Origin: Magnetospirillum gryphiswaldense MSR-1 v2
Lineage (GTDB): Bacteria; Pseudomonadota; Alphaproteobacteria; Rhodospirillales; Magnetospirillaceae
NCBI RefSeq assembly: GCF_000513295.1
Contig: NC_023065.1
Span: 1,240,001-1,304,000 of the forward strand
Reading direction: 5' to 3'
DNA: 64,000 bases
Position 1 is the stretch's first letter, and every line of letters begins with the position of its first letter. Positions 1 through 64,000 of the stretch are shown piece by piece. The translations under genes were made by a program, and so were the position numbers. The notes beneath the pieces were generated by a model that had not been told where the DNA came from, did no database searches, and saw only the letters and a list, made by a program, of their open reading frames with translations.

Positions 1-260
1 GTGGCATGGATATCGGGCACGCCCAGGGCGACATGGCCGAAACCGGTGCCCAGATCGTAACTGGCCGTATCCCAATTATGGGTCAGCTCAATCACCGTAT
101 TGTCGGCCTCGTCGCCATAGCCGACGAAGGCCAGGGTGAAGCGGCCATCGGGGTAATCCTGGCGGCGCAGCAGCTTCATGCCCAAAAGCCGGGTGTAGAA
201 ATCGATGGAGGCATCCAGGTTGCCGACCCGAATCATGGTATGCAGCATGCGCCAGCTCAT
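1..260 (-). CDS. gloA: Lactoylglutathione lyase (glyoxalase I), 3' end cut by window edge
   Basis: The first 86 residues are visible and the rest lies beyond base 1. The start reads [20 protein letters not shown], the typical beginning of glyoxalase I, with the [14 protein letters not shown] segment following. Probable metal ligands in this half are the His of LHTMIRV and the Glu of VIELTHNW. The enzyme converts the methylglyoxal-glutathione hemithioacetal to S-lactoylglutathione in the cytoplasm. Its ATG overlaps the lpxB TGA (ATGA), so it is the last visible cistron of the envelope operon. Confidence 0.9.
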
Positions 261-1429
261 GGCGTTTTCCTTTCAGCGATATAATCCAGAACCACTTGTG
301 CCGCCCGCTGGGCCGGCGACGCACCGCCGAAGCCCAATTTGACCATGGCCGCGGCCATGTCGGCGCGGCGCTGTTGGCGGTCGACCGAATCGTCGAGCAT
401 CTTGCTCAAGATGGGGGTAATGGCCTCGGCGGTACAATCCTCTTGCAGGAATTCCGGCATCACCGGACGGTCCAGCATCATGTTGACCAGGGTCGCCCAC
501 TTGATCTTGAAGCCGAAGAAGCTGCGGGCGACAAAGGCGGTCAGCACCGACAGGCGATAGGCGATCACCGTCGGCAGTCCGGCCATGGCCAGTTCCAGCG
601 CCACCGTACCCGACGCCGCCAAGGCACAGGTCGCGGCGGCGAAGGCATCGTATTTTTCCGTCTCCAGCACCAAAGGCTGGAACGGCCAACCGGCGGCAGC
701 GGCGCGCACCTCGGGGGCCAGATGCGGCAAGGTCGGCACCACCACCCGCAAATCAGGCCGTTCGGGCTGCAATCGGCGCAAAACCTCGCCGAAAACCGGC
801 AGCAATTTGGCGGTTTCCGAATGCCGGCTACCCGGCAGCACCGCCAACAGCGGCGTGTCCTCGGCCAGACCGTGACGGCGGCGGAAGGCGGCAGCGTCGC
901 CCTTTTCCGCCCCGCATTCCACCACCGGGTGGCCCACATGGAGTGTGCGCAGACCTTCCTTCTCAAAAAAAGGCGGCTCGAACGGCAGTAGCGTCATCAG
1001 CAGATCGAGAACCCCGGCCAGCTTGGCGGCGCGCTTGGGTTTCCATGCCCACACCATGGGGGCGACGTAATGGATGCGCGGGATATGGGAATAACGCTTC
1101 TGACAGCCCTTCTGCACCCGTCCGGTGAAGCCCCAGGAATCGATGGTGATCAGGGCCACCGGCTGGCGTTGCCCCATATCCTCCAGGGTTTCACGCACCC
1201 GGCGCAGGATGCGGGGAATACGCGGCAACACCTCGGTCAGGCCCATCACCGTCAACTCGGTCATGGGGAACAGGCTGTCGAGCCCCTGCTCCCGCATATG
1301 GGTGCCGCCGATGCCGGCAAAGCGTATCTGACCATGGCTGGCCGCGTGCAGGGCCGCCATCAGCCGCCCGCCCAGCAGATCGCCCGAAGGCTCGCCGGCG
1401 ATGATATAGATCAGCGGAACCGGGCTCAT
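257..1429 (-). CDS. lpxB: Lipid A disaccharide synthase
   Basis: This 390-residue protein joins UDP-2,3-diacylglucosamine and lipid X (2,3-diacylglucosamine-1-phosphate) into the lipid A disaccharide at the inner face of the inner membrane. It opens with [19 protein letters not shown], the LpxB N-terminal signature, and contains [15 protein letters not shown] and [11 protein letters not shown]. The frame stays open far upstream, but the start is set by the ATGA overlap with the lpxI stop and by the signature at residue 5. Length fits the family. It lies between lpxI and gloA in the envelope operon. Confidence 0.97.
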
Positions 1430-2238
1430 AACCGGCCCAGGATGAACAGCCCGGCTCGATCGGCCTCGGCCCCCAATTCGGCCCGATCCAGCACCAAGGT
1501 GCCGCCGGCTTCGACGCAGATGCCGCGCAACCCCGCCGCCGCCGCCGCGCGCAATGTTCCCAGACCGATGGTCGGTAAATCCAGGCGACGATCCTGGCCC
1601 GGCTTCCTGACCTTGACCAGCACGGCGCCGGGGCCGTCGCGGCGCAGTTCCGCCGAGCGGCGGATCAGCCGGTCGGTGCCTTCGATGGCTTCGACCGCCA
1701 GGATGATACCCTGCTGGACGATCACCGCCTGGCCCACGTCCAGGGCGCCGATGCCCTTGGCCACCTCCCAGCCACGGTCGATATCGGCCAGGGCCTGGTC
1801 GTCGGGGGCCAAGCTGCCGAACAGGCCGTCGGGCGCCAGACAATCGGCCAACACGTCATCGATACCGACGACGCGGAAACCCTCGTCCTCGATCTCGCGG
1901 GTGACGGCACGCAGCAAGCCGTCGTCCCCCAAAGCCTTCAGCCCGACCTTGGCGAAGAATTTGGTGGTGCGCCAGTCAGGCGCCAGTTCCTTGATGGTCG
2001 GGCGGCGGACCGGGCCGATCATCACCAGTTCGGTGACACCGGCCTCGTGCAGCTTCTTGAAGCCGCTGCCCGCCTCACCCAGGCGTATCCAGTCGGTGGG
2101 CGCGTCGCCGATCACCGCCGGATCGGCATGACCGCTCAGCGCCAAGACATGGAAAGGCCGGCCTTGCGACCGGCAGGCGGCGATGGCGAGTCCGGGGAAC
2201 GCGCCACCCCCGGCAATGATGCCGAGTTTACTTGCCAT
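1426..2238 (-). CDS. lpxI: UDP-2,3-diacylglucosamine pyrophosphatase LpxI
   Basis: A 270-residue protein that hydrolyses UDP-2,3-diacylglucosamine to lipid X and UMP. It opens with KLGIIAGGGAFPGLAIAACR, the start of the LpxI (former DUF1009) family. This family replaces LpxH in alphaproteobacteria, which agrees with the rest of the window. An ATG at 2238 is preferred over an upstream TTG at 2244. It overlaps lpxA by 11 bp and lpxB by 4 bp, so the three lipid A genes are probably translationally coupled. Confidence 0.95.
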   Translation of the reverse strand: MASKLGIIAGGGAFPGLAIAACRSQGRPFHVLALSGHADPAVIGDAPTDWIRLGEAGSGFKKLHEAGVTELVMIGPVRRPTIKELAPDWRTTKFFAKVGLKALGDDGLLRAVTREIEDEGFRVVGIDDVLADCLAPDGLFGSLAPDDQALADIDRGWEVAKGIGALDVGQAVIVQQGIILAVEAIEGTDRLIRRSAELRRDGPGAVLVKVRKPGQDRRLDLPTIGLGTLRAAAAAGLRGICVEAGGTLVLDRAELGAEADRAGLFILGRL

Positions 2239-3028
2239 CCTCAAAGCCGGGCGTGCACAGCGACCGGGACGAATCGTCGCGGATGAATTCCACCACTTCC
2301 ATCACCGCCGCGTTGCTTTGGAATTGCTCGGCCACGTCGGCCACCCGCTCCTGCAAGGTGCCTTCCGGCCCGAACAACAGCCGATAGGCATTGCGCAGGC
2401 TGTGGATTTCATCGCGCGAGAAACCGCGACGCTTGAGGCCGACGATGTTCAAGCCGTTCAGATGGGCACGGTTGCCGATGACCATGCCGAACGGAATGAT
2501 GTCGGCCTCGACCCCCGACATGCCGCCGACCATGGCGTGTTTGCCGATGCGCACGAACTGGTGCACCGCCGACAGCCCGCCCAGGAAGGCGTATTCGCCG
2601 ACGATCACATGGCCGGCCAAGGTGGCGTTGTTGGCCATGATGACGTTGTTGCCCAAGATGCAGTCATGGGCCACGTGGGCGCTGGCCATGAACAGGCAAT
2701 TGTCACCGACGCGGGTGATCATGCCGCCGCCTTCGGTGCCGGGCTGCATGGTCACGTATTCGCGGATCTGGTTGTTGCAGCCGATCTCCAGGGTCGACGG
2801 CTCACCGTGATACTTCAGGTCCTGGGGCTGGTGGCCGATGGACGCGAACGGAAAGATGCGGGTGCTTTCGCCGATGGTGGTGCGGCCTTCGACCACCACA
2901 TGCGACAGCAACTCGACCTTTTCGCCCAGACGGACATGGGGTCCGACCACACAGAACGGACCGATGGAAGCCGATTCGGCGATTTCCGCCTTTGAATCGA
3001 CGATGGCGGTGGGATGAATATTGGGCAT
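2228..3028 (-). CDS. lpxA: UDP-N-acetylglucosamine acyltransferase
   Basis: The 266-residue enzyme adds the 3-hydroxyacyl chain to UDP-GlcNAc, the first step of lipid A synthesis. It starts [20 protein letters not shown] and is built of left-handed beta-helix hexapeptide repeats. The catalytic His region HVAHDCILGNNV and the SAVHQFVRIGKHAMVGG segment are present. Length matches the family. Its ATG overlaps the fabZ TGA (ATGA). Confidence 0.97.
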   Translation of the reverse strand: MPNIHPTAIVDSKAEIAESASIGPFCVVGPHVRLGEKVELLSHVVVEGRTTIGESTRIFPFASIGHQPQDLKYHGEPSTLEIGCNNQIREYVTMQPGTEGGGMITRVGDNCLFMASAHVAHDCILGNNVIMANNATLAGHVIVGEYAFLGGLSAVHQFVRIGKHAMVGGMSGVEADIIPFGMVIGNRAHLNGLNIVGLKRRGFSRDEIHSLRNAYRLLFGPEGTLQERVADVAEQFQSNAAVMEVVEFIRDDSSRSLCTPGFEDGK

Positions 3029-3501
3029 CAGCTATCCATGATCATGGCGGCATAGGTCGCTTCGGCCATCAAGGTGTCGCCCACCTTGGCCTCGGCCCGG
3101 AACTTCCACACGTTGCCGCGCGAGCGTTCCTTGAACACATGGATGGCCAACTGGTCGCCCGGCCCCACCGGCTTGCGGAACCGCGCGCTGTCGACGCTCA
3201 TGAAATAGACCAGCTTGCCTTCGGCGCTCGGTCCCAGGGTGTCGACCACCAGCACCGCCGCCGTCTGGGCCATGGCTTCGATGATCAGCACGCCCGGCAT
3301 CACCGGACGCTCGGGGAAATGGCCCTGGAAGAACGGTTCGTTGATGGTGACGTTCTTGATGCCGATGGCGCTGACATTGGAAACGATGCCAACCACCTTG
3401 TCGACCATCAGGAAAGGATAGCGATGCGGGATCATTTCCATGATCCGGTTGATATCGACCTCCTTCCCGGCGGTCTCGGTTGCATTCACCATGCTGTCCA
3501 T
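3028..3501 (-). CDS. fabZ: 3-hydroxyacyl-ACP dehydratase FabZ
   Basis: A 157-residue hotdog-fold dehydratase of fatty acid elongation. The motifs [14 protein letters not shown] and [20 protein letters not shown] are present, including the catalytic His of GHFP and the Glu of IIEA. It competes with lpxA for 3-hydroxyacyl-ACP, which explains its conserved place between lpxD and lpxA. An ATG at 3492 is an alternative start. AAGGA is found upstream. Confidence 0.96.
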
Positions 3502-3528
3502 CCTGCTTTTCCTTGAAAGATGTTGTTC

Positions 3529-4548
3529 TTAGCGCTTGTTACGGGCCAGCTTACTCAAAACCGCCGATTGGCGCAGCCATTCGATGCGGGGAACGGCGGG
3601 AGTGCCACCCACGGTCTCGCCCGGGGCGATGTCGCGGATAACGCCGCCTTGCGCCGCCACCTTGGCCCCCGATCCGATCTTGAGATGGCCGGCGAAACCG
3701 GCCTGACCGCCGGCGGCGACGAAATCACCGAACTGGCACGACCCGGAAATTCCCACCTGAGCGACGATGACGCAGCCACGGCCCAGTTGGACGTTATGAC
3801 CGATCTGCACCAGATTATCGATCCAGCAGCCATCGCCGATCACCGTATCAGGACCGGCACCGCGGTCGATGGTGGTGTTGGCGCCGATTTCGACACCGTT
3901 ACCGATGATCACCCGGCCCAGTTGCGGCACCTTCAGGTGGCCCTGGATGCCCATGGCGAAGCCGAAACCGTCCTGGCCGATGCGGGCACCGGGATAGATG
4001 TTGACCTTGGCGCCGATGATGGCGCATTGCACGGTGGCATTGGCGCCGATGGTGCCGCCGGGACCGATGACCACACCGTCGCCGATCACCACGTTGGCCT
4101 CGATACGGCAATTGTCGCCGATTTCAGCCCGCGCGCCGATCACCACGCCATGACCGATCCAGCAATTGGCACCGATCTTGGCCGACGAATCCACATGGGC
4201 GGTGGGCGAAACCCAGGCACTGGGGGCAGGCTGCGGATAAAACGCCTGGGCCACCATGGCATAGGCGCGGTAAGGGTCTTTGCTCAGCAGCAAAGGCGTG
4301 CCCGCCGGCCCACGCTCGGCCAGATCGGGGTGCACGATCACGGCACCGGCCTTGGTGGCGGTGAAGGCATTGATGTATTTGCGGTTATCGAGAAAGCTGA
4401 TGTGGTCGGCGCCGGCGATTTCCAGAGCGGCGACATCGATGACCACCTGTCCCGATTGCTGCGGCTGCGACAGTTCGGCCCCACAGATTTCCGCCAGTTG
4501 TGCCAGGGTGAACGGTCCGGCGACCGTGAAAAAGCGGGAATCGGCCAT
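3529..4548 (-). CDS. lpxD: UDP-3-O-acylglucosamine N-acyltransferase
   Basis: This 339-residue acyltransferase performs the third step of lipid A synthesis. The N-terminal uridine-binding domain contains [14 protein letters not shown]. The rest is a hexapeptide-repeat beta-helix with the signatures GQDGFGFA and [16 protein letters not shown], and the catalytic His in [11 protein letters not shown]. It lies 5 bp downstream of the Skp gene and 27 bp upstream of fabZ. Confidence 0.97.
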
Positions 4549-4553
4549 GATGA

Positions 4554-5180
4554 TTACTTCTTTCCCTTGGTCGTCGCGGCGCCACCGGTGGGAGCCAGCT
4601 TTTCCGTTTCAGGGACCGGGAACGGCACCGTGGCGACGCGCTTGTTCAGCCGCTCGATGACGACGTTGGTGATATCCATGCGCTCGTCATGCAAGAAGAC
4701 GTGCTGCTTGTGCATGACCAAGCCCACCCCCAGTTCCGACGCCACCTCGCTGGTCACCGACACCACCGCCTTTTGCAACTCGTTGCTGGCGGTGGCGCTG
4801 GATTTGTCCAACGCCCGCACCGCGCCCTGATATTGGCGTTGAAAGTCAGCGATTCGGGTATTGAGATCGCGGGCTTTTTCCTGAAACACCTCGGATGACA
4901 GGCTTGGGCGTTGACGCGCCAATTCCTGCTCGGAGACCTGCAATTGCTTGCGAGTGCCCTCGAATTCGGCATTGAAGGATTGCTGATAGCGTTCGCGCTC
5001 GACCACCATGGCCTTGCCGGCCAAGCTTTCACGCTGGACCCGATTGGCATCGACGACGACGATGGCCGCCGGTACCGCCGCGCCCGACCGGGTGGCGGCG
5101 TTATCCGCCGCCACCACCATGGAAGGAACCAACAGACAGACCAAAACCGCCGTCAGGCGGATGGCCTTGAAACCGACCAT
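4554..5180 (-). CDS. skp: Periplasmic chaperone Skp/OmpH family
   Basis: A 208-residue exported protein. A signal peptide ([17 protein letters not shown]) is followed by the Skp start [21 protein letters not shown] long charged coiled-coil segment with [16 protein letters not shown] comes next. Skp-family trimers carry unfolded outer membrane proteins to BamA, the gene just upstream with a 1-bp gap. The C-terminus is basic and low in complexity ([11 protein letters not shown]). Assignment rests on the signal peptide, the coiled coil and the bamA-skp-lpxD order. Confidence 0.9.
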
Positions 5181-5181
5181 C

Positions 5182-7455
5182 CTAGAACCTCGTGCCGAAA
5201 TTGAAGTGGAAGAACTCGTCCTCGTCGAACGATTCCTTCATCACCGGCACCGCCAGATCCAAGGCCACCGGACCCATGGGCGACTTCCAGGTCACACCGA
5301 CACCGACCGAGGCGCGCAACGAGCTGGCCTGATTGATGGTCGCGGAGTTGGCGTAATCCTCGGTCGAACCGATACTGCCGAAATCGGTAAAGGCCTGACC
5401 GGCAAACCCCAATTCCTCGGGCAGCCCCAGCGGGAACTTGACCTGGACACTACCGGTGGCCTGCCACATACCACCCAGGGCGTCGCCCGAGCTCTTGTCG
5501 CGGGGACTGACACCGGAATTGGCGAAGCCGCGCAAGCTGTCACCACCCAAATAATAGCGCTCGGTGATGCGGACCTTTTCGTCAGCGAAGCCGCTGATGA
5601 TACCGGCGGTGCCGCTGACCCCCAGGATGACCTGTTCATCCAGTTGGAAATATTGGGCTGCGCTCAGATTGTTGCGCATCCATTTTTGCGACCCACCAAG
5701 ACCGGCCAATTCATTGTTGATCTTGAAGACGTAGCCCTCGGTCGGCTCCATCCTGCTGTCGCGATAATCCCAGGTCAAAGTCTGCTGGATGGACGAGGTG
5801 GACGAGGTGCCCATCTGCTCGCGCACGAAAATCGAGGCGTCGTCATCGACGTTTTCCACCTGATCGCGCTTGACCTGATAGCGCACATCCTGACGCAAAT
5901 TGTCGTGGATATAATAGCCGGACCGCACCGCCGCACCCATGGTGTTGTGGTCGTACGAGCTTTCACGCTGCATCTTGCGGGTCAGGCCGAAAATATCGAA
6001 GCCGGCCGACAGCTTGCGATCGAGGAAATAGGGTTCTGTAAAGGACAATTCGGCGCTGGTGCGGCGCGTTCCCAACGACGAGCTCAGCTTCAGATCCTGA
6101 CCACGGCCCAGCAGGTTGCGTTCGCGGATCGAGGCTTCGACCAGCGGACCGACCACGGTGGACCAGCCAACGCCGAAGGACAATTCGCCGGTGGACTTTT
6201 CCTGCACGTCGACCTTGATGATGGTGCGGTCGGGCGCGCTGTCGGAAGGTATGTTGGTGACTTCGGCCTTGTCGAAGAAGCCCAGATCCTTGATGCGCTG
6301 GCGCGACCGGCGCACCTTGGCGGTATTAAAGGCGTCGCCTTCGACCAGACGGAATTCGCGCCGGATCACTTTGTCCAGAGTGCGGACGTTGCCGGTGATG
6401 TCGATACGCTCCACATAGACGCGCGGGCCTTCGTGGACGTCATAGGTGATGTTGATCACCTTGTTCTCGCGGTCGCGGTTGACCTGCGGGCGCACGTCGA
6501 CAAAGGCAAAACCCTTGGACCCCAGGGCATCGGTCAGATTCTGGACGATGTCTTCGACCTGATCGGCGTTGTACCATTCGCCCGGGACGCTGGTCAGCAA
6601 CGGGTTCAACTCGTTGCCGTCGAGGTCGCGCAGATTGGCGTTGATGGTGGCGGTGCCGAATTTATAGCGCTCGCCCTCTTCCACCGTGAAGGTCAGGAAG
6701 AATCCACCGCGATCCGGGGTCAGTTCGGCGACGCCGGAGACCACACGGAAATCGGCGAAACCATGCTTCAGGTAATAGCGCCGCAGCAATTCGCGGTCAT
6801 AGGTCAACCGATCGGGATCATAGGTATCGTCGGAGGACAGAAAGCGGTACCAGCGTTCTTCCTTGGTCGACAGTACCTCACGCAGGCGCGAATCGCGGTA
6901 AAAACGGTTGCCGACGAAATTGATGCGCTTGACGTAGCTGGGCTCGCCTTCGGAAATCTCATAGGCCAGATCGACGCGGTTCTGCTCGAGCTGGATCAGC
7001 TTGGGTTCGACGGTAGCGGCGAAGCGGCCATTGCGGCGGTACAGATCAAGGATGCGCTTGACGTCGTTTTGCACCTTGGTGCGGGTGTAAACCACACGCG
7101 GACGCAACTGGGTCTCGGTTTCCAGCTGCTCGTCCTTGACGCGGTTGTTCCCCTCGAAGGCGATGCGGTTGATGATGGGGTTTTCCACCACCCGCACCAC
7201 CAGAGCCTCGCCCTCCTGACGGATAGAGACATCGGCGAACAGGCCGGTATTGAACAGGGTCTTGAGCGAACGGTCGACGCGATCGGCGCTGTAGGGATCG
7301 CCCTCGGCGATGGCCATATAGGACTTGACCGTCTCCACCTCGACGCGCTGGTTTCCCTGGACGACGATCTGCCGCACGGACCCCATGTTCTGAGCCCAGG
7401 CCGGCATCGCCAGCAAAACAGCCACCAGCACCGCGGTGTTGCGTAACAAACCCAT
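5182..7455 (-). CDS. bamA: Outer membrane protein assembly factor BamA
   Basis: A 757-residue outer membrane protein: signal peptide, five POTRA-type repeats (about residues 25-420) and a C-terminal barrel ending FFHFNFGTRF with the expected terminal aromatic residue. VRGF-type loop sequence appears as DSLRGFANSG. It folds and inserts beta-barrel proteins. ATG 7455 is preferred to the TTG at 7458. It follows rseP and precedes skp, the usual order. Confidence 0.97.
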   Translation of the reverse strand: MGLLRNTAVLVAVLLAMPAWAQNMGSVRQIVVQGNQRVEVETVKSYMAIAEGDPYSADRVDRSLKTLFNTGLFADVSIRQEGEALVVRVVENPIINRIAFEGNNRVKDEQLETETQLRPRVVYTRTKVQNDVKRILDLYRRNGRFAATVEPKLIQLEQNRVDLAYEISEGEPSYVKRINFVGNRFYRDSRLREVLSTKEERWYRFLSSDDTYDPDRLTYDRELLRRYYLKHGFADFRVVSGVAELTPDRGGFFLTFTVEEGERYKFGTATINANLRDLDGNELNPLLTSVPGEWYNADQVEDIVQNLTDALGSKGFAFVDVRPQVNRDRENKVINITYDVHEGPRVYVERIDITGNVRTLDKVIRREFRLVEGDAFNTAKVRRSRQRIKDLGFFDKAEVTNIPSDSAPDRTIIKVDVQEKSTGELSFGVGWSTVVGPLVEASIRERNLLGRGQDLKLSSSLGTRRTSAELSFTEPYFLDRKLSAGFDIFGLTRKMQRESSYDHNTMGAAVRSGYYIHDNLRQDVRYQVKRDQVENVDDDASIFVREQMGTSSTSSIQQTLTWDYRDSRMEPTEGYVFKINNELAGLGGSQKWMRNNLSAAQYFQLDEQVILGVSGTAGIISGFADEKVRITERYYLGGDSLRGFANSGVSPRDKSSGDALGGMWQATGSVQVKFPLGLPEELGFAGQAFTDFGSIGSTEDYANSATINQASSLRASVGVGVTWKSPMGPVALDLAVPVMKESFDEDEFFHFNFGTRF

Positions 7456-7501
7456 CAACGCCCCCTTCCCAAACCGCCGTTTTTCACAGGCAGTTGCGAA
7501 A

Positions 7502-8629
7502 TCACGAGAACAGCCGCTTTATGGCGTCCCAAGCCGGCAACGATACGATATCGTTACGGGTCGCGAATACCATCAAGGCCAATACCAGAAACAGCCCGAT
7601 TCGGAAACCATATTCTTGTGCCTTCTCGCCCAGAGGCCTACCAAGGATGGCCTCGAAGGCATAAAAAACCAGATGCCCCCCATCCAGGATGGGGATGGGA
7701 AACAGATTGATCAGCCCCAGATTCAACGACAGCATGATTACATAAAAGGCGACGCTGGCCACGCCCAATTGTGCCGCCTCACCGGCGCCTTTGGCGATGC
7801 GGATCGGGCCCCCCAGTTCATCGCTGTCACGGCTGCCGCCGATCATCTGGCCGATGCCGACGAAAGTAGCGGAAATCATCGTCCCGGTCTCGCGTACGGC
7901 CAGGACCAGGGCGGTGCCGGGGCCATGGGTGACCACCCGGGTGCTGGCAGAATCAGCGGCGATGCCCAATACCGGCACCTTCTCCATATCGCCGAAAATG
8001 CCTTTGCGTTCGACGATGCGGGGATGGGCGACGAAATCCAGCCGCCCGCCAGCGCGCTCGACCGTCAGCGACAGGGGCTTGTCGATATCCAGCCGCACGA
8101 TGCGCTGGATGTCCTGAAAGCGCTCGACCTCGCTGTCATTGGCGATGACGATACGGTCGCCGGCCTTGAGGCCGGCCTGTTCGGCGGCGCTGCCGGGCAT
8201 GACCTGACCGATCACCGGCTCGGTCACCGGTTGCCCCAGGATCATGAACATCACCGCCAAACCCAGGATGGCGAAAATGAAATTGGCGGCGGGGCCGGCG
8301 AAAACGATGGCGGCGCGTTGCCCCACCCGCTTGTGTCGAAAGCTGACCGCCATCTCGTCATCGGTCATGGGCCGCGGATCGCCGGTGGCCGAGGCGGCGT
8401 CGGCATCGCCGAACATCTTGACATAGCCGCCCAGGGGCAGCGCGCTGAAGCGCCAGCGGGTACCGTGGCGGTCGTTGAAGCCCCAGATTTCCGGACCAAA
8501 GCCGATGGAGAAGACCTCGACCTTGACGCCGTTCCAGCGGGCAATCAGGTAGTGGCCCAGTTCATGAACGAACACCACCACCGTCAGGATCAGCAGGAAA
8601 ACGACGATATAATTCCAAAAAAAGTCCAT
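7502..8629 (-). CDS. rseP: Site-2 zinc metalloprotease RseP
   Basis: A 375-residue inner membrane protease that cuts membrane-bound anti-sigma factors within the membrane. The zinc site HELGH is in the first membrane segment (residues about 22-26). A PDZ domain occupies the middle (SAAEQAGLKAGDRIV), and the second metal motif is NLFPIPILDGGH near residue 320. Three to four membrane spans are visible. Length suits a single-PDZ alphaproteobacterial form. It lies 10 bp downstream of dxr. Confidence 0.96.
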   Translation of the reverse strand: MDFFWNYIVVFLLILTVVVFVHELGHYLIARWNGVKVEVFSIGFGPEIWGFNDRHGTRWRFSALPLGGYVKMFGDADAASATGDPRPMTDDEMAVSFRHKRVGQRAAIVFAGPAANFIFAILGLAVMFMILGQPVTEPVIGQVMPGSAAEQAGLKAGDRIVIANDSEVERFQDIQRIVRLDIDKPLSLTVERAGGRLDFVAHPRIVERKGIFGDMEKVPVLGIAADSASTRVVTHGPGTALVLAVRETGTMISATFVGIGQMIGGSRDSDELGGPIRIAKGAGEAAQLGVASVAFYVIMLSLNLGLINLFPIPILDGGHLVFYAFEAILGRPLGEKAQEYGFRIGLFLVLALMVFATRNDIVSLPAWDAIKRLFS

Positions 8630-8639
8630 CTTGGTCCGA

Positions 8640-9806
8640 TCAGGCCAGGGTGTCGATCAGCGCCTGGGCGCAATGTCGGGCGGCGCGATCCTGCTCCAGC
8701 ACGTCGCCGATGCCGCCCAGCGGCACCAAGGTCATGGTTTCCAGGGTCTTTTCCACCGTGGCGGCGATGTCCAGGAAACCGATGCGACCAGCCAGGAAGG
8801 CAGCCACCGCCACTTCGTTGGCGGCATTGAGGACAGTAGGTGCCGAACCGCCGCTTTGCAAGGCCGCCCGCGCCAGCCCCAGCGCCGGAAAGCGGATCGG
8901 ATCGGGGGCCTCGAAGGTCAGGGTGGCGATGGAAGCCAGATCCAGCTTGGGCGCCGGCGAAGCGATGCGGCGCGGCCAGCCCAGGGCATAGGCGATGGGG
9001 GTGCGCATATCGGGGCTGCCCAATTGCGCCAATACCGAGCCGTCGGCATAGGCGACCATGGAATGGATCACCGATTGCGGATGCACCAGGATGTCGATCT
9101 TGTCTTCGGGCAAGGCGAACAGGTGATGAGCTTCGATCAGTTCGAGGCCCTTGTTCATCATCGAGGCGGAATCCACCGAGATCTTCGCCCCCATGGACCA
9201 ATTGGGATGGGCCACCGCCTGAGCGGGGGTCATGGCCCGCATGTCCTCCAGGCTTTTTTGCCGGAACGGCCCGCCCGAGGCGGTCAGCACGATCTTGTCG
9301 ATAGCGTGGCGCTGATTGGTCTCGAACACCTGGAAAATGGCCGAATGCTCGGAATCCACCGGCAGCAGGGTGGCACCATGGGCGGCAACCTCCGCCATCA
9401 TCAGCGATCCGGCGCAGACCAGGCATTCCTTGTTGGCCAAAGCCACCACCACGCCCCGGCGCACCGCTTCCAAGGTCGGCGCCAGACCGGCGGCACCGAC
9501 GATGGCCGCCATCACCCAGTCGGCGGGCAGGCGCGCCGCCTCGATCACCGCCTGGGCCCCGGCGGCGGTTTCGATGCCGCTGCCGGCCAGCAATTGCCGC
9601 AGACGCGGCAAGGCCGCTTCGTCGGCGAGGACGGCCAGACGCGGACGCAGCCGCAACGCCTGATCCGCCAACAGATCGGCGCTGGCATTGGCCACCAGGG
9701 CTTCGGTGCGATAAAGGTCGGGCCGCGCCTCGATCAGCTCCACCGTGTTGCGACCGATGGAACCGGTCGAGCCCAGAATGGTGATTGCCCGCCTCGCGTC
9801 GCTCAT
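8640..9806 (-). CDS. dxr: 1-deoxy-D-xylulose 5-phosphate reductoisomerase
   Basis: This 388-residue NADPH enzyme makes methylerythritol phosphate, the committed step of the MEP isoprenoid pathway. It has the [14 protein letters not shown] nucleotide-binding start, [23 protein letters not shown] and the substrate loop [29 protein letters not shown] is the metal and substrate signature. It feeds UppS in the same operon and hopanoid synthesis at 23-26 kb. Confidence 0.97.
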
Positions 9807-9816
9807 TCCGCCCTCG

Positions 9817-10596
9817 TTACGACCACAACAATAGCGGCTTTGCCGCCACCAAGGCGGCGATAGCCACGGCCAAACCCGCCGTCAACAGGCCGTCGACCCG
9901 ATCCAGCACGCCGCCGTGACCGGGGATGATATTGCTGGAATCCTTGACGCCGGCACGGCGTTTGACCCAGCTTTCCAGCAGGTCGCCGGCCTGGGCCACC
10001 ACCGCCAGCACAGCGCTGGCGACAACGATGAAGACGGGGGCAGACAAATCCGCCCACCACGCCATTCCGGCCCCGGCCAGCATGGCGCTGGCCATGCCAC
10101 CCAGCAGACCGGCCCAGGTCTTCTTGGGGCTGACGACAGGCATCAGCAGCGGCCCGCCGATGGTGCGCCCGGCGGCATAGGCGCCGATATCGGTGCCCCA
10201 GACCAGCAGGAACAACCAGATCACGGTCAGCAGGCCAGCGGCCTGATCCTGGCGCAACCACACCAAGGCGATGGACGGCAAGGCGGCATAGAGCGCCCCC
10301 AATCCCGCCGATACTCGGGCCGGGCCGGCGAGGAAGGCGGAAATCAAGGCGGTGATCACGGCCACGGCCAGGGCCGCCCGAGGGTCGAGCAAGACCAGCA
10401 GCGAAGCAGCGGCCCCACCCAAGGCGGCGACCCAACCGGAGGGGCCAAACCCCTTCAGGGTCATCTTGTGCCATTCCCAGCACATGATCGCGCAAGCCAC
10501 CGCCACCAGCAGGGCAAAAGCCCAGCCGCCCAGCCATACGGCCATCAGGGCCGGCGGGGCCATCACCAAGGCGGACAGGATGCGGGTGCGCAGCAC
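9817..10596 (-). CDS. cdsA: Phosphatidate cytidylyltransferase
   Basis: A 259-residue polytopic inner membrane enzyme making CDP-diacylglycerol from phosphatidate and CTP. The CDS signature is clear near the C-terminus: [18 protein letters not shown] followed by [15 protein letters not shown]. About seven or eight hydrophobic segments precede it. The start is GTG at 10596, 6 bp after the uppS stop. Confidence 0.95.
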
Positions 10597-10602
10597 GTCG
10601 GG

Positions 10603-11337
10603 TCAGCCGGGCGCGTTGCCGTAACGACGCTCGCGGCCATGAAAGTCGCGGATGGCGTCTTCCAGGTGCGTGCGATCGAAATCCGGCCACAAAACGTCGG
10701 TGAAGACGAATTCCGCATAGGCCGATTGCCACAGCAGAAAATTGGAAATGCGCTTTTCCCCCGAGGTGCGGATCAGCAAATCGGGATCGGGGATGTCCGC
10801 GGTATAAAGCCGGGCGGCCAAGGCGTCTTCATCGATGGAATCGGGGTCGAGGCGCTCCATGGCCACATCGCAGGCCAGCCGACGGGCGGCATCGGTAATT
10901 TCCTGGCGACCGCCATAGGACAGGGCCAGAACCAGGGTGAGCGCCGTATTGTTGGCGGTCTTGGCCTCGGATTCGTCGATCAGGGCATTGATGTCGCGGC
11001 TCAGGCGCGAGCGGTCGCCAATGACCCGCAGGCGGATGCCGTTCTTGTGCAGATTGGCGACCTCGTTGCGCAGATAAAGCCGCAACAACCCCATCAGATC
11101 GGTGACTTCCCCGGTGGGGCGCTTCCAGTTTTCCGAGGAAAAAGCGTAAAGAGTGAGGTAGGAGACGCCCATCTCGCGCGCGGCCTCGACCGTGCGGCGC
11201 ACCGCCTCGGCCCCACGCTTGTGCCCGGCGGTGCGCGGCAACCCGCGCGCCTTGGCCCAGCGCCCGTTACCATCCATGATGATGGCCACGTGGACGGGCG
11301 GCGTGGGGGGGGCAGCATGCAAGGGGGCGCTCTCCAT
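10603..11337 (-). CDS. uppS: Undecaprenyl diphosphate synthase
   Basis: A 244-residue cis-prenyltransferase that makes the C55 lipid carrier for peptidoglycan and O-antigen. Conserved region I is [20 protein letters not shown] with the catalytic Asp, then [20 protein letters not shown], and the C-terminal [19 protein letters not shown] with [17 protein letters not shown] 11337 is chosen over the overlapping GTG at 11340. It lies 6 bp after frr. Confidence 0.97.
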
Positions 11338-11343
11338 CACCTG

Positions 11344-11916
11344 CTAGACCTGCATGATTTCTTTTTCTTTGTGGGCGAGGGTTTCGTCCACCTTCTTGAT
11401 GGTGTCATCGGTCAGGCTCTGCACTTCTTTTTCGTGCTTCTTGATCTCGTCTTCCGAGATGTGGCCGTCCTTTTCCATCTTCTTCAAGGTGTCCATGCCG
11501 TCGCGGCGCACATTGCGGATGGCGATGCGGGCCTGTTCGGCATACTTGCCGGCGACCTTCTGCAATTCCTTGCGGCGTTCTTCGTTCAAGGACGGAATCG
11601 GCACCCGCACCAACTGGCCGTCGGTCTGCGGGTTAAGGCCCAGACCGGCTTCGCGGATGGCTTTTTCCACCGCCTTGACCTGCCCCTTGTCCCACACTTG
11701 CACGGTCAGCATGCGCGGCTCGGGTACGGCGATGGTGCCGCATTGCGTGATCGGCATGGTCTGGCCATAAGCCTCGACCACCACCGGCTCAAGCAGGGAC
11801 GCGACGGCACGACCGCTGCGCAGGCCCGAGAATTCCTTTTTCAGCACTTCCACCGTGTTGTCCATGCGGTGGGCGACATCCTTCTTGAGATCGCTCCAAG
11901 TGGTCGGTGCGGACAC
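11344..11916 (-). CDS. frr: Ribosome recycling factor
   Basis: A 190-residue factor that splits terminated ribosomes together with EF-G. Typical segments are [20 protein letters not shown] near residue 25, [20 protein letters not shown] and [12 protein letters not shown]. The start is GTG at 11916, 3 bp after the pyrH stop. Length is normal for the family. Confidence 0.97.
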
Positions 11917-11919
11917 GGC

Positions 11920-12645
11920 TCAACCCCCTTCTTTGATGATGGTGAAACGCCCATGTCCCAACACCACCTCGGCGAAGGCCTTGTCGGTGTGCATGTCGAA
12001 GACGACGATGGGCACGTTGTTTTCCCGGCACAGGGAAATGGCGGACGCGTCCATCACCGCCAGATCGCGGGCCAGGACGTCGTGGAAAGTCAAGGTGTCG
12101 TAACGCACGGCATCCTTGACCTTTTTCGGATCGGCGGAATAGACGCCGTCGACTTGGCTCGCCTTTAACAGCGCGTCGCAGCCCATTTCGACGGCGCGCA
12201 GCGCAGCGGCGGTATCAGTGGTGAAGAACGGATTGCCGGTGCCGGCGGCGAAAATCACCACCCGCCCCTTTTCCAGATGACGGATGGCGCGGCGGCGGAT
12301 GAAGGATTCGCACACCGACGGCATGGGGATGGCCGATTGCACCCGGGTCTCGATGCCCCGGGCCTCCATGGCGTTTTGCAGCGCCAGGGCGTTCATCACC
12401 GTGGCCAGCATGCCCATATTATCGGCGGCGGCCCGTTCCATGCCTTTGGCCGCGCCCGACAGGCCGCGGAAAATGTTGCCGCCACCAACGACGCAACACA
12501 CCTCGACCCCCAGGTCGCGAACGGATTGAACCTCGGCGGCGATACGGTCGACGGTGACCATATCAAGCCCGTATTCGAGATCCCCCATGAGACCTTCACC
12601 CGAGATCTTGAGGAGAACGCGGCGAAACTTGGCGTCGCTGGCCAT
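11920..12645 (-). CDS. pyrH: UMP kinase
   Basis: A 241-residue amino acid kinase-fold enzyme phosphorylating UMP to UDP. Motifs are [14 protein letters not shown] at the N-terminus, [28 protein letters not shown] and GVYSADPKK. The frame stays open about 180 bp further upstream, but homology begins at MASDAKFRR (ATG 12645), so the longer frame is not used. A terminator and a second hairpin lie between it and tsf. Confidence 0.97.
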
Positions 12646-12675
12646 CAGAGCCCCCAAAAGCCTGGATTGCAGTTG

Positions 12676-12700
12676 AACCCGGCGCAAAGCCGGGGTTTTT
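12676..12700. other. GC hairpin in tsf-pyrH spacer
   Basis: AACCCGGC and GCCGGGGTT pair around a short loop, with five T on the plus strand after the stem. On the plus strand it resembles a terminator, although both neighbours are read from the minus strand. It could stabilise or pause the pyrH leader, or stop antisense transcription. Confidence 0.4.
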
Positions 12701-12762
12701 ACCGGGTGGCGATCATACACCATTCCACCCGTCTGTCTCGCTTGATGTGACAGAGGCGAAAA

Positions 12763-12793
12763 CCGCCGCCAAGGGCTCTCCCCCTGGCGGCGG
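12763..12793 (-). terminator. Rho-independent terminator after tsf
   Basis: CCGCCGCC (12763-12770) pairs with GGCGGCGG (12786-12793), with further pairing inside. Read on the minus strand, the stem is followed directly by TTTT. It sits 29 bp past the tsf stop. Some read-through, or a separate promoter in 12646-12762, is needed for pyrH. Confidence 0.7.
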
Positions 12794-12821
12794 CTTCTAC
12801 GCGAAACGGACCTTCGACCGA

Positions 12822-13748
12822 TCAACCACCCAGCTGGGCGGCCACTTCGGCGGCGAAATCCTTCTCTTCCTTCTCGATGCCTTCGCCCAGGGCGAAACGG
12901 GCGAAAGCGGTCAGCTTGACCGGGGCGCCCAATTCCTTGGCCAAGTTCTCGACCACCTTGGAAATCTTGTTTTCCTGGTCGATGACGAAGACCTGATCGA
13001 GCAGACAGACTTCTTCGTAGTACTTGCGGATGCGGCCCTGAACCATCTTCTCGATGACTTCGGCGGGCTTGCCCGAGGCCTTGGCCTGTTCGGTCAGCAC
13101 GGCGGTTTCACGCTCGAGCGCCGCCTTGTCGACCGAAGCCGAATCCAGGAACAGCGGATTGGCGGCGGCCACGTGCATGGCGATCTGCTTGCCCAAAGCT
13201 TCCAGCTTGGCGGTGTCGCCAGCGGATTCGAGGGCGACGAGCACGCCGATCTTGCCCAGGCCCGGAGCAGTGGCCGAGTGCATGTAGCCGGCGACCACGC
13301 CTTGCGACACTTCCAAGACGATGGCGCGACGCAGGTTCATGTTCTCGCCGATGGTGGCGATCAGGGCGGTCAGCTGCTCGGCCACCGACTTGCCGGCGCC
13401 GGGGAACTCGGCGGCCTTCAGCACTTCCACGTCGGCGCCCTTGGTCAAGGCAACCTGGGCAACGCCGGAGACGAAGCCCTGGAACTGGTCGTTGCGACCG
13501 ACGAAATCGGTTTCGGCGTTGATCTCGACGGCCACGCCCTTGGTGCCGGCGGAAGCGATGGCGACCAGACCTTCGGCGGCGACGCGACCGGCCTTCTTGG
13601 CGGCGGCGGCCAGACCCTTCTTGCGCAGCCAGTCGATGGCGGCTTCCACGTCACCGGCGGTCTCGTTCAGCGCCTTCTTGCAATCCATCATGCCAGCGCC
13701 AGTCTTTTCGCGCAGCTCCTTGACAAGCGCAGCGGTAATCTCGGCCAT
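12822..13748 (-). CDS. tsf: Elongation factor Ts
   Basis: The 308-residue GDP exchange factor for EF-Tu. The N-terminal module [20 protein letters not shown] contains the conserved MMDCKKAL core, and [16 protein letters not shown] is the second signature. Length matches the full bacterial form with the C-terminal module. GAAGAGGA lies just upstream as ribosome binding site. It follows rpsB after a 105-bp spacer with a perfect hairpin. Confidence 0.98.
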
Positions 13749-13813
13749 GGGAATATTCCTCTTCGTTTGGTGTGATCGAAGAAACAGATCTGTAACGTTG
13801 TGTACTTAACAAA

Positions 13814-13839
13814 ATGGCGGCGACGCATGTCGCCGCCAT
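13814..13839 (-). terminator. Hairpin between rpsB and tsf
   Basis: A perfect 11-bp stem, ATGGCGGCGAC and GTCGCCGCCAT around GCAT, lies 19 bp after the rpsB stop. On the minus strand TTTGTTAAG follows. It looks like a partial terminator or attenuator that sets the S2 to EF-Ts ratio. Confidence 0.6.
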
Positions 13840-13858
13840 CTCGCAACAATCTTGGGCC

Positions 13859-14653
13859 TTATTCGGCCGAAGGGGCTTCCACGGCCACAACTTCAGCTTC
13901 GGCGGGGATCACTTCCACCGGAGCTTCAGCCTGGGCGCCGATATCGCCGCCCGAGCGACCGATCTCGGCCTGGATGCCGTCGAGAACGGCGCCGACCATC
14001 AGATCGCAATAGGTCTGGATGGCGCGGATGGCGTCGTCGTTGCCGGGAACCGGGAACTGCACGCCCGACGGGTCCGAGTTGGAATCGAGGATGGCGACGA
14101 CCGGAATGCCCAGCTTGTTGGCTTCCTGAACGGCCAGGGCTTCCTTGTTGGTGTCGATGATGAACAGGATGTCCGGCAGGCCACCCATGTCCTTGATGCC
14201 GCCCAGCGCGCGGTCCAGCTTTTCCTTTTCACGGGCCAGGACCAGCTGTTCCTTCTTGGTCAGGCCGGCCAGGGTGCCGGAAGCCAGCATCTCGTCCAGT
14301 TCGCGCAGGCGCTTGATCGAGTGCGAAATGGTCTTCCAGTTGGTCAGCATGCCACCCAGCCAGCGGTGGTTGACATAGTACTGGCCACACTTCTTGGCGG
14401 CTTCGGCGACGGTGTCGGAGGCGGCGCGCTTGGTGCCCACGAACAGAACGCGGCCACCGCCGGCAACGACGTTGCGCACGGCGGTCATGGCGGCATGCAG
14501 CATCGGCACCGATTGCTGCAGGTCGATGATGTGAATGCCGTTGCGGATACCGAACAGGAACGGCGCCATCTTGGGGTTCCAGCGGCGGGTATTGTGACCG
14601 AAGTGCACACCAGCTTCGACGAGCTGACGCATGGAGAAGGTCGGCATGGACAT
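13859..14653 (-). CDS. rpsB: 30S ribosomal protein S2
   Basis: A 264-residue S2 protein. It begins [20 protein letters not shown], with [29 protein letters not shown] and [19 protein letters not shown] following. The C-terminal 30 residues are rich in Ala, Glu and Val, as in other alphaproteobacterial S2. ATG 14647 (MPTFSM) is an alternative start. It is the first gene of the operon and has a leader of roughly 115 nt. Confidence 0.98.
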
Positions 14654-14772
14654 GGAGAGAATTCCTTTTCTTTCTCCGGTTGAGCCTCCGCGGGTAAACG
14701 CCGGGATAGACCCGGCACCGGAGCGACAGCGCCTGAGCGCCGCCGCGGACCCGCGTGCGGTTTGGTGGCGGC

Positions 14773-14801
14773 TTCATACTCGGTTGCGGCGGTTTTAGCA
14801 A
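14773..14801 (-). promoter_or_regulatory. Probable sigma-70 promoter of the rpsB operon
   Basis: On the minus strand TTGCTA (14801-14796) and TATGAA (14778-14773) are separated by exactly 17 bp. They lie about 120 bp upstream of the rpsB ATG and just past the mepA stop. No experimental support; the spacing is the main argument. Confidence 0.5.
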
Positions 14802-14814
14802 GCCCGAAGGCAGA

Positions 14815-15678
14815 TCAACGCGCGCTGGCCTCACGCGGGCCGGGCTGATCGAGCACCTGCGAGCACAAAGACGGCAGATTGGGCCGGCGGGTATTGGGCT
14901 TGTCGCGCCCGTGATCGGGCAGCACCGTCGACTTGGCCAGCCACGACGACAACTCGGCGCCGCAACCGTCGCCGGGCGGAACCGGCGCCTGGGTGACGCA
15001 GTTGATGTCGCCGATGGAACAGGCCAGCCGCACATGGAAATGTTCGTCATGGCCCCACCACGGGCGCAGCTTGGCCAGCCAGTCGGTATTGCCCCTGGCC
15101 GCCTTGCAGGCCGCCGCCTTGATCGCCGGATTGACGAAGATGCGGTCGACCTCGGACGAGTTTGCCGCCAGTTCCAGCACTTTCAGCTGTCGCGCGCTCC
15201 ACGTGCGCGAATCGACATTGCGTCCGCGCACCATGGAAACCGGGGTGGGGTTGCCCAGTTCGCGCGCGTTCAGCATCTTGCCCGGCAGACGGAACCAGAT
15301 ATCCACGTCCAGCCCGTTCTGGTGGCTGCCGTGACCATAAGCCATGGGACCGCCGCGCGGCTGCGACATGTCGCCGATCAACAGCGGCCCCAGCCCCTGA
15401 TGATGGGCGGTGCGGCCCAATTGTTCGATGAACTCGACCGTGCGGGGATGCGCCCAGAAGCGGTTGCGCTGCGGGCGCAATATTTGCAGCCCCTGGCTAT
15501 CCGCCGGCAAGGATTGCGCGCCGATCAGGCAGCCGGCGGCGGCACCGCCGACCGAGGATGGCCGTTCCGGCACCGGATGGGTCAACGCCGCCCACTGACC
15601 CGCGCTCATGGGCTCGGCCGCGACAGGGGCCGACACCGACAGCAACAACAAAACCGACGACACCAGACGCTTCACCAT
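14815..15678 (-). CDS. mepA: Penicillin-insensitive murein endopeptidase, MepA family
   Basis: A 287-residue LAS-type zinc endopeptidase predicted to cut peptide cross-links in periplasmic peptidoglycan. A signal peptide (VSSVLLLLSVSAPVAA) precedes the mature part. Zinc and active-site motifs are GSHQNGLDVDIWF and WWGHDEHFHVR; several Cys fit the disulfides of the family. The frame is open further upstream, but ATG 15678 places the signal peptide at the N-terminus. It is separate from the downstream rpsB operon. Confidence 0.93.
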   Translation of the reverse strand: MVKRLVSSVLLLLSVSAPVAAEPMSAGQWAALTHPVPERPSSVGGAAAGCLIGAQSLPADSQGLQILRPQRNRFWAHPRTVEFIEQLGRTAHHQGLGPLLIGDMSQPRGGPMAYGHGSHQNGLDVDIWFRLPGKMLNARELGNPTPVSMVRGRNVDSRTWSARQLKVLELAANSSEVDRIFVNPAIKAAACKAARGNTDWLAKLRPWWGHDEHFHVRLACSIGDINCVTQAPVPPGDGCGAELSSWLAKSTVLPDHGRDKPNTRRPNLPSLCSQVLDQPGPREASAR

Positions 15679-15730
15679 CGCTCCCCTTCCCTGCCCAGGA
15701 GCAAAGGGGAACATGGCGGCACGGCCAGGG

Positions 15731-16846
15731 TCAATCAAATACGGTCTCGGCGAAGCGGGCTTGGATGACCTTGATCTCGTCCAGGCTGCCGGCCAGGATG
15801 TCGACACATTCGGGATCGAACTTGGTGCCGGCATTTTTTTGCAGCAATTGCATGGCCTCTTCGTTGGTCCACGCGTTTTTGTACGGACGCACCGAGGTCA
15901 GGGCGTCGAAGACGTCGGCGACGGCGGCGATGCGCGCCTCGATGGGGATCTGGCTTTCCCTGAGACCATAGGGATAGCCGCTGCCGTCCAGGGCTTCATG
16001 GTGATAGGCGACGATGTTGCGCAGAACATCCAGGTAAGGCATGGATTTCAGACCGAAATCGCGCATCATCAGGTCGATGATTTCCACGCCTTTGACCACA
16101 TGGCCCTTCATCAAGGTGAATTCGTCCTCGGTCAGCTTGCCGGGCTTCAGCAAGATGGCGTCGGGCACCGCCACCTTGCCGACGTCGTGCAACGGACAGA
16201 ACTGAAACAGAAACTCGACATATTCGTCGGTCAGCCCGTAATGATCGGGCATCTTGGCGGCGATCAGGCGGGCATAGCGGGCCATGCGGGCCAGATGCGA
16301 CCCGGTTTCCTCGTCGCGGGCCGAACTGACCGAGCGGATGACCTTCACCGCCGCCTGCATCATGCGCACGGTGTCCAGTTCGCGCATCACCGCCAGGGAA
16401 ATCAACTCGGCATAGGGGCGCAGGCGCTGCACCACCGGCGGCTGAAAAAAGCCGATCTCGAACGAGTTGAAGAACAAGAAGCCGTAGAACGTGCCCTTGT
16501 TGACGATGGGGACGGTATAGCTGGAACGATAGCCGGCATCGTAGAGCCGGCGGGAAAAGCTGCCGCCATCGGTGGCCGCCGGGGTCAGGTCGTTGATGAT
16601 CCGTCGCGCCCCGGTCTTGGCCAATTGCTTGAGCGAATGGGATTGCGCCAACGGCATCGAGGCACCATCCACCGGACTTTCACCATCCGAGGAATGGATG
16701 AAGGTCTTCACCATGTCCGAGGTGTCGTCATAAAGGGCAACCGCGATGCGGCTCAGCGACGCCAAGGTGTTCTCGCCCTTGATTTCGTCATGAAGACAGA
16801 TCAGGCGCTCGGCGATACCGCGATGAACGGCGGGCAATTGATACAT
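15731..16846 (-). CDS. HD-GYP phosphodiesterase with N-terminal GAF-like sensor region
   Basis: A 371-residue protein. About residues 1-165 resemble a GAF-type sensor (SSYTVPIVNKGTFYGFLFFN). The C-terminal HD-GYP domain has HDVGK, an HHE motif and DGSGYPYGL, so it should hydrolyse cyclic di-GMP. ATG 16846 is preferred over an in-frame TTG at 16885. No receiver domain is present, unlike the HD-GYP protein at 36 kb. The 185 bp to the next gene hold divergent promoters, but no clear boxes were assigned. Confidence 0.88.
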   Translation of the reverse strand: MYQLPAVHRGIAERLICLHDEIKGENTLASLSRIAVALYDDTSDMVKTFIHSSDGESPVDGASMPLAQSHSLKQLAKTGARRIINDLTPAATDGGSFSRRLYDAGYRSSYTVPIVNKGTFYGFLFFNSFEIGFFQPPVVQRLRPYAELISLAVMRELDTVRMMQAAVKVIRSVSSARDEETGSHLARMARYARLIAAKMPDHYGLTDEYVEFLFQFCPLHDVGKVAVPDAILLKPGKLTEDEFTLMKGHVVKGVEIIDLMMRDFGLKSMPYLDVLRNIVAYHHEALDGSGYPYGLRESQIPIEARIAAVADVFDALTSVRPYKNAWTNEEAMQLLQKNAGTKFDPECVDILAGSLDEIKVIQARFAETVFD

Positions 16847-17031
16847 GATCCCGTCGCGACCCCTATCCCCATTGATTAATGTCAAGGCAGTCAGCCACCA
16901 TACGCTTGTGCTTAATTGCGGTCAAATGACTGCAATGGTTAGATGCATGGTTTAGGGGGGGTATCCATCGGCATTGGCAATTGGCGCAGCCATCTTGACA
17001 TTGCCGCAAATAACCGGACTAAGAATCATCC

Positions 17032-17943
17032 ATGCGCCTTGCCCTGGTCATCAACCGATCCGCCGGAACTTTTCGCCGCCTGCCGCTGGAATCGACGGTC
17101 GAGGCCATCGCCGCCGTTTTCCGCCGCCATGGTCATGACGTCACCGTCACTGTCTGCGGCAAGCGCGACCTGTCCGCCGCCCTGGCCCAATGGGCAAGGC
17201 GCGACGACATCGACGCCATCATCACCGGCGGCGGCGACGGTACCTTCCTGACCGCCATCCTGGCCGGCCTGGGCAACGACAAGCCGGTGGGCCTGCTGCC
17301 CCTGGGCACGCTCAACCTGCTGGCCCGCGACCTGGGCCTGCCCACCGACCCGCTGGCCGCGGCCCAAGCCCTGGCCTTCAGCCGTGTGGCCGAGATCGAC
17401 CTAGCCGAGGTCAACGGCCTGCCCTTCGCCATCTGGGCCTCGTTGGGCATGCATCCCAGGGTGGTCCGCCGGCGCGACAAGTTGCAGGCCGAGGGATTGA
17501 GCAAGTGGCGGGCCTTCGCCCTGGCGGCGCTGCGCGCCTTTCGCCGTTATCCGCTGATGCAGGTCGACATCACCATCAATGGCGACACCATCACCATGAT
17601 CACCCCCATCGTCGTCATTTCCAACAATGCCTGGGCGGAAACGCCATTGCCCCTGCCGCCGTCGCGGGCCAGCCTGGACCGGGGCGAATTGATGGTGCAC
17701 GTGGCCAAGACCACCTCGCGCTGGGGCTTGCTGTGGCTGGCCCTGAACGCCCTGCTGGGGCGTTGGCGGGTCAACCGCCTGCTCCAGATCTTCAGCGCCG
17801 AGCAGGTGGTGGTGACCGGGCGAAAAAGCCGGATGATGCTGTCGCTGGACGGCGAAGTCACCGTGTTGCGCGCGCCCCTGGTATTTCGCACCCACCCCAA
17901 ATCCCTGCGCGTCCTGGTCCCGGATGAAACGCCATGCGCCTGA
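17032..17943 (+). CDS. Diacylglycerol kinase-family lipid kinase
   Basis: A 303-residue protein with the DAGK catalytic fold: LALVINRSAGTFR at the start, the nucleotide loop ITGGGDGTFLTAIL near residue 65, and LLPLGTLNLLARDLGLP. Such enzymes phosphorylate diacylglycerol, sphingoid bases or related lipids; the substrate cannot be told here. Its end overlaps the next gene by 10 bp, so the two are co-translated. Confidence 0.88.
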   Translation: MRLALVINRSAGTFRRLPLESTVEAIAAVFRRHGHDVTVTVCGKRDLSAALAQWARRDDIDAIITGGGDGTFLTAILAGLGNDKPVGLLPLGTLNLLARDLGLPTDPLAAAQALAFSRVAEIDLAEVNGLPFAIWASLGMHPRVVRRRDKLQAEGLSKWRAFALAALRAFRRYPLMQVDITINGDTITMITPIVVISNNAWAETPLPLPPSRASLDRGELMVHVAKTTSRWGLLWLALNALLGRWRVNRLLQIFSAEQVVVTGRKSRMMLSLDGEVTVLRAPLVFRTHPKSLRVLVPDETPCA

Positions 17944-18704
17944 TCGCTCATTTGTCCGACCTGCATTTCGGCCGCACCGACCCGATGGTGGTCGACGCCC
18001 TGGTGCATGACATCGCCCATCACCGCCCGCATCTGGCGATCATTTCCGGCGACCTGACCCAGCGGGCGAAAAGCCATCAATTCCTGGAAGCGCGCAAATT
18101 CTTGGAACGCCTGGGCATTCCGGTGCTGGTGGTGCCCGGCAACCACGATCTGGCCCCGGTCTACCGCCCGCTGAACCGCTTGCTCAATCCGCGCGCCAAG
18201 TTCGAGAAATATCTGCCGGCCAGCGCCCACGCCAATGGCTGGAACGACGATGAAATCATCGTCATCGGCCTGGACAGCACCCGCCATCTGCGCTGGCAAA
18301 GCGGCAAGCTGCGCGATCATCACCTTGACCATGTGGAAGACAGCCTGCAAGACAGCGGCGATCATCATTGCAAGATCGTCTTCCTGCATCATCCGCCCAG
18401 TACCGCCCAATCGGGCCATCCGTTCCACACACTGACCGAACTTGGCGTCGACCTGATCCTGGCCGGACACGTGCACAAGGCCCATGTGGACCTGATCGAT
18501 TCGCCCGACCATGGCGCCTGCGTGCTGGTCCAGGCCTCGACCGCCTGCTCGACCCGCCTGCGCGAGGATGCCAACGGCTACGCCCTGATCCGCATCGACG
18601 GCCCCAGCCTGGAGGTGGACATCCGCGGCTGGAGCGGCACCGCCTTTCACGCAATCCACCATTACGGCTTTGTCCGCGCCGAAACCGGCTGGCGGCGGGC
18701 TTAG
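17934..18704 (+). CDS. Calcineurin-type metallophosphoesterase
   Basis: A 256-residue cytoplasmic metallophosphoesterase. The metal ligands are visible: HLSDLHFG, ISGDLTQR, VVPGNHDL, VFLHHPP and LAGHVHKAH. It resembles CpdA-like phosphodiesterases, but the substrate is unknown. The pairing with a lipid kinase suggests a phospholipid or phosphate-ester role. Its TAG stop is formed by a target TA joined to the first G of the inserted palindromic element. Confidence 0.88.
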   Translation: MRLIAHLSDLHFGRTDPMVVDALVHDIAHHRPHLAIISGDLTQRAKSHQFLEARKFLERLGIPVLVVPGNHDLAPVYRPLNRLLNPRAKFEKYLPASAHANGWNDDEIIVIGLDSTRHLRWQSGKLRDHHLDHVEDSLQDSGDHHCKIVFLHHPPSTAQSGHPFHTLTELGVDLILAGHVHKAHVDLIDSPDHGACVLVQASTACSTRLREDANGYALIRIDGPSLEVDIRGWSGTAFHAIHHYGFVRAETGWRRA

Positions 18705-18735
18705 GGCGTAAACTCATAAATCCCATGGCGCTCTG
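18704..18735 (+). repeat. Left terminal inverted repeat
   Basis: Pairs with 19052-19083 with a single C/T difference near the inner end (CATGGCGC versus CATGGTGC). The first G completes the TAG stop of the metallophosphoesterase gene. Confidence 0.85.
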
Positions 18736-18831
18736 TTTGTCTAAGACGTCGTAATGCCAGGAAACGAGCGCGGGCTGTACCTTGGGTACAGCCAAGCGAC
18801 GATGACGTCGCAGTACGACGTCTTAGACAAA
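18736..18831. repeat. Internal hairpin 1 of the element
   Basis: TTTGTCTAAGACGTCGTA (18736-18753) is perfectly complementary to 18814-18831. Inside it a second stem, GGCTGTACC at 18773-18781 with its partner at 18784-18793, forms a cruciform-like arm. Confidence 0.8.
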
Positions 18832-18839
18832 CCCGAAGG

Positions 18840-19052
18840 GCACGCCCCGCAAGGCCATCTATAGCATTTTCACGCAAAGCGTGGACATGCGATAAGCCCA
18901 AGCGGCGCCTGAGCAGCCCGTCACGGGCCATTTGTAAGAGTTAGACCAGTTTCCGCTTTAGCTGAAACTGGTCTAACCGTGCCGTCAAATTTGGCGATAG
19001 CCCCGCTATCGCCTGCATTTCCCGGCATCTTATATGGCCTTGCGGGGCGTGC
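18840..19052. repeat. Internal long inverted repeat enclosing two small hairpins
   Basis: GCACGCCCCGCAAGGCCAT (18840-18858) is perfectly complementary to 19034-19052. Between the arms lie a 14-bp stem, GTTAGACCAGTTTC (18940-18953) with 18964-18977, and a 9-bp stem, GGCGATAGC (18993-19001) with 19005-19013. Confidence 0.8.
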
Positions 19053-19083
19053 AGAGCACCATGGGATTTATGAGTTTACGCCC
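19052..19083 (-). repeat. Right terminal inverted repeat
   Basis: Mirror of the left repeat. Its outer C, read on the minus strand, is the G of the TAG stop of the cytochrome c gene. Confidence 0.85.
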
Positions 19084-19529
19084 TAACGCCGATTCAGCGT
19101 TTCCTGGCGCCGGCGGATGTCTTCGGGCCAGGACGACTTGATGTAAGCCAGACTGGCGCGGATGTCGGCATCGCTCAACTTACCGACGAAGGACGGCATG
19201 TCGCTTTTGTAATCGGGCGGGGCGAAACGGGCCAGGCCGTGCTTGGTCACCGCGAACAGATATTCGTCGGCATGGTGCCAGGTATGGCCGCTGACATCAT
19301 GGGGCGGGGCCGGCAACGCGCCGCTGGGCAAGCGTATCCGCCAATCGGGTTGGCCTTGCAATTGGCCGCCGTGACATTGAGCGCAGTGCAGGGCATAGAC
19401 TTCCTTGCCGCGGGCCACCTGGGCGCTGTCGTCGGGGTCGATGCGCCCCCGGCCCTGCCACCAGACCCAAGCGCCGCCCACCGCCCCGATGGCGACAGCC
19501 ACGGCCAATACTGCCCCGATTGCACGCAC
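19083..19529 (-). CDS. Membrane-anchored class I cytochrome c
   Basis: A 148-residue protein with an uncleaved N-terminal membrane segment (AIGAVLAVAVAIGAVGGAWVW) and a periplasmic monohaem domain. The haem site is CAQCH near residue 53, and the likely axial Met is in DMPSFVGKLSD. It could pass electrons to an oxidase or reductase; the partner is not in view. GTG start at 19529 after GGGAGCGGGG. The TAG stop is at the junction with the inserted element. Confidence 0.88.
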   Translation of the reverse strand: MRAIGAVLAVAVAIGAVGGAWVWWQGRGRIDPDDSAQVARGKEVYALHCAQCHGGQLQGQPDWRIRLPSGALPAPPHDVSGHTWHHADEYLFAVTKHGLARFAPPDYKSDMPSFVGKLSDADIRASLAYIKSSWPEDIRRRQETLNRR

Positions 19530-19644
19530 GCCCCGCTCCCTTGCCTTCCGGCGGCAGTATACCCCACCCTCGGGCTTTCATCCCAGGCTTGAAATCGCCC
19601 TGTCTTGGCGCATCATGATGCCCGTGCTTTCGCGGAGAACTTCC

Positions 19645-20157
19645 ATGGCCGCCGTGCTGATTTCCATTTCGTGTCCTGATCGTCCCGGCCTGATCGCCGC
19701 CATCACCGGGCGCTTGTTCGATCTTGGCGTCAACCTGGGTGACAGCAGTTTCGCCATGCTGGGGGCCGGGGCCGAATTCAGTTCGGTGTGCGAGGTGCCC
19801 GACTCTCTGGCCCTGGACGATCTGCAAACCGAACTGGCCGCCTTGCCGGAACTGGCCCAGGCCCGCATCGATGCGCGTCCGTTCGAGCTTGATTCCGCCC
19901 ATGGCGCCCTGGGCCGCATCACCCATCGGGTGATCGTCTCGGGTGGCGACCGCCCCGGTCTGGTGGCGCGCTTAAGCGAGGTTTTCGGCCAGTTCAACGC
20001 CAATATCGTGCGCATGGACGCCCAACGGGTGCCCGAGCAGAATTTGTATGTCACCCGCTTTTCCGTCTGCCTGCCCGAACGCGCCCAAGCCTGTCTGGCC
20101 ACCATCACCAACACCGCCGGCGAGTTGCACCTGACCTGCCATATCGAGGAAATTTAG
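19645..20157 (+). CDS. GcvR-like protein with two ACT domains
   Basis: A 170-residue protein of two ACT domains: LISISCPDRPGLIAAITGRL at the start and VIVSGGDRPGLVARLSEVF from about residue 94. This layout is that of GcvR-type glycine cleavage regulators, which act by binding other regulators rather than DNA. ATG 19645 is chosen because CGGAGAA lies just upstream; the frame is open much further 5'. Its stop overlaps that of the convergent next gene by 2 bp. Confidence 0.8.
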   Translation: MAAVLISISCPDRPGLIAAITGRLFDLGVNLGDSSFAMLGAGAEFSSVCEVPDSLALDDLQTELAALPELAQARIDARPFELDSAHGALGRITHRVIVSGGDRPGLVARLSEVFGQFNANIVRMDAQRVPEQNLYVTRFSVCLPERAQACLATITNTAGELHLTCHIEEI

Positions 20158-21077
20158 GGCAACAGGATCGTCAGCATCAGGGTCGATTGCAACGGGTTGA
20201 AATTGTCGTCCGACATCAGGGTCGCCACCAGACGGCCGTCGGCCCGCGCCCGCACGGCGACAGCTTCGAAATTGTCCACATTCAGCGGCGGCGCCAGCCG
20301 CACGATCTCACGCCCGGCCAAATTTTCCACTTGGCCCGCGTCCAGGCGCAGCAGCCGCATGGCCGGACCGGCCAGCATGGTGTACTGGCGCTCCACCACC
20401 AGCAGGCCGCCATCGGGCAGGGCCACGGCAGCGGTGGGGCGGAACAGCCCGTGGCGCGGATAGAGCAATTGCCGCCACTGCCCCGGAGTGCCGATCCAGG
20501 CCGGCGATGTCGGCTCGCCCTCGCGCCCTTCGGCGATCAGCAGCAGGCGACCATCGGCCAGCCGGGCCATGGCCTCGATACCGTCGTTTTCGCCCAGGGC
20601 GGCCACGCCTTCGGCCAACGGCACGGCGATCGGGGCACCGTCCAGACCGGACGGATAACGCCAGACCCGGTGCCGACGCTCGAACGACACCAGCCAGGAC
20701 GAACCATCGCGCAAGATTTCCTCGGCGTCGCCGTCGACCTTGCTGTCTTGGGTTATTCCACCCAAACCCCCGCCCTGCAACCCGCTCACGGCAAGCGGGG
20801 CGCCCTCCTTGTCGGCCTGAACGTGAAAACGCAGCCAATACCCTTTGTCGGTCACGCCGACCAAGGCATCGCCGTCCCAGGCCAGCCCGGAAATGCCGCC
20901 GAACCAGGACTGCGCAGCACTCAGACGATGCAGGCCGAGAACCCGCACCTCCCCCAGCCGGTCCAGGGTCGGATCGGTTGAGGAAAGCGGTACCGCCACC
21001 GCGCTGATATCGCCTTGATCCGCGGCCAGACAGGCCGATGGGAACAGCAGGACCAGCAAAATCATCAACCGGCGCAT
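20154..21077 (-). CDS. Exported esterase-like phytase-family beta-propeller protein
   Basis: A 307-residue exported protein with signal peptide MRRLMILLVLLFPSACLAA. The mature part reads like the phytase-like esterase domain (SWFGGISGLAWDGDALVGVT near residue 65, GGLGGITQDSKVDGDAEEIL, ENDGIEAMARLADGRLLLI, NVDNFEAVAVR). The family is widespread in alphaproteobacteria, and its substrate is usually unknown. It converges on the ACT gene with stop codons sharing bases. Confidence 0.75.
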   Translation of the reverse strand: MRRLMILLVLLFPSACLAADQGDISAVAVPLSSTDPTLDRLGEVRVLGLHRLSAAQSWFGGISGLAWDGDALVGVTDKGYWLRFHVQADKEGAPLAVSGLQGGGLGGITQDSKVDGDAEEILRDGSSWLVSFERRHRVWRYPSGLDGAPIAVPLAEGVAALGENDGIEAMARLADGRLLLIAEGREGEPTSPAWIGTPGQWRQLLYPRHGLFRPTAAVALPDGGLLVVERQYTMLAGPAMRLLRLDAGQVENLAGREIVRLAPPLNVDNFEAVAVRARADGRLVATLMSDDNFNPLQSTLMLTILLP

Positions 21078-21131
21078 GCATCCCCCGTCTTGGCTGTGGC
21101 GTCGCTTTCGCACATGCGGCACTATGGCCCG

Positions 21132-21794
21132 ATGAATGCCGAAATCGCCACCACCTTTCCGCAATTCACCCGCCTTGATCCGCAATCGGCGGCCCTGCTA
21201 GAGGGTTCCGCCCGGGTGGTCGCCCTGCCTGCCGGCACCTCCGTCTTTCATGACGGCAGCGAATGTTCCAATTACGTCCTGGTCATCGATGGCTCGGTGC
21301 GGGTGCAGAAAGTGGCGGAAAATGGCCGCGAAATCGTGCTTTACCGGGTGGAAAGCGGGCAATCTTGCGTGCTCACCACCAATTGCCTGATCTCGCACGC
21401 CGATTATACCGCCCAAGGCATCGCCGAAAGCGACGTCAGGGCGTTGGTGCTGCCGGCCTCGGCCTTCCGCAGCCTGCTGGCGCGTTCGGAGGCCTTTCGC
21501 GATTTCGTCTTTTCCGCTTATGCCGCCCGCATCGCCGATTTGCTGATGCTGATCGAGGAAGTGGCCTTCGGCCGCATCGACGTGCGCCTGGCCGCCTGGC
21601 TTTTGCATCATTGCGACGACGACGGCACCATCAAATCCACCCATCAGGACATCGCCACCGAACTGGGCACCGCGCGCGAGGTGATCAGCCGCCAGCTCAA
21701 GGAATTCGAGCGGCGCCACTGGGTCAGCCTGCATCGCGGTCGGGTCGAGGTGAAGAATCGGTCCGGCCTGGCGTCATTGCGCGATTCTGTGTGA
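21132..21794 (+). CDS. Crp/Fnr-family transcriptional regulator
   Basis: A 220-residue regulator. The cyclic-nucleotide-like beta-barrel spans about residues 15-130 (LPAGTSVFHDGSECSNYVLV, GREIVLYRVESGQSCVLTT), and the helix-turn-helix is STHQDIATELGTAREVISRQ near residue 175. The N-terminal Cys set of FNR is absent, though Cys occur at SECSNY, SCVLTTNC. It may therefore sense redox or another small signal. A palindrome overlaps its stop and precedes the next gene. Confidence 0.88.
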   Translation: MNAEIATTFPQFTRLDPQSAALLEGSARVVALPAGTSVFHDGSECSNYVLVIDGSVRVQKVAENGREIVLYRVESGQSCVLTTNCLISHADYTAQGIAESDVRALVLPASAFRSLLARSEAFRDFVFSAYAARIADLLMLIEEVAFGRIDVRLAAWLLHHCDDDGTIKSTHQDIATELGTAREVISRQLKEFERRHWVSLHRGRVEVKNRSGLASLRDSV

Positions 21795-21831
21795 CCTAGT
21801 CACCGAATAAACCAGCCGACCGGGATATAAA
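21791..21831 (+). promoter_or_regulatory. Possible Crp/Fnr site and promoter of the small membrane protein gene
   Basis: GTGAC-CTA-GTCAC (21791-21803) is an inverted repeat. TATAAA lies at 21826-21831. If that is the -10 box, the palindrome centres near -41, the class II activator position. It is the obvious target for the adjacent regulator, by inference only. Confidence 0.4.
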
Positions 21832-21872
21832 TCCACCATCAAGTGGTTCATCCCTTTCGGAGTTCGCGTCCC

Positions 21873-22061
21873 ATGAACAAGAATGTTGGCGGCATCGACC
21901 GCATCCTGCGCATCGTCGTGGGTCTGGTGCTGATCGCCCTGGCCGTCACCGGCACCGTGGGCCTGTGGGGCTATATCGGCGTGGTGCCGTTGCTGACCGG
22001 CCTGATCGGCTGGTGCCCGGCTTATCTGCCCCTGGGCATCAAGACCTGCAAGACCCCGTAA
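21873..22061 (+). CDS. Small DUF2892-type inner membrane protein
   Basis: A 62-residue protein, MNKNVGGIDRILRIVVGLVL, with two hydrophobic segments and the ending IGWCPAYLPLGIKTCKTP. This is the DUF2892/YgaP-like membrane module, often found with sulfur or redox genes. Two Cys near the C-terminus are typical. Likely controlled by the Crp/Fnr regulator 79 bp upstream. Confidence 0.82.
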   Translation: MNKNVGGIDRILRIVVGLVLIALAVTGTVGLWGYIGVVPLLTGLIGWCPAYLPLGIKTCKTP

Positions 22062-22085
22062 ACCACTGGTTTACAGTCAATGAAA

Positions 22086-22118
22086 CCCGCCGCGATCCTG
22101 GTGATCGCGGCGGGTTTT
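22086..22118 (+). terminator. Rho-independent terminator
   Basis: A perfect 12-bp stem, CCCGCCGCGATC with GATCGCGGCGGG, followed by TTTT. A smaller perfect palindrome, GTAAACCA and TGGTTTAC at 22058-22074, overlaps the stop codon before it. The following 170 bp to the next gene show nothing else. Confidence 0.85.
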
Positions 22119-22294
22119 GCATTTCATTTTAAAATCAAAACGAATTTTGGCGCGAACACCGCGAAGGATGTCGCCAGGACGGCCAAGCGCACGGGGCTTT
22201 CACCAGCCCTAGTTTCTGTCAGCCGCAAGTTGACGAATATATGGACAATTCTGCTCCGCCAACCCAATCGTTACGAAAAGATATCGATGGCGCC

Positions 22295-23131
22295 TCACAC
22301 CCGCCCCCGCAAGGCCGCCCAGGCCAGCCGCACTGGCATGGGCCGGGGCCGGTACGAGCGGGAATCGAAGACATCGCCGCCCAGCGAGCGGATGCGACGC
22401 AGATGAGCCCCAGCCAGTACCGCCGGCAACAGCGCCGGCAGCGCCGTACGCGGTACACGCAGGCGGCGGGATTGGCGCAAATGCGGCTCCACAAGGTCGG
22501 TCAAGGTCAGAACAGAGGCGGCCAAAGCGGTCTTGTCAACCGCAGCTGACAAAACCTCATCACTGCTCACTCCCTGCCCGGCCAACACATCGGCGGGTAA
22601 TGAGCACCAGCCTTGGGCCAGATGAAACGGCAGCGACCTCAGCAATCCGGTCAAGGCCCAGGCGGTACCGGCGCTTTGTGCTGCCGCGCAATCCTCGGCC
22701 CCCAACACGGTCGCAGCCAGACGGGCCAGCCCACCGGAGCTGCGCCGACCGTATTCCTGCCAATCGGCAATGGTGGTGAAGGGCGCAGGATCAAGATCAT
22801 GCTGACGGACATCAATCAGATCATGCACATCCGTCAACTGAAGTTGACGGCGCTCGATCAGGTCCAACAGCGGCCCGCCGACCGGATGGCGCATGGCTTC
22901 TTCCCGTCGCGCCCCTTCGACCACGTCGCGCCACCATTGCAGCCGGATCATCCCGGCCAGGGGCTCGCGCACCTGGGTGCGGATTTGGCTGAGTTCCAGA
23001 TTGAAGGCATAAAGCGCCCACAGATCGCCACGGCGGGCGGGATCGGCGAACATGGCGGTGGCGTAACGGTCGTGATCGTGACGGCGCAGGGATTCGCCTA
23101 AGGCGGAAAGATCGGTGATCGAAGCGGTCAA
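22295..23131 (-). CDS. Squalene/phytoene synthase-family protein
   Basis: A protein of about 278 residues with the isoprenoid synthase fold: LWALYAFNLELSQIRTQV and MIRLQWWRDVVEGA near residue 55. The first Asp-rich motif of true synthases (DxxxD, as in DDIAD of HpnC) is replaced by ELSQI. It thus resembles the non-catalytic NDUFAF6-like branch and may be an assembly or regulatory protein. No ATG fits; TTG at 23131 gives a good N-terminus. Divergent from hpnCDE. Confidence 0.7.
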   Translation of the reverse strand: MTASITDLSALGESLRRHDHDRYATAMFADPARRGDLWALYAFNLELSQIRTQVREPLAGMIRLQWWRDVVEGARREEAMRHPVGGPLLDLIERRQLQLTDVHDLIDVRQHDLDPAPFTTIADWQEYGRRSSGGLARLAATVLGAEDCAAAQSAGTAWALTGLLRSLPFHLAQGWCSLPADVLAGQGVSSDEVLSAAVDKTALAASVLTLTDLVEPHLRQSRRLRVPRTALPALLPAVLAGAHLRRIRSLGGDVFDSRSYRPRPMPVRLAWAALRGRV

Positions 23132-23170
23132 GGCGGAATTTCCCTGGTCGGGGGCGGTGGGATTACCATA

Positions 23171-23176
23171 TATAAT
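23171..23176 (+). promoter_or_regulatory. Probable -10 box for hpnCDE
   Basis: TATAAT, 34 bp before the hpnC ATG, in an AT-rich patch (CATATATAATC) shared by the two divergent genes. A convincing -35 box is not seen. GGGAGGA serves hpnC as ribosome binding site. Confidence 0.4.
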
Positions 23177-23210
23177 CGGTCTATAGCGCAACACCAATGG
23201 GAGGACGCCT

Positions 23211-24059
23211 ATGGCCCGTGCCGATGCCGTTCCCCTGCCCAGCCCGGCGGGCAAGCAGCATGGCGACGAGAATTTTCCGGTCGCGTCATTGCTGCTGTCG
23301 TCGTCGCTTCGCCCGAAAATCCTGGCCTTTTACCGTTTTGCCCGTGCCGCCGACGACATCGCCGACGCCCCTGATCTGGACAGCACCGTCAAATTGCAGC
23401 GTCTGGACGAGTTCGAGCGGGGCCTGAGCGGCCTTGCCGGGGCCCCCCAGGCCCTGGCCCTGCATGAAGCCGTCGGCGGCAATTCCCGCCTGCTCGGCCA
23501 TGCCGCCACCTTGCTGCATGCCTTTCGCCGCGATGCCATGACCGATCGCTGCCGGTCATGGGCCGATTTGATGGCCTATTGCAGTTGTTCCGCCGCCCCG
23601 GTCGGGCGCTTTTTGCTGGATTTGCACGATCAGCCGCAGCATCTGCAGGCCAGAACCGACAATTTGTGCGCCGCCTTGCAGGTGCTCAACCATTTGCAGG
23701 ATTGCGGCAAGGATTACCGCGCCTTGGGCCGCATCTACCTGCCCGCCGACTGGATGGCCGCCAGCGGGCTGACCCCGAACGCTCTGGCCGCCAATGGGGG
23801 CGATGCGTCCTTGCGCCACGTCATCGACCTGATGCTCGACCGTACCGAAATGCTGATCGAGCAGGCCGAGCCCCTGCCCCAAGCCATGGATAACCGCCGT
23901 CTGGCCATGGAAACCGCCATCACCATCGGCATCGCCCGCCGGCTGGCTGCACTGTTGCGCCAGCGTGACCCGCTGGCCCAACCGGTCAAACTATCGCCCC
24001 TGGCCTATGGCGCCGCCTTTATCGGTGGGGTTTTGTCGGTCATGCGATCGCGGGCATGA
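23211..24059 (+). CDS. hpnC: Hydroxysqualene synthase HpnC
   Basis: A 282-residue enzyme converting presqualene diphosphate to hydroxysqualene. The start region ENFPVASLLLSSSLRP and the Asp-rich motif ARAADDIADAPDL are diagnostic; the second Asp-rich region is LQDCGKDYRALGRIYLP. It overlaps hpnD by 4 bp (ATGA). With hpnD and hpnE it makes squalene for hopanoids. The cyclase is not in the window. Confidence 0.93.
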   Translation: MARADAVPLPSPAGKQHGDENFPVASLLLSSSLRPKILAFYRFARAADDIADAPDLDSTVKLQRLDEFERGLSGLAGAPQALALHEAVGGNSRLLGHAATLLHAFRRDAMTDRCRSWADLMAYCSCSAAPVGRFLLDLHDQPQHLQARTDNLCAALQVLNHLQDCGKDYRALGRIYLPADWMAASGLTPNALAANGGDASLRHVIDLMLDRTEMLIEQAEPLPQAMDNRRLAMETAITIGIARRLAALLRQRDPLAQPVKLSPLAYGAAFIGGVLSVMRSRA

Positions 24060-24850
24060 GCGGCGGTCATTCCTCGTTCTATTGGCCCATGCGGCTGCTG
24101 CCCAAGGCGAAGCGTCAGGCCATGTTCGCCCTTTACGGCTTTTGCCGGGCGGTGGACGACATCAGCGACGGCGATTTCGACACCGACACCAAGCGGGCCA
24201 AACTGACCACCCTGCGCGCTGCCCTGACCACATGGCAACAGACCGGTATCGCCCTGCATCCGGCCATCGCGGACCTGGCCCCCTTCGTCCAACGCTTCAC
24301 CCTGCCGGTGGCCGAGCTTGAACTGTTGCTGGACGGCATGGAGACTGACGTCAACTCACCATTGACAGCGCCGACAATGGCGGAATTGTCGCATTATTGC
24401 CGTCAGGTCGCCGGTACGGTGGGGGTCTTGGCCATCCACATCCTGGGCCGGCCCGACGCGCGGGACTTCGCCCTGGCCCTGGCCGAGGCGCTGCAACTGA
24501 CCAACATCCTGCGCGACGTGGCCGAGGATGCCCGGCTGGGCCGGCTGTACCTGCCGAAGGAATGCCTGGATCAGGCCCATATCCTGGTGCAATCACCGCG
24601 CGCCGTGCTCAGCCATCCGGCCCTGCCCGCCGCCTGCATGGCGCTTTACACCAAGGCCGAGGCCAAGTTCAGCGAGGCCGAAGCCCTGTTGGCCCAGACC
24701 GGCAAGCGCCATCTGTGGCCGCCCTTGGCCATGATGGCCATCTACCGCAGCCTTTTGCGCCGCCTGCCCCGGCGCGACTGGTCGGCACCGCCGCCGCGCC
24801 TGGGGCATTGGCGTCGGTTGTTGATCGCCCTGTCCGCCGCTTGGGCATGA
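24056..24850 (+). CDS. hpnD: Presqualene diphosphate synthase HpnD
   Basis: A 264-residue squalene/phytoene synthase-family enzyme that condenses two farnesyl diphosphates. It contains SFYWPMRLLPKAKRQAMFAL, the first Asp-rich motif CRAVDDISDGD and the second NILRDVAEDARLGRLYLPKE. Overlaps hpnC and hpnE by 4 bp each, so the three are coupled. Confidence 0.94.
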   Translation: MSGGHSSFYWPMRLLPKAKRQAMFALYGFCRAVDDISDGDFDTDTKRAKLTTLRAALTTWQQTGIALHPAIADLAPFVQRFTLPVAELELLLDGMETDVNSPLTAPTMAELSHYCRQVAGTVGVLAIHILGRPDARDFALALAEALQLTNILRDVAEDARLGRLYLPKECLDQAHILVQSPRAVLSHPALPAACMALYTKAEAKFSEAEALLAQTGKRHLWPPLAMMAIYRSLLRRLPRRDWSAPPPRLGHWRRLLIALSAAWA

Positions 24851-26013
24851 AACCGGTCGTCCATGTGGTCGGTGCCGGTCTGGCCGGACTTGCCGCCGCC
24901 CTGGCTGTCGCCCGCAGCGGTCACGCCGTGCACCTGTACGAAGCCGCGCCCCAGGCCGGCGGGCGCTGCCGCTCGTTTCATGACCCGGTACTCGACCGGG
25001 TCATCGACAACGGCTCGCACCTGTTGCTGGGCGTCAACCGGGTTGCGCTGGACTACCTGAAAGCCAGCGGCGGCCTGGACTTTGTCCATGCCTTGCCGCC
25101 CCGCATCCATTTCGCCCATGTGGGCAACGGCCACACTTGGACCGCATCGCCGACCCGGCTGCCGGTATCGGCATGGGAAGTTCTGCGCGCCGTCTGGCCC
25201 GGTGGCGGCACGGTGGCGCAACGGCTGGGATCGTGCCGGGGTTTTGCCGATTTCTGGCAGCCCTTGTGTCTGGCCATCATGAATACCGCCCCCGCCGCCG
25301 CCGATGCCCGCCTGTTCGCCCGCGTGCTGCGCGCTATCTTGCTGGGTGGGCGGGCGGGGTTTCGCGGCTATGCCTTCCCCCACGGGCTGTCCGCCGCCCT
25401 GATCGACCCCGCCTTGGCCCGGCTGGGCGAATTGGGGGCCGGCATCCATTTCGGCCAGCGCCTGACCGGCATCAGTCAACAGTGGTTGACGTTTGCTGAA
25501 AGGGCGGTTTCCTTGGGGAAAAACGACCGCGTCATCCTGGCCCTGCCGCCCTGGGCGTTGGAATCCTTGCTCCCCGACAACGGTAATTTCGATACAGAAA
25601 CAATCACCAACGTGCATTTCCGCCTGCCCCACGCTCACACCCTGTCCCATCCGCTGGGGTTGATCGGCGGTATGGGGCAATGGCTGTTCGTGCGCGGCGA
25701 CGTCGCCTCGGTGACCATCTCGGCGGCGCAAACTCCACCCGATGCCGCCATCCTTTGGCGGGAAATCGCCCCCGTACTGGATTTGCACCTCCCGCTGCCA
25801 CCCCATCGGGTAGTGCAGGAAAAGCGCGCCACCTTACGGCACACCCCATCGAGCAGCCGCCGCCGCCCCGGCCCGACCACCGACCGGGATGGGGTGTTCC
25901 TGGCCGGCGACTGGCTCGCCTCACCGTGGCCGTGTACCATGGAATCCGCCATTTCTTCCGGCCTTGCCGCCGCCCGTCTTGCCTTGGGACGCGACGATCT
26001 CCGATTATCGTGA
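24847..26013 (+). CDS. hpnE: Hydroxysqualene dehydroxylase HpnE
   Basis: A 388-residue FAD-dependent amine oxidase-type enzyme that reduces hydroxysqualene to squalene. The dinucleotide fold VVGAGLAGLAAALAVARSGH starts at residue 6, followed by EAAPQAGGRCRSF. The C-terminal FAD motif reads GVFLAGDWLASPWPCTMESA. The frame extends upstream through hpnD, but the ATGA overlap and the fold fix the start at 24847. Confidence 0.94.
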   Translation: MKPVVHVVGAGLAGLAAALAVARSGHAVHLYEAAPQAGGRCRSFHDPVLDRVIDNGSHLLLGVNRVALDYLKASGGLDFVHALPPRIHFAHVGNGHTWTASPTRLPVSAWEVLRAVWPGGGTVAQRLGSCRGFADFWQPLCLAIMNTAPAAADARLFARVLRAILLGGRAGFRGYAFPHGLSAALIDPALARLGELGAGIHFGQRLTGISQQWLTFAERAVSLGKNDRVILALPPWALESLLPDNGNFDTETITNVHFRLPHAHTLSHPLGLIGGMGQWLFVRGDVASVTISAAQTPPDAAILWREIAPVLDLHLPLPPHRVVQEKRATLRHTPSSSRRRPGPTTDRDGVFLAGDWLASPWPCTMESAISSGLAAARLALGRDDLRLS

Positions 26014-26115
26014 TAGGATTTTGCCACTTCACATTCAGCCTGCGCCCCCCTATGTTGTGCAGCAGGTTTAGACAACTTCCAAACTACCCTTCAACATTAT
26101 GCATATGAGGCAATG

Positions 26116-26712
26116 ATGGCTTTCGAGCTTCCCCCGCTTCCCTATGACAAGACCGCTCTGGAACCCCATATCTCGGCCCAGACGCTGGACTTCCACCATG
26201 GCAAGCATCACAACGCCTATGTGACCAACCTGAACAATCTGGTGAAGGACACCGATCTGGCGGCCAAGTCGCTGGAAGAGATCATCGCCATCGCCGCCAA
26301 GGATCTGCCGGCCAAGCAGGGCGTGTTCAACAACGCCGCCCAGGTGTGGAACCACACCTTCTTCTGGAATTGCATGAAGCAGGGCGGCGGCGGCAAGCCC
26401 ACCGGCACCGTGCTGGCCAAGATCGAGGCCGCCTTCGGGTCCTACGAAAAGTTCGCCGAGGAATTCAAGAACGCCGCTGTGACCCAGTTCGGCTCGGGCT
26501 GGGCCTGGCTGGTGGAAGAAAACGGCGCGCTCAAGATCACCAAGACCGCCAATGCCGACCTGCCCCTGGCCCACGGCCAGAAGGCGCTGTTGACGGTGGA
26601 CGTGTGGGAACACGCCTATTACCTGGATTTCCAGAACCGCCGCCCCGATTTCGTCCAGACCTTCCTGGACAAGCTGGTGAACTGGGATTTCGTCGCCAAG
26701 AACCTGGGCTGA
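26116..26712 (+). CDS. sodB: Superoxide dismutase (Fe type)
   Basis: A 198-residue cytoplasmic dismutase. Metal ligands are the His of [10 protein letters not shown], the His of [12 protein letters not shown], and Asp and His of [27 protein letters not shown] and the FFWNCM context favour the iron form. A second ATG at 26113 directly precedes; ATG 26116 has better spacing from AGGC. Flanked by its own terminator, so probably monocistronic. Confidence 0.95.
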
Positions 26713-26735
26713 GCCCAAGTTTGATGCAAATGCGA

Positions 26736-26765
26736 AACGGCCCTTCCCTTTCGGGAGGGGCCGTT
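26736..26765 (+). terminator. Terminator after sodB
   Basis: AACGGCCCTTCCC pairs with GGGAGGGGCCGTT with one imperfect pair, then CCATATTT. It lies 24 bp after the sodB stop. Confidence 0.75.
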
Positions 26766-26787
26766 CCATATTTCCGCCACGTTCTTC

Positions 26788-26825
26788 GGCGACATTCGCC
26801 GACTGATTGATCGGCGAATGTCGCC
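26788..26825. repeat. Perfect 15-bp inverted repeat upstream of pal
   Basis: GGCGACATTCGCCGA and TCGGCGAATGTCGCC are separated by CTGATTGA. There is no T run, so it is not a classic terminator. It ends 32 bp before the pal ATG and may fold in the pal leader or be an operator. Confidence 0.7.
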
Positions 26826-26857
26826 GACTGGATAGACTTCTTTCAGGGGACACGCAC

Positions 26858-27382
26858 ATGCGTCGCATCGCTGTAACTTTCACCGCGCTCACCGCGCTGC
26901 TGGCCGTCGCCGCTTGCTCGGATCAGGCTCAGCAATCCGGTGGCGTCACCGGCTCGGGCTCCAATACCGGCGGCGGCGTCGCCCGCCCGTCGGGCAACGT
27001 CATGAGCGAGGCCGAGCGTCTGGCCCAGATGCAGCGCGAATTCCAGACCTCGGTCGGGGATCGCGTCTATTACGGCACCGACAGCCACTCGCTGAACGCC
27101 GACGCCAAGGCCACCTTGGACCGTCAGGCCGCCTTCCTGCGCCGCTACCCCACCGTGATGCTGCGCATCGAAGGCCATGCCGACGAACGCGGCACCCGCG
27201 AATACAACCTGGCCCTGGGCGATCGTCGCGCCCAGTCGGTGAAGGAATACCTGCTGGCCCAGGGCGTCGCCTCGGGCCGCCTCAGCACCTCGACTTTCGG
27301 CAAGGAACGCCCGGAAGCCAATGGCGCCAACGAGCAGGCCTGGGCCCAGAACCGCCGCGCCATCAGCGTCATCGCCCAGTAA
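26858..27382 (+). CDS. pal: Peptidoglycan-associated lipoprotein Pal
   Basis: A 174-residue outer membrane lipoprotein. The signal peptide ends in the lipobox LAVAAC, followed by a Gly/Ser-rich linker. The OmpA-like domain carries RIEGHADERGTREYNLALGD and binds peptidoglycan. Pal works with TolB and OmpA-type proteins in envelope constriction. Unusually, tolQRAB genes are not adjacent in this window. AGGGGA precedes the ATG. Confidence 0.95.
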   Translation: MRRIAVTFTALTALLAVAACSDQAQQSGGVTGSGSNTGGGVARPSGNVMSEAERLAQMQREFQTSVGDRVYYGTDSHSLNADAKATLDRQAAFLRRYPTVMLRIEGHADERGTREYNLALGDRRAQSVKEYLLAQGVASGRLSTSTFGKERPEANGANEQAWAQNRRAISVIAQ

Positions 27383-27400
27383 GCGGCGAAGCGCTCAAAG

Positions 27401-27435
27401 AAAAAGCCCGGAACCGCTTGGTTCCGGGCTTTTTT
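27401..27435. terminator. Bidirectional terminator between pal and the YeeE pair
   Basis: AAAAAGCCCGGAACC and GGTTCCGGGCTTTTTT form a strong stem with T runs on both strands. The stop of the downstream convergent gene (TAA at 27434-27436) overlaps its edge. Confidence 0.85.
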
Positions 27436-27880
27436 ATCCCCGTTGCGCGATACGACCTTGCGGCATCTGCGCGTATTCAAGCGCCCGCCACACCAGCATG
27501 CCCGCCACCATGCCCAGGCAGAACCACCAGGCCTGGGACACGCCGCCACCGGCGGACAGGATGGCCGGGCCGGGGCAATAGCCCACCAGCCCCCAGCCCA
27601 GACCGAACAGGGCCGAGCCCATGAACAGGCGCGCATCCAAGCTCTGGTTGGCCGGAATCTGGTACTGCACGGCGCAAAGCGGCCCCGAGCGGCGCAGGCA
27701 CCAGCGATAACCCAAGGCGGTCACCGCCAGCCCACCGGCCATGACCAGGGCCAAGGTAGGATCCCAGACCCCGAACAGATCGAAAAAGCCCAAGACCCGG
27801 GCCGGATCGGCCATGCCCGACAGCAGCAGCCCCGAACCGAACACCAGACCGGCGGCAAAGGCCGACAACAGCCGCTTCAT
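27434..27880 (-). CDS. YeeE/YedE-family membrane protein, second half
   Basis: A 148-residue protein, about four membrane spans, with LLLSGMADPARVLGFFDLFG and LVGYCPGPAILSAG. These are the conserved motifs of the C-terminal half of YeeE/YedE sulfur transporters (DUF6691 type). ATG 27880; the longer frame is not supported. It follows the other half with a 1-bp gap, so the two likely form one thiosulfate- or sulfide-related transporter. Confidence 0.88.
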   Translation of the reverse strand: MKRLLSAFAAGLVFGSGLLLSGMADPARVLGFFDLFGVWDPTLALVMAGGLAVTALGYRWCLRRSGPLCAVQYQIPANQSLDARLFMGSALFGLGWGLVGYCPGPAILSAGGGVSQAWWFCLGMVAGMLVWRALEYAQMPQGRIAQRG

Positions 27881-27881
27881 C

Positions 27882-28322
27882 TCAAGCCCCCCACAGATGA
27901 CGGGTGACATAGACGGTAACCCCGCACACCGCCATGAAGGTGGCGACGGCGGCCAACGACCGCCTGGACAGCCGCGACAGGCCGCAGATGCCGTGGCCCG
28001 AGGTGCAGCCATTGGCCATGCGGGTGCCCAAGCCGACCAGGAAGCCGGCCCCCAGCAGCACCGGCAGCCCCAGATTTATGGCCGGGCCATTGAGGCCGCC
28101 GCTCAGACCGGCGATTATCGCCGGCACCAGCAGGCCGGCGACAAAGGCCAGACGCCAGGCATTGTCGGCATCGCGCCCGCCGCCCAGCAGACCACCGACA
28201 ATGCCGGCGATGCCCATGATGCGGCCATTGACCAGCATCAGCAGCACCGCCGCCGCACCGATCAGCATGCCGCCAGCCAAGGCGGTGAAGGGGGAAAACT
28301 CAGCCAGGACCATCGGTTCCAA
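27882..28322 (-). CDS. YeeE/YedE-family membrane protein, first half
   Basis: A 146-residue protein, about four membrane spans, with GRIMGIAGIVGGLLGGG and the signature MANGCTSGHGICGLSRLS. The Cys pair lies in the predicted pore of the YeeE family. Split two-gene forms are common in proteobacteria. Function here would be uptake of reduced sulfur or sulfur trafficking, in line with fccAB at the right edge. Confidence 0.88.
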   Translation of the reverse strand: MEPMVLAEFSPFTALAGGMLIGAAAVLLMLVNGRIMGIAGIVGGLLGGGRDADNAWRLAFVAGLLVPAIIAGLSGGLNGPAINLGLPVLLGAGFLVGLGTRMANGCTSGHGICGLSRLSRRSLAAVATFMAVCGVTVYVTRHLWGA

Positions 28323-28462
28323 CCCGTTACAGCATGGATAAACAGCGGGAACTAATTTAGCATGTGCAGCAAAACGTCAAGGGATGTTTGCGCATGGCTT
28401 GAAACTGGCGGCGCAAAAGGCTACTTCGTGCACAAACCCCTTGCCCTTAAGGAGCAATCACC

Positions 28463-29797
28463 ATTCCCAAGATCGGCATCGTCAGCCTGGGCTGCGCCAA
28501 GGCCCTGGTGGATTCGGAACGCATTCTCACCCGTTTGCGCGCCGAAGGTTACGACATCTCGGACAGCTATGACGGCGCCGACGTGGTGGTGGTCAACACC
28601 TGCGGCTTCCTCGACAGCGCCCGCGCCGAATCGCTGGAAGCCATCGGCGAGGCCATGAACGAGAACGGCCGCGTCATCGTCACCGGCTGCATGGGCGGCG
28701 AGGAAGACGTCATCCGCAAGGCTCACCCCGACGTGCTGGCGGTCACCGGGCCGCACCAGTACCAGCAGGTGGTCGATGCCGTGCATCAGGCGGCGCCGCC
28801 GGAAAGCTCGCCGCTGCACTCGCTGGTGCCGCCGGAAGGCCTGCACCTGACGCCGTCGCATTATGCCTATCTGAAGATTTCCGAAGGCTGCAACCACCGC
28901 TGTTCCTTCTGCATCATCCCCGGCATCCGCGGCGATCTGGCCAGCCGTCCGGTGGGCGAGGTGCTGGAAGAGGCCGAGCGTCTGGCCATGGCCGGCATCA
29001 AGGAAATCCTGGTCATCAGCCAGGATACCGGCGCCTATGGCCTGGACATCAAATACGCCGAAAGCCCGTGGCATGGCCGCGCCGTCAAGGCGCGCCTGAC
29101 CGAAATGGCCGAGGCCCTGGGGGATTTAGGCGTGTGGACGCGCCTGCATTACGTCTATCCCTATCCCCATGTGGACGAGGTCATCCCGCTGATGGCGGCG
29201 GGCAAGATTTTGCCCTATCTGGACATCCCGTTCCAGCACGCCAGCCCCAAGGTGCTGAAGGCCATGCGCCGCCCCGCCGACCATGAACGGCTGCTGGAGC
29301 GCATCAATGGCTGGCGGGAAATCTGCCCCGATCTGGCCATCCGCTCCACCTTCATCGTCGGCTTCCCCGGTGAGACGGAAGAGGATTTCGAGTTCCTGCT
29401 GGATTGGCTGCAACAGGCCCGCATCGACCGCGTCGGCTGCTTCAAGTACGAAAACGTCGCCGGAGCCGCCGCCAATCATCTGGCCGACCACGTGGACGAG
29501 GACGTCAAGGAGGAACGCTATAACCGCCTGATGGAGGTGGCGCGGCAGATTTCCGACGAGATTTCCAAGGGCAAGATCGGCAAGACCATCGAAGTCATCA
29601 TCGACGAGGTGGACGAGGACGGCGCCTATGGCCGGTCGTGGGCCGACAGCCCGGAAGTGGACGGCTGCGTCTACATCAACCACGAAACCGACGCCCAGCC
29701 CGGCGACGTGGTGATGGTCGAGGTGGAACACGCCGAGGATTTCGACCTGTGGGGCCGCATCGTCGCCACCGCGCCAGAACGCAAGCGACGGTTCTGA
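28463..29797 (+). CDS. rimO: Ribosomal protein S12 methylthiotransferase RimO, non-AUG start
   Basis: A radical SAM enzyme of about 444 residues that methylthiolates Asp of S12. The MTTase cluster Cys are in [17 protein letters not shown] and VTGCMG; the radical SAM cluster is [10 protein letters not shown]; a TRAM domain ends the protein. An in-frame TAA at 28448-28450 bars any upstream start, and no ATG, GTG or TTG lies before the conserved first Cys. An ATT at 28463 (or ATC at 28457) follows AAGGAG with about 8 nt spacing and is the likely start. A GTG at 28508 would remove the first cluster Cys. Confidence 0.9.
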
Positions 29798-30199
29798 TCA
29801 GCCATTAAAGACGCGGAAGGATTTCGGTCCTTCCGCCATGCCCCAGGTCACCGCCTCGATGAAGGTGGCGACACCGCAAGGCTTGCTGACCAGCCCGGCA
29901 AACCCGGCCTGACGCAAATTTTTGGCAAGATCGGGCAGGTTGGAGGCGGTCAAGGCCAAAACCGGCGGGGACGCATCGCCCAGGGCGGCCCGCAGATCGG
30001 CGAAAACGTCCAGGCCGCTGCGGCCTGGCATGTGCAGATCCATCAGCACCAGACCGGGGCGATTTTCCCGCACCACCTGCACCACCGTGTCACCGCAATC
30101 CAGGGCAATGGCCGAAAACGGCGTCATGTCCAAAAGATCACGATAAAGCTCGCGGTTGGCGGCATTGTCGTCGACAACCACAACCAGATTTTCCGTCAC
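29798..30199 (-). CDS. Single-domain response regulator
   Basis: A 133-residue receiver: VVVDDNAANRELYRDLL, phosphoacceptor Asp in LVLMDLHMPGRSG, Thr in ALTASN and Lys in LVSKPCG. It lacks an output domain and sits 9 bp after the hybrid kinase gene, so it is probably its target or a phosphate sink. Its stop abuts the convergent rimO stop. Confidence 0.9.
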   Translation of the reverse strand: MTENLVVVVDDNAANRELYRDLLDMTPFSAIALDCGDTVVQVVRENRPGLVLMDLHMPGRSGLDVFADLRAALGDASPPVLALTASNLPDLAKNLRQAGFAGLVSKPCGVATFIEAVTWGMAEGPKSFRVFNG

Positions 30200-30208
30200 G
30201 GCGCCCCC

Positions 30209-32305
30209 CTAAGTGCACTGCCCCCCTGAATGGGTCAGTTCGCGGACCGTGCGCAGGAATTGATCCAGATCCAGCGGCTTGGTCAAATAGCGATCGAAGC
30301 CGGCGGACAACGCCGCCTCTACCGCGTTGGGCATTACATTGGCTGACAATGCAATGATCGGCAAGCCGTTGAATTCCGGCATGGTCCGCCATTGCCGCAC
30401 CGCCTGCAGGCCGCTCATACCCGGCAGGTTGATATCAAGGACGATGATGTCGGGGCGGTTGTGGTGCAATTTTTCCAGCCCGGCCTCGACGGTGGTGGCG
30501 GTCTCAAGGACGAAGCCAGGAATCTCTCCCAGCACCGCTTCCATCAACTGCACATTGGCGGGATTGTCCTCGACATACAGAATGCGGCAACCAGCCCCCG
30601 GCGGCGATGACAACTCGACCTTGCCCGTCACCGGGTGTGCAGGCGCGGCCACCGCACCGTCGCGGGCAATGGGGAAGTCGATCCAGAACACCGACCCCTG
30701 ACCTTCCTGGCTATGGAATCCGATAAGTCCATTCATGGCCTGGACCAGCCGCTTGGTGATGGTCAGACCGATACCGGTTCCTTCGACGTCCCGGCTTTCC
30801 GCCCCCAGTCGATTGAACGGCTCGAACAGGTGGGCCTGCTTGTCCCTGGCGATACCCGGCCCGGTATCGGCGATGGAAAACCGCATCATCCCGGTCCCCC
30901 AGGGCTGGGCGGTCAGGGTGACGCGACCATCGGCGCGATTGTATTTGATGGCGTTGGAAATCAGATTCAGCAGAATCTGTTTGAAGCGGGTGTAATCGAC
31001 ACTGATGGGCAAAACCGGCCCGCCCTGCCACTCGCCGATTTCGACCCCGCGTTCGCGGGCATAGGCGCGGCCAAAGGCCAGGCACTCATCCATCACCGCC
31101 ACCGGGTCGATGACTTCCACCGACAGCGACAGCTTGCCGGTTTCGATGCGGGCCAGATCCAGAACCTCGTTGATCAGTTCCAGCAAATGCTGACCGCCAC
31201 GCAGGATGTGATCCAACTGCCCGGCCTGCTTCTCGTTCAAGGGGCCGGGACGTTCCGTGCGCAGCAATTGGGTAAAGCCGATGACGGCGTTAAGCGGCGT
31301 GCGCAGCTCGTGGCTCATGGATGAGAGGAATTCGGACTTGGCCTGATTGGCACGGTCGGCGCCGAGCTTGGCCTGCTCCAGATCGTGTTGCTGACGCTCC
31401 AGGCTGATCAGGGCGTCGTGTAATTCGCGTGTCCGCTCGACCACGCGGTTTTCCAGTTCGTCTTGCGCCTGCTGCAACCGCACATAAGGATCGCGGATGG
31501 TGCTGATGAACAGTCCCTGGTACAGCAGCGCATAGGCGATGACGATGTAAAGGTGGCCGACCTGATTGTAGATGTCGAAAGGGTCGTCATAGAGGCAGAA
31601 ATAGGCCCCGGCCAACCCCATCACCCAACTGGCCGAGGCCAGCCAGCGGGCATTGGGAAGATTGGCGGCATGCCAGAACAAGAAGGCGGCCAGCAGATAA
31701 ACCAGCACCAGGAAGGCTTCGGCCGCCACCTTGAAAGGGGTCAGGCCCTGGCCGGAAATGAAGGTGCGCGGCAAGATTTCCAGATGGGCCAGGGCGCCCC
31801 AATAGGTCACCGCCACCCAGGCCAGAACCACTGCCATGGCCAGCCAATGACCAAGAGGAGTGGCGAAGCGCCGCCACGGCAACAAGGCCGCAACCAACAG
31901 ACCGAAGGCGCCGCAAGCCCGCATGGATAACCAAAAGGCGATGGCCTTTTCCGGCCCGCTGGGGGTGATGAAATCGGGCATACCCTTATAGGACAGGCTA
32001 TGCCCCAGATCGATCAGGGCGACGCCAAGAAAGGCCGCCGACAAAATACTGACATTGCCCGGACGCGCCTGCCGATGGGAGTTCCAGCCGATGGCGAACA
32101 CCAGACCGGCGACAATCATCGCGAATATTTCGATGCTTTGATGCGCGGCGAGATAATCGTTGAGCCGGTGAAACAACGTCACCCGAGGCAAAACCGGGGT
32201 CAGCAGCAACACAAAGGTCAAAACCATGGCGGTAATGACGGCAAAGCGCCCACTCGAGGTGACGCGAACGCGATCGGTATCCTGCCCTTGAACCGTATCC
32301 GCCAT
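30209..32305 (-). CDS. Hybrid histidine kinase with multi-span membrane sensor
   Basis: About 698 residues. The first 270 carry eight or nine hydrophobic spans resembling a MASE3-type integral sensor, and a short coiled coil follows. The kinase core has MSHELRTPLNAVIG, NLISNAIKYN, DTGPGIA and GTGIGLT. A C-terminal receiver has LYVEDNPAN and VLDINLPGMSG. Start is uncertain: ATG 32305 is used, ATG 32341 is also possible. The ligand is unknown. Confidence 0.88.
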   Translation of the reverse strand: MADTVQGQDTDRVRVTSSGRFAVITAMVLTFVLLLTPVLPRVTLFHRLNDYLAAHQSIEIFAMIVAGLVFAIGWNSHRQARPGNVSILSAAFLGVALIDLGHSLSYKGMPDFITPSGPEKAIAFWLSMRACGAFGLLVAALLPWRRFATPLGHWLAMAVVLAWVAVTYWGALAHLEILPRTFISGQGLTPFKVAAEAFLVLVYLLAAFLFWHAANLPNARWLASASWVMGLAGAYFCLYDDPFDIYNQVGHLYIVIAYALLYQGLFISTIRDPYVRLQQAQDELENRVVERTRELHDALISLERQQHDLEQAKLGADRANQAKSEFLSSMSHELRTPLNAVIGFTQLLRTERPGPLNEKQAGQLDHILRGGQHLLELINEVLDLARIETGKLSLSVEVIDPVAVMDECLAFGRAYARERGVEIGEWQGGPVLPISVDYTRFKQILLNLISNAIKYNRADGRVTLTAQPWGTGMMRFSIADTGPGIARDKQAHLFEPFNRLGAESRDVEGTGIGLTITKRLVQAMNGLIGFHSQEGQGSVFWIDFPIARDGAVAAPAHPVTGKVELSSPPGAGCRILYVEDNPANVQLMEAVLGEIPGFVLETATTVEAGLEKLHHNRPDIIVLDINLPGMSGLQAVRQWRTMPEFNGLPIIALSANVMPNAVEAALSAGFDRYLTKPLDLDQFLRTVRELTHSGGQCT

Positions 32306-32500
32306 GTCAATGCCCAGAAGGTTGATGCATACCTCTAACATAATCACGCCAGGCGAGAAACGGCCTATATTAGCCAAAGCAGCTTTGGCCGCTCTATTCC
32401 TTTAGCACTGGGGTCCATGACTGATTCCCTGGGGCGCGGCCTTGTAGCACAATGACAATGAAGGCATAGTGTTGATTGATTCGGCATCGGGTGGGAAGCA

Positions 32501-33754
32501 ATGGCGTTTCGTGTGATATCCGGCAATCCGGCTCAACCGGGAAGTCAAGGCGGGGACAATCCTCAGGGCCAAAGCCTGACGGTGAAACCCGGTTCGCCCC
32601 CCGCCCGGACGGCAGCGGTGGAGCAAAACGCCCTGATGCCGCTGTTGGAGCGGCTGGAAACGCTGTCCTTCACCTTCGAGGCGCTGAACGCCGGCAGCCG
32701 CACCTATGCCGCCGAAGCGGTGCTGGAGACCCTGGGCCGCATGGAGCGGCGCGATCTTCAGTCGCTTGCCGCCATCGAAGCCTTTGCCAGCGCGCTGAAA
32801 ACCGTCAGCCAGCATCTGGCCGGCCTGCGCAACGCCATCCAGACCACCGCCCACGATACCGCCCACGGCTTCCATGTCATCAGCGAGCGCCTGGACCTGC
32901 TGGAAAACCAGCTGGGCGCCCCCCACACCGCCCTGCCCGCCGCCCACGGCAGTCAATTGGCGATCATTTCCGAACGTCTCGGCCACATCGAGGAAATGGT
33001 CGGCCAGCATGACGGCATCGATACCGGCCCGCTGACCAGCCTGCTGGAGCAGATGGCGCACAAGGTCGAGCAGGTCGAGGAAAAGATCGACGACCTGCCC
33101 AGCCGCATCGTCACCGAAACCGTCGATATGGCCCCGGTCAACGCCAACCTGGAAACCATCGCCGAACGGGTGGCCAGCGTCGAGCGCAAGATCGATGAAG
33201 CCAACCAGATCGACATCGCGCCCTTGCGCGAATCCCTGGACACCATCGCCCGACGGGTTTCGCGCATTGAACGGCGCATCGAAACCACACCCAAGGATCA
33301 AGTCCCCGAGCCATTCGACCCCGCCCCCATCACCGAAGTGCTCAACGCCATTTCCAGCCGCATTTCCTCCATGGAAAACAAGGTGGAATCGGGGGCCAAT
33401 CTGGGGGCGCTGACCTCGTTCCTGGACATGGTCAACCAGCGGCTGGAGCGCATGGAAAGCGGCCTGAACATGGCGGCGATCAGCGAACAGGCCGAGCAGA
33501 TGGTGGAAGAAGCCCAAACCACTGACCCGGCGGCGATCGGGACGCCCGCGGAAGCGCCGCCCGAGCCCGAAACCGTCGTCATGGCGCCGGAACCGCAACA
33601 AGCCGTCGTGGCGGAAGCTGCGCCGGTCAAGCCGCAACCGCCGGTGGCCCCGGTTATTCCGCCGCCATTGACGGCACCGGCGGAATCCGCCCCCGCCAAC
33701 CGCCAACAGGTGGACAATCTGTTGGAACAGGTGCTGAAGGTTCTGTCGCGCTAG
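32501..33754 (+). CDS. Coiled-coil protein of unknown function
   Basis: A 417-residue protein not recognised as any family. Residues 1-40 are polar; about 45-340 are almost all helix and coiled coil with repeated heptads (VNANLETIAERVASVERKID, LDTIARRVSRIERRIE); 345-395 are Pro/Ala/Glu-rich; a final helix ends LLEQVLKVLSR. No signal peptide or membrane segment. It is the only plus-strand gene inside the signalling block and could be a scaffold. GGGAAG precedes the ATG. It converges on the next kinase gene with a 2-bp gap. Confidence 0.75.
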   Translation: MAFRVISGNPAQPGSQGGDNPQGQSLTVKPGSPPARTAAVEQNALMPLLERLETLSFTFEALNAGSRTYAAEAVLETLGRMERRDLQSLAAIEAFASALKTVSQHLAGLRNAIQTTAHDTAHGFHVISERLDLLENQLGAPHTALPAAHGSQLAIISERLGHIEEMVGQHDGIDTGPLTSLLEQMAHKVEQVEEKIDDLPSRIVTETVDMAPVNANLETIAERVASVERKIDEANQIDIAPLRESLDTIARRVSRIERRIETTPKDQVPEPFDPAPITEVLNAISSRISSMENKVESGANLGALTSFLDMVNQRLERMESGLNMAAISEQAEQMVEEAQTTDPAAIGTPAEAPPEPETVVMAPEPQQAVVAEAAPVKPQPPVAPVIPPPLTAPAESAPANRQQVDNLLEQVLKVLSR

Positions 33755-33756
33755 CT

Positions 33757-36015
33757 TTAGCTTAGCTTGGCCTGCCATTCCGCCAGCAGCGCCGCCAGGG
33801 CGTCACGGCGGACCGGCTTGGGCAGGAAACCGTTCATCCCCGCCTCGCGGCAATTGCGCTGATCTTCCTCCATGACGTTGGCGGTCATGGCGATGATGGG
33901 AATCTGGGCGTTGGGCCCCGGCAGATCGCGGATCAGCCGGGTTGCTTCCATGCCGTCCATATCCGGCAATTGCAGGTCCATGAACACCAGATCATAGCCA
34001 CCGCGCAACACCATGGCGACGCCGTCGCCGGCATCGCCGGCCACGTCGACACTGTGTCCCATGGCCGTCAGGAAGCCCTTGGCCACTTCCTGGTTGACCA
34101 GATTATCCTCGACCACCAGCAGATGCAGCGGTCGACCGCCAGAAGGTGCCACCGCCGCCGCCGCATGTTCGCCGACCTCGGCACTGGCGGTCAGGCCGGC
34201 GACCCGCGCCACCGCATCCACCAATTCGGCATGACGATAAGGCGCCGCCAGCGCCAGATCGGCGCCGCGCTGGCTCGCCGCGGCCATCAGCTCGCGGTTG
34301 CCGCCAGGAAGTCCGATCACCACCTTGAGCGCCGCCAGATGCGGGTCACCGCGCATCATGGTCAGCAATTCAAACCCGCCCATCAGCGGCATATCCTGGT
34401 CGGCCACCACCACCAGATTCGCCTGCGCCCGTCCGGGCTGGCGCAACCACCCCAAGGCCTCGGACACCGTGGCAACCAGATGGCACGTGGCTCCGGCCTC
34501 GGTCAGCACGTCGCGGACAATGCCGCCCGACGCGACCATGTCGTCGACCACCAGCACCGGGATGCCGCGCAAGCCCACATCCTGCGCCGGGACCGGCTGG
34601 ATCAGCGGCAACATCACCTCGAACCAGAAGGTGCTGCCCTTGCCCTCCTCCGAGAAAAAGCCGATGTCGCCCCCCATGCCCTCGACGATGCGACGACAAA
34701 TGGCCAGCCCCAGGCCGGTGCCGCCGAAGCGTCGGGCGGTGGAGGAATCGGCCTGGGCGAACATGCCGAACAGACTGGCTTGCGCGGCCTGAGGGATACC
34801 GATGCCGGTATCGGTGACGGCGAAACGCAAGCGCCCGCCCTGCCCGGATGCGACATCAATGGAGACCACACCAAATTCCGTGAACTTGGCGGCATTGCCC
34901 AACAGATTGAGAATCACCTGGCGCAGACGCACCGGATCGCCCAAATACCGCCCCCGCAAGGAGGGTTCGATCCAATAGACCAGATCGACATTGCGACCAC
35001 GCAAGCGCGGCGCCACGATGTCAATGGCATCCTCGACCTGAAGCGACAGGTCGAACTCGACGCTCTCGAAATGCAGATGGCCGGCTTCCAGCTTCGAGAA
35101 GTCCAGAATGTCGTTCAAGATGGTCAACAGCGATTCGGCCGAGGTGCGGATGGTCTGGGCGAATTTCAGCCGTTCGGGCGTCAGGCCGGTATCGATCAGC
35201 AATTCGGTCATGCCGACGATGCCGTTCATGGGCGTGCGGATTTCGTGGCTCATGGTCGCCAGAAACTCCGATTTGGCTTTGGTCGCCTGTTCCGCCGCCT
35301 CCCGCGCCTGGGCGTTTTCTTCCAGCAGATGGGCCAGCTCAACGTTGCGTTCGGCCAGTTGCTCTTCTTGCCGCCGCCGCGCCAGGTCCAGTTGCCAAAC
35401 GATGAAGCTGAGACACACAATGGCGAAAAAGAAAAAACAGGCCATGGACACGGATAATTGGCTAAGGCCATGGCGGGCCTGGGCAATGGCGGCGCTGCGG
35501 TCGGTATAAAGCTCGAGCACCGCGTCGATACCGCCCTCGGCATCGATGATCGGCTCATAACTGGAGATCACGTCCACCTGGGCCATGATCCCGCCGATGC
35601 CGTGGAAATCCTGCCGTTCCGCATGGGTGCCGACGCTCACCCCCCCGGCCAAGGCCCGCTGGAACGCCTTGTTGTCCGCATAGCTTTTGCCGTAATCGGC
35701 GGGATTGCTGGAATAAACCACCAGACCGTTGGGATCGAGAATCTTGACCTTGACCATGTCGGTGCCGGCGCTGAAGTCCCGCACCTTGTCGTCCACCCAT
35801 CCCGGCCCGGCGCCACCGTTTCTCACTTGCGGACCGATTTCCGGCCAGAGCTGGTTGGCGAACACCCGGGTCAGAGCCAGATTGGCCGACTGGGTCGACT
35901 GAATGATACTGTCCATCAGCAAGGCGCGCACGAACCAGATCGAACCGCCATAGACCAAAGAGGCCAAGGTGACGGCCGCGATGATGAAAACCGCGTTGAA
36001 ATTGGCGCGCCGCAT
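33757..36015 (-). CDS. Hybrid histidine kinase with periplasmic sensor and two receivers
   Basis: About 752 residues. A periplasmic sensor (roughly 35-190) lies between two membrane spans ([20 protein letters not shown] and [18 protein letters not shown]). The kinase core has [14 protein letters not shown] and GGTGLGLA. The first receiver keeps VVDD and an Asp (ADQDMP) but has Gly/Leu where Thr is expected and Ala where the Lys should be (LAAPY), so it is degenerate. The second receiver is intact ([21 protein letters not shown]). ATG 36015 follows AGAGGA. Confidence 0.9.
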
Positions 36016-36029
36016 GAACAGCGATCCTC

Positions 36030-37106
36030 TCACGCCAGAACCTGATCGACGTTTTCCTCGATGGTGGGGAAATCATCGACGAAACGACCCTTGATGGTCA
36101 TGACCTCATCCCAGGCGGCGATGAAGGCGTCAACGCAAGCGGGATCGAAATGGCTGCCGCGTCCCTCCACCAGGAAAGCGCGGGCACGCTCCACCGTCCA
36201 AGCCGTTTTATAGGGCCGCTCGCTGGTCAGGGCGTCGAAGACGTCGGCGACGGCGACGATGCGCCCGGGCAACGGGATCTGTTCCCCCTTAAGGCGGTTG
36301 GGATAACCGCTGCCGTCGATTTTTTCATGGTGGGTCAGGGCGATTTCCGCCCCCAGGGAGATCAATTGCGACGCACTGCCGGCCAGGATGGCATGGCCGA
36401 TCTCGGCATGGCGCTTCATGATGTCGAATTCGCTTTCATCCAGCCGCCCGGGCTTCAGCAAGATGCCGTCGGGGATACCCAGCTTGCCCACGTCGTGCAT
36501 GGGCGCCGCCCGCAGGATCAGGTCGACCAGATCGGGGGCCAGCCCCATGTCGCGGGCGATCAGGGCGGAATAATGGGCCATGCGTTGAATATGGCCGCCG
36601 GTCTCGGGATCGCGGAACTCGGCCGCCTTGGACAAGCGCACCACCAATTCCACCTCGCGGTCGCCGATGGCCTGGGTGGCCTTGCGCACCTCTTCCGCCA
36701 GCCAGCGATTGCGGTCGTGCAGGCGCAGATGGCTGCGCCTGAGCGCCAGCAGGTTGACCAGACGCACCCGCACCTCGGTGGGATCGACCGGCTTGGTGAG
36801 AAAGTCGGTGGCGCCCAGTTCCAGCGCCCGTTGACGCACCGAACGTTCGCCGGCGGCGGTGATCATCAGGATGGGAACGTCGCGCCCGCCCGGCAACTTG
36901 CGGATATGGGAGAGGAATTCATGGCCGTCCATCACCGGCATCATGTAATCCACCAACACCAGATCGGGCAGCGATTGGCGGGCGTTTTCCAGGGCCTTGA
37001 CCGGATCGGCGAAGCATTCCACCGTGACGTCATCGGCCACGCGCAAGGCAATCTGCTCGAACAGCATCAGATTGGTTTCGTTATCGTCGACAATCTGAAT
37101 CCGCAT
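36030..37106 (-). CDS. Response regulator with HD-GYP output (RpfG-like)
   Basis: A 358-residue protein: receiver ([35 protein letters not shown]) and HD-GYP domain ([22 protein letters not shown]). It should hydrolyse cyclic di-GMP when phosphorylated. It sits between two hybrid kinase genes with short gaps of about 10-15 bp, so either kinase may feed it. Confidence 0.93.
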
Positions 37107-37116
37107 CTATCGCCTC

Positions 37117-40320
<3,204 letters not shown>

Positions 40321-40321
40321 C

Positions 40322-41467
40322 TCAGGCCTCCGCGATGAAGGTCACGGTCATCGTCTGATTGTGCAGCTTGCACTCGGTGGTCGAGGAAAACGGCGCGATC
40401 TCGCCATAGGAATAAAAACCGGTCAGCGGCAACTGACGCCCCAGGACATGGGACACCACCTCGACCTCTTCGTCGACGGCATCGCCCATGACCAGCTTGC
40501 GCCCGACGCAACTGACCAAAATACCCAAGCCGCCATTGGCGCCGCCAAGCCCATCGCGGGCCAGACGAGCGGCGGTTTCGGCACCGTCGATCAGGCCTTC
40601 ATTGTTGGCATGCATCAGGCGCAGATAGCCCTCGCCGTCGATGTCGCCGGCCAGGATCAGCGACCCGGCTTGCTCGTCCACCCCCAAGATAGTGCGGATC
40701 AGACCAATGGAGCGATGGTCGGCATCGAGCATCTCGAACGGGAAAAGCAGACCCGAGGCCGGCAGATCCTTAGCGTATTCGCCCAGATATTCCTTGTACA
40801 GATCGAGGGCCGGCTGATCGTCCAGACGGTACAGGATGTTGCCTTCGCTCTTGGTCACCTTGCGCGGCGGACCGAACGGCTGCCAACCGCCGAAGCTGCC
40901 GTGACTGACCCGCACATCGTCGCCATAAAGACCAATGGCGACCACGCCGTCGGCATCCATGCCATCGGGGGTCACGGTCAGGGTACCGGTGAAGGCGCCG
41001 CCGTCGCCGGCCAAGCCGCCGGAAACCGGTACACTGACCCCCACCTTATCGATCAGGCCGCTGATCAGGGCGCTGCCGTTGATGCCCACGCCCTTGCCGA
41101 AAACCAGCACCGCCCGCAGATCGGGAGCCGCCAATTCCGCCCCCAGCTTGGCGCCGATGGCGTCCGACTGGTCCATGGCGGTAACCCGCCCGGTGGCAGC
41201 CTTGACCCGGGTGCGGTCGAACTTGACGGCGGTGACCACCGCCGTGTTGTCGGACATGCCCTGATTGGTGATTTCACCGGCGGTGGAACAGCCGGCCAGA
41301 AGCGCGGCGGGAAAAGCCTGGCGCAGAACATCGAAGGCGTCGGGGGATTGCAGATGGCCAAGGGCGGCGAAGATCAATACCAAATCCGGCTGCAAGGCCC
41401 GAAGACCGTCCAGGTGCTGCGCCTGCAACGCGGAAATCTGAATTTGCCTGACATCCATATTGTCCAT
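40322..41467 (-). CDS. FIST-domain sensory protein
   Basis: A 381-residue protein with FIST N (LLAGCSTAGEITNQGMSDNT, VFGKGVGINGSALISGL) and FIST C (AGDIDGEGYLRLMHAN, PLTGFYSYGEIAPFSS) domains. FIST proteins are thought to bind small ligands such as amino acids and are often paired with kinases. No signal peptide. ATG 41458 is an alternative start with better spacing from GGGGG. Placed directly before the large hybrid kinase. Confidence 0.92.
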   Translation of the reverse strand: MDNMDVRQIQISALQAQHLDGLRALQPDLVLIFAALGHLQSPDAFDVLRQAFPAALLAGCSTAGEITNQGMSDNTAVVTAVKFDRTRVKAATGRVTAMDQSDAIGAKLGAELAAPDLRAVLVFGKGVGINGSALISGLIDKVGVSVPVSGGLAGDGGAFTGTLTVTPDGMDADGVVAIGLYGDDVRVSHGSFGGWQPFGPPRKVTKSEGNILYRLDDQPALDLYKEYLGEYAKDLPASGLLFPFEMLDADHRSIGLIRTILGVDEQAGSLILAGDIDGEGYLRLMHANNEGLIDGAETAARLARDGLGGANGGLGILVSCVGRKLVMGDAVDEEVEVVSHVLGRQLPLTGFYSYGEIAPFSSTTECKLHNQTMTVTFIAEA

Positions 41468-41560
41468 CCCCCCATGCCAATGGTTGACATTACCCTAGCT
41501 TAACATCGGTATGGCAACAGGATATTTGGACAAATTAAATATGCTGTGAATAAAGCCGGT

Positions 41561-42289
41561 TCACCCTGTGCGTAAGAACCGCATGGTCAGGGTGCGTCCG
41601 CCATTACTGCCTTCGATCTGGCTGCTGACTTTGCGGATCAGCCCCAAACCGCGCCCACTTTTAGCGGCCACATCCACCGGTTTTTTCAATTCATGATCGA
41701 TATCGAAACCATCGCCGTCATCGGTGACGGAAATGCTGATGCCCGCTCCTGCCAAAGGAACAGCGGTGACCGTCACCCGCCGGGAAGCCAAGGTGGGATC
41801 GGCCAAGCGCTGGGCCAGGCGGGTATTGAACTCGACCAGACCGGCCAGACTGTGACGCAGATCGCTTTGCAAGCCCAGATTGCCATGGATGATGGAATTC
41901 CCCAGTGCCTCGGCCAGGGCCAGTTCGACCATCATATCGCCGATGGCCGGCGCGATCTTGCGCACCGCCGCGCAAAACACCTGGGCCGGATCGGACGACA
42001 ACATGCTGGTGGTGCAGGCCGACAGGCACAGGCCGCCCTGGGCCACAGCTTCGACCGCTTCCGCCGTCAGCGGACAAACCGCGTCATCGGCGCGATATTC
42101 GATGAAGCCACGCAAGCCACCGGTAAAACCATTCTCGATCAGCGAAATGGGGGCCATCAACACGCATGGCGCCGGAATATCCAGAAACTCCACGTGGGGA
42201 CAGGCATCCACCCCCAACTTGCCGGCGCGATAGGCCAGACTGGCCGGAACCTCGCCACCTTCGAACAGGATCACCGGGCGCGACGTCAT
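41561..42289 (-). CDS. HATPase (RsbW-like) switch protein with unknown N-terminal domain
   Basis: A 242-residue protein. The C-terminal half is a GHKL ATPase: LAEALGNSIIHGN (N box), DDGDGFD (G1) and GRGLGLI (G2). It lacks a dimerisation His domain, as in anti-sigma kinases. The first 105 residues are not recognised. It ends the run PP2C phosphatase, STAS, HATPase, so it probably phosphorylates the STAS protein. The next gene starts 93 bp further. Confidence 0.85.
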   Translation of the reverse strand: MTSRPVILFEGGEVPASLAYRAGKLGVDACPHVEFLDIPAPCVLMAPISLIENGFTGGLRGFIEYRADDAVCPLTAEAVEAVAQGGLCLSACTTSMLSSDPAQVFCAAVRKIAPAIGDMMVELALAEALGNSIIHGNLGLQSDLRHSLAGLVEFNTRLAQRLADPTLASRRVTVTAVPLAGAGISISVTDDGDGFDIDHELKKPVDVAAKSGRGLGLIRKVSSQIEGSNGGRTLTMRFLRTG

Positions 42290-42299
42290 GGCGCGAGTC

Positions 42300-42947
42300 C
42301 TACACTTCGACCATGAAATCAAGCGCCGACAGACTGAGCAATTGGGCCACCGGACCGCGCGGATTGCGCAAGACCAACTCCATGTTGCGGCTCTCGGCTT
42401 CCTCTCGCGCGATCATGATCATGGACAGACCGGCGGAATCCATGAATTCCAGTTCATGCAGGTCCAACACCATGCGAGGACCACCGGCCCCCAACAGGGT
42501 TTCGATAATTTCCTGGAAATTGCCGTGTTCGGCAAACACCAACCGCCCGGAAAAGCCGGCACAAGGCGAGCCGTCGGCGGCATCGGGCAAACGGCGGAAA
42601 CCGATGCCGCCGCGCCGCGCCGGCACCGGCTGATGGGCGATCGGCTTGCTCAGGTGCAGCACAGCCTCCAGATTGGCCAACTCGAATACACGGGCGACAT
42701 TGCCGCGCGGATTGAGCAGATGCAGGCGAACCCCCGCCGCCGCCGCCTGTTCGTTGGCCAGCAGGAACAGGCCGATCCCGAATGAATCCACGTTCTCCAA
42801 TTCGGACAGATCGACAGCGACAATCTGGCCGGTCGGGCCATTGGCCGCATTCAGGATGGGGGAGAAGGCATCCTTGTCGCGAAACGACAAGCTGCCCTTC
42901 AGGCTGAAGCGCAATCCATCCGTCTGAGCAAAGGTCTGTATATCCAC
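42300..42947 (-). CDS. Anti-sigma antagonist-like protein with two STAS domains
   Basis: A 215-residue protein with two STAS domains. Switch sites are VDSFGIGLF (about residue 60) and FMDSAGLSMIM (about residue 170), each keeping the Ser after Asp. The frame is open upstream, but GTG 42947 has GGGGGA at the right distance and begins exactly at the first domain. Ten bp separate it from the HATPase gene. Confidence 0.85.
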   Translation of the reverse strand: MDIQTFAQTDGLRFSLKGSLSFRDKDAFSPILNAANGPTGQIVAVDLSELENVDSFGIGLFLLANEQAAAAGVRLHLLNPRGNVARVFELANLEAVLHLSKPIAHQPVPARRGGIGFRRLPDAADGSPCAGFSGRLVFAEHGNFQEIIETLLGAGGPRMVLDLHELEFMDSAGLSMIMIAREEAESRNMELVLRNPRGPVAQLLSLSALDFMVEV

Positions 42948-42964
42948 CTTAAATCCCCCAGCCC

Positions 42965-44257
42965 TTATGGCCAATCCAAATAAATGACGGTCAAATCGTC
43001 CTCGATGGGTGGCCGGGCCCATGCGTAGAACTGGTCGAGCAAGCGATCGACCGACAGCCCCCGGCCATCGCCGGAACAATCCTGAACCATGTCCAGCAGG
43101 CCATCATTTCCCAACATCTTGTCGTCCGCCCCCTGGGCTTCAACCAGGGCATCGCTGTAGATCAGCAGACAGGACCCACGCGGAAAGGCGGTCCGGTGAT
43201 TTTCATGCGCCGGCTTGGCCGACAACCCCAGCGGCACGCCGCGCGTATCGAGAAACTCGCGGCGGCCACCGCGAAACAGAATGGGCGGCGGCGTCCCCGC
43301 CCCGGCCCAGGTCAACTCGGAATTGGCGAAATCGATGATTCCGGCGAACATGGTGGCGAATTGCCCGCGCCCCAGCAATTGGCGCAACGACAGCGCCAGC
43401 ATGTTCAGCAAGGCCGCCGGATCGCCCAGATAGCTGCGATGTTCGTCGATCAGGGTATGCAGACGGAACACGTTGAGGGCGGCACCGATGCCATGACCGG
43501 AAAAGTCGAAGGCGGTCAGGGAAAGACGGCCGTCCCCCAGATCGTGACACCCCCACAGATCGCCGCCGATGCCCGAGCACGGCTCGAAATAGGAATGCAG
43601 GCGAATTCCTTGCTTTTCCAAGACCGGATTCAAACGGTCGGGGCGCGGCAGCAGGTCGAACTGCATGGTCCGCGCCACCACCATTTCCTCTTGCACTCTT
43701 TGCTGCTCGTGGGCCAGTTGCTCGGACAAGTGTTCGCGTTCGATCTGCGAATTCATGCGGGTGATGGCGTACAAAATGGCACGCTCCACCGCCCGGCCCG
43801 GATCATCGCTCTTGACCAGATAATCCTGTGCCCCCACCTCCAGCGCCCGCGACGCCAGCGACGGATCGTCAAGCCCGGTCATCACCACCACCGGCATGCG
43901 CGGCGCCACCTGCAACACCTTGGTCACCGTGTCCAACCCGCTGGAATCCGGCAAGGACAGGTCCAACAACACCACATCCATGACCTCGCGCCCCAGATGG
44001 TCGCGGGCATCGGCCAGGGTCGCCACATGCGAGACGGCAAAGCGGGTGGACCGGCATTCACGCAAGGCGATCATCACCAGCATGGCGTCACCGGGCTGGT
44101 CCTCGACCAGCAGCACGCGCAAGACCTTGGTCTTGACCTTGGCGCCGCCGCCCGCCTGGTCCCCCTGGTCCGCCGCGGGAATTTCCACCGCCTTACCCCA
44201 ATGGGGAAGCGGTGCGATCTTCACCAATCCGGAAACGTTCTTTTCCCCTTCAGGCAT
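42965..44257 (-). CDS. Receiver-PP2C phosphatase (RsbU/SpoIIE-like)
   Basis: A 430-residue protein. Receiver at about 46-165 (VLLVEDQPGD, VLLDLSLPDSSG, LVKSDDP), a short coiled coil, then a PP2C phosphatase (GIGGDLWGC, DFSGHGIGAALNVF, IYSDALVEAQG, DDLTVIYLDW). Phosphorylation of the receiver should control dephosphorylation of the downstream STAS protein. It starts the partner-switching set. Confidence 0.92.
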   Translation of the reverse strand: MPEGEKNVSGLVKIAPLPHWGKAVEIPAADQGDQAGGGAKVKTKVLRVLLVEDQPGDAMLVMIALRECRSTRFAVSHVATLADARDHLGREVMDVVLLDLSLPDSSGLDTVTKVLQVAPRMPVVVMTGLDDPSLASRALEVGAQDYLVKSDDPGRAVERAILYAITRMNSQIEREHLSEQLAHEQQRVQEEMVVARTMQFDLLPRPDRLNPVLEKQGIRLHSYFEPCSGIGGDLWGCHDLGDGRLSLTAFDFSGHGIGAALNVFRLHTLIDEHRSYLGDPAALLNMLALSLRQLLGRGQFATMFAGIIDFANSELTWAGAGTPPPILFRGGRREFLDTRGVPLGLSAKPAHENHRTAFPRGSCLLIYSDALVEAQGADDKMLGNDGLLDMVQDCSGDGRGLSVDRLLDQFYAWARPPIEDDLTVIYLDWP

Positions 44258-44388
44258 TCGCGCAGCGCCCCCAGTCCATGCGACCCCAACACCTCATGGC
44301 TCATACTTTAGATTATGAGATTGAATATACTTATGGTCAGGGGTAAATGAAAGTCAAACAGCCTGTAGCCAGGGGAACAACCCCCTCG

Positions 44389-44823
44389 TCATTGCGGCAA
44401 GCGGACAATGCTGAACCAGTAATCGCCGACCGCCTTGATGGAATCGATGAACTGGTCGATATCCACCGGCTTGGTGATGAAGCTGTTGGCCCCCAATTCG
44501 TACGAGGTCTCGATATCCGCCTCGACATCAGAGGTGGTCAGGACCACCACCGGGATCTTGTGCAAAGCCTCGTCCCCGCGCATGGCCGCCAGCACCTCGC
44601 GTCCGCTCATGCGCGGCATGTTCAGATCCAGCAGCACCAGATGCGGAGTGGGCGCGTCGGCGTGTATCCCCTGCCGACGCAGAAAGGCCATGGCCTCGAC
44701 CCCGTCGTTCACGTGATGCAGCTTGCACAATATCCTTGCTTGCGCCAGGGCCGCCTTGGTCAGGCCGGCATCGCCCGGATCGTCTTCGACAAGCAGGATG
44801 TCGAAAGTCTGTGAATGAGGCAC
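44389..44823 (-). CDS. Rcp1-type single-domain response regulator
   Basis: A 144-residue receiver of the Rcp1 subfamily: LLVEDDPGDAGLTKAAL, LVLLDLNMPRMSGREVL, LTTSDVEADI and FITKPVD. Such receivers pair with phytochrome-type kinases. It lies 6 bp after the kinase gene, so the two form an operon. Confidence 0.92.
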   Translation of the reverse strand: MPHSQTFDILLVEDDPGDAGLTKAALAQARILCKLHHVNDGVEAMAFLRRQGIHADAPTPHLVLLDLNMPRMSGREVLAAMRGDEALHKIPVVVLTTSDVEADIETSYELGANSFITKPVDIDQFIDSIKAVGDYWFSIVRLPQ

Positions 44824-44829
44824 GAACAG

Positions 44830-46941
44830 TTACTCCGTCGCTTCGGGTAAGGTGAAGGTCAGAGTAGTTCCGCTGACACCATCGGAATGGGCGCTGATGC
44901 GTCCGCCCAAAGTTTCCACCAATTTGCGCGCGATTGCCAGCCCGACGCCATTACCGCGAAACTGTTCGCGCCCATGCAGACGTTCGAACACGCCGAATAC
45001 TTTTTCCAGAAATTCCGGCGGGATGCCCATGCCGTTATCGCTGAAGTCGAAGCGCCAGAAGCCGTCGTCCTGCCGCCTGGCCTCGACCGTGACCCGCAAG
45101 GGCCGGTCGGGGTGGCGGAACAAAATGGAATTGTCGATGAGGACGGCAAAAAGGTCGGCCAGGCGCCGGGGTGGCACCTGAACCCGCGGCAACGCCGACG
45201 ACGACATTTCAGCCCCGTCGATCCCGACCGACCGATTGACCCATTCCTTGTCCAACACCATTTCAGCCTCGGCGTTACCGCCGACCATGGCCAAGCGGTC
45301 CATGGCCAGATAAAGCTGAACGTCGCGCAGCAGATCCTTCAGCCGGCTGCCGGCCCTGGTCAGAAAATCCAGGTTGCCGCGCAGTTCCAGGTCGGCATTT
45401 TCGTCCAAGGCACGGGAAATCATCTGCGAATACAAGACGATATGGCGCGCCGGCTCTTGCAGATGATGAGCCAGGATGAAGGAAAACCGTTCCAGCTCGG
45501 CGCTGTAGCGTTCGATACGGTCATAAGCCTGACGCAGCGAAACGCGATTTTGTTCCTGTTCGGTGATGTCGCGCTGGATGGCGACGAAATGGGTCAACCC
45601 CCCGGTGATGGCGTGAACCGCCGAAACCGTCATGTCGTTCCAGAACAGGCTGCCGTCGGCACGGTAATTGCGCAACACAACATGCACTGAACCGCCGGTT
45701 TCCAGAGCTGTGCGCAGGCGCGCCAGATCGGGCTGATCGTAGTCGTCGCGGTGCAGAAAACGAGCATTGGTCCCCACCACGTCGGCGGCCTTGTAGCCGG
45801 TCATGCTCTCAAAGGCGGGGTTGACGTAAACCAGCGGGAAATCAGGTTGGGTGGCGTCGGCGATGGCGACGCCGTTGCTGACTGTCTGCAACACCTGCTC
45901 GCTTAGGACCAAGGTGGCTTCGGTGCGGGCGCGCAGGATCAACGACCGGGTCAGGATGGCGGTCAGGACCAGCAGCCCCAGGCCCAGGCCGCCCACCGGC
46001 CACAGCAACGGCAATGACGCGTCCCGCCACAGGGACAGAACGTCATCGCGCGACAGACCGACGGAAATCACCACCGGCCAATTGGCGGTGGTGCGATAGC
46101 TGGTGATGCGCTCGGTGCCGTCGGTATCGGTCAGCAGGAAGGTGCCGAACTCGGACTTTTTCAGCTGCTCGGCGAACAATGTATCACCGGCATGGTCGGC
46201 GGCGGCGAAACCGCCGTCATCCTCGTCGCCGGCCAGCAAGGTACCGTCATAACGCCACATGCGCAGCCGGGCACTGGGCGGCAGATCCAGGCTGGTGAAC
46301 ATGTCGTTGAAGTGAAGCGGGTTGACCGCCGCCACCAACAGGGCGTCGCCTTGACCGCTTCGGGATTTCAGTACCCGGAAAAACGGGATGAAATGGTGAA
46401 TATGGGGTGCCCCCGCCGGCCCCAGCATGCGCCCCGGTTGGCGGGTGCCGATCAAAGTCCCGCGCAACCCGCTGTCGGCCTGGGCGAAATAAGGTCGGGC
46501 ATCCCATTGGGCGGTCAGCCGCCGGTCGCCGCTGTCGCCGAGGATACGACCATCGGCGGCGATCAGGGCCAGTTGACGGATATGGGGCATGAACGCCAGC
46601 AGACGGCGCAATTGCCCGTCGGCATCAGCGGGATTGGCCGGCCAGGAGTTTTCCTCGAACTGGGTGGCGGTGGCCAGCAGCAGCACATCCACCGACTGCA
46701 CCGTACGCGCCACCGAACCGGTCACCGCCTGGGCGATGGTATGGGACGAATGTTCCGCCGCCTGCAACGCCATCAGGCGGGAATTGCGCATGGAGACCAG
46801 CAGCACGGCGGTCAGGCCCAAGACCGCCAACACACCGAACACCGCGACCATGACGATCAGACGGTTGGAATAAAGCCGCGTCACCGCGCCCATGGGGCGG
46901 CGGAGCAAGCCTCCGGTCTCGGATGCTATCAGCGGACTCAA
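44830..46941 (-). CDS. Histidine kinase with double-Cache-like sensor and PAS domain
   Basis: A 703-residue membrane kinase. Two spans (around 30-50 and 315-335) bracket a periplasmic Cache-type sensor. A PAS domain follows with NFRAD-like NYRADGSLFWNDMTVSAV, typical of PAS/LOV-fold linkers; the LOV Cys (GRNCRFLQ) is replaced by GTNARFLH, so it is not photoactive. The phosphoacceptor region is FILAHHLQEPARHIV, Cph1-like, then DNGMGIP and GVGLAIA. TTG 46941 has GGGGGAT upstream and is preferred to ATG 46893, which has no ribosome site. Confidence 0.88.
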   Translation of the reverse strand: MSPLIASETGGLLRRPMGAVTRLYSNRLIVMVAVFGVLAVLGLTAVLLVSMRNSRLMALQAAEHSSHTIAQAVTGSVARTVQSVDVLLLATATQFEENSWPANPADADGQLRRLLAFMPHIRQLALIAADGRILGDSGDRRLTAQWDARPYFAQADSGLRGTLIGTRQPGRMLGPAGAPHIHHFIPFFRVLKSRSGQGDALLVAAVNPLHFNDMFTSLDLPPSARLRMWRYDGTLLAGDEDDGGFAAADHAGDTLFAEQLKKSEFGTFLLTDTDGTERITSYRTTANWPVVISVGLSRDDVLSLWRDASLPLLWPVGGLGLGLLVLTAILTRSLILRARTEATLVLSEQVLQTVSNGVAIADATQPDFPLVYVNPAFESMTGYKAADVVGTNARFLHRDDYDQPDLARLRTALETGGSVHVVLRNYRADGSLFWNDMTVSAVHAITGGLTHFVAIQRDITEQEQNRVSLRQAYDRIERYSAELERFSFILAHHLQEPARHIVLYSQMISRALDENADLELRGNLDFLTRAGSRLKDLLRDVQLYLAMDRLAMVGGNAEAEMVLDKEWVNRSVGIDGAEMSSSALPRVQVPPRRLADLFAVLIDNSILFRHPDRPLRVTVEARRQDDGFWRFDFSDNGMGIPPEFLEKVFGVFERLHGREQFRGNGVGLAIARKLVETLGGRISAHSDGVSGTTLTFTLPEATE

Positions 46942-46996
46942 TCTTATCCCCCAAAAGTGATATATCTTGCCGCTGGATTATTGACGGAGCAACGCC

Positions 46997-47806
46997 ATGC
47001 GTAAAGCATGCCTTTTGACAGCCCTGGTTTGTACCACACTTTTTTGTGGCACGATCCTCTCTCAAGCTCAGGCGCAAACCGCTTCGCGCCTGGATCGGAT
47101 CAAGTCCGCCGGCAAGGTTCGCGTGTGCATCTGGCCCGACTATTACTCCATCACCTACCGCAACACCCGCACCGGCGCCCTGGAAGGCATCGACATCGAA
47201 TTGGCGCGGGAACTGGCCGCCGATCTGGGCGTGAAGGTGGAATTCGTCGATTCGTCGTTCAAGACCCTGATCGCCGACCTGACCGAGGATAAATGCGACG
47301 TCAGCATGCATGGTATCGGCATCACTCCGGCGCGGCAGGAAAAGCTGGATTTCAGCCGTCCGCATCTGCGCAGCGGTATCTATGCCATCACCACCAAGAC
47401 CAATCCGGCGGTCGCCACCTGGGCCGACATCGACAAGCCCGGAATCGTCGTCGCCGCCCAGGCCGGTACCTACATGGTTGACGTGATGAAGGCCGAGTTG
47501 AAGCAAGCCAGCCTGAACGTGGTCGCCACCCCGGAAGCCCGCGAACAGGAAGTGATGAGCGGACGCGCCGATCTGTTCATGACCGACTACCCTTACAGTC
47601 GCAAGATGCTGGCTCGCCACGATTGGGCCAAATTGCTGGCGCCGCCGACGCCGCTGGCTCCCACCGCCTATGCCTATGCAATGGCCAAGGGCGATCGCCT
47701 TTGGCGCGACACCGTCGACGGCTTCGTCGAACGGGCGAAAAAGGATGGGCGCCTGTTGAAGGCGGCTACGAACAACGGCCTGGAAGCCATTGTCGATAAA
47801 GACTAA
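46997..47806 (+). CDS. Periplasmic substrate-binding protein (amino acid type)
   Basis: A 269-residue exported protein with signal peptide (LLTALVCTTLFCGTILSQAQA) and a family 3 binding-protein domain (GALEGIDIELARELAADLGV, LDFSRPHLRSGIYAI). No permease or ATPase gene is adjacent. The 55-bp gap to the divergent kinase, which has a periplasmic sensor, suggests it may be a signalling receptor rather than a transporter part. Confidence 0.88.
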   Translation: MRKACLLTALVCTTLFCGTILSQAQAQTASRLDRIKSAGKVRVCIWPDYYSITYRNTRTGALEGIDIELARELAADLGVKVEFVDSSFKTLIADLTEDKCDVSMHGIGITPARQEKLDFSRPHLRSGIYAITTKTNPAVATWADIDKPGIVVAAQAGTYMVDVMKAELKQASLNVVATPEAREQEVMSGRADLFMTDYPYSRKMLARHDWAKLLAPPTPLAPTAYAYAMAKGDRLWRDTVDGFVERAKKDGRLLKAATNNGLEAIVDKD

Positions 47807-48568
47807 CTACTCCCAGCCATAGGCATCCATGGCGATCACCCCGTGCTCCACCGACCGGTGCAGAACCGCCCCCTTAGCGGAGGCGGCGCCGGCGGCGACG
47901 AACAGCGGCAACAGATGTTCGTCGGTGGGGTGATTGTCCATGGCATGGGGGGCCAGACAGCGATATTGCGTCAGATCGTCCTGGCGCCCCTGTGTCACCG
48001 CCGCGGCCAGCCAGTCGGTGAAGGCGGTGACCCAGGGCAAGGCCGTTTCGTCGCGCTCGCGTCCGGCATAGGCGGCGAGATTATGGGTCGCGGCACCGCT
48101 GCCCAGGATCAGCACGCCTTGGTCGGTCAGGGGCTGCAAACAGCGGCCCAGTTGGAAATGTGCTTCGGGGCCAAGGCGGCGCCCCAGCGACAGCGGCACC
48201 ACCGGCACATCCGCCTCGGGCCACAGCAATTTCATCACCGTCCACAGGCCATGATCCAGCCCTCGGCGCGGATCAAGACGGGCGCCGGTCAGCTCCGCCA
48301 CCCGTACCGCCAAGGCGGCATCACCGGGGGCGGCATAGGTCATGGCGTAAAGCGGCGGCGGAAAGCCGAAAAAGTCGTGGATGGTTTCCGGCATGGCGGC
48401 GGCGCCGACGGCAAAACCATCGGTGCGCCAATGGCCCGAAATCGCCACCACCGCCTTGGGGCGCACCATGGTGCGCCCCAGTTCCATGAGAAAATGACTG
48501 GCCGGAGACGCTTCCAGGGCGATCATGGGCGAGCCATGAGAGACGAACAGCGACTTCAGCCCGGCCAT
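47807..48568 (-). CDS. LigB/DODA-type extradiol dioxygenase family protein
   Basis: A 253-residue class III ring-cleaving dioxygenase-fold protein. Metal ligands: FVSHGSPM, SGHWRTDG, LDHGLWTVM and NHPTDEHLLPLF. Members include YgiD and DOPA dioxygenases; the substrate is unclear. ATG 48568 is used. It starts 2 bp after doxX and converges on the binding-protein gene with stop codons adjacent. Confidence 0.88.
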   Translation of the reverse strand: MAGLKSLFVSHGSPMIALEASPASHFLMELGRTMVRPKAVVAISGHWRTDGFAVGAAAMPETIHDFFGFPPPLYAMTYAAPGDAALAVRVAELTGARLDPRRGLDHGLWTVMKLLWPEADVPVVPLSLGRRLGPEAHFQLGRCLQPLTDQGVLILGSGAATHNLAAYAGRERDETALPWVTAFTDWLAAAVTQGRQDDLTQYRCLAPHAMDNHPTDEHLLPLFVAAGAASAKGAVLHRSVEHGVIAMDAYGWE

Positions 48569-48570
48569 GA

Positions 48571-49044
48571 TCAGATTTCCTTGCCGATGATGGCGTCGAC
48601 GGAATAACGCCCGCCGCCCTTGACCGCGTAGCCCAAGGTGACCACCGCCCACAGCAGCGGATATTCAAAACCGCCGGCACTCCAGAAGAACCCCGCCCCC
48701 AGATGCACCTGCAAGGCGGCGACCAGCAACAAGCCGGTGGCCAGGGCCGCCGCCGGGCGGGTGAACAGGCCCAGGGCCAGGGCCAGACCGCCGAAGAACT
48801 CGATCAGACCGGCGGCCAAAGCGACACCCGCCGGCAGACCCAGCTTGGTCTGGAAGAACTGGTCGGTGGCCGACAGGCCGTAACCGCCGAACCAGCCGAA
48901 CAACTTTTGCGCCCCGTGGGGGACCAGGAACAGACCGGCGACCACGCGTACCAGCGGATCGGCCAAGGGCGACAGGGCAGCATAAACCGGGGCCAAGGCG
49001 GGAATGACCGGGGCGGAAGCAGAACGAAGGATATGGGTATTCAT
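48571..49044 (-). CDS. DoxX-family membrane protein
   Basis: A 157-residue protein, four membrane spans, with VVAGLFLVPHGAQKLFGWFG and AGLIEFFGGLALALGLFTRP. DoxX proteins are quinone-related or redox-associated membrane proteins, often found beside LigB-type dioxygenase and LysR genes as here. ATG 49044. Confidence 0.9.
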   Translation of the reverse strand: MNTHILRSASAPVIPALAPVYAALSPLADPLVRVVAGLFLVPHGAQKLFGWFGGYGLSATDQFFQTKLGLPAGVALAAGLIEFFGGLALALGLFTRPAAALATGLLLVAALQVHLGAGFFWSAGGFEYPLLWAVVTLGYAVKGGGRYSVDAIIGKEI

Positions 49045-49109
49045 CGGGGCTCTCCAAACTGGACAATTAAGCTGTGACGAAGATGCCGCTTTGCCGATCA
49101 ATCAACAAT

Positions 49110-49128
49110 TATGTATATTTTTGACATA
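49110..49128. promoter_or_regulatory. Probable LysR operator
   Basis: TATGT-N9-ACATA inverted repeat in the 107-bp space between doxX and the lysR gene, overlapping a TTGACA (49121-49126). Position and form fit a LysR-type binding site. Confidence 0.45.
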
Positions 49129-49151
49129 TCGTTGCATGAAACAGGACAATG

Positions 49152-50048
49152 ATGGACCAGTTCGCCGCCCTGACCGCCTTTGTCCAGACCGTGGAATGCG
49201 GCGGTTTCACCCAGGCCGCCCGCCGCCTGGGCCAGTCGAAATCGCTGATCAGCCGCCAGGTGGCCCAGTTGGAAGCGCAATTGGGGGCGCGGCTACTGCA
49301 ACGCACCACCCGTAAGCTGTCCACCACCGAGGCTGGCCAAGCCTATTATCAGCGCGCCCAACGCATCCTGGCCGATCTGGCCGAAGCATCGGCGGAAATC
49401 GGCCAGTTGCAATCCATGCCGCGCGGCAAGCTGCGCATCAGCGCGCCCATGTCGTTCGGGGTGCTGCATCTGACTCCGGCCCTGCCCCGCTTTCTCGAAT
49501 CATGCCCGGAATTGGAAATGGATCTGGCTTTGACCGACCGTTTCGTCGATCTGGTGGAGGAAGGTTTCGACGTCGCCGTACGCATCGGTCGGCTGGCTGA
49601 TTCCAGCCTGATCGTCCGCCGCATCACCCCGATCCGCCGGGTGTTGTGCGCCAGTCCGGCCTATCTGGCCCGCTGCGGACACCCGCAACGCCCCGCCGAT
49701 CTGGCTCACCATGCCTGTTTGGGGCACCTGGAAATGGGATCGTCGGAATGGCGTTTCCTTACCGCCGATAATGGGTTGGAAACCGTTCGCGTATCGTGTC
49801 GGTTCCGCGCCGGCAATGGCGAGGCGCTGCGCACCATGGCCCTGGCCGGGCTGGGCTTCGTCTATCTGCCCAGCTTCTTCATCGGCGCCGATCTGCGCGC
49901 CGGCACCCTGGTATCGGTGCTGGATCAGTACGTCCCCCAGGACAGCGCCCTGTACGGCGCCTATCCCCATGGCCGCCATCTGTCGGCCAAGGTCAGGGTG
50001 TTCCTGGACTTTCTACAAACCGCCTTCGGCTCGGCGCCTTGGGATTAG
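49152..50048 (+). CDS. LysR-family transcriptional regulator
   Basis: A 298-residue regulator. The N-terminal winged helix is FTQAARRLGQSKSLISRQVA; the effector domain contains RGKLRISAPMSFGVLHLTPA. Members of this subgroup control divergent oxidoreductase or DoxX genes. ATG 49149 and 49152 are both possible; AGGA spacing favours 49152. It converges on the last ape gene with overlapping ends (4 bp). Confidence 0.92.
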   Translation: MDQFAALTAFVQTVECGGFTQAARRLGQSKSLISRQVAQLEAQLGARLLQRTTRKLSTTEAGQAYYQRAQRILADLAEASAEIGQLQSMPRGKLRISAPMSFGVLHLTPALPRFLESCPELEMDLALTDRFVDLVEEGFDVAVRIGRLADSSLIVRRITPIRRVLCASPAYLARCGHPQRPADLAHHACLGHLEMGSSEWRFLTADNGLETVRVSCRFRAGNGEALRTMALAGLGFVYLPSFFIGADLRAGTLVSVLDQYVPQDSALYGAYPHGRHLSAKVRVFLDFLQTAFGSAPWD

Positions 50049-51277
50049 GGCGTACTGGCGGCCAGGATCAGCGAGGTGTTGATGCCGCCGAAGGCAAAGT
50101 TGTTGCTCATCAGATAGCGGGGTTTGGTCAGGCGCGGCTGGCCGCGCACGTAATCGAGCGCGGCGCAACGCGGGTCGACATTGTCCAGATTGGCGATGGG
50201 GCAAAACCAGCCGTCACGCATCATCTCGATGCCCAACCAGGCCTCGATGCCGCCGCAGGCGCCGAGCGAATGGCCGAAATAGCTTTTCAGCGAATGCACC
50301 GGCACGCTGTCGCCGAACAAAGCCGCCGTCGCCTGACTTTCGGCGATGTCGCCCCATTCGGTGGCGGTGCCGTGGCCGCTGACGAAACCGATATCGGCGG
50401 GACTCAACCCGGCATCGTCCAAGGCCATGCGCAAGGCCTGCTCCATGGTCGAGGCCTGCGGCTGGGTCACATGGTTGCCGTCGGAATTGGTGCCGAAGCC
50501 GACCACTTCGGCATAAATCTCGGCACCACGGGCGCGGGCGTGCTCCCATTCCTCCAAGATCAGGGTGCCGGCGCCCTCGCCGATCACCAAGCCGTCACGG
50601 TCACGGTCGAATGGACGCGGGGTCGCCTCGGGCGTGTCGTTGCGCACAGAGGTGGCGAACAAGGTATCGAAAACGGCGGCGTCGGTGATGTCCAGTTCCT
50701 CGGCCCCGCCGGCGATCATCACCTCGGCTTTGCCCCAGCGGATGGCCTCGGCGGCATAACCGATGGCCTGACTGCCCGAGGTGCAGGCGCTGGATGACGG
50801 GATCATCCGCCCGGTCAGGCCGAAGAACAGGCCGATATTGACCAGGGCGGAATGGCTCATCATCTGGATATAGGTGGTGGCGTTCAGATGGCGCGACACC
50901 CCGCTCATCTTCAATTCAAAGAATCCCAGCACCGAATCGGGCGAACCGAACGACGAGCCATAGGCCGCCCCCGCCCGCCCGCTGGTCAGCACCGGGGCGC
51001 CCAGCAATCCGGCATGATCCAAGGCCCGTTCCGACGCCGACACCGCCATGGTGGCGACCCGGCCCATGGTGCGGGCCTTCTTGCGCGGCCAATGGGCGGG
51101 GGTGGCGAAATCCAGAACCGGTGCCGCCAGACGGGTATTGACGCTTTCAAAGCGGTCCCATTGGGGCCGCATGTCACGGATGCCGGTCCGGCCCTGGGCC
51201 ATGGCCGCCTTGATGGTCGGCCAGTCGTGGCCCAAGGCGGTGATGCCGGCCATGCCGGTGACGGCGACGCGGCGCAT
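50045..51277 (-). CDS. apeR: Beta-ketoacyl-ACP synthase (ApeR-like)
   Basis: A 410-residue FabF-type ketosynthase with a full catalytic set: Cys in SSACTSGSQAIG (about 165), His in VSGHGTATEWGD and His in YFGHSLGACGG. The gene letter is given by collinearity with enteric aryl polyene clusters, where ApeR is the second ketosynthase. Last gene of the operon. Its ATG overlaps the ketoreductase stop (TGATG). Confidence 0.88.
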   Translation of the reverse strand: MRRVAVTGMAGITALGHDWPTIKAAMAQGRTGIRDMRPQWDRFESVNTRLAAPVLDFATPAHWPRKKARTMGRVATMAVSASERALDHAGLLGAPVLTSGRAGAAYGSSFGSPDSVLGFFELKMSGVSRHLNATTYIQMMSHSALVNIGLFFGLTGRMIPSSSACTSGSQAIGYAAEAIRWGKAEVMIAGGAEELDITDAAVFDTLFATSVRNDTPEATPRPFDRDRDGLVIGEGAGTLILEEWEHARARGAEIYAEVVGFGTNSDGNHVTQPQASTMEQALRMALDDAGLSPADIGFVSGHGTATEWGDIAESQATAALFGDSVPVHSLKSYFGHSLGACGGIEAWLGIEMMRDGWFCPIANLDNVDPRCAALDYVRGQPRLTKPRYLMSNNFAFGGINTSLILAASTP

Positions 51278-51993
51278 CACACCATCCCCCCATTGACGGA
51301 AATCACCTGCCGGGTGACATAGCCAGCATCGGCGGAGCACAGGAACGATACCACCCCCGCCACCTCGGCCGGTTTGCCCAAGCGGCGCATGGGTACCATC
51401 TTCAACACCTCGTCCATGGGCAGATCGGCGACCATCTGGGTCTCGACCACGCCGGGAGCGACGCAATTGACGGTGATGGAGCGTTTGGCCAGTTCCAGCG
51501 CCAAGGCCTTGGTGGCGCCGATGATGCCGGCCTTGGCGGCGGAATAATTGACCTGACCGCGATTGCCCACCAGCCCCGACACCGACGACAAGGTGACGAT
51601 GCGCCCGCCCCTTCGCGCCTGCACCATGGGCATGACCACGGGCCGCAACACGTTGTAGAACCCGTCCATGTTGGTCCCCAGCACATCGTCCCAATCGTCG
51701 TCGGTCATGGCCGGAAAGGCCGCGTCGCGGGCGATGCCGGCATTGAGCACCACGCCCCAATAGGCGCCGTGTTCGGCCATGTCGGCTTCCAGCTTGGCCT
51801 TGGTGCCGTCGCGGTCGGCGATGTCGAACTGCAACAGCCGCGCCTGGGTGCCGATGGCATCGGCGACCCGGGCGGCGCCGTCACGGTCGGAATGATAATG
51901 GACGACGACATTGAAGCCGTCGCGGCCCAGCCGCTCGGCGATTGCCGCACCGATGCCCTTACTGGCCCCGGTCACCAGAATGGTGTCAGCCAT
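51277..51993 (-). CDS. apeQ: 3-ketoacyl-ACP reductase (ApeQ-like)
   Basis: A 238-residue short-chain reductase: LVTGASKGIGAAIAERLG at the start, NAGIARDAAF, active Ser in SSVSGLVGNRGQ, and YSAAKAG. Reduces the 3-keto group in each round of polyene extension. Overlaps the dehydratase gene by 8 bp and apeR by 1 bp. Confidence 0.9.
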   Translation of the reverse strand: MADTILVTGASKGIGAAIAERLGRDGFNVVVHYHSDRDGAARVADAIGTQARLLQFDIADRDGTKAKLEADMAEHGAYWGVVLNAGIARDAAFPAMTDDDWDDVLGTNMDGFYNVLRPVVMPMVQARRGGRIVTLSSVSGLVGNRGQVNYSAAKAGIIGATKALALELAKRSITVNCVAPGVVETQMVADLPMDEVLKMVPMRRLGKPAEVAGVVSFLCSADAGYVTRQVISVNGGMV

Positions 51994-52444
51994 GTTCCCC
52001 CCTTAAGCGCGCCAAGGCCGTTTCCTGGTCCGGCGGTTGATACAGACTTAACTGCGCGGCGGCGGCCTCGGCCCCCGCCAGCAGGATGCGGCAGTCATAG
52101 ACGCCCATGCCGTCATCGTTGAACACCCGATGCACCAGCACATCCAGCACCGCGCCGGGCGGAAACCAGGACAGATGTGCCACATAGGACCGGGTGCCGA
52201 GCAGGAAACCCAGGCGCACGCCCGTGCCCGCCTGCCGGGCCAAGGCCCCCACATGGACGCCGCAGGCCTGGGCCATCATCTCCATGCCCACATGGGCGGC
52301 AACCCCCTGGGGCCGCAGGAACGGATGGTCGGGCCGGATGTCGGCCTGCACATGGGCATTGTCCTGGTCGAAGGACAGCAAGCGGTCGACCAGCACCATG
52401 GGCGGGCGATGCGGCAACAGGTCGGTCATGGTCCATGCGGTCAT
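51986..52444 (-). CDS. apeP: Hotdog-fold dehydratase (ApeP-like)
   Basis: A 152-residue protein: TDLLPHRPPMVLVDRLL at the N-terminus as in FabZ, and HVGMEMMAQACGVHVGALA in place of the usual helix region. In aryl polyene systems ApeI and ApeP act as the dehydratase pair. ATG 52444 overlaps the ketosynthase stop (ATGA). Confidence 0.85.
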   Translation of the reverse strand: MTAWTMTDLLPHRPPMVLVDRLLSFDQDNAHVQADIRPDHPFLRPQGVAAHVGMEMMAQACGVHVGALARQAGTGVRLGFLLGTRSYVAHLSWFPPGAVLDVLVHRVFNDDGMGVYDCRILLAGAEAAAAQLSLYQPPDQETALARLRGEHG

Positions 52445-53607
52445 GACGTCCGCCCCAGCACCAGGGCGCAATTGCTGCCGCCAAAGGCGAAGGACGAACT
52501 GAGCCCGGCCACCGGCCCGATGGCCGGCAGGGTTTCACCGCCTTGCACCAGATGGATGGGCGGCATCTCCGGATCCAGGCTGCCGTCGCCGGCCTGGGGC
52601 GGCAACAGGCCCGCTGGGTTCCACCCGGACGACAGGGTCAGCCACAGCAAGGCGGCTTCCACCGCCCCGGCGGCGCCCAGGGTGTGACCGGTCAACGCCT
52701 TGGTCGAACTGCACGGAACATGCGGGCCGAACAATGCGTTGACGGCGCGCGCCTCCATGGCGTCGTTCAGTTGGGTGGCGGTGCCGTGCAGGTTGACATA
52801 GGCGATCTGGTCAGGGCGCAGCCCGGCATCGGCCAAGGCCGCTTCCATGGTTTCCCGCGCGCCGCGCCCGTCAGGTTCGGGGGCGCTGAGGTGATGGGCA
52901 TCGGATCGTTCGCCCACACCCAAAAGGGCGATTTCCGCTGGATCGGGGCTCAGCAGGAACAGCGCCCCGCCCTCGCCGATGGTGATGCCGCGCCGCTGGG
53001 CGGAAAACGGCAAACACGGTTGCGGCGACACCGCCCCCAGGGCGGAAAAGCCGGCGACCGTCAGGCCGCACAAGGTATCGGCGCCGCCGACAATGGCGGC
53101 ATCGGCCAGCCCCTGACGGATCAGCCGCCGGGCCGAGGCGAACACCTTGGCGCTGGACGAACAGGCGGTGCCGACCACATAGGCCGGTCCGGTCAGCCCC
53201 AGATTGTCGGCGATGAAACTGGCGGCGCTGCCGGTTTCCTGCTGGCTGTAATGGAAACCGTCGGGCCACGATCCGGTGTTCAGCCGACGGGCCAGCGCCG
53301 CTTCGCCCTCGGCGATGCCCGAGGTGCTGGTGCCCACCACCACGGCGATGCGGTCGCGGCCATAACGGGCGATGGCCTTGGCCAAGGGTTCGGCCATTTC
53401 CGCCAGCAACCAAGCCAGCAGCCGGTTGTTGCGGCTGTCGCCCGGCTGATTTGGCTCTTCCGGCAGATGCCCCAGCGGCACCGGATCGCCGGCCCGCTGG
53501 ATCAGGCCGCCCCGGTCGCCGGCCAGCAGGCCACGCATATTGGACTCCTTGCCCAGGCCCAGACAGGTGGCCACCGCCATGGCCGGCAGGTACAGGAGCG
53601 CGCTCAT
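52441..53607 (-). CDS. apeO: Beta-ketoacyl-ACP synthase (ApeO-like)
   Basis: A 388-residue ketosynthase with Cys in VVGTACSSSAKVF (about 165), His in NLHGTATQLND and His in LTGHTLGAAGA. The N-terminus is shorter and more diverged than in FabF. Known aryl polyene ApeO forms a heterodimer with the chain-length factor ApeC. ATG 53607 overlaps the previous stop; the longer upstream frame has no homology. Confidence 0.88.
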   Translation of the reverse strand: MSALLYLPAMAVATCLGLGKESNMRGLLAGDRGGLIQRAGDPVPLGHLPEEPNQPGDSRNNRLLAWLLAEMAEPLAKAIARYGRDRIAVVVGTSTSGIAEGEAALARRLNTGSWPDGFHYSQQETGSAASFIADNLGLTGPAYVVGTACSSSAKVFASARRLIRQGLADAAIVGGADTLCGLTVAGFSALGAVSPQPCLPFSAQRRGITIGEGGALFLLSPDPAEIALLGVGERSDAHHLSAPEPDGRGARETMEAALADAGLRPDQIAYVNLHGTATQLNDAMEARAVNALFGPHVPCSSTKALTGHTLGAAGAVEAALLWLTLSSGWNPAGLLPPQAGDGSLDPEMPPIHLVQGGETLPAIGPVAGLSSSFAFGGSNCALVLGRTS

Positions 53608-54197
53608 GACGGCAACCGGCTGGAAACGACGTGGATGCGGTACTCCCACACCCGGTTGTGCAAGGTGACGCTGCCATTCCACGGATCGGCATCGCCGCTG
53701 ATCTCGACCATTACGGCGCCATCGCGGCGCAAGGACCGGCTGGTGCCGTCCGCCTCGACCGAGGCGCCGTCCACATGGGTGCGCAACACCTCCACCGGCC
53801 AATACATCAGCATGATGTCGGCCAGCATGTTGGCCGGCGGCGGCAGGCTGGCGGGCAGCCACGACGCCTTGTCCACCTCAAGCGATCCGTTGCCCCAACG
53901 GATGGTCATGGCCCGCCGGCCCATACCGTCGGTGGTCACCAGGATCAGGCGGTCCGCATTCACCGACAACCGTCCTTCAAAGGTGAAGCCGTCGCCGCCG
54001 TGACTGGCGGTGACCAATTGTGCCGCCTCGACGGTTTCGCCCAGCGAGGCCGGATCGGGCAGGCGCAGGCTGACCTGGGGGGCAAGGACCACCGGCCCGC
54101 CCGCAGGCGGCTGCAGGCTACAGGCGGCCAACAGGCCGACCAGGATCAGGGAAAGGAGATGGCGCACCATGATGGGGGCAGCATATACATCAATCAT
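53604..54197 (-). CDS. apeN: DUF3261-type lipoprotein (ApeN-like)
   Basis: A 197-residue lipoprotein. Lipobox LVGLLAAC follows a hydrophobic stretch; the mature part has TFEGRLSVNADRLILVTTDG and IRWGNGSLEVDKASWLP, as in the DUF3261 family of aryl polyene clusters. It probably acts at the outer membrane with the LolA-like and MMPL proteins. Start 54197 gives an 8-bp overlap; ATG 54170 would give a shorter signal peptide. Confidence 0.8.
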   Translation of the reverse strand: MIDVYAAPIMVRHLLSLILVGLLAACSLQPPAGGPVVLAPQVSLRLPDPASLGETVEAAQLVTASHGGDGFTFEGRLSVNADRLILVTTDGMGRRAMTIRWGNGSLEVDKASWLPASLPPPANMLADIMLMYWPVEVLRTHVDGASVEADGTSRSLRRDGAVMVEISGDADPWNGSVTLHNRVWEYRIHVVSSRLPS

Positions 54198-56502
54198 GGT
54201 GAGCCTGCCAATTGCATGCGCGTTTTGGCCGTACCCGCCCGGCCAGGGGCGCCAGCAAGGCCGACAGCACGATACCGGTCAGCATGACGGCGCCGAACGA
54301 GCGCACGCCCTGCACGCCGCTGAAGGCCAACAGGCCGAAGGACAAAACCGTGGTCAGCGTCGCCAGCAAGGTGGCCAGGATGGTCAGCGGATCGCGGCCC
54401 TGGCCGCTTTCGGCGCAAAAAACGGCATAATCGACACCGACCGAGGCCACCAGAATCAAAGCCATGGCGGCGAAAAAGGTAAAGGGCTGACCAACCAGCG
54501 CCAGCAAAAGCGGGGTCAGCAAGATTGCGGCCAGGGGCGGCACCATCACCCACAATCCGCCCGTGACGCCATAGCGCCACATCAGCAAGGGCAGCATCAG
54601 CACCAGGGATATGGCCAACAGCCACAAGGCCCGCTGGCGGTACTGGCCCAGCAAAGTCCCCATATCGGCGACCGGATCGATGAAGCTGATTCCGTCCAGA
54701 CCATTGGCGGCGTCGCGCAACTTGGCCAGATCGGTGGCATTGTCGAGCGCGACCAGATGCATTCCCGGCGCCAGCACCAGCCCCGACAGCACCGGCATGG
54801 CCCCGGTGGCCATCACCTGCTCCAATTCCAGCATCTCCGACGCCACCGGGGCCAAGGCCATGGGCAGACCGATGGCGGCGGACAGCTCGGCCAAGGGTGC
54901 CCCGTCCAGATGCTGCCCCGTCAACCGGATGTTGTCGACCTGCCGCTGGACCGAGGGGACGAAACGGGCGGGCGAGCGCCAATCGGCCAGCGCGCCTTGC
55001 CGGCGCAACTCCGCCAGCCGCTCGCCCAGGGCTTCTTCCTGGCGCAGCGCCGTCTGGGTGTCGCCAGCACGGACCAGATAGAATTGCCCCGCCCCGGCAA
55101 AGCCGGCCATGGCCTGCAATTGCGCCTGTTCGGCGGCCAGCGCCGGGTCCAGCGCCTGTTGCCGGCGCACATCGTCGTCAACCCGCAAGCGGGCGGCCCC
55201 CAACAGGGCCAGGGCCACCAGCCCCAGCAGCAGCAACCGGCGTCCCTGGTTGTCCCACAGAGCCCAAAAACCACGCCCCAGACGACCAAGCAGCGGCGGC
55301 AGCGGGCGGCAGCGCGAGCGATCGAGCAGCGGAAACCACAAAACGACGGCGGCAAAGGCGGCGATCAGACCAAAACCGGAAAACGCCGCCACCTGACGCA
55401 GGCCCGGTAACGGCGCCAGGGCCATGGCGCCATAGCCGATCAAGGTGGTCAGCAGGCCCAGGATCAGACCGGTACCCACATGGCGCAGCCGCTGGTGCGG
55501 CTCACCCTCGGCGAAGAGGCGGGCGAAGTAATGCAGGCTGTAATCGACGGTGATCCCGATCAGGCTGGCACCGAAAATAGCGGCGGTAACGTGCAGGAAG
55601 CCGAAGACCAGCAAGGTCGCCGACACCGCCACCAGCAGGCCCGAGGCGATGGCCAGCAAACTCAGCAGCAACGGCGACAGCGAGCGGAACACCACAAGCA
55701 GCAGCAGCACGGTGCCGATGGTCGAGATCACACCGATGAACGAGGTTTCGGCCATGGCCTGGGCCGCCCCGGCCTGGGCATAGAACACCGCCCCCAGCCG
55801 CAGCAGACGCAGGCCCGGCGCCTGCGCTGCCGCCAGTTGGGCGGCCTTGGCGTAGCCATCGACAAAGGCCTGTTGGTCGGACAGGCCATAGGCCCGACCG
55901 GTCAGCCGACCACTGACCAGTACCCAGGTGATGCCGTCGGTGGTGACGCTGGGCCAACCGTCAACCAGCGTCAACCGGCTGGCCGGCACCGGCAACGATG
56001 TCATGAAGGCCGGCAGCAGCAGAAACGGATCATTGGTCAGCAAGCGGGCATCGGCCATGCCGCCGATGCCGAACACCTGGGACAAGGTGCGGTCGGCCAA
56101 GGCCTGGGGATTGCCGTCCACCAGCGCCTGACGGTCGGCGGGCGCCAGCAATCCGGCCCGGTGCGGATGGTAAAGCCCGCCCAATTGGCGCAAGGCCTGG
56201 GCCGATGGCACGTCGCCGGCATCGGCCAGCAGGCCTTGCCCCATCAGGCTGTCACGCAGGGTTTGGGCGGCACCGAAGGCGGCCGCCGGGTCGGCGTGAC
56301 CAGCCAGGACAGCGACCCGGCCCGACACCTGGGCGGCCATGTGGTCCTTGGCCCGCTGCACCATGGGTTGGCGTTCCTCTGCCGGCAGCAGGGCCAGCAG
56401 GTCGCTTTGCAGCGGCAGACCGCGCCACGCGGTCAGGCCCACATGGATGCCAGCGGCCAGCACCACAGCCAGCCAGAGCAGGGCGAACAGGCGCTGTTTC
56501 AT
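54190..56502 (-). CDS. apeM: MMPL/RND-type exporter (ApeM-like)
   Basis: A 770-residue inner membrane protein with 12 predicted spans in two repeats and two large periplasmic loops, as in MMPL lipid exporters. It opens RLFALLWLAVVLAAGIHVGL. TM-associated motifs include FGASLIGITVDYSLHYFARL and ILVASVGVDYAVF. It likely moves the polyene lipid to the periplasm. Confidence 0.88.
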   Translation of the reverse strand: MKQRLFALLWLAVVLAAGIHVGLTAWRGLPLQSDLLALLPAEERQPMVQRAKDHMAAQVSGRVAVLAGHADPAAAFGAAQTLRDSLMGQGLLADAGDVPSAQALRQLGGLYHPHRAGLLAPADRQALVDGNPQALADRTLSQVFGIGGMADARLLTNDPFLLLPAFMTSLPVPASRLTLVDGWPSVTTDGITWVLVSGRLTGRAYGLSDQQAFVDGYAKAAQLAAAQAPGLRLLRLGAVFYAQAGAAQAMAETSFIGVISTIGTVLLLLVVFRSLSPLLLSLLAIASGLLVAVSATLLVFGFLHVTAAIFGASLIGITVDYSLHYFARLFAEGEPHQRLRHVGTGLILGLLTTLIGYGAMALAPLPGLRQVAAFSGFGLIAAFAAVVLWFPLLDRSRCRPLPPLLGRLGRGFWALWDNQGRRLLLLGLVALALLGAARLRVDDDVRRQQALDPALAAEQAQLQAMAGFAGAGQFYLVRAGDTQTALRQEEALGERLAELRRQGALADWRSPARFVPSVQRQVDNIRLTGQHLDGAPLAELSAAIGLPMALAPVASEMLELEQVMATGAMPVLSGLVLAPGMHLVALDNATDLAKLRDAANGLDGISFIDPVADMGTLLGQYRQRALWLLAISLVLMLPLLMWRYGVTGGLWVMVPPLAAILLTPLLLALVGQPFTFFAAMALILVASVGVDYAVFCAESGQGRDPLTILATLLATLTTVLSFGLLAFSGVQGVRSFGAVMLTGIVLSALLAPLAGRVRPKRACNWQAHHD

Positions 56503-57080
56503 CGCAGACCGGCGAAGGCCGCGGCTTCATCCGCCGTCAACGGCCCCGGATCGATGCTTTGGCGGCTGAACACCAGATGGTCGCGGTCGCCGTCGGGCTT
56601 TTCCACCTCGACCTCGTCGACGAAGGCGCCGATGCGGGCGCGGATGGCTTTGATCGGCTGGGCCATATCGGCGCGGCGCGGCACCAAGGTGACGGCGTCG
56701 CCCTGGCGGCTGACCACGAACTCGCCTTCCAACGCCCGCCAATCGCCGGCCATGGCCCCGGCCATCACCTCGTGCAGACGGGCCAGAAACGGCGCCTTGG
56801 TCGCCGACAGCCGCATGGTTTCCTTGCCGCCCAGACTTTGCGCCATGCCCGCCGGAGTGATGACGGTAAGGACGGCGAAGGGCTTGTCGCCCTGCCAGAT
56901 CAACCCTTGACCAGGGGCGAGGACGAAGCGCCCCTCGGAGCGCACAGGCTGGGCGAAACCGGCCAAAAAGCGTTCCTGGGTGAAATGACCGCGCAGGATT
57001 TCTCCCGGTTTCAGGCTGACGGGGTCAGCCTGTACTGATAACGGCCACAGCAGGGCGAAAAGGGCGAGCAGACGGATCAC
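56499..57080 (-). CDS. apeL: LolA-like periplasmic carrier (ApeL-like)
   Basis: A 193-residue exported protein. Signal peptide LLALFALLWPLSVQA, then PVSLKPGEILRGHFTQERFL, the LolA-like start. It is expected to carry a lipid across the periplasm. GTG 57080 overlaps the thioesterase TGA (GTGA). Confidence 0.82.
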   Translation of the reverse strand: MIRLLALFALLWPLSVQADPVSLKPGEILRGHFTQERFLAGFAQPVRSEGRFVLAPGQGLIWQGDKPFAVLTVITPAGMAQSLGGKETMRLSATKAPFLARLHEVMAGAMAGDWRALEGEFVVSRQGDAVTLVPRRADMAQPIKAIRARIGAFVDEVEVEKPDGDRDHLVFSRQSIDPGPLTADEAAAFAGLR

Positions 57081-57484
57081 AGCAGCCCCCGGACCCGGTC
57101 GGTCAAGGCCGCAGGCGATTCCAGGCACAATTCCATGGTTTCGGCCAACACCGCCACCTGAATGGTCTCGGCCTTGGTCAGGGTCTCGCCGCTGGCGTGA
57201 TCCAACACCCGATACTCGATGCGCAAGCGGTTTTCGTATTCGCGCAAGCTGGCGATCACCCGCAATTCCTGGCCGAACCGGGCCGGACGCACGTATTTCA
57301 GCCGCATGTCGACGATGGGCCACATATAGCCGGACTGGGCCATTTCCGTGTAATTATAGCCGATCTTGTCGAGCAGGGCGCAGCGCGCTTGCTCGAGAAA
57401 ACGGGCATAATTGCCGTGCCAGACCACCTGCATGGGGTCGAGGTCGTAGAATTGCACCTTCAAGGTGGTTTCAGCCGAGATCAC
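57077..57484 (-). CDS. apeK: Hotdog thioesterase (ApeK-like)
   Basis: A 135-residue 4-hydroxybenzoyl-CoA-type thioesterase: YDLDPMQVVWHGNYARFLEQ with the catalytic Asp. Could release or proof-read acyl-ACP intermediates. GTG 57484 is used; it overlaps the preceding gene by 14 bp. Confidence 0.87.
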   Translation of the reverse strand: MISAETTLKVQFYDLDPMQVVWHGNYARFLEQARCALLDKIGYNYTEMAQSGYMWPIVDMRLKYVRPARFGQELRVIASLREYENRLRIEYRVLDHASGETLTKAETIQVAVLAETMELCLESPAALTDRVRGLL

Positions 57485-59147
57485 CGCGTCGCGCCCCCTG
57501 CGCCCAGAAATCGAAGAAGTTGTACCATTGATAGGGATCACGCCGGCACTGGCTTTCCAGCCGCGCCGCATAGGCCTGGACCAGTTGCCGCAAGGCTTCC
57601 GCCCGCCGCCCGCGCGGCAGTTCCACCCGGTCGGCGAAGCGTTCCAGCACCATGGACCACTCACCTGCCCCGGTGCGGCGGCAAAACAGCAGATGCACCG
57701 GACATTCCAGCAAAGCCGCCAGAACCCATGGCCCAACCGAGAATTCCGCCGTCTCGCCCAGGAACGCGGCCTCGACCACCCGGCCTTGCGACAGCACCGG
57801 CACGCGGTCGCCGGCGATGGCGATCCATTCGCCCCGCTCCACCCGTTCCTGCAAGGCGATGGCGGTATCGGGGCCAAGGTCGGTGACCTGGATCAGCCGC
57901 AGGGCCGCCTCGGGGTTGAAGCGGCGCAGCACGGCGTTGAAGTTCTCGGCGTGGCGGGTATGGACCAGCACGGTCAGGCGCCCGCGAAGCGCCGGGTCCA
58001 TCAGGGCGCGGGCCAGCTCGGCATTGCCGTGATGGCACACCACCAACACCGCGCCCTTAGGCTCGGCTGCGGCGGCGGCCAGGGTGTCGGGGTTTTCCAC
58101 CCGCAAGGCTTCGGCGGGCAGCCGCCCCGACCAGGCGGCGATGGTATCGACGGCGCGGATGGCGAAATCCAGGGCATGGCGATAACAGTCCCAGGCCCGG
58201 GGCTGACGCTTCAGCACCCGGCCCAAAAATTGGCGCGAGGCCAGACGTTGCTCGGCCCCGGTCAGGTGAAAATAGCCGACCACCGGGGCCAACAGGGCCA
58301 GACAGGCGCCACGGCCCAGATGGGCGTAAACCCAGGCGGTCAGCCACAAGCCCCAGGCGGCGCCGCGTTCGGCCAGACCGGCCCAATGGGACGGTGCCGT
58401 GCCGATGGCCGGTGGACGATGGCGCAGGATGGACGGCAGGCGGGCCAGCATGGTCAGCACCAGCCTGGTATGCATCCAGGAAATGCGCAGATTGTCGCGC
58501 CAGATGTCGAAATTCGAGGTATTGCCGGGCGGATAGGTCACCCGCACCGGCACCATGATCGGAGCGATGCCGCGCCAGAACAGCCGCACCATGATATCGG
58601 TGTCGAAATCCATGCGCGCGCCCACTTTTTCACGCGCCAGCAAATCCAGGCACGGCGCCAGCGGATAGACGCGAAAGCCGCACATGCTGTCGGTGATGCG
58701 CAGCGACAGGGTTTCGACGAACACCCAGACATGGGTGAACCAGCGACCGATGCGCCGCGCCCTGGGCATGCTGTCATCATAAATCGGGGCGCCGCTGACC
58801 AATGCTGTCGGATGGGCGCGGGCCTGCTCCAGCAGCGCTGGCAACGCCGCCAGATCATGCTGGCCGTCGGCATCCACCTGCACCGCATGGCTGAACCCCT
58901 GGGCATGCAGCAGCCGGAAACCATCGCTCACCGCCGCCCCCTTGCCGCCGTTGAAAGGGCGCCGGTGGACGATGACGCCGCCATCCGGGTCATGCAAGGC
59001 CGCGATGGCGGCGGCGGCTGTCTCGTCGCTGCCGTCATCGACGATCAGTACCGGCAGGCCCAAGGCGCGCAAGCCGGCCACCACTTGCGGCAAGGCCAGA
59101 TGATGATTGCGGCTGGGCACCAGGGCGCAAGGGTTGAAGCCGGTCAT
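57471..59147 (-). CDS. apeJ: Fused glycosyltransferase-acyltransferase (ApeJ-like)
   Basis: A 558-residue fusion. Residues 1-230 are a family 2 glycosyltransferase (VLIVDDGSDETAAAAI, AVQVDADGQHD); the C-terminal half is LpxL/HtrB-type acyltransferase (VVCHHGNAELARAL, RGEWIAIAGDRVPV). Sugar addition and acylation of a polyene-bearing lipid are likely. ATG 59147 overlaps the apeI stop (ATGA). Confidence 0.88.
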   Translation of the reverse strand: MTGFNPCALVPSRNHHLALPQVVAGLRALGLPVLIVDDGSDETAAAAIAALHDPDGGVIVHRRPFNGGKGAAVSDGFRLLHAQGFSHAVQVDADGQHDLAALPALLEQARAHPTALVSGAPIYDDSMPRARRIGRWFTHVWVFVETLSLRITDSMCGFRVYPLAPCLDLLAREKVGARMDFDTDIMVRLFWRGIAPIMVPVRVTYPPGNTSNFDIWRDNLRISWMHTRLVLTMLARLPSILRHRPPAIGTAPSHWAGLAERGAAWGLWLTAWVYAHLGRGACLALLAPVVGYFHLTGAEQRLASRQFLGRVLKRQPRAWDCYRHALDFAIRAVDTIAAWSGRLPAEALRVENPDTLAAAAAEPKGAVLVVCHHGNAELARALMDPALRGRLTVLVHTRHAENFNAVLRRFNPEAALRLIQVTDLGPDTAIALQERVERGEWIAIAGDRVPVLSQGRVVEAAFLGETAEFSVGPWVLAALLECPVHLLFCRRTGAGEWSMVLERFADRVELPRGRRAEALRQLVQAYAARLESQCRRDPYQWYNFFDFWAQGARRGDLG

Positions 59148-59485
59148 GACGCCACCGCCAGCGAACCGTTGGAACAAAGGGCGCCGTCACGGCGGTATTC
59201 AAAGCCCAACCGCCCCTTGGCCCGGTCGTGGCGCAACACCAAGGTCACCTGATCGCCGGGGAAAAGCCCTGCCTTGTACTTGACCTGAAAGCGGTCGGTG
59301 TATTGGGCGGCAAGCCCCAGATGGCGCCCGGCCAACAGCAAGGCCCAATCCAGTTGCACCACCCCGGGCAGCAGCGGCAAATGGGGAAAATGGCCCTGAA
59401 ACCACAGCAAATCCGGGTCCAGGTACAAATCCAGCGCGATACCGCCATCCATGGCGCGGCTGTTGATCAGGGTCGGTTCGATCAT
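59144..59485 (-). CDS. apeI: Small hotdog dehydratase (ApeI-like)
   Basis: A 113-residue FabZ/FabA-like protein. The active-site region is WFQGHFPHLPLLPGVVQLDW, with the His of GHFP. Shorter than FabZ, as is ApeI. Overlaps both neighbours by 4 bp. Confidence 0.88.
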   Translation of the reverse strand: MIEPTLINSRAMDGGIALDLYLDPDLLWFQGHFPHLPLLPGVVQLDWALLLAGRHLGLAAQYTDRFQVKYKAGLFPGDQVTLVLRHDRAKGRLGFEYRRDGALCSNGSLAVAS

Positions 59486-60789
59486 GATGCCCCCACGTCA
59501 AACAAGGCGGCCACCGCGCTTTCGGTGCGCTTGCCCATGGCGTTGCACGGCACTTCATCGACGAAGCGCCACAGACGCGGGCGCGCCATGGGTTCCAGTT
59601 GTCCGGCCAACCCGGCCCGCAAGCGCCGGCCAAAACGGAAGGCACCCCATTGCGCCAGCTCGGCCCGGCCCAGAAGGCTGAGCACCACCGCCGCCGCCAG
59701 TTGGTCGCGCCCGGCATTGACCTTGATGACCACGGCATCGGCCACCTGCGGTAGGGTGCGCAAGGCGGCTTCCACCGCCGCCACCCCGATCCGCTTGCCT
59801 TCGATCTTGACCACCCGGTCGGCGCGACCCAACAGGTGAAAGCGGCCATCGGGCAAGATGTCCACCGCATCGGCCCCGGTGTGAACGCCCGCCCCCCACG
59901 GTGAGGTCAGCATCAGCAATCCATCGGCATCGGCGGTGACCACATTGCCCGGCAGGACCGACCATGGCGCACTGGCCACGGCAGGGCGGGCGGCGATGGC
60001 CCCGGTCTCGGTGCTGCCGAACACTTCCATGGGGCGCAAGCCGAACACGCTTTCGGCCTCGTCCGCTGCACGCATAGGCAAGGCCGCCCCCGCCGACAGC
60101 AGCAACGCCGGCCTGGGCATGGCGCCCAGCCCACCTAAACGGCTGAGATGGGCCGGGCTCGAGATCAGCACGTCGCCGTCTTGCATCTCGGCCTCTACAC
60201 TTTCCCAGTACTGGTGCGAAGACGAGAAAAAGCCGCGCCCGCACAGCAACGGCCACAACAGCTTGAACACCAGCCCATAGATATGCTGATGCGGCACGGT
60301 GGCGTGGTGAAAGCCCCAGCCCACCCCTGGCCACAAGGCATGCAAGGCGGCCACTTCGGCCTGCAATTGATCCAGCCGGCGCTCGACCCGCTTGGGCTGG
60401 GCGGTGCTGCCCGAGGTGAAGAACGCGATGACGATGTCGCCGATCGGGGCGGTCATTGCCTCACTGCCCTCGGCCAGGACCGGCATCATGCCGGCGCCGT
60501 CGCCGGCCAGCACATCCCAGGCGCCCGACAGATCGTGCAGCAGACCGGGTTGATCCGCCGGCGGCAGCACCACGGTGCAGCCGGCCCGCGCCGCCGCCAG
60601 CAGGCCGATCAGCAGCAGGTGACCGTCGGCGCACCACAACCCCAGCCGCGTCACCCCTTGGGCCCGCAACCGCCCGGCCAGCGAGGCGGAATGCTGAAGC
60701 ACCCAGCCCCAGGCAATGGCTTGACCATCATGACGGGCGATGACGGCATCAGCCGAACGGGGGCCAGCCAGGGGAATGCAGGCCGTCAT
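59482..60789 (-). CDS. apeH: AMP-forming acyl ligase (ApeH-like)
   Basis: A 435-residue adenylate-forming enzyme. The AMP loop is FFTSGSTAQPKRVERR (about 145), then EVFGSTETGAIAAR and LLGRADRVVKIEGKRIG. In aryl polyene synthesis this enzyme loads the aryl starter (for instance 4-hydroxybenzoate) on an ACP. The N-terminus is short for the family. ATG 60789 overlaps the upstream TGA. Confidence 0.88.
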   Translation of the reverse strand: MTACIPLAGPRSADAVIARHDGQAIAWGWVLQHSASLAGRLRAQGVTRLGLWCADGHLLLIGLLAAARAGCTVVLPPADQPGLLHDLSGAWDVLAGDGAGMMPVLAEGSEAMTAPIGDIVIAFFTSGSTAQPKRVERRLDQLQAEVAALHALWPGVGWGFHHATVPHQHIYGLVFKLLWPLLCGRGFFSSSHQYWESVEAEMQDGDVLISSPAHLSRLGGLGAMPRPALLLSAGAALPMRAADEAESVFGLRPMEVFGSTETGAIAARPAVASAPWSVLPGNVVTADADGLLMLTSPWGAGVHTGADAVDILPDGRFHLLGRADRVVKIEGKRIGVAAVEAALRTLPQVADAVVIKVNAGRDQLAAAVVLSLLGRAELAQWGAFRFGRRLRAGLAGQLEPMARPRLWRFVDEVPCNAMGKRTESAVAALFDVGAS

Positions 60790-61337
60790 GCCGCCCGCCT
60801 TTTCACCCGTTGGCGCACCAGCCATTCCCCCGCGAACAACAACCCCATCAGCCCATAGGAAATCAATCCGGTATAAAGCGCCCATAGCCCCCTGTCGGCC
60901 CACAGGGCCAAGGCCAGGGCGATCAGGGCGTTGACGGTCAGGAACACGCACCACACCAGCGACACGACCCGCATATAAGCGATGGCGACCGGCGACGGGT
61001 CGGGCTCGGTGATACTGGCGAAGACCTGGACCAGCGATGGCGGCGCCCGCAACGACCAGCCGAAGGCGGCGGCGAAGGCCAAATTCATCATGACCGGATA
61101 GGCCAAGGCGGCCACCTGGGCGTCCATCAGCCCCAACACGATGGTGCCGGTAAAGGCCAGCCCCAGCGGCACCGCCAGGGTGCGGGCGATGGCGGTGCCG
61201 CGCAACGCCATGAAGCGCAGGCCGAGCAACACCAGCACCAGCAGGACGAATGCCCCCGGCGGTACCCGCCCCATGACGGCATGGACGACGAACGGATAGG
61301 CCATGCCGGCCCCGGCCAACAGGGCCGAGACCAGCAT
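60786..61337 (-). CDS. apeG: COG4648-type membrane protein (ApeG-like)
   Basis: A 183-residue protein with six predicted membrane spans (AGAGMAYPFVVHAVMG, GAFVLLVLVLLGLRFM, FLTVNALIALALALWA). The family is found mainly in aryl polyene clusters; biochemical role unknown. ATG 61337 is used; ATG 61364 would overlap the ACP gene by 20 bp. Confidence 0.8.
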   Translation of the reverse strand: MLVSALLAGAGMAYPFVVHAVMGRVPPGAFVLLVLVLLGLRFMALRGTAIARTLAVPLGLAFTGTIVLGLMDAQVAALAYPVMMNLAFAAAFGWSLRAPPSLVQVFASITEPDPSPVAIAYMRVVSLVWCVFLTVNALIALALALWADRGLWALYTGLISYGLMGLLFAGEWLVRQRVKRRAA

Positions 61338-61344
61338 GCCCCGT

Positions 61345-61590
61345 TTATTCGTTGAACAGTTCATGCACGCGGTCCACCACGTCGCCGACGGTGCGGACGG
61401 TCTTGAACTGCTCGGGCTTGATCTTGCGCCCGGTCAATTCCTGCAACTTCACCACCAGATCGACTGCGTCGATGCTGTCCAGGTCGAGATCCTCGTACAG
61501 GCGGGCCTCGGCGGTGATGCTTTCCGGCGCCACCTCGAACATTTCGGTCAGATAGCCGGCGAGAGAGGTCTGAATTTCGTCGCGGGTCAT
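61345..61590 (-). CDS. apeF: Acyl carrier protein (ApeF-like)
   Basis: An 81-residue ACP with the phosphopantetheine Ser in LDLDSIDAVDLVV (near residue 39). Paired with the second ACP gene, 4-bp overlap. In the enteric system one ACP carries the aryl starter and the other the chain. Confidence 0.92.
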   Translation of the reverse strand: MTRDEIQTSLAGYLTEMFEVAPESITAEARLYEDLDLDSIDAVDLVVKLQELTGRKIKPEQFKTVRTVGDVVDRVHELFNE

Positions 61591-61859
61591 TCCTGGGCGT
61601 TCCCTTGCTGGGCACGGATGAAGGCAGCCAGATTGTCGATGCTGGCGAAGTGGTGACGCACGTCCTCGGTCACCGTGTCGATCTTGATGCCGAAGGTCTT
61701 GCGGATGGCCACCCCCAGTTCCAGCGCGTCGATGGAATCAAGGCCCAACCCGGTATCGCCGAACAGGGGTTCGGCGGCGTCGATGTCGTCAGGCGAGAGA
61801 TCCTCCAACTTCAACGCATCGACGATCAATGTCTTCAAGTGCTGTTCCAGCGTGTCCAT
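61587..61859 (-). CDS. apeE: Acyl carrier protein (ApeE-like)
   Basis: A 90-residue ACP with the Ser site in GLGLDSIDALELGV (near residue 42). Start codon and first 23 residues overlap the end of the acyltransferase gene by 71 bp in another frame. The first 20 residues (MDTLEQHLKTLIVDALKLED) form the usual ACP helix 1, so a later start is unlikely. Confidence 0.92.
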   Translation of the reverse strand: MDTLEQHLKTLIVDALKLEDLSPDDIDAAEPLFGDTGLGLDSIDALELGVAIRKTFGIKIDTVTEDVRHHFASIDNLAAFIRAQQGNAQE

Positions 61860-62625
61860 GACCCAATTTTTCCAGGTAGAAGTTATCCAGATGAGCGACC
61901 AGCCGCCGCGCCGCCACCGAACGGATATGGCCGTCGGTGAAACGTTCGATGTCCAGCAATTCTCCCACCTCCAGGCAAAAGCGCGAACGCTTTTCCGGCA
62001 CCCGCCACCACGGATTGCCCTTGTGCAGGACCGGCGGGTCGCAGGTGATGGTCAGCACCTGCACCGGACAATCGGCGGTGATGGCCAGATTGGCGAAGCC
62101 GCGTTGCAGCTTGGGCCGGGTGCCGGGGATGGTGCGGGTGCCTTCGGGGAAGATGATCAGGTTGAGCCCTGCGTGCAGGTCGCGGGTGCAGGCGGCGACC
62201 AGGTCTTCCGGCTCCAGATCGTTGCGGATGAAGCCGGCGCCGCCCACGGTCAGGCGGTAAAGCGGATGCCGCCACAGCCCGGCCTTGACGATGCATTGCA
62301 CCTTAGGCGTCGCCGCGATGATCATCACCACATCCAGCAGCGACGGGTGATTGGCGACGATCAGGGCGCCTTGCAGGTGACGCAGCCGTTCGCCGCCCTT
62401 GATGTCGATATCGGCCACCCGCAAGACCTTGATGGCAGCGCAATAAAGCCGAAACGCCAGATGCATGGCGTAAAGGATGCGGCGCTGCCGGGCCTCGGCG
62501 GAGCGGGTGACCAGATTGATGGCCGGAAACACCGTCACCGCCATCAGCGTGCCGCCGACGGCGATCAGCGACAGGAACAAGGCGGTGCCGAAACCGCGCC
62601 ACAGCTGGCCAGGATCAAGCCGCAT
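61789..62625 (-). CDS. apeD: Lysophospholipid acyltransferase-like protein (ApeD-like)
   Basis: About 278 residues. Membrane segment near the N-terminus, then PlsC motifs: VANHPSLLDVVMI (H-x4-D), FIRND and IIFPEGTRTIPG. Transfers an acyl or polyene chain to a lipid acceptor by inference. ATG 62625 chosen (62643 also possible). Last 24 codons overlap the ACP gene. Confidence 0.87.
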   Translation of the reverse strand: MRLDPGQLWRGFGTALFLSLIAVGGTLMAVTVFPAINLVTRSAEARQRRILYAMHLAFRLYCAAIKVLRVADIDIKGGERLRHLQGALIVANHPSLLDVVMIIAATPKVQCIVKAGLWRHPLYRLTVGGAGFIRNDLEPEDLVAACTRDLHAGLNLIIFPEGTRTIPGTRPKLQRGFANLAITADCPVQVLTITCDPPVLHKGNPWWRVPEKRSRFCLEVGELLDIERFTDGHIRSVAARRLVAHLDNFYLEKLGHGHAGTALEDIDRRCVEVGGSLA

Positions 62626-63310
62626 GGGACCACCGCCAAGCATGACGCCCACCCTGGACGGCGACGTCGATATCTTGCTCCAGCACCGACAGGAACGACC
62701 GCGCCAGGCACTGGCCGGCAGTCCCGGTGCCGGGGTGCAGATCCATATGGACAACCCGCGCCACAGGCGATTCCGGCGGCACCAGCAGCACGGCCAGGGC
62801 CACCGGCGCCGGGACGTCATCGTCGTCCAAGGCGGTGTACAGGGACGGCAACGGCTCGTCGAAATAAAGCAACAGGGCGGGTGCCGCCTGCTCGGCGACG
62901 AAACCGGCTGCTTCCAGCAGGCCATAGCCGAAAGAATCCGGGCCGGCGGCCACCGCCGAGTGGCCCTGGCGGTTGCCGGTGGCGATGGACAGCAGCCCGG
63001 CCAGGGCATGATGCACCGCCAGACTGAATTCAGCCGGCGACACCTCGCCGCTTTCGGCCAGGGCATTGAGCAGATCGAAGGTGCGGACGTATTCGCCATG
63101 GCGCGAGGCCAGGATCAGGCGCGGCTCGCCATCGGTGGGCAGGACCGTCCAGGCGGCCTCCAGCGCTTTGCGCCCGATGGCCGAGACGCGGCGGCGCAAC
63201 AGGGACGGCAAAGCCGGGCGGGCGGGCGGCACCATACCGCCCACGGCCAGGACATCGGCATGTCCATCCCAGGCCGCCCAAGCGGCAACGCGCACGCAAA
63301 CAGACACCAC
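62615..63310 (-). CDS. apeC: Ketosynthase-like chain-length factor (ApeC-like)
   Basis: A 231-residue protein resembling only the N-terminal part of ketosynthases (PF13723 type). No active Cys or GHGT motif is present. In aryl polyene systems the ApeC partner of ApeO sets chain length. GTG start after GGGGGAGAGG; first gene of the operon. Confidence 0.85.
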   Translation of the reverse strand: MVSVCVRVAAWAAWDGHADVLAVGGMVPPARPALPSLLRRRVSAIGRKALEAAWTVLPTDGEPRLILASRHGEYVRTFDLLNALAESGEVSPAEFSLAVHHALAGLLSIATGNRQGHSAVAAGPDSFGYGLLEAAGFVAEQAAPALLLYFDEPLPSLYTALDDDDVPAPVALAVLLVPPESPVARVVHMDLHPGTGTAGQCLARSFLSVLEQDIDVAVQGGRHAWRWSHAA

Positions 63311-63529
63311 CCTCTCCCCCGGATGCCGGTCAACTGATCACACGACCAGGGATTTAGCACGCAAGGAAGCCTTAGTCGAACGACATTACAACCATCACGA
63401 AAAGTCGCCCACCCACTCCACATTTCACATACAAAGCGCAGTAATCTACTAAATGATAGATTTATGGTTGACATGGACTAAGCACATGGGCACCCTGATC
63501 GCAGACAAATTCATCGGAACGGATCGACC
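63311..63529. promoter_or_regulatory. Divergent regulatory region between ape operon and fccAB
   Basis: 219 bp without a gene and lower GC than its surroundings. AATCTA-N8-TAGATT (63443-63462) is an inverted repeat, and TTGACA lies at 63468-63473 on the plus strand. A full promoter could not be assigned in either direction. Confidence 0.4.
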
Positions 63530-63835
63530 ATGAAGCGCCCATTCTTCATTCTCGCCCTCGGCCTGCTGGCCACCGCCCCCCATCCCGCGTCCGCCACCGA
63601 TCAACTGCCCAACCAGGGCAGCGTCCTGGCCGGCCCCTGCGCGTCGTGCCATGGCAGCGACGGTAGCGGCGCCGGCGCCATTCCGGCCTTGAAGGGTCGC
63701 CCCGCCTCGGTCCTGCTCGACCAGTTGAAGGCCTTCCGCTCGGGCGCCCTGCCCTCGACGGTCATGGGCCGGCTGGCCAAGGGCTATTCCGACGATCAGC
63801 TGTCGCAGCTGGCCGCCCATTTCGGCGACAAGTAA
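63530..63835 (+). CDS. fccA: Cytochrome c subunit of sulfide dehydrogenase
   Basis: A 101-residue periplasmic class I cytochrome. Signal peptide ending ATAPHPASA, haem motif CASCH (about 38-42), ligand Met in TVMGRLAKGYSDDQLSQLA. It is followed by fccB after 13 bp. In the flavocytochrome complex it takes electrons from the FAD subunit during sulfide oxidation. Confidence 0.88.
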   Translation: MKRPFFILALGLLATAPHPASATDQLPNQGSVLAGPCASCHGSDGSGAGAIPALKGRPASVLLDQLKAFRSGALPSTVMGRLAKGYSDDQLSQLAAHFGDK

Positions 63836-63848
63836 GGAGCGCCCGACC

Positions 63849-64000
63849 ATGACCACCCGTCTTTCCCGCCGCTCCTTCGGCCTGCTGGCCGGCGCCGCCG
63901 CCCTTACCGGCCTATCCGCCTGCGCCGCCCGTCCGCCGGCCAAGGCCCGCGTCGTGGTCATCGGCGGCGGCTTCGGCGGCGCCACCACCGCCAAGTATAT
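63849..64000 (+). CDS. fccB: Flavoprotein subunit of sulfide dehydrogenase, cut by window edge
   Basis: Only 50 residues are visible: a Tat signal (LSRRSFGLLAGAAALTG) and the FAD loop RVVVIGGGFGGATTAKY. Typical for FccB. AAGGAGCG precedes the ATG. Confidence 0.88.
   Translation, partial: MTTRLSRRSFGLLAGAAALTGLSACAARPPAKARVVVIGGGFGGATTAKY

Follow-up and report, generated by a model that had tools for sequence, protein, structure and literature searches.

A two-arm miniature transposable element in the shared stop codon of two convergent genes of Magnetospirillum gryphiswaldense

Several described groups of mobile and repeated sequences resemble the element reported here; we characterize them as the cited portions of three sources do. 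Insertion sequences (IS) of the IS427 group, such as IS1248 and ISPpa2, are mostly 832-865 bp long, generate a 2-bp duplication and in many cases carry two overlapping ORFs (PMC3281130). ERIC/RU-1, Correia/NEMIS and RUP are small MITEs with TA ends whose transcripts fold strongly and for which effects on mRNA stability have been reported (PMC2229807). The CIR repeats of Caulobacter and Brucella are about 110 bp long and consist of two arms and a linker, with no stem joining the ends and with GANTC in a loop (PMC2229807). GTAG/CGTC REPs are palindromes of 20-40 bp, often linked to RAYTs, that lie near 3' ends and often between convergent genes, and the ends of GTAG REPs often supply the TAG of a flanking ORF (PMC3733652).

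The window analysed here is a stretch of 64,000 nucleotides from Magnetospirillum gryphiswaldense MSR-1 v2 (NC_023065.1, positions 1,240,001 to 1,304,000). Direct reading of its sequence places a gene-less, TA-flanked element of 380 bp at window positions 18704-19083, between a metallophosphoesterase gene and a convergent cytochrome c gene (Table 1).

Insertion into a shared stop codon

The coordinates of the element, its 32-bp inverted ends with a single mismatch (97% match) and the absence of an ORF, all put forward in a first-pass annotation of the window, were reproduced. Including the flanks, the inverted arms at 18696-18735 and 19052-19091 are 93% complementary. The palindrome content of the element is far above chance: its DNA fold reached -153.2 kcal/mol, whereas 100 shuffles averaged -68.6 (sd 4.6, z -18.3) and none of them attained that value. 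Searching Rfam with the element gave a single match, below its gathering score (E 0.07), and the only Rfam hit over seven MITE loci was suhB, located outside the element.

Table 1. Features of the locus, in window positions
Feature	Position	Strand	Basis
Metallophosphoesterase gene	17934..18704	+	Pfam PF00149; TAG stop 18702-18704 = target TA + element G
TA, left copy of duplicated target	18702..18703		sequence reading; empty site has one TA
Left terminal inverted repeat, begins GGGCGTAAACTCATAAA	18704..18735	+	inverted-repeat match; end also in other alphaproteobacteria
Structured arm A	18743..18825	+ (forward)	R1 79.7 bits; among the 16 arms R1 was built from
Central small hairpin CCCGAAGGG between arms	18832..18840		similar hairpins separate paired arms elsewhere
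Arm B, left half	18840..18861	- (forward on minus strand)	inverted repeat with 19031-19052
Nested second repeat ('core' family)	18862..18973		TA at 18860-18861 and 18974-18975
Arm B, right half	18974..19052	-	R1 match 18972-19034, 26.9 bits, interrupted by nested repeat
Right terminal inverted repeat	19052..19083	-	inverted-repeat match
Cytochrome c gene	19083..19529	-	Pfam PF13442/PF00034; TAG stop 19085-19083 = TA + element G
TA, right copy of duplicated target	19084..19085		sequence reading; empty site has one TA

The orthologous junction is empty in two congeners, where GGCTTAACGCC (G008) and GTTTAACGC (G012) contain a single TA and no element. The metallophosphoesterase orthologue at the empty site ends in TAA, and so does the cytochrome c gene of G008, in which both genes end within one shared TTAA; the end of the cytochrome c gene in G012 was read by eye, as the automated site script did not pick it up. 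The empty sites agree with the earlier proposal that both genes once shared one TTAA, and the ORF ends at 18704 and 19083 agree with its corollary that each present TAG consists of the target TA and the terminal G of the element. In G005, the closest genome by phosphoesterase (92% identity), the same TTAA is filled by a different repeat family in reversed orientation, again with TAG for both genes. The shared stop was thus hit by two families in two species. A second copy of the outer part of the element (G012:C210) has its empty site, GACCGCCTAGCGG, in G011, at the TAG of the upstream gene. At a third copy (G011:C44), G006 aligns without gaps and without the element, with TGTGATC vs TGTAATC at the insertion site, and G012 and G000 lack the element there and contain other extra bases. 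The element of the window is an insertion, bounded by the ends in Table 1, into the TA of a stop shared by two genes.

The 380-bp element is itself composite, which had been overlooked before: a nested repeat of about 112 bp lies inside an outer element of about 265 bp. The nested repeat is identical over 117 bp to a second place in the genome of the window, G000:C1:2838649-2838765. In G011 the outer element occurs without it, so that positions 1-158 join 269-380 directly, and two truncated copies in G005 likewise have no middle third; the G012:C210 copy also lacks the left hairpin. The whole genome of the window holds one complete copy and 13 further places that match the middle third only. 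The nested repeat targets TA, has the ends GAGCATTTTCACGC and GACCAGTTTC and occurs at loci including G000:C1:2838649, L002-L010 and L050. By eye, its 3' hairpin seems to vary on both sides between copies. At G002:C159:15800-16335, a 36-nt piece of it recurs every 50 bp in a regular array, 11 times among the matches listed.

The first-pass annotation had also proposed looking for further copies of the end, in this and related genomes, and for a full-length IS that shares it; both exist. The 19-letter end TAGGGCGTAAACTYATAAA gave at least 80 matches, including in Magnetospirillum, Novosphingobium, Labrenzia/Roseibium, Erythrobacter and Sinorhizobium/Ensifer, and pairs of it are spaced 50-61, 169-196, 260-266, 363 and 810-854 bp apart. 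All 14 loci of the 810-854 bp class contain transposase frames, mostly two overlapping ones, and their IS carry this end on one side or on both. The IS at L145, whose transposase was the only one scanned for domains, has one frame of 254 aa with DUF4096 and DDE_Tnp_1. In the genome of the window, a 110-residue query did not find an intact IS with exactly these ends; it gave six weaker matches, two at 49% (the best full ones), two at 40%, one at 37% and one, at 75% over 52 residues, to a decayed remnant that carries a GGCCATAAACTCATAAA end. One match at 85%, with unrecognised ends, was found in G007.

Judged from its sequence, the window element is a non-autonomous MITE with IS5-family, IS427-like ends, the group name being taken from length, duplication and frames. 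It has an end in common with an autonomous IS, a 2-bp TA duplication and no transposase gene. Points in common with the IS427 group are the TA duplication, the length of the partner IS that share its end (810-854 bp) and, in several of these, two overlapping transposase frames. Unlike members of that group, the element is only 380 bp long, contains no ORF of 100 aa or more within 18704-19083, and showed no IS-derived sequence in its interior when judged by eye. Palindromes of about 51-56 bp that consist of terminal inverted repeats only, the empty frame of the MITE, were seen at L098 (G012:C188), L101, L114 and L143; at L098, TAG ends both neighbouring genes. Several contigs of G012, G388, G434 and G079 terminate within elements, so draft genomes probably undercount them.

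A folded arm beneath unlike ends

In Magnetospirillum, Novosphingobium and Labrenzia, elements of 260-266 bp have little interior sequence in common but fold alike. In this fold, a basal stem formed by the ends carries two long inverted arms with a small CCCGAAGGG-type hairpin between them. Each arm consists of P1, an AGGA/GACG internal loop, P2, a 3-by-2 internal loop and P3. We considered a kink-turn reading of the AGGA/GACG loop and set it aside because the closing pair does not seem to fit. At L161 and L158 (Roseibium), elements of 363 bp exceed their 264-bp kin by 99 bp, which form two hairpins within arm A.

Two-sided changes occurred at all 28 of 28 pairs among 16 arms, with a covariation of 0.857 against 0.245 in shuffled and 0.105-0.162 in slid alignments. 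Covariation among 132 arms found with a covariance model of the arm (R1) was 0.953 against 0.217 shuffled, in an alignment fitted to the model, and two of five pair measures saturate in this set and do not clearly exceed the shuffles (27 vs 26.8 pairs; for types, 13 of 500 shuffles came up to the observed value). Loop letters are also conserved: in 143 model-found arms they are A (99%), G (100%) and G (90%), and A (92%), C (100%) and G (92%). At one pair of loop positions the letters change together; of 132 arms, 94 have A/G there and 22 have C/A.

The arms also differ between strands. Read forward, the 132 distinct arms contain 208 G-U pairs vs 25 A-C mispairs (181 vs 25 without one loose pair). 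Scoring by the model, or tolerance of G-T in single-stranded DNA, could account for part of this excess. In the 16 arms of A1, which did not come from the model search, there are 25 G-U vs 8 A-C (p 0.005), although the arm rows are related and p-values for the strand bias are therefore overstated. When arms were defined by their ends alone, the forward strand folded more stably in 34 of 39. Selection on the arm at the RNA level is well supported.

We searched for the arm in Pseudomonadota with R1, whose E-values are rough. It matched 41 of 385 genomes of Alphaproteobacteria, in 37 of 277 genera. Of 398 genomes of Pseudomonadota, a sample that overlaps the first, 83 matched, and 61 of these lie outside Alphaproteobacteria. 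At an E-value of 0.001, 143 arms in 90 loci passed. We followed 139 of these, leaving aside the two of the window, one of L227 and a cut one of L288; 102 fall into 51 pairs of inverted arms separated by under 60 bp, and 37 are single. So many close inverted pairs are not what chance matches would give. A plasmid collection contained only two partial relatives, both of one Labrenzia element.

The same arms, often with the central hairpin, occur under about 17 clusters of terminal repeats besides GGGCGTAAACT, and further unlike terminal repeats were seen by eye in other classes. Clustering gave 18 groups in 67 loci, with 27 ends set by eye; the L269 cluster was wrong, which leaves 17, and the largest cluster, of 30 loci, is chained. 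Among TA-flanked elements, 35 of 46 start with G. These derive from 88 arm groups, of which 41 have no TA-flanked pair of ends, 1 is a duplicate, 11 do not start with G and 35 were used for the other families in the site counts below. Among the loci counted, the end of L225 was placed too far in, and L101, L114, L153, L170 and L200 were kept although they have no clean TA on one side. We also considered module swapping between ends within one genome, where arms under unlike ends were more alike than random (median 0.636 vs 0.5, 34 pairs). Since the top four of these pairs depend on the wrongly set L269 end, we draw no conclusion on it. None of six terminal sequences was found in the open-access papers searched. 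Novelty is claimed against Rfam and the literature searched, a scope that the original CIR, Bru-RS, RIME and ERIC reports lie outside.

Gene ends as insertion sites

Every pair of ends less than 400 bp apart was taken as a site, which gave 70 two-ended sites whose junctions were compared with gene ends from our own codon-model gene caller. A gene ends exactly at the junction in 38 of the 70, and at both junctions in 4. Counted among the 70, and all at stops, are the window copy and L155, L161 and L187, which represent a single Roseibium/Labrenzia site three times; if the window copy and elements shorter than 100 bp are excluded, 34 of 62 are at stops, and a smaller table without some two-ended copies of the outer family gave 35 of 62. 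The emptied target is CTAG at 35 of the 70 sites. For YTAR targets, 33 of 60 lie at stops where 11.1 were expected (p 3e-10), the expectation coming from tetramer-matched non-coding sites, of which 76 of 610 are stops; the smaller table gave 30 of 55 where 10.3 were expected. Counted per junction, with 2 of 110 junctions left out, 33 of 108 are at stops vs 54 of 420. Where a YTAR site has an in-frame TAG at its junction, the codon can only have been TAA or TAG before the insertion; such stops are therefore old and do not mark broken genes.

Orientation of the neighbouring genes is skewed as well. Where both neighbours were called, 28 of 55 sites are convergent vs 94 of 471 in the background, and 23 of these 28 lie at stops vs 24 of the 94. 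In elements with a single arm, the arm does not point consistently towards the gene whose stop is occupied (by eye, few cases). Of 27 IS copies with ends of the IS427 type, 3 lie at stops, a proportion near background, and 2 of 18 are convergent; the difference from the MITEs at stops has a Fisher p of 8e-5, in a comparison between different sets of genomes. The 27 control sites come from 33 candidate loci and include L136, which has no TA on one side; 6 of 19 control candidates yielded no pair of ends. The low number of IS copies at stops suggests that target choice alone does not explain the MITE excess.

The main rival to a role at 3' ends is survivorship, by which insertions could accumulate at stop codons even if they served no function there. 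The element would then be a plain MITE whose ends and structure serve transposition only, and old insertions would last where they are harmless. YTAR is inherently common at stops in these genomes, where 24.6% of the CTAG background sites outside coding sequence are already stops, and the IS copies near background may simply be younger. Other positions between convergent genes should nevertheless be about equally harmless, yet convergent insertions concentrate at the stops themselves, and the strand bias and the kept loops persist in elements with unlike ends. We regard survivorship alone as somewhat unlikely. Alternatively, the transposase could prefer stop codons or the regions around them, and the nested family, with other ends, is also in excess at stops (10 of 17 left junctions found, with 22 loci supplied). 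Such a preference fits poorly with the scarcity at stops of IS with the same type of end and with a stop excess common to families with unlike ends, and we consider it quite improbable.

The structure of the element admits further readings. Its arms might be selected as folded single-stranded DNA, at a replication fork, in a cruciform or as a site for a host protein; the two inverted arms are indeed symmetric at the DNA level, and the element folds strongly as DNA. The asymmetry between G-U and A-C favours one strand and RNA-type pairing instead. We consider the DNA reading unlikely. The palindromes could also be a conserved RNA of the locus, given their strong folding. This had been named earlier as an outcome that would speak against insertion, together with a lack of other copies or empty sites, and neither was encountered at the locus. 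The conserved palindromic structure does exist, as a property of the mobile element and not of the locus, and the empty sites in G008 and G012, the other family at the same TTAA in G005 and the copies elsewhere refute a locus RNA, to which we assign practically no probability. The two-way terminator that the first-pass annotation had suggested was not borne out: a simple scan of 18500-19300 for a GC-rich stem followed by a T run found one such site against 1.1 expected in shuffles. We therefore rejected a canonical intrinsic terminator.

Proposed role and relation to known repeats

We consider it fairly probable that the whole is explained by a trans-mobilised MITE of IS427 type with an RNA-selected, two-arm cargo that acts at mRNA 3' ends. 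An IS427-group transposase would have moved the MITE in trans into a YTAR target, here the TTAA common to both convergent stops, where duplication of the TA and the terminal G would have created a TAG for both genes. The cargo would be two inverted copies of the conserved hairpin arm, seemingly selected at the RNA level. With two arms in opposite orientation, RNA polymerase arriving from either side encounters a forward arm first, which may be what the symmetry is for. Position, strand bias and symmetry suggest that the arm forms or protects the mRNA 3' end. If so, insertion at a stop codon would be harmless or useful, which would explain why exact stop positions are frequent. In the window copy, a second TA-targeting repeat lies within arm B. 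A broader and more tentative possibility is that the interior with its two arms constitutes an independent module, an RNA 3'-end device that has spread over Pseudomonadota on many unrelated transposon ends. Its inverted arms would ensure that a transcript from either neighbour yields a functional arm first, which would account for its settling right at the stops of convergent genes.

MITEs are often viewed as shrunken IS with little meaning between their ends, whereas the cargo here has a covarying, RNA-like fold. This fold is kept under about 18 kinds of ends (the 17 clusters and that of the window) in one phylum, so something seems to select the cargo. The elements provide a case, open to experimental test, in which gene ends and even their stop codons serve a mobile element as landing pads. 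Loci with and without the insertion form a natural experiment that can show what a bacterial 3' end requires.

Like ERIC/RU-1, Correia/NEMIS and RUP, the window element is small, TA-ended and strongly folding. It differs from them in its two inverted arms and in the presence of one motif under many unlike ends, features absent from the descriptions in the cited portion of PMC2229807. ERIC was considered as a relative, as its AGGA and GAC appear similarly placed by eye, but R1 does not match it; against two E. coli ERIC loci with filters off, the best score was 6.5 bits and did not lie over the ERIC. With CIR the element shares two arms and an alphaproteobacterial host, but it has no GANTC, and any GANTC at all occurs in only 13 of 55 elements of 150-300 bp. 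Its length of 380 bp, TA duplication, long inverted ends and IS5-type partner set it apart from GTAG/CGTC REPs. Like GTAG REPs, it lies between convergent genes and its end supplies TAG. Since the cited portion of PMC3733652 reports that GTAG REPs supply TAG to flanking ORFs too, elements of a different kind already provide a precedent for what is seen at stop codons here.
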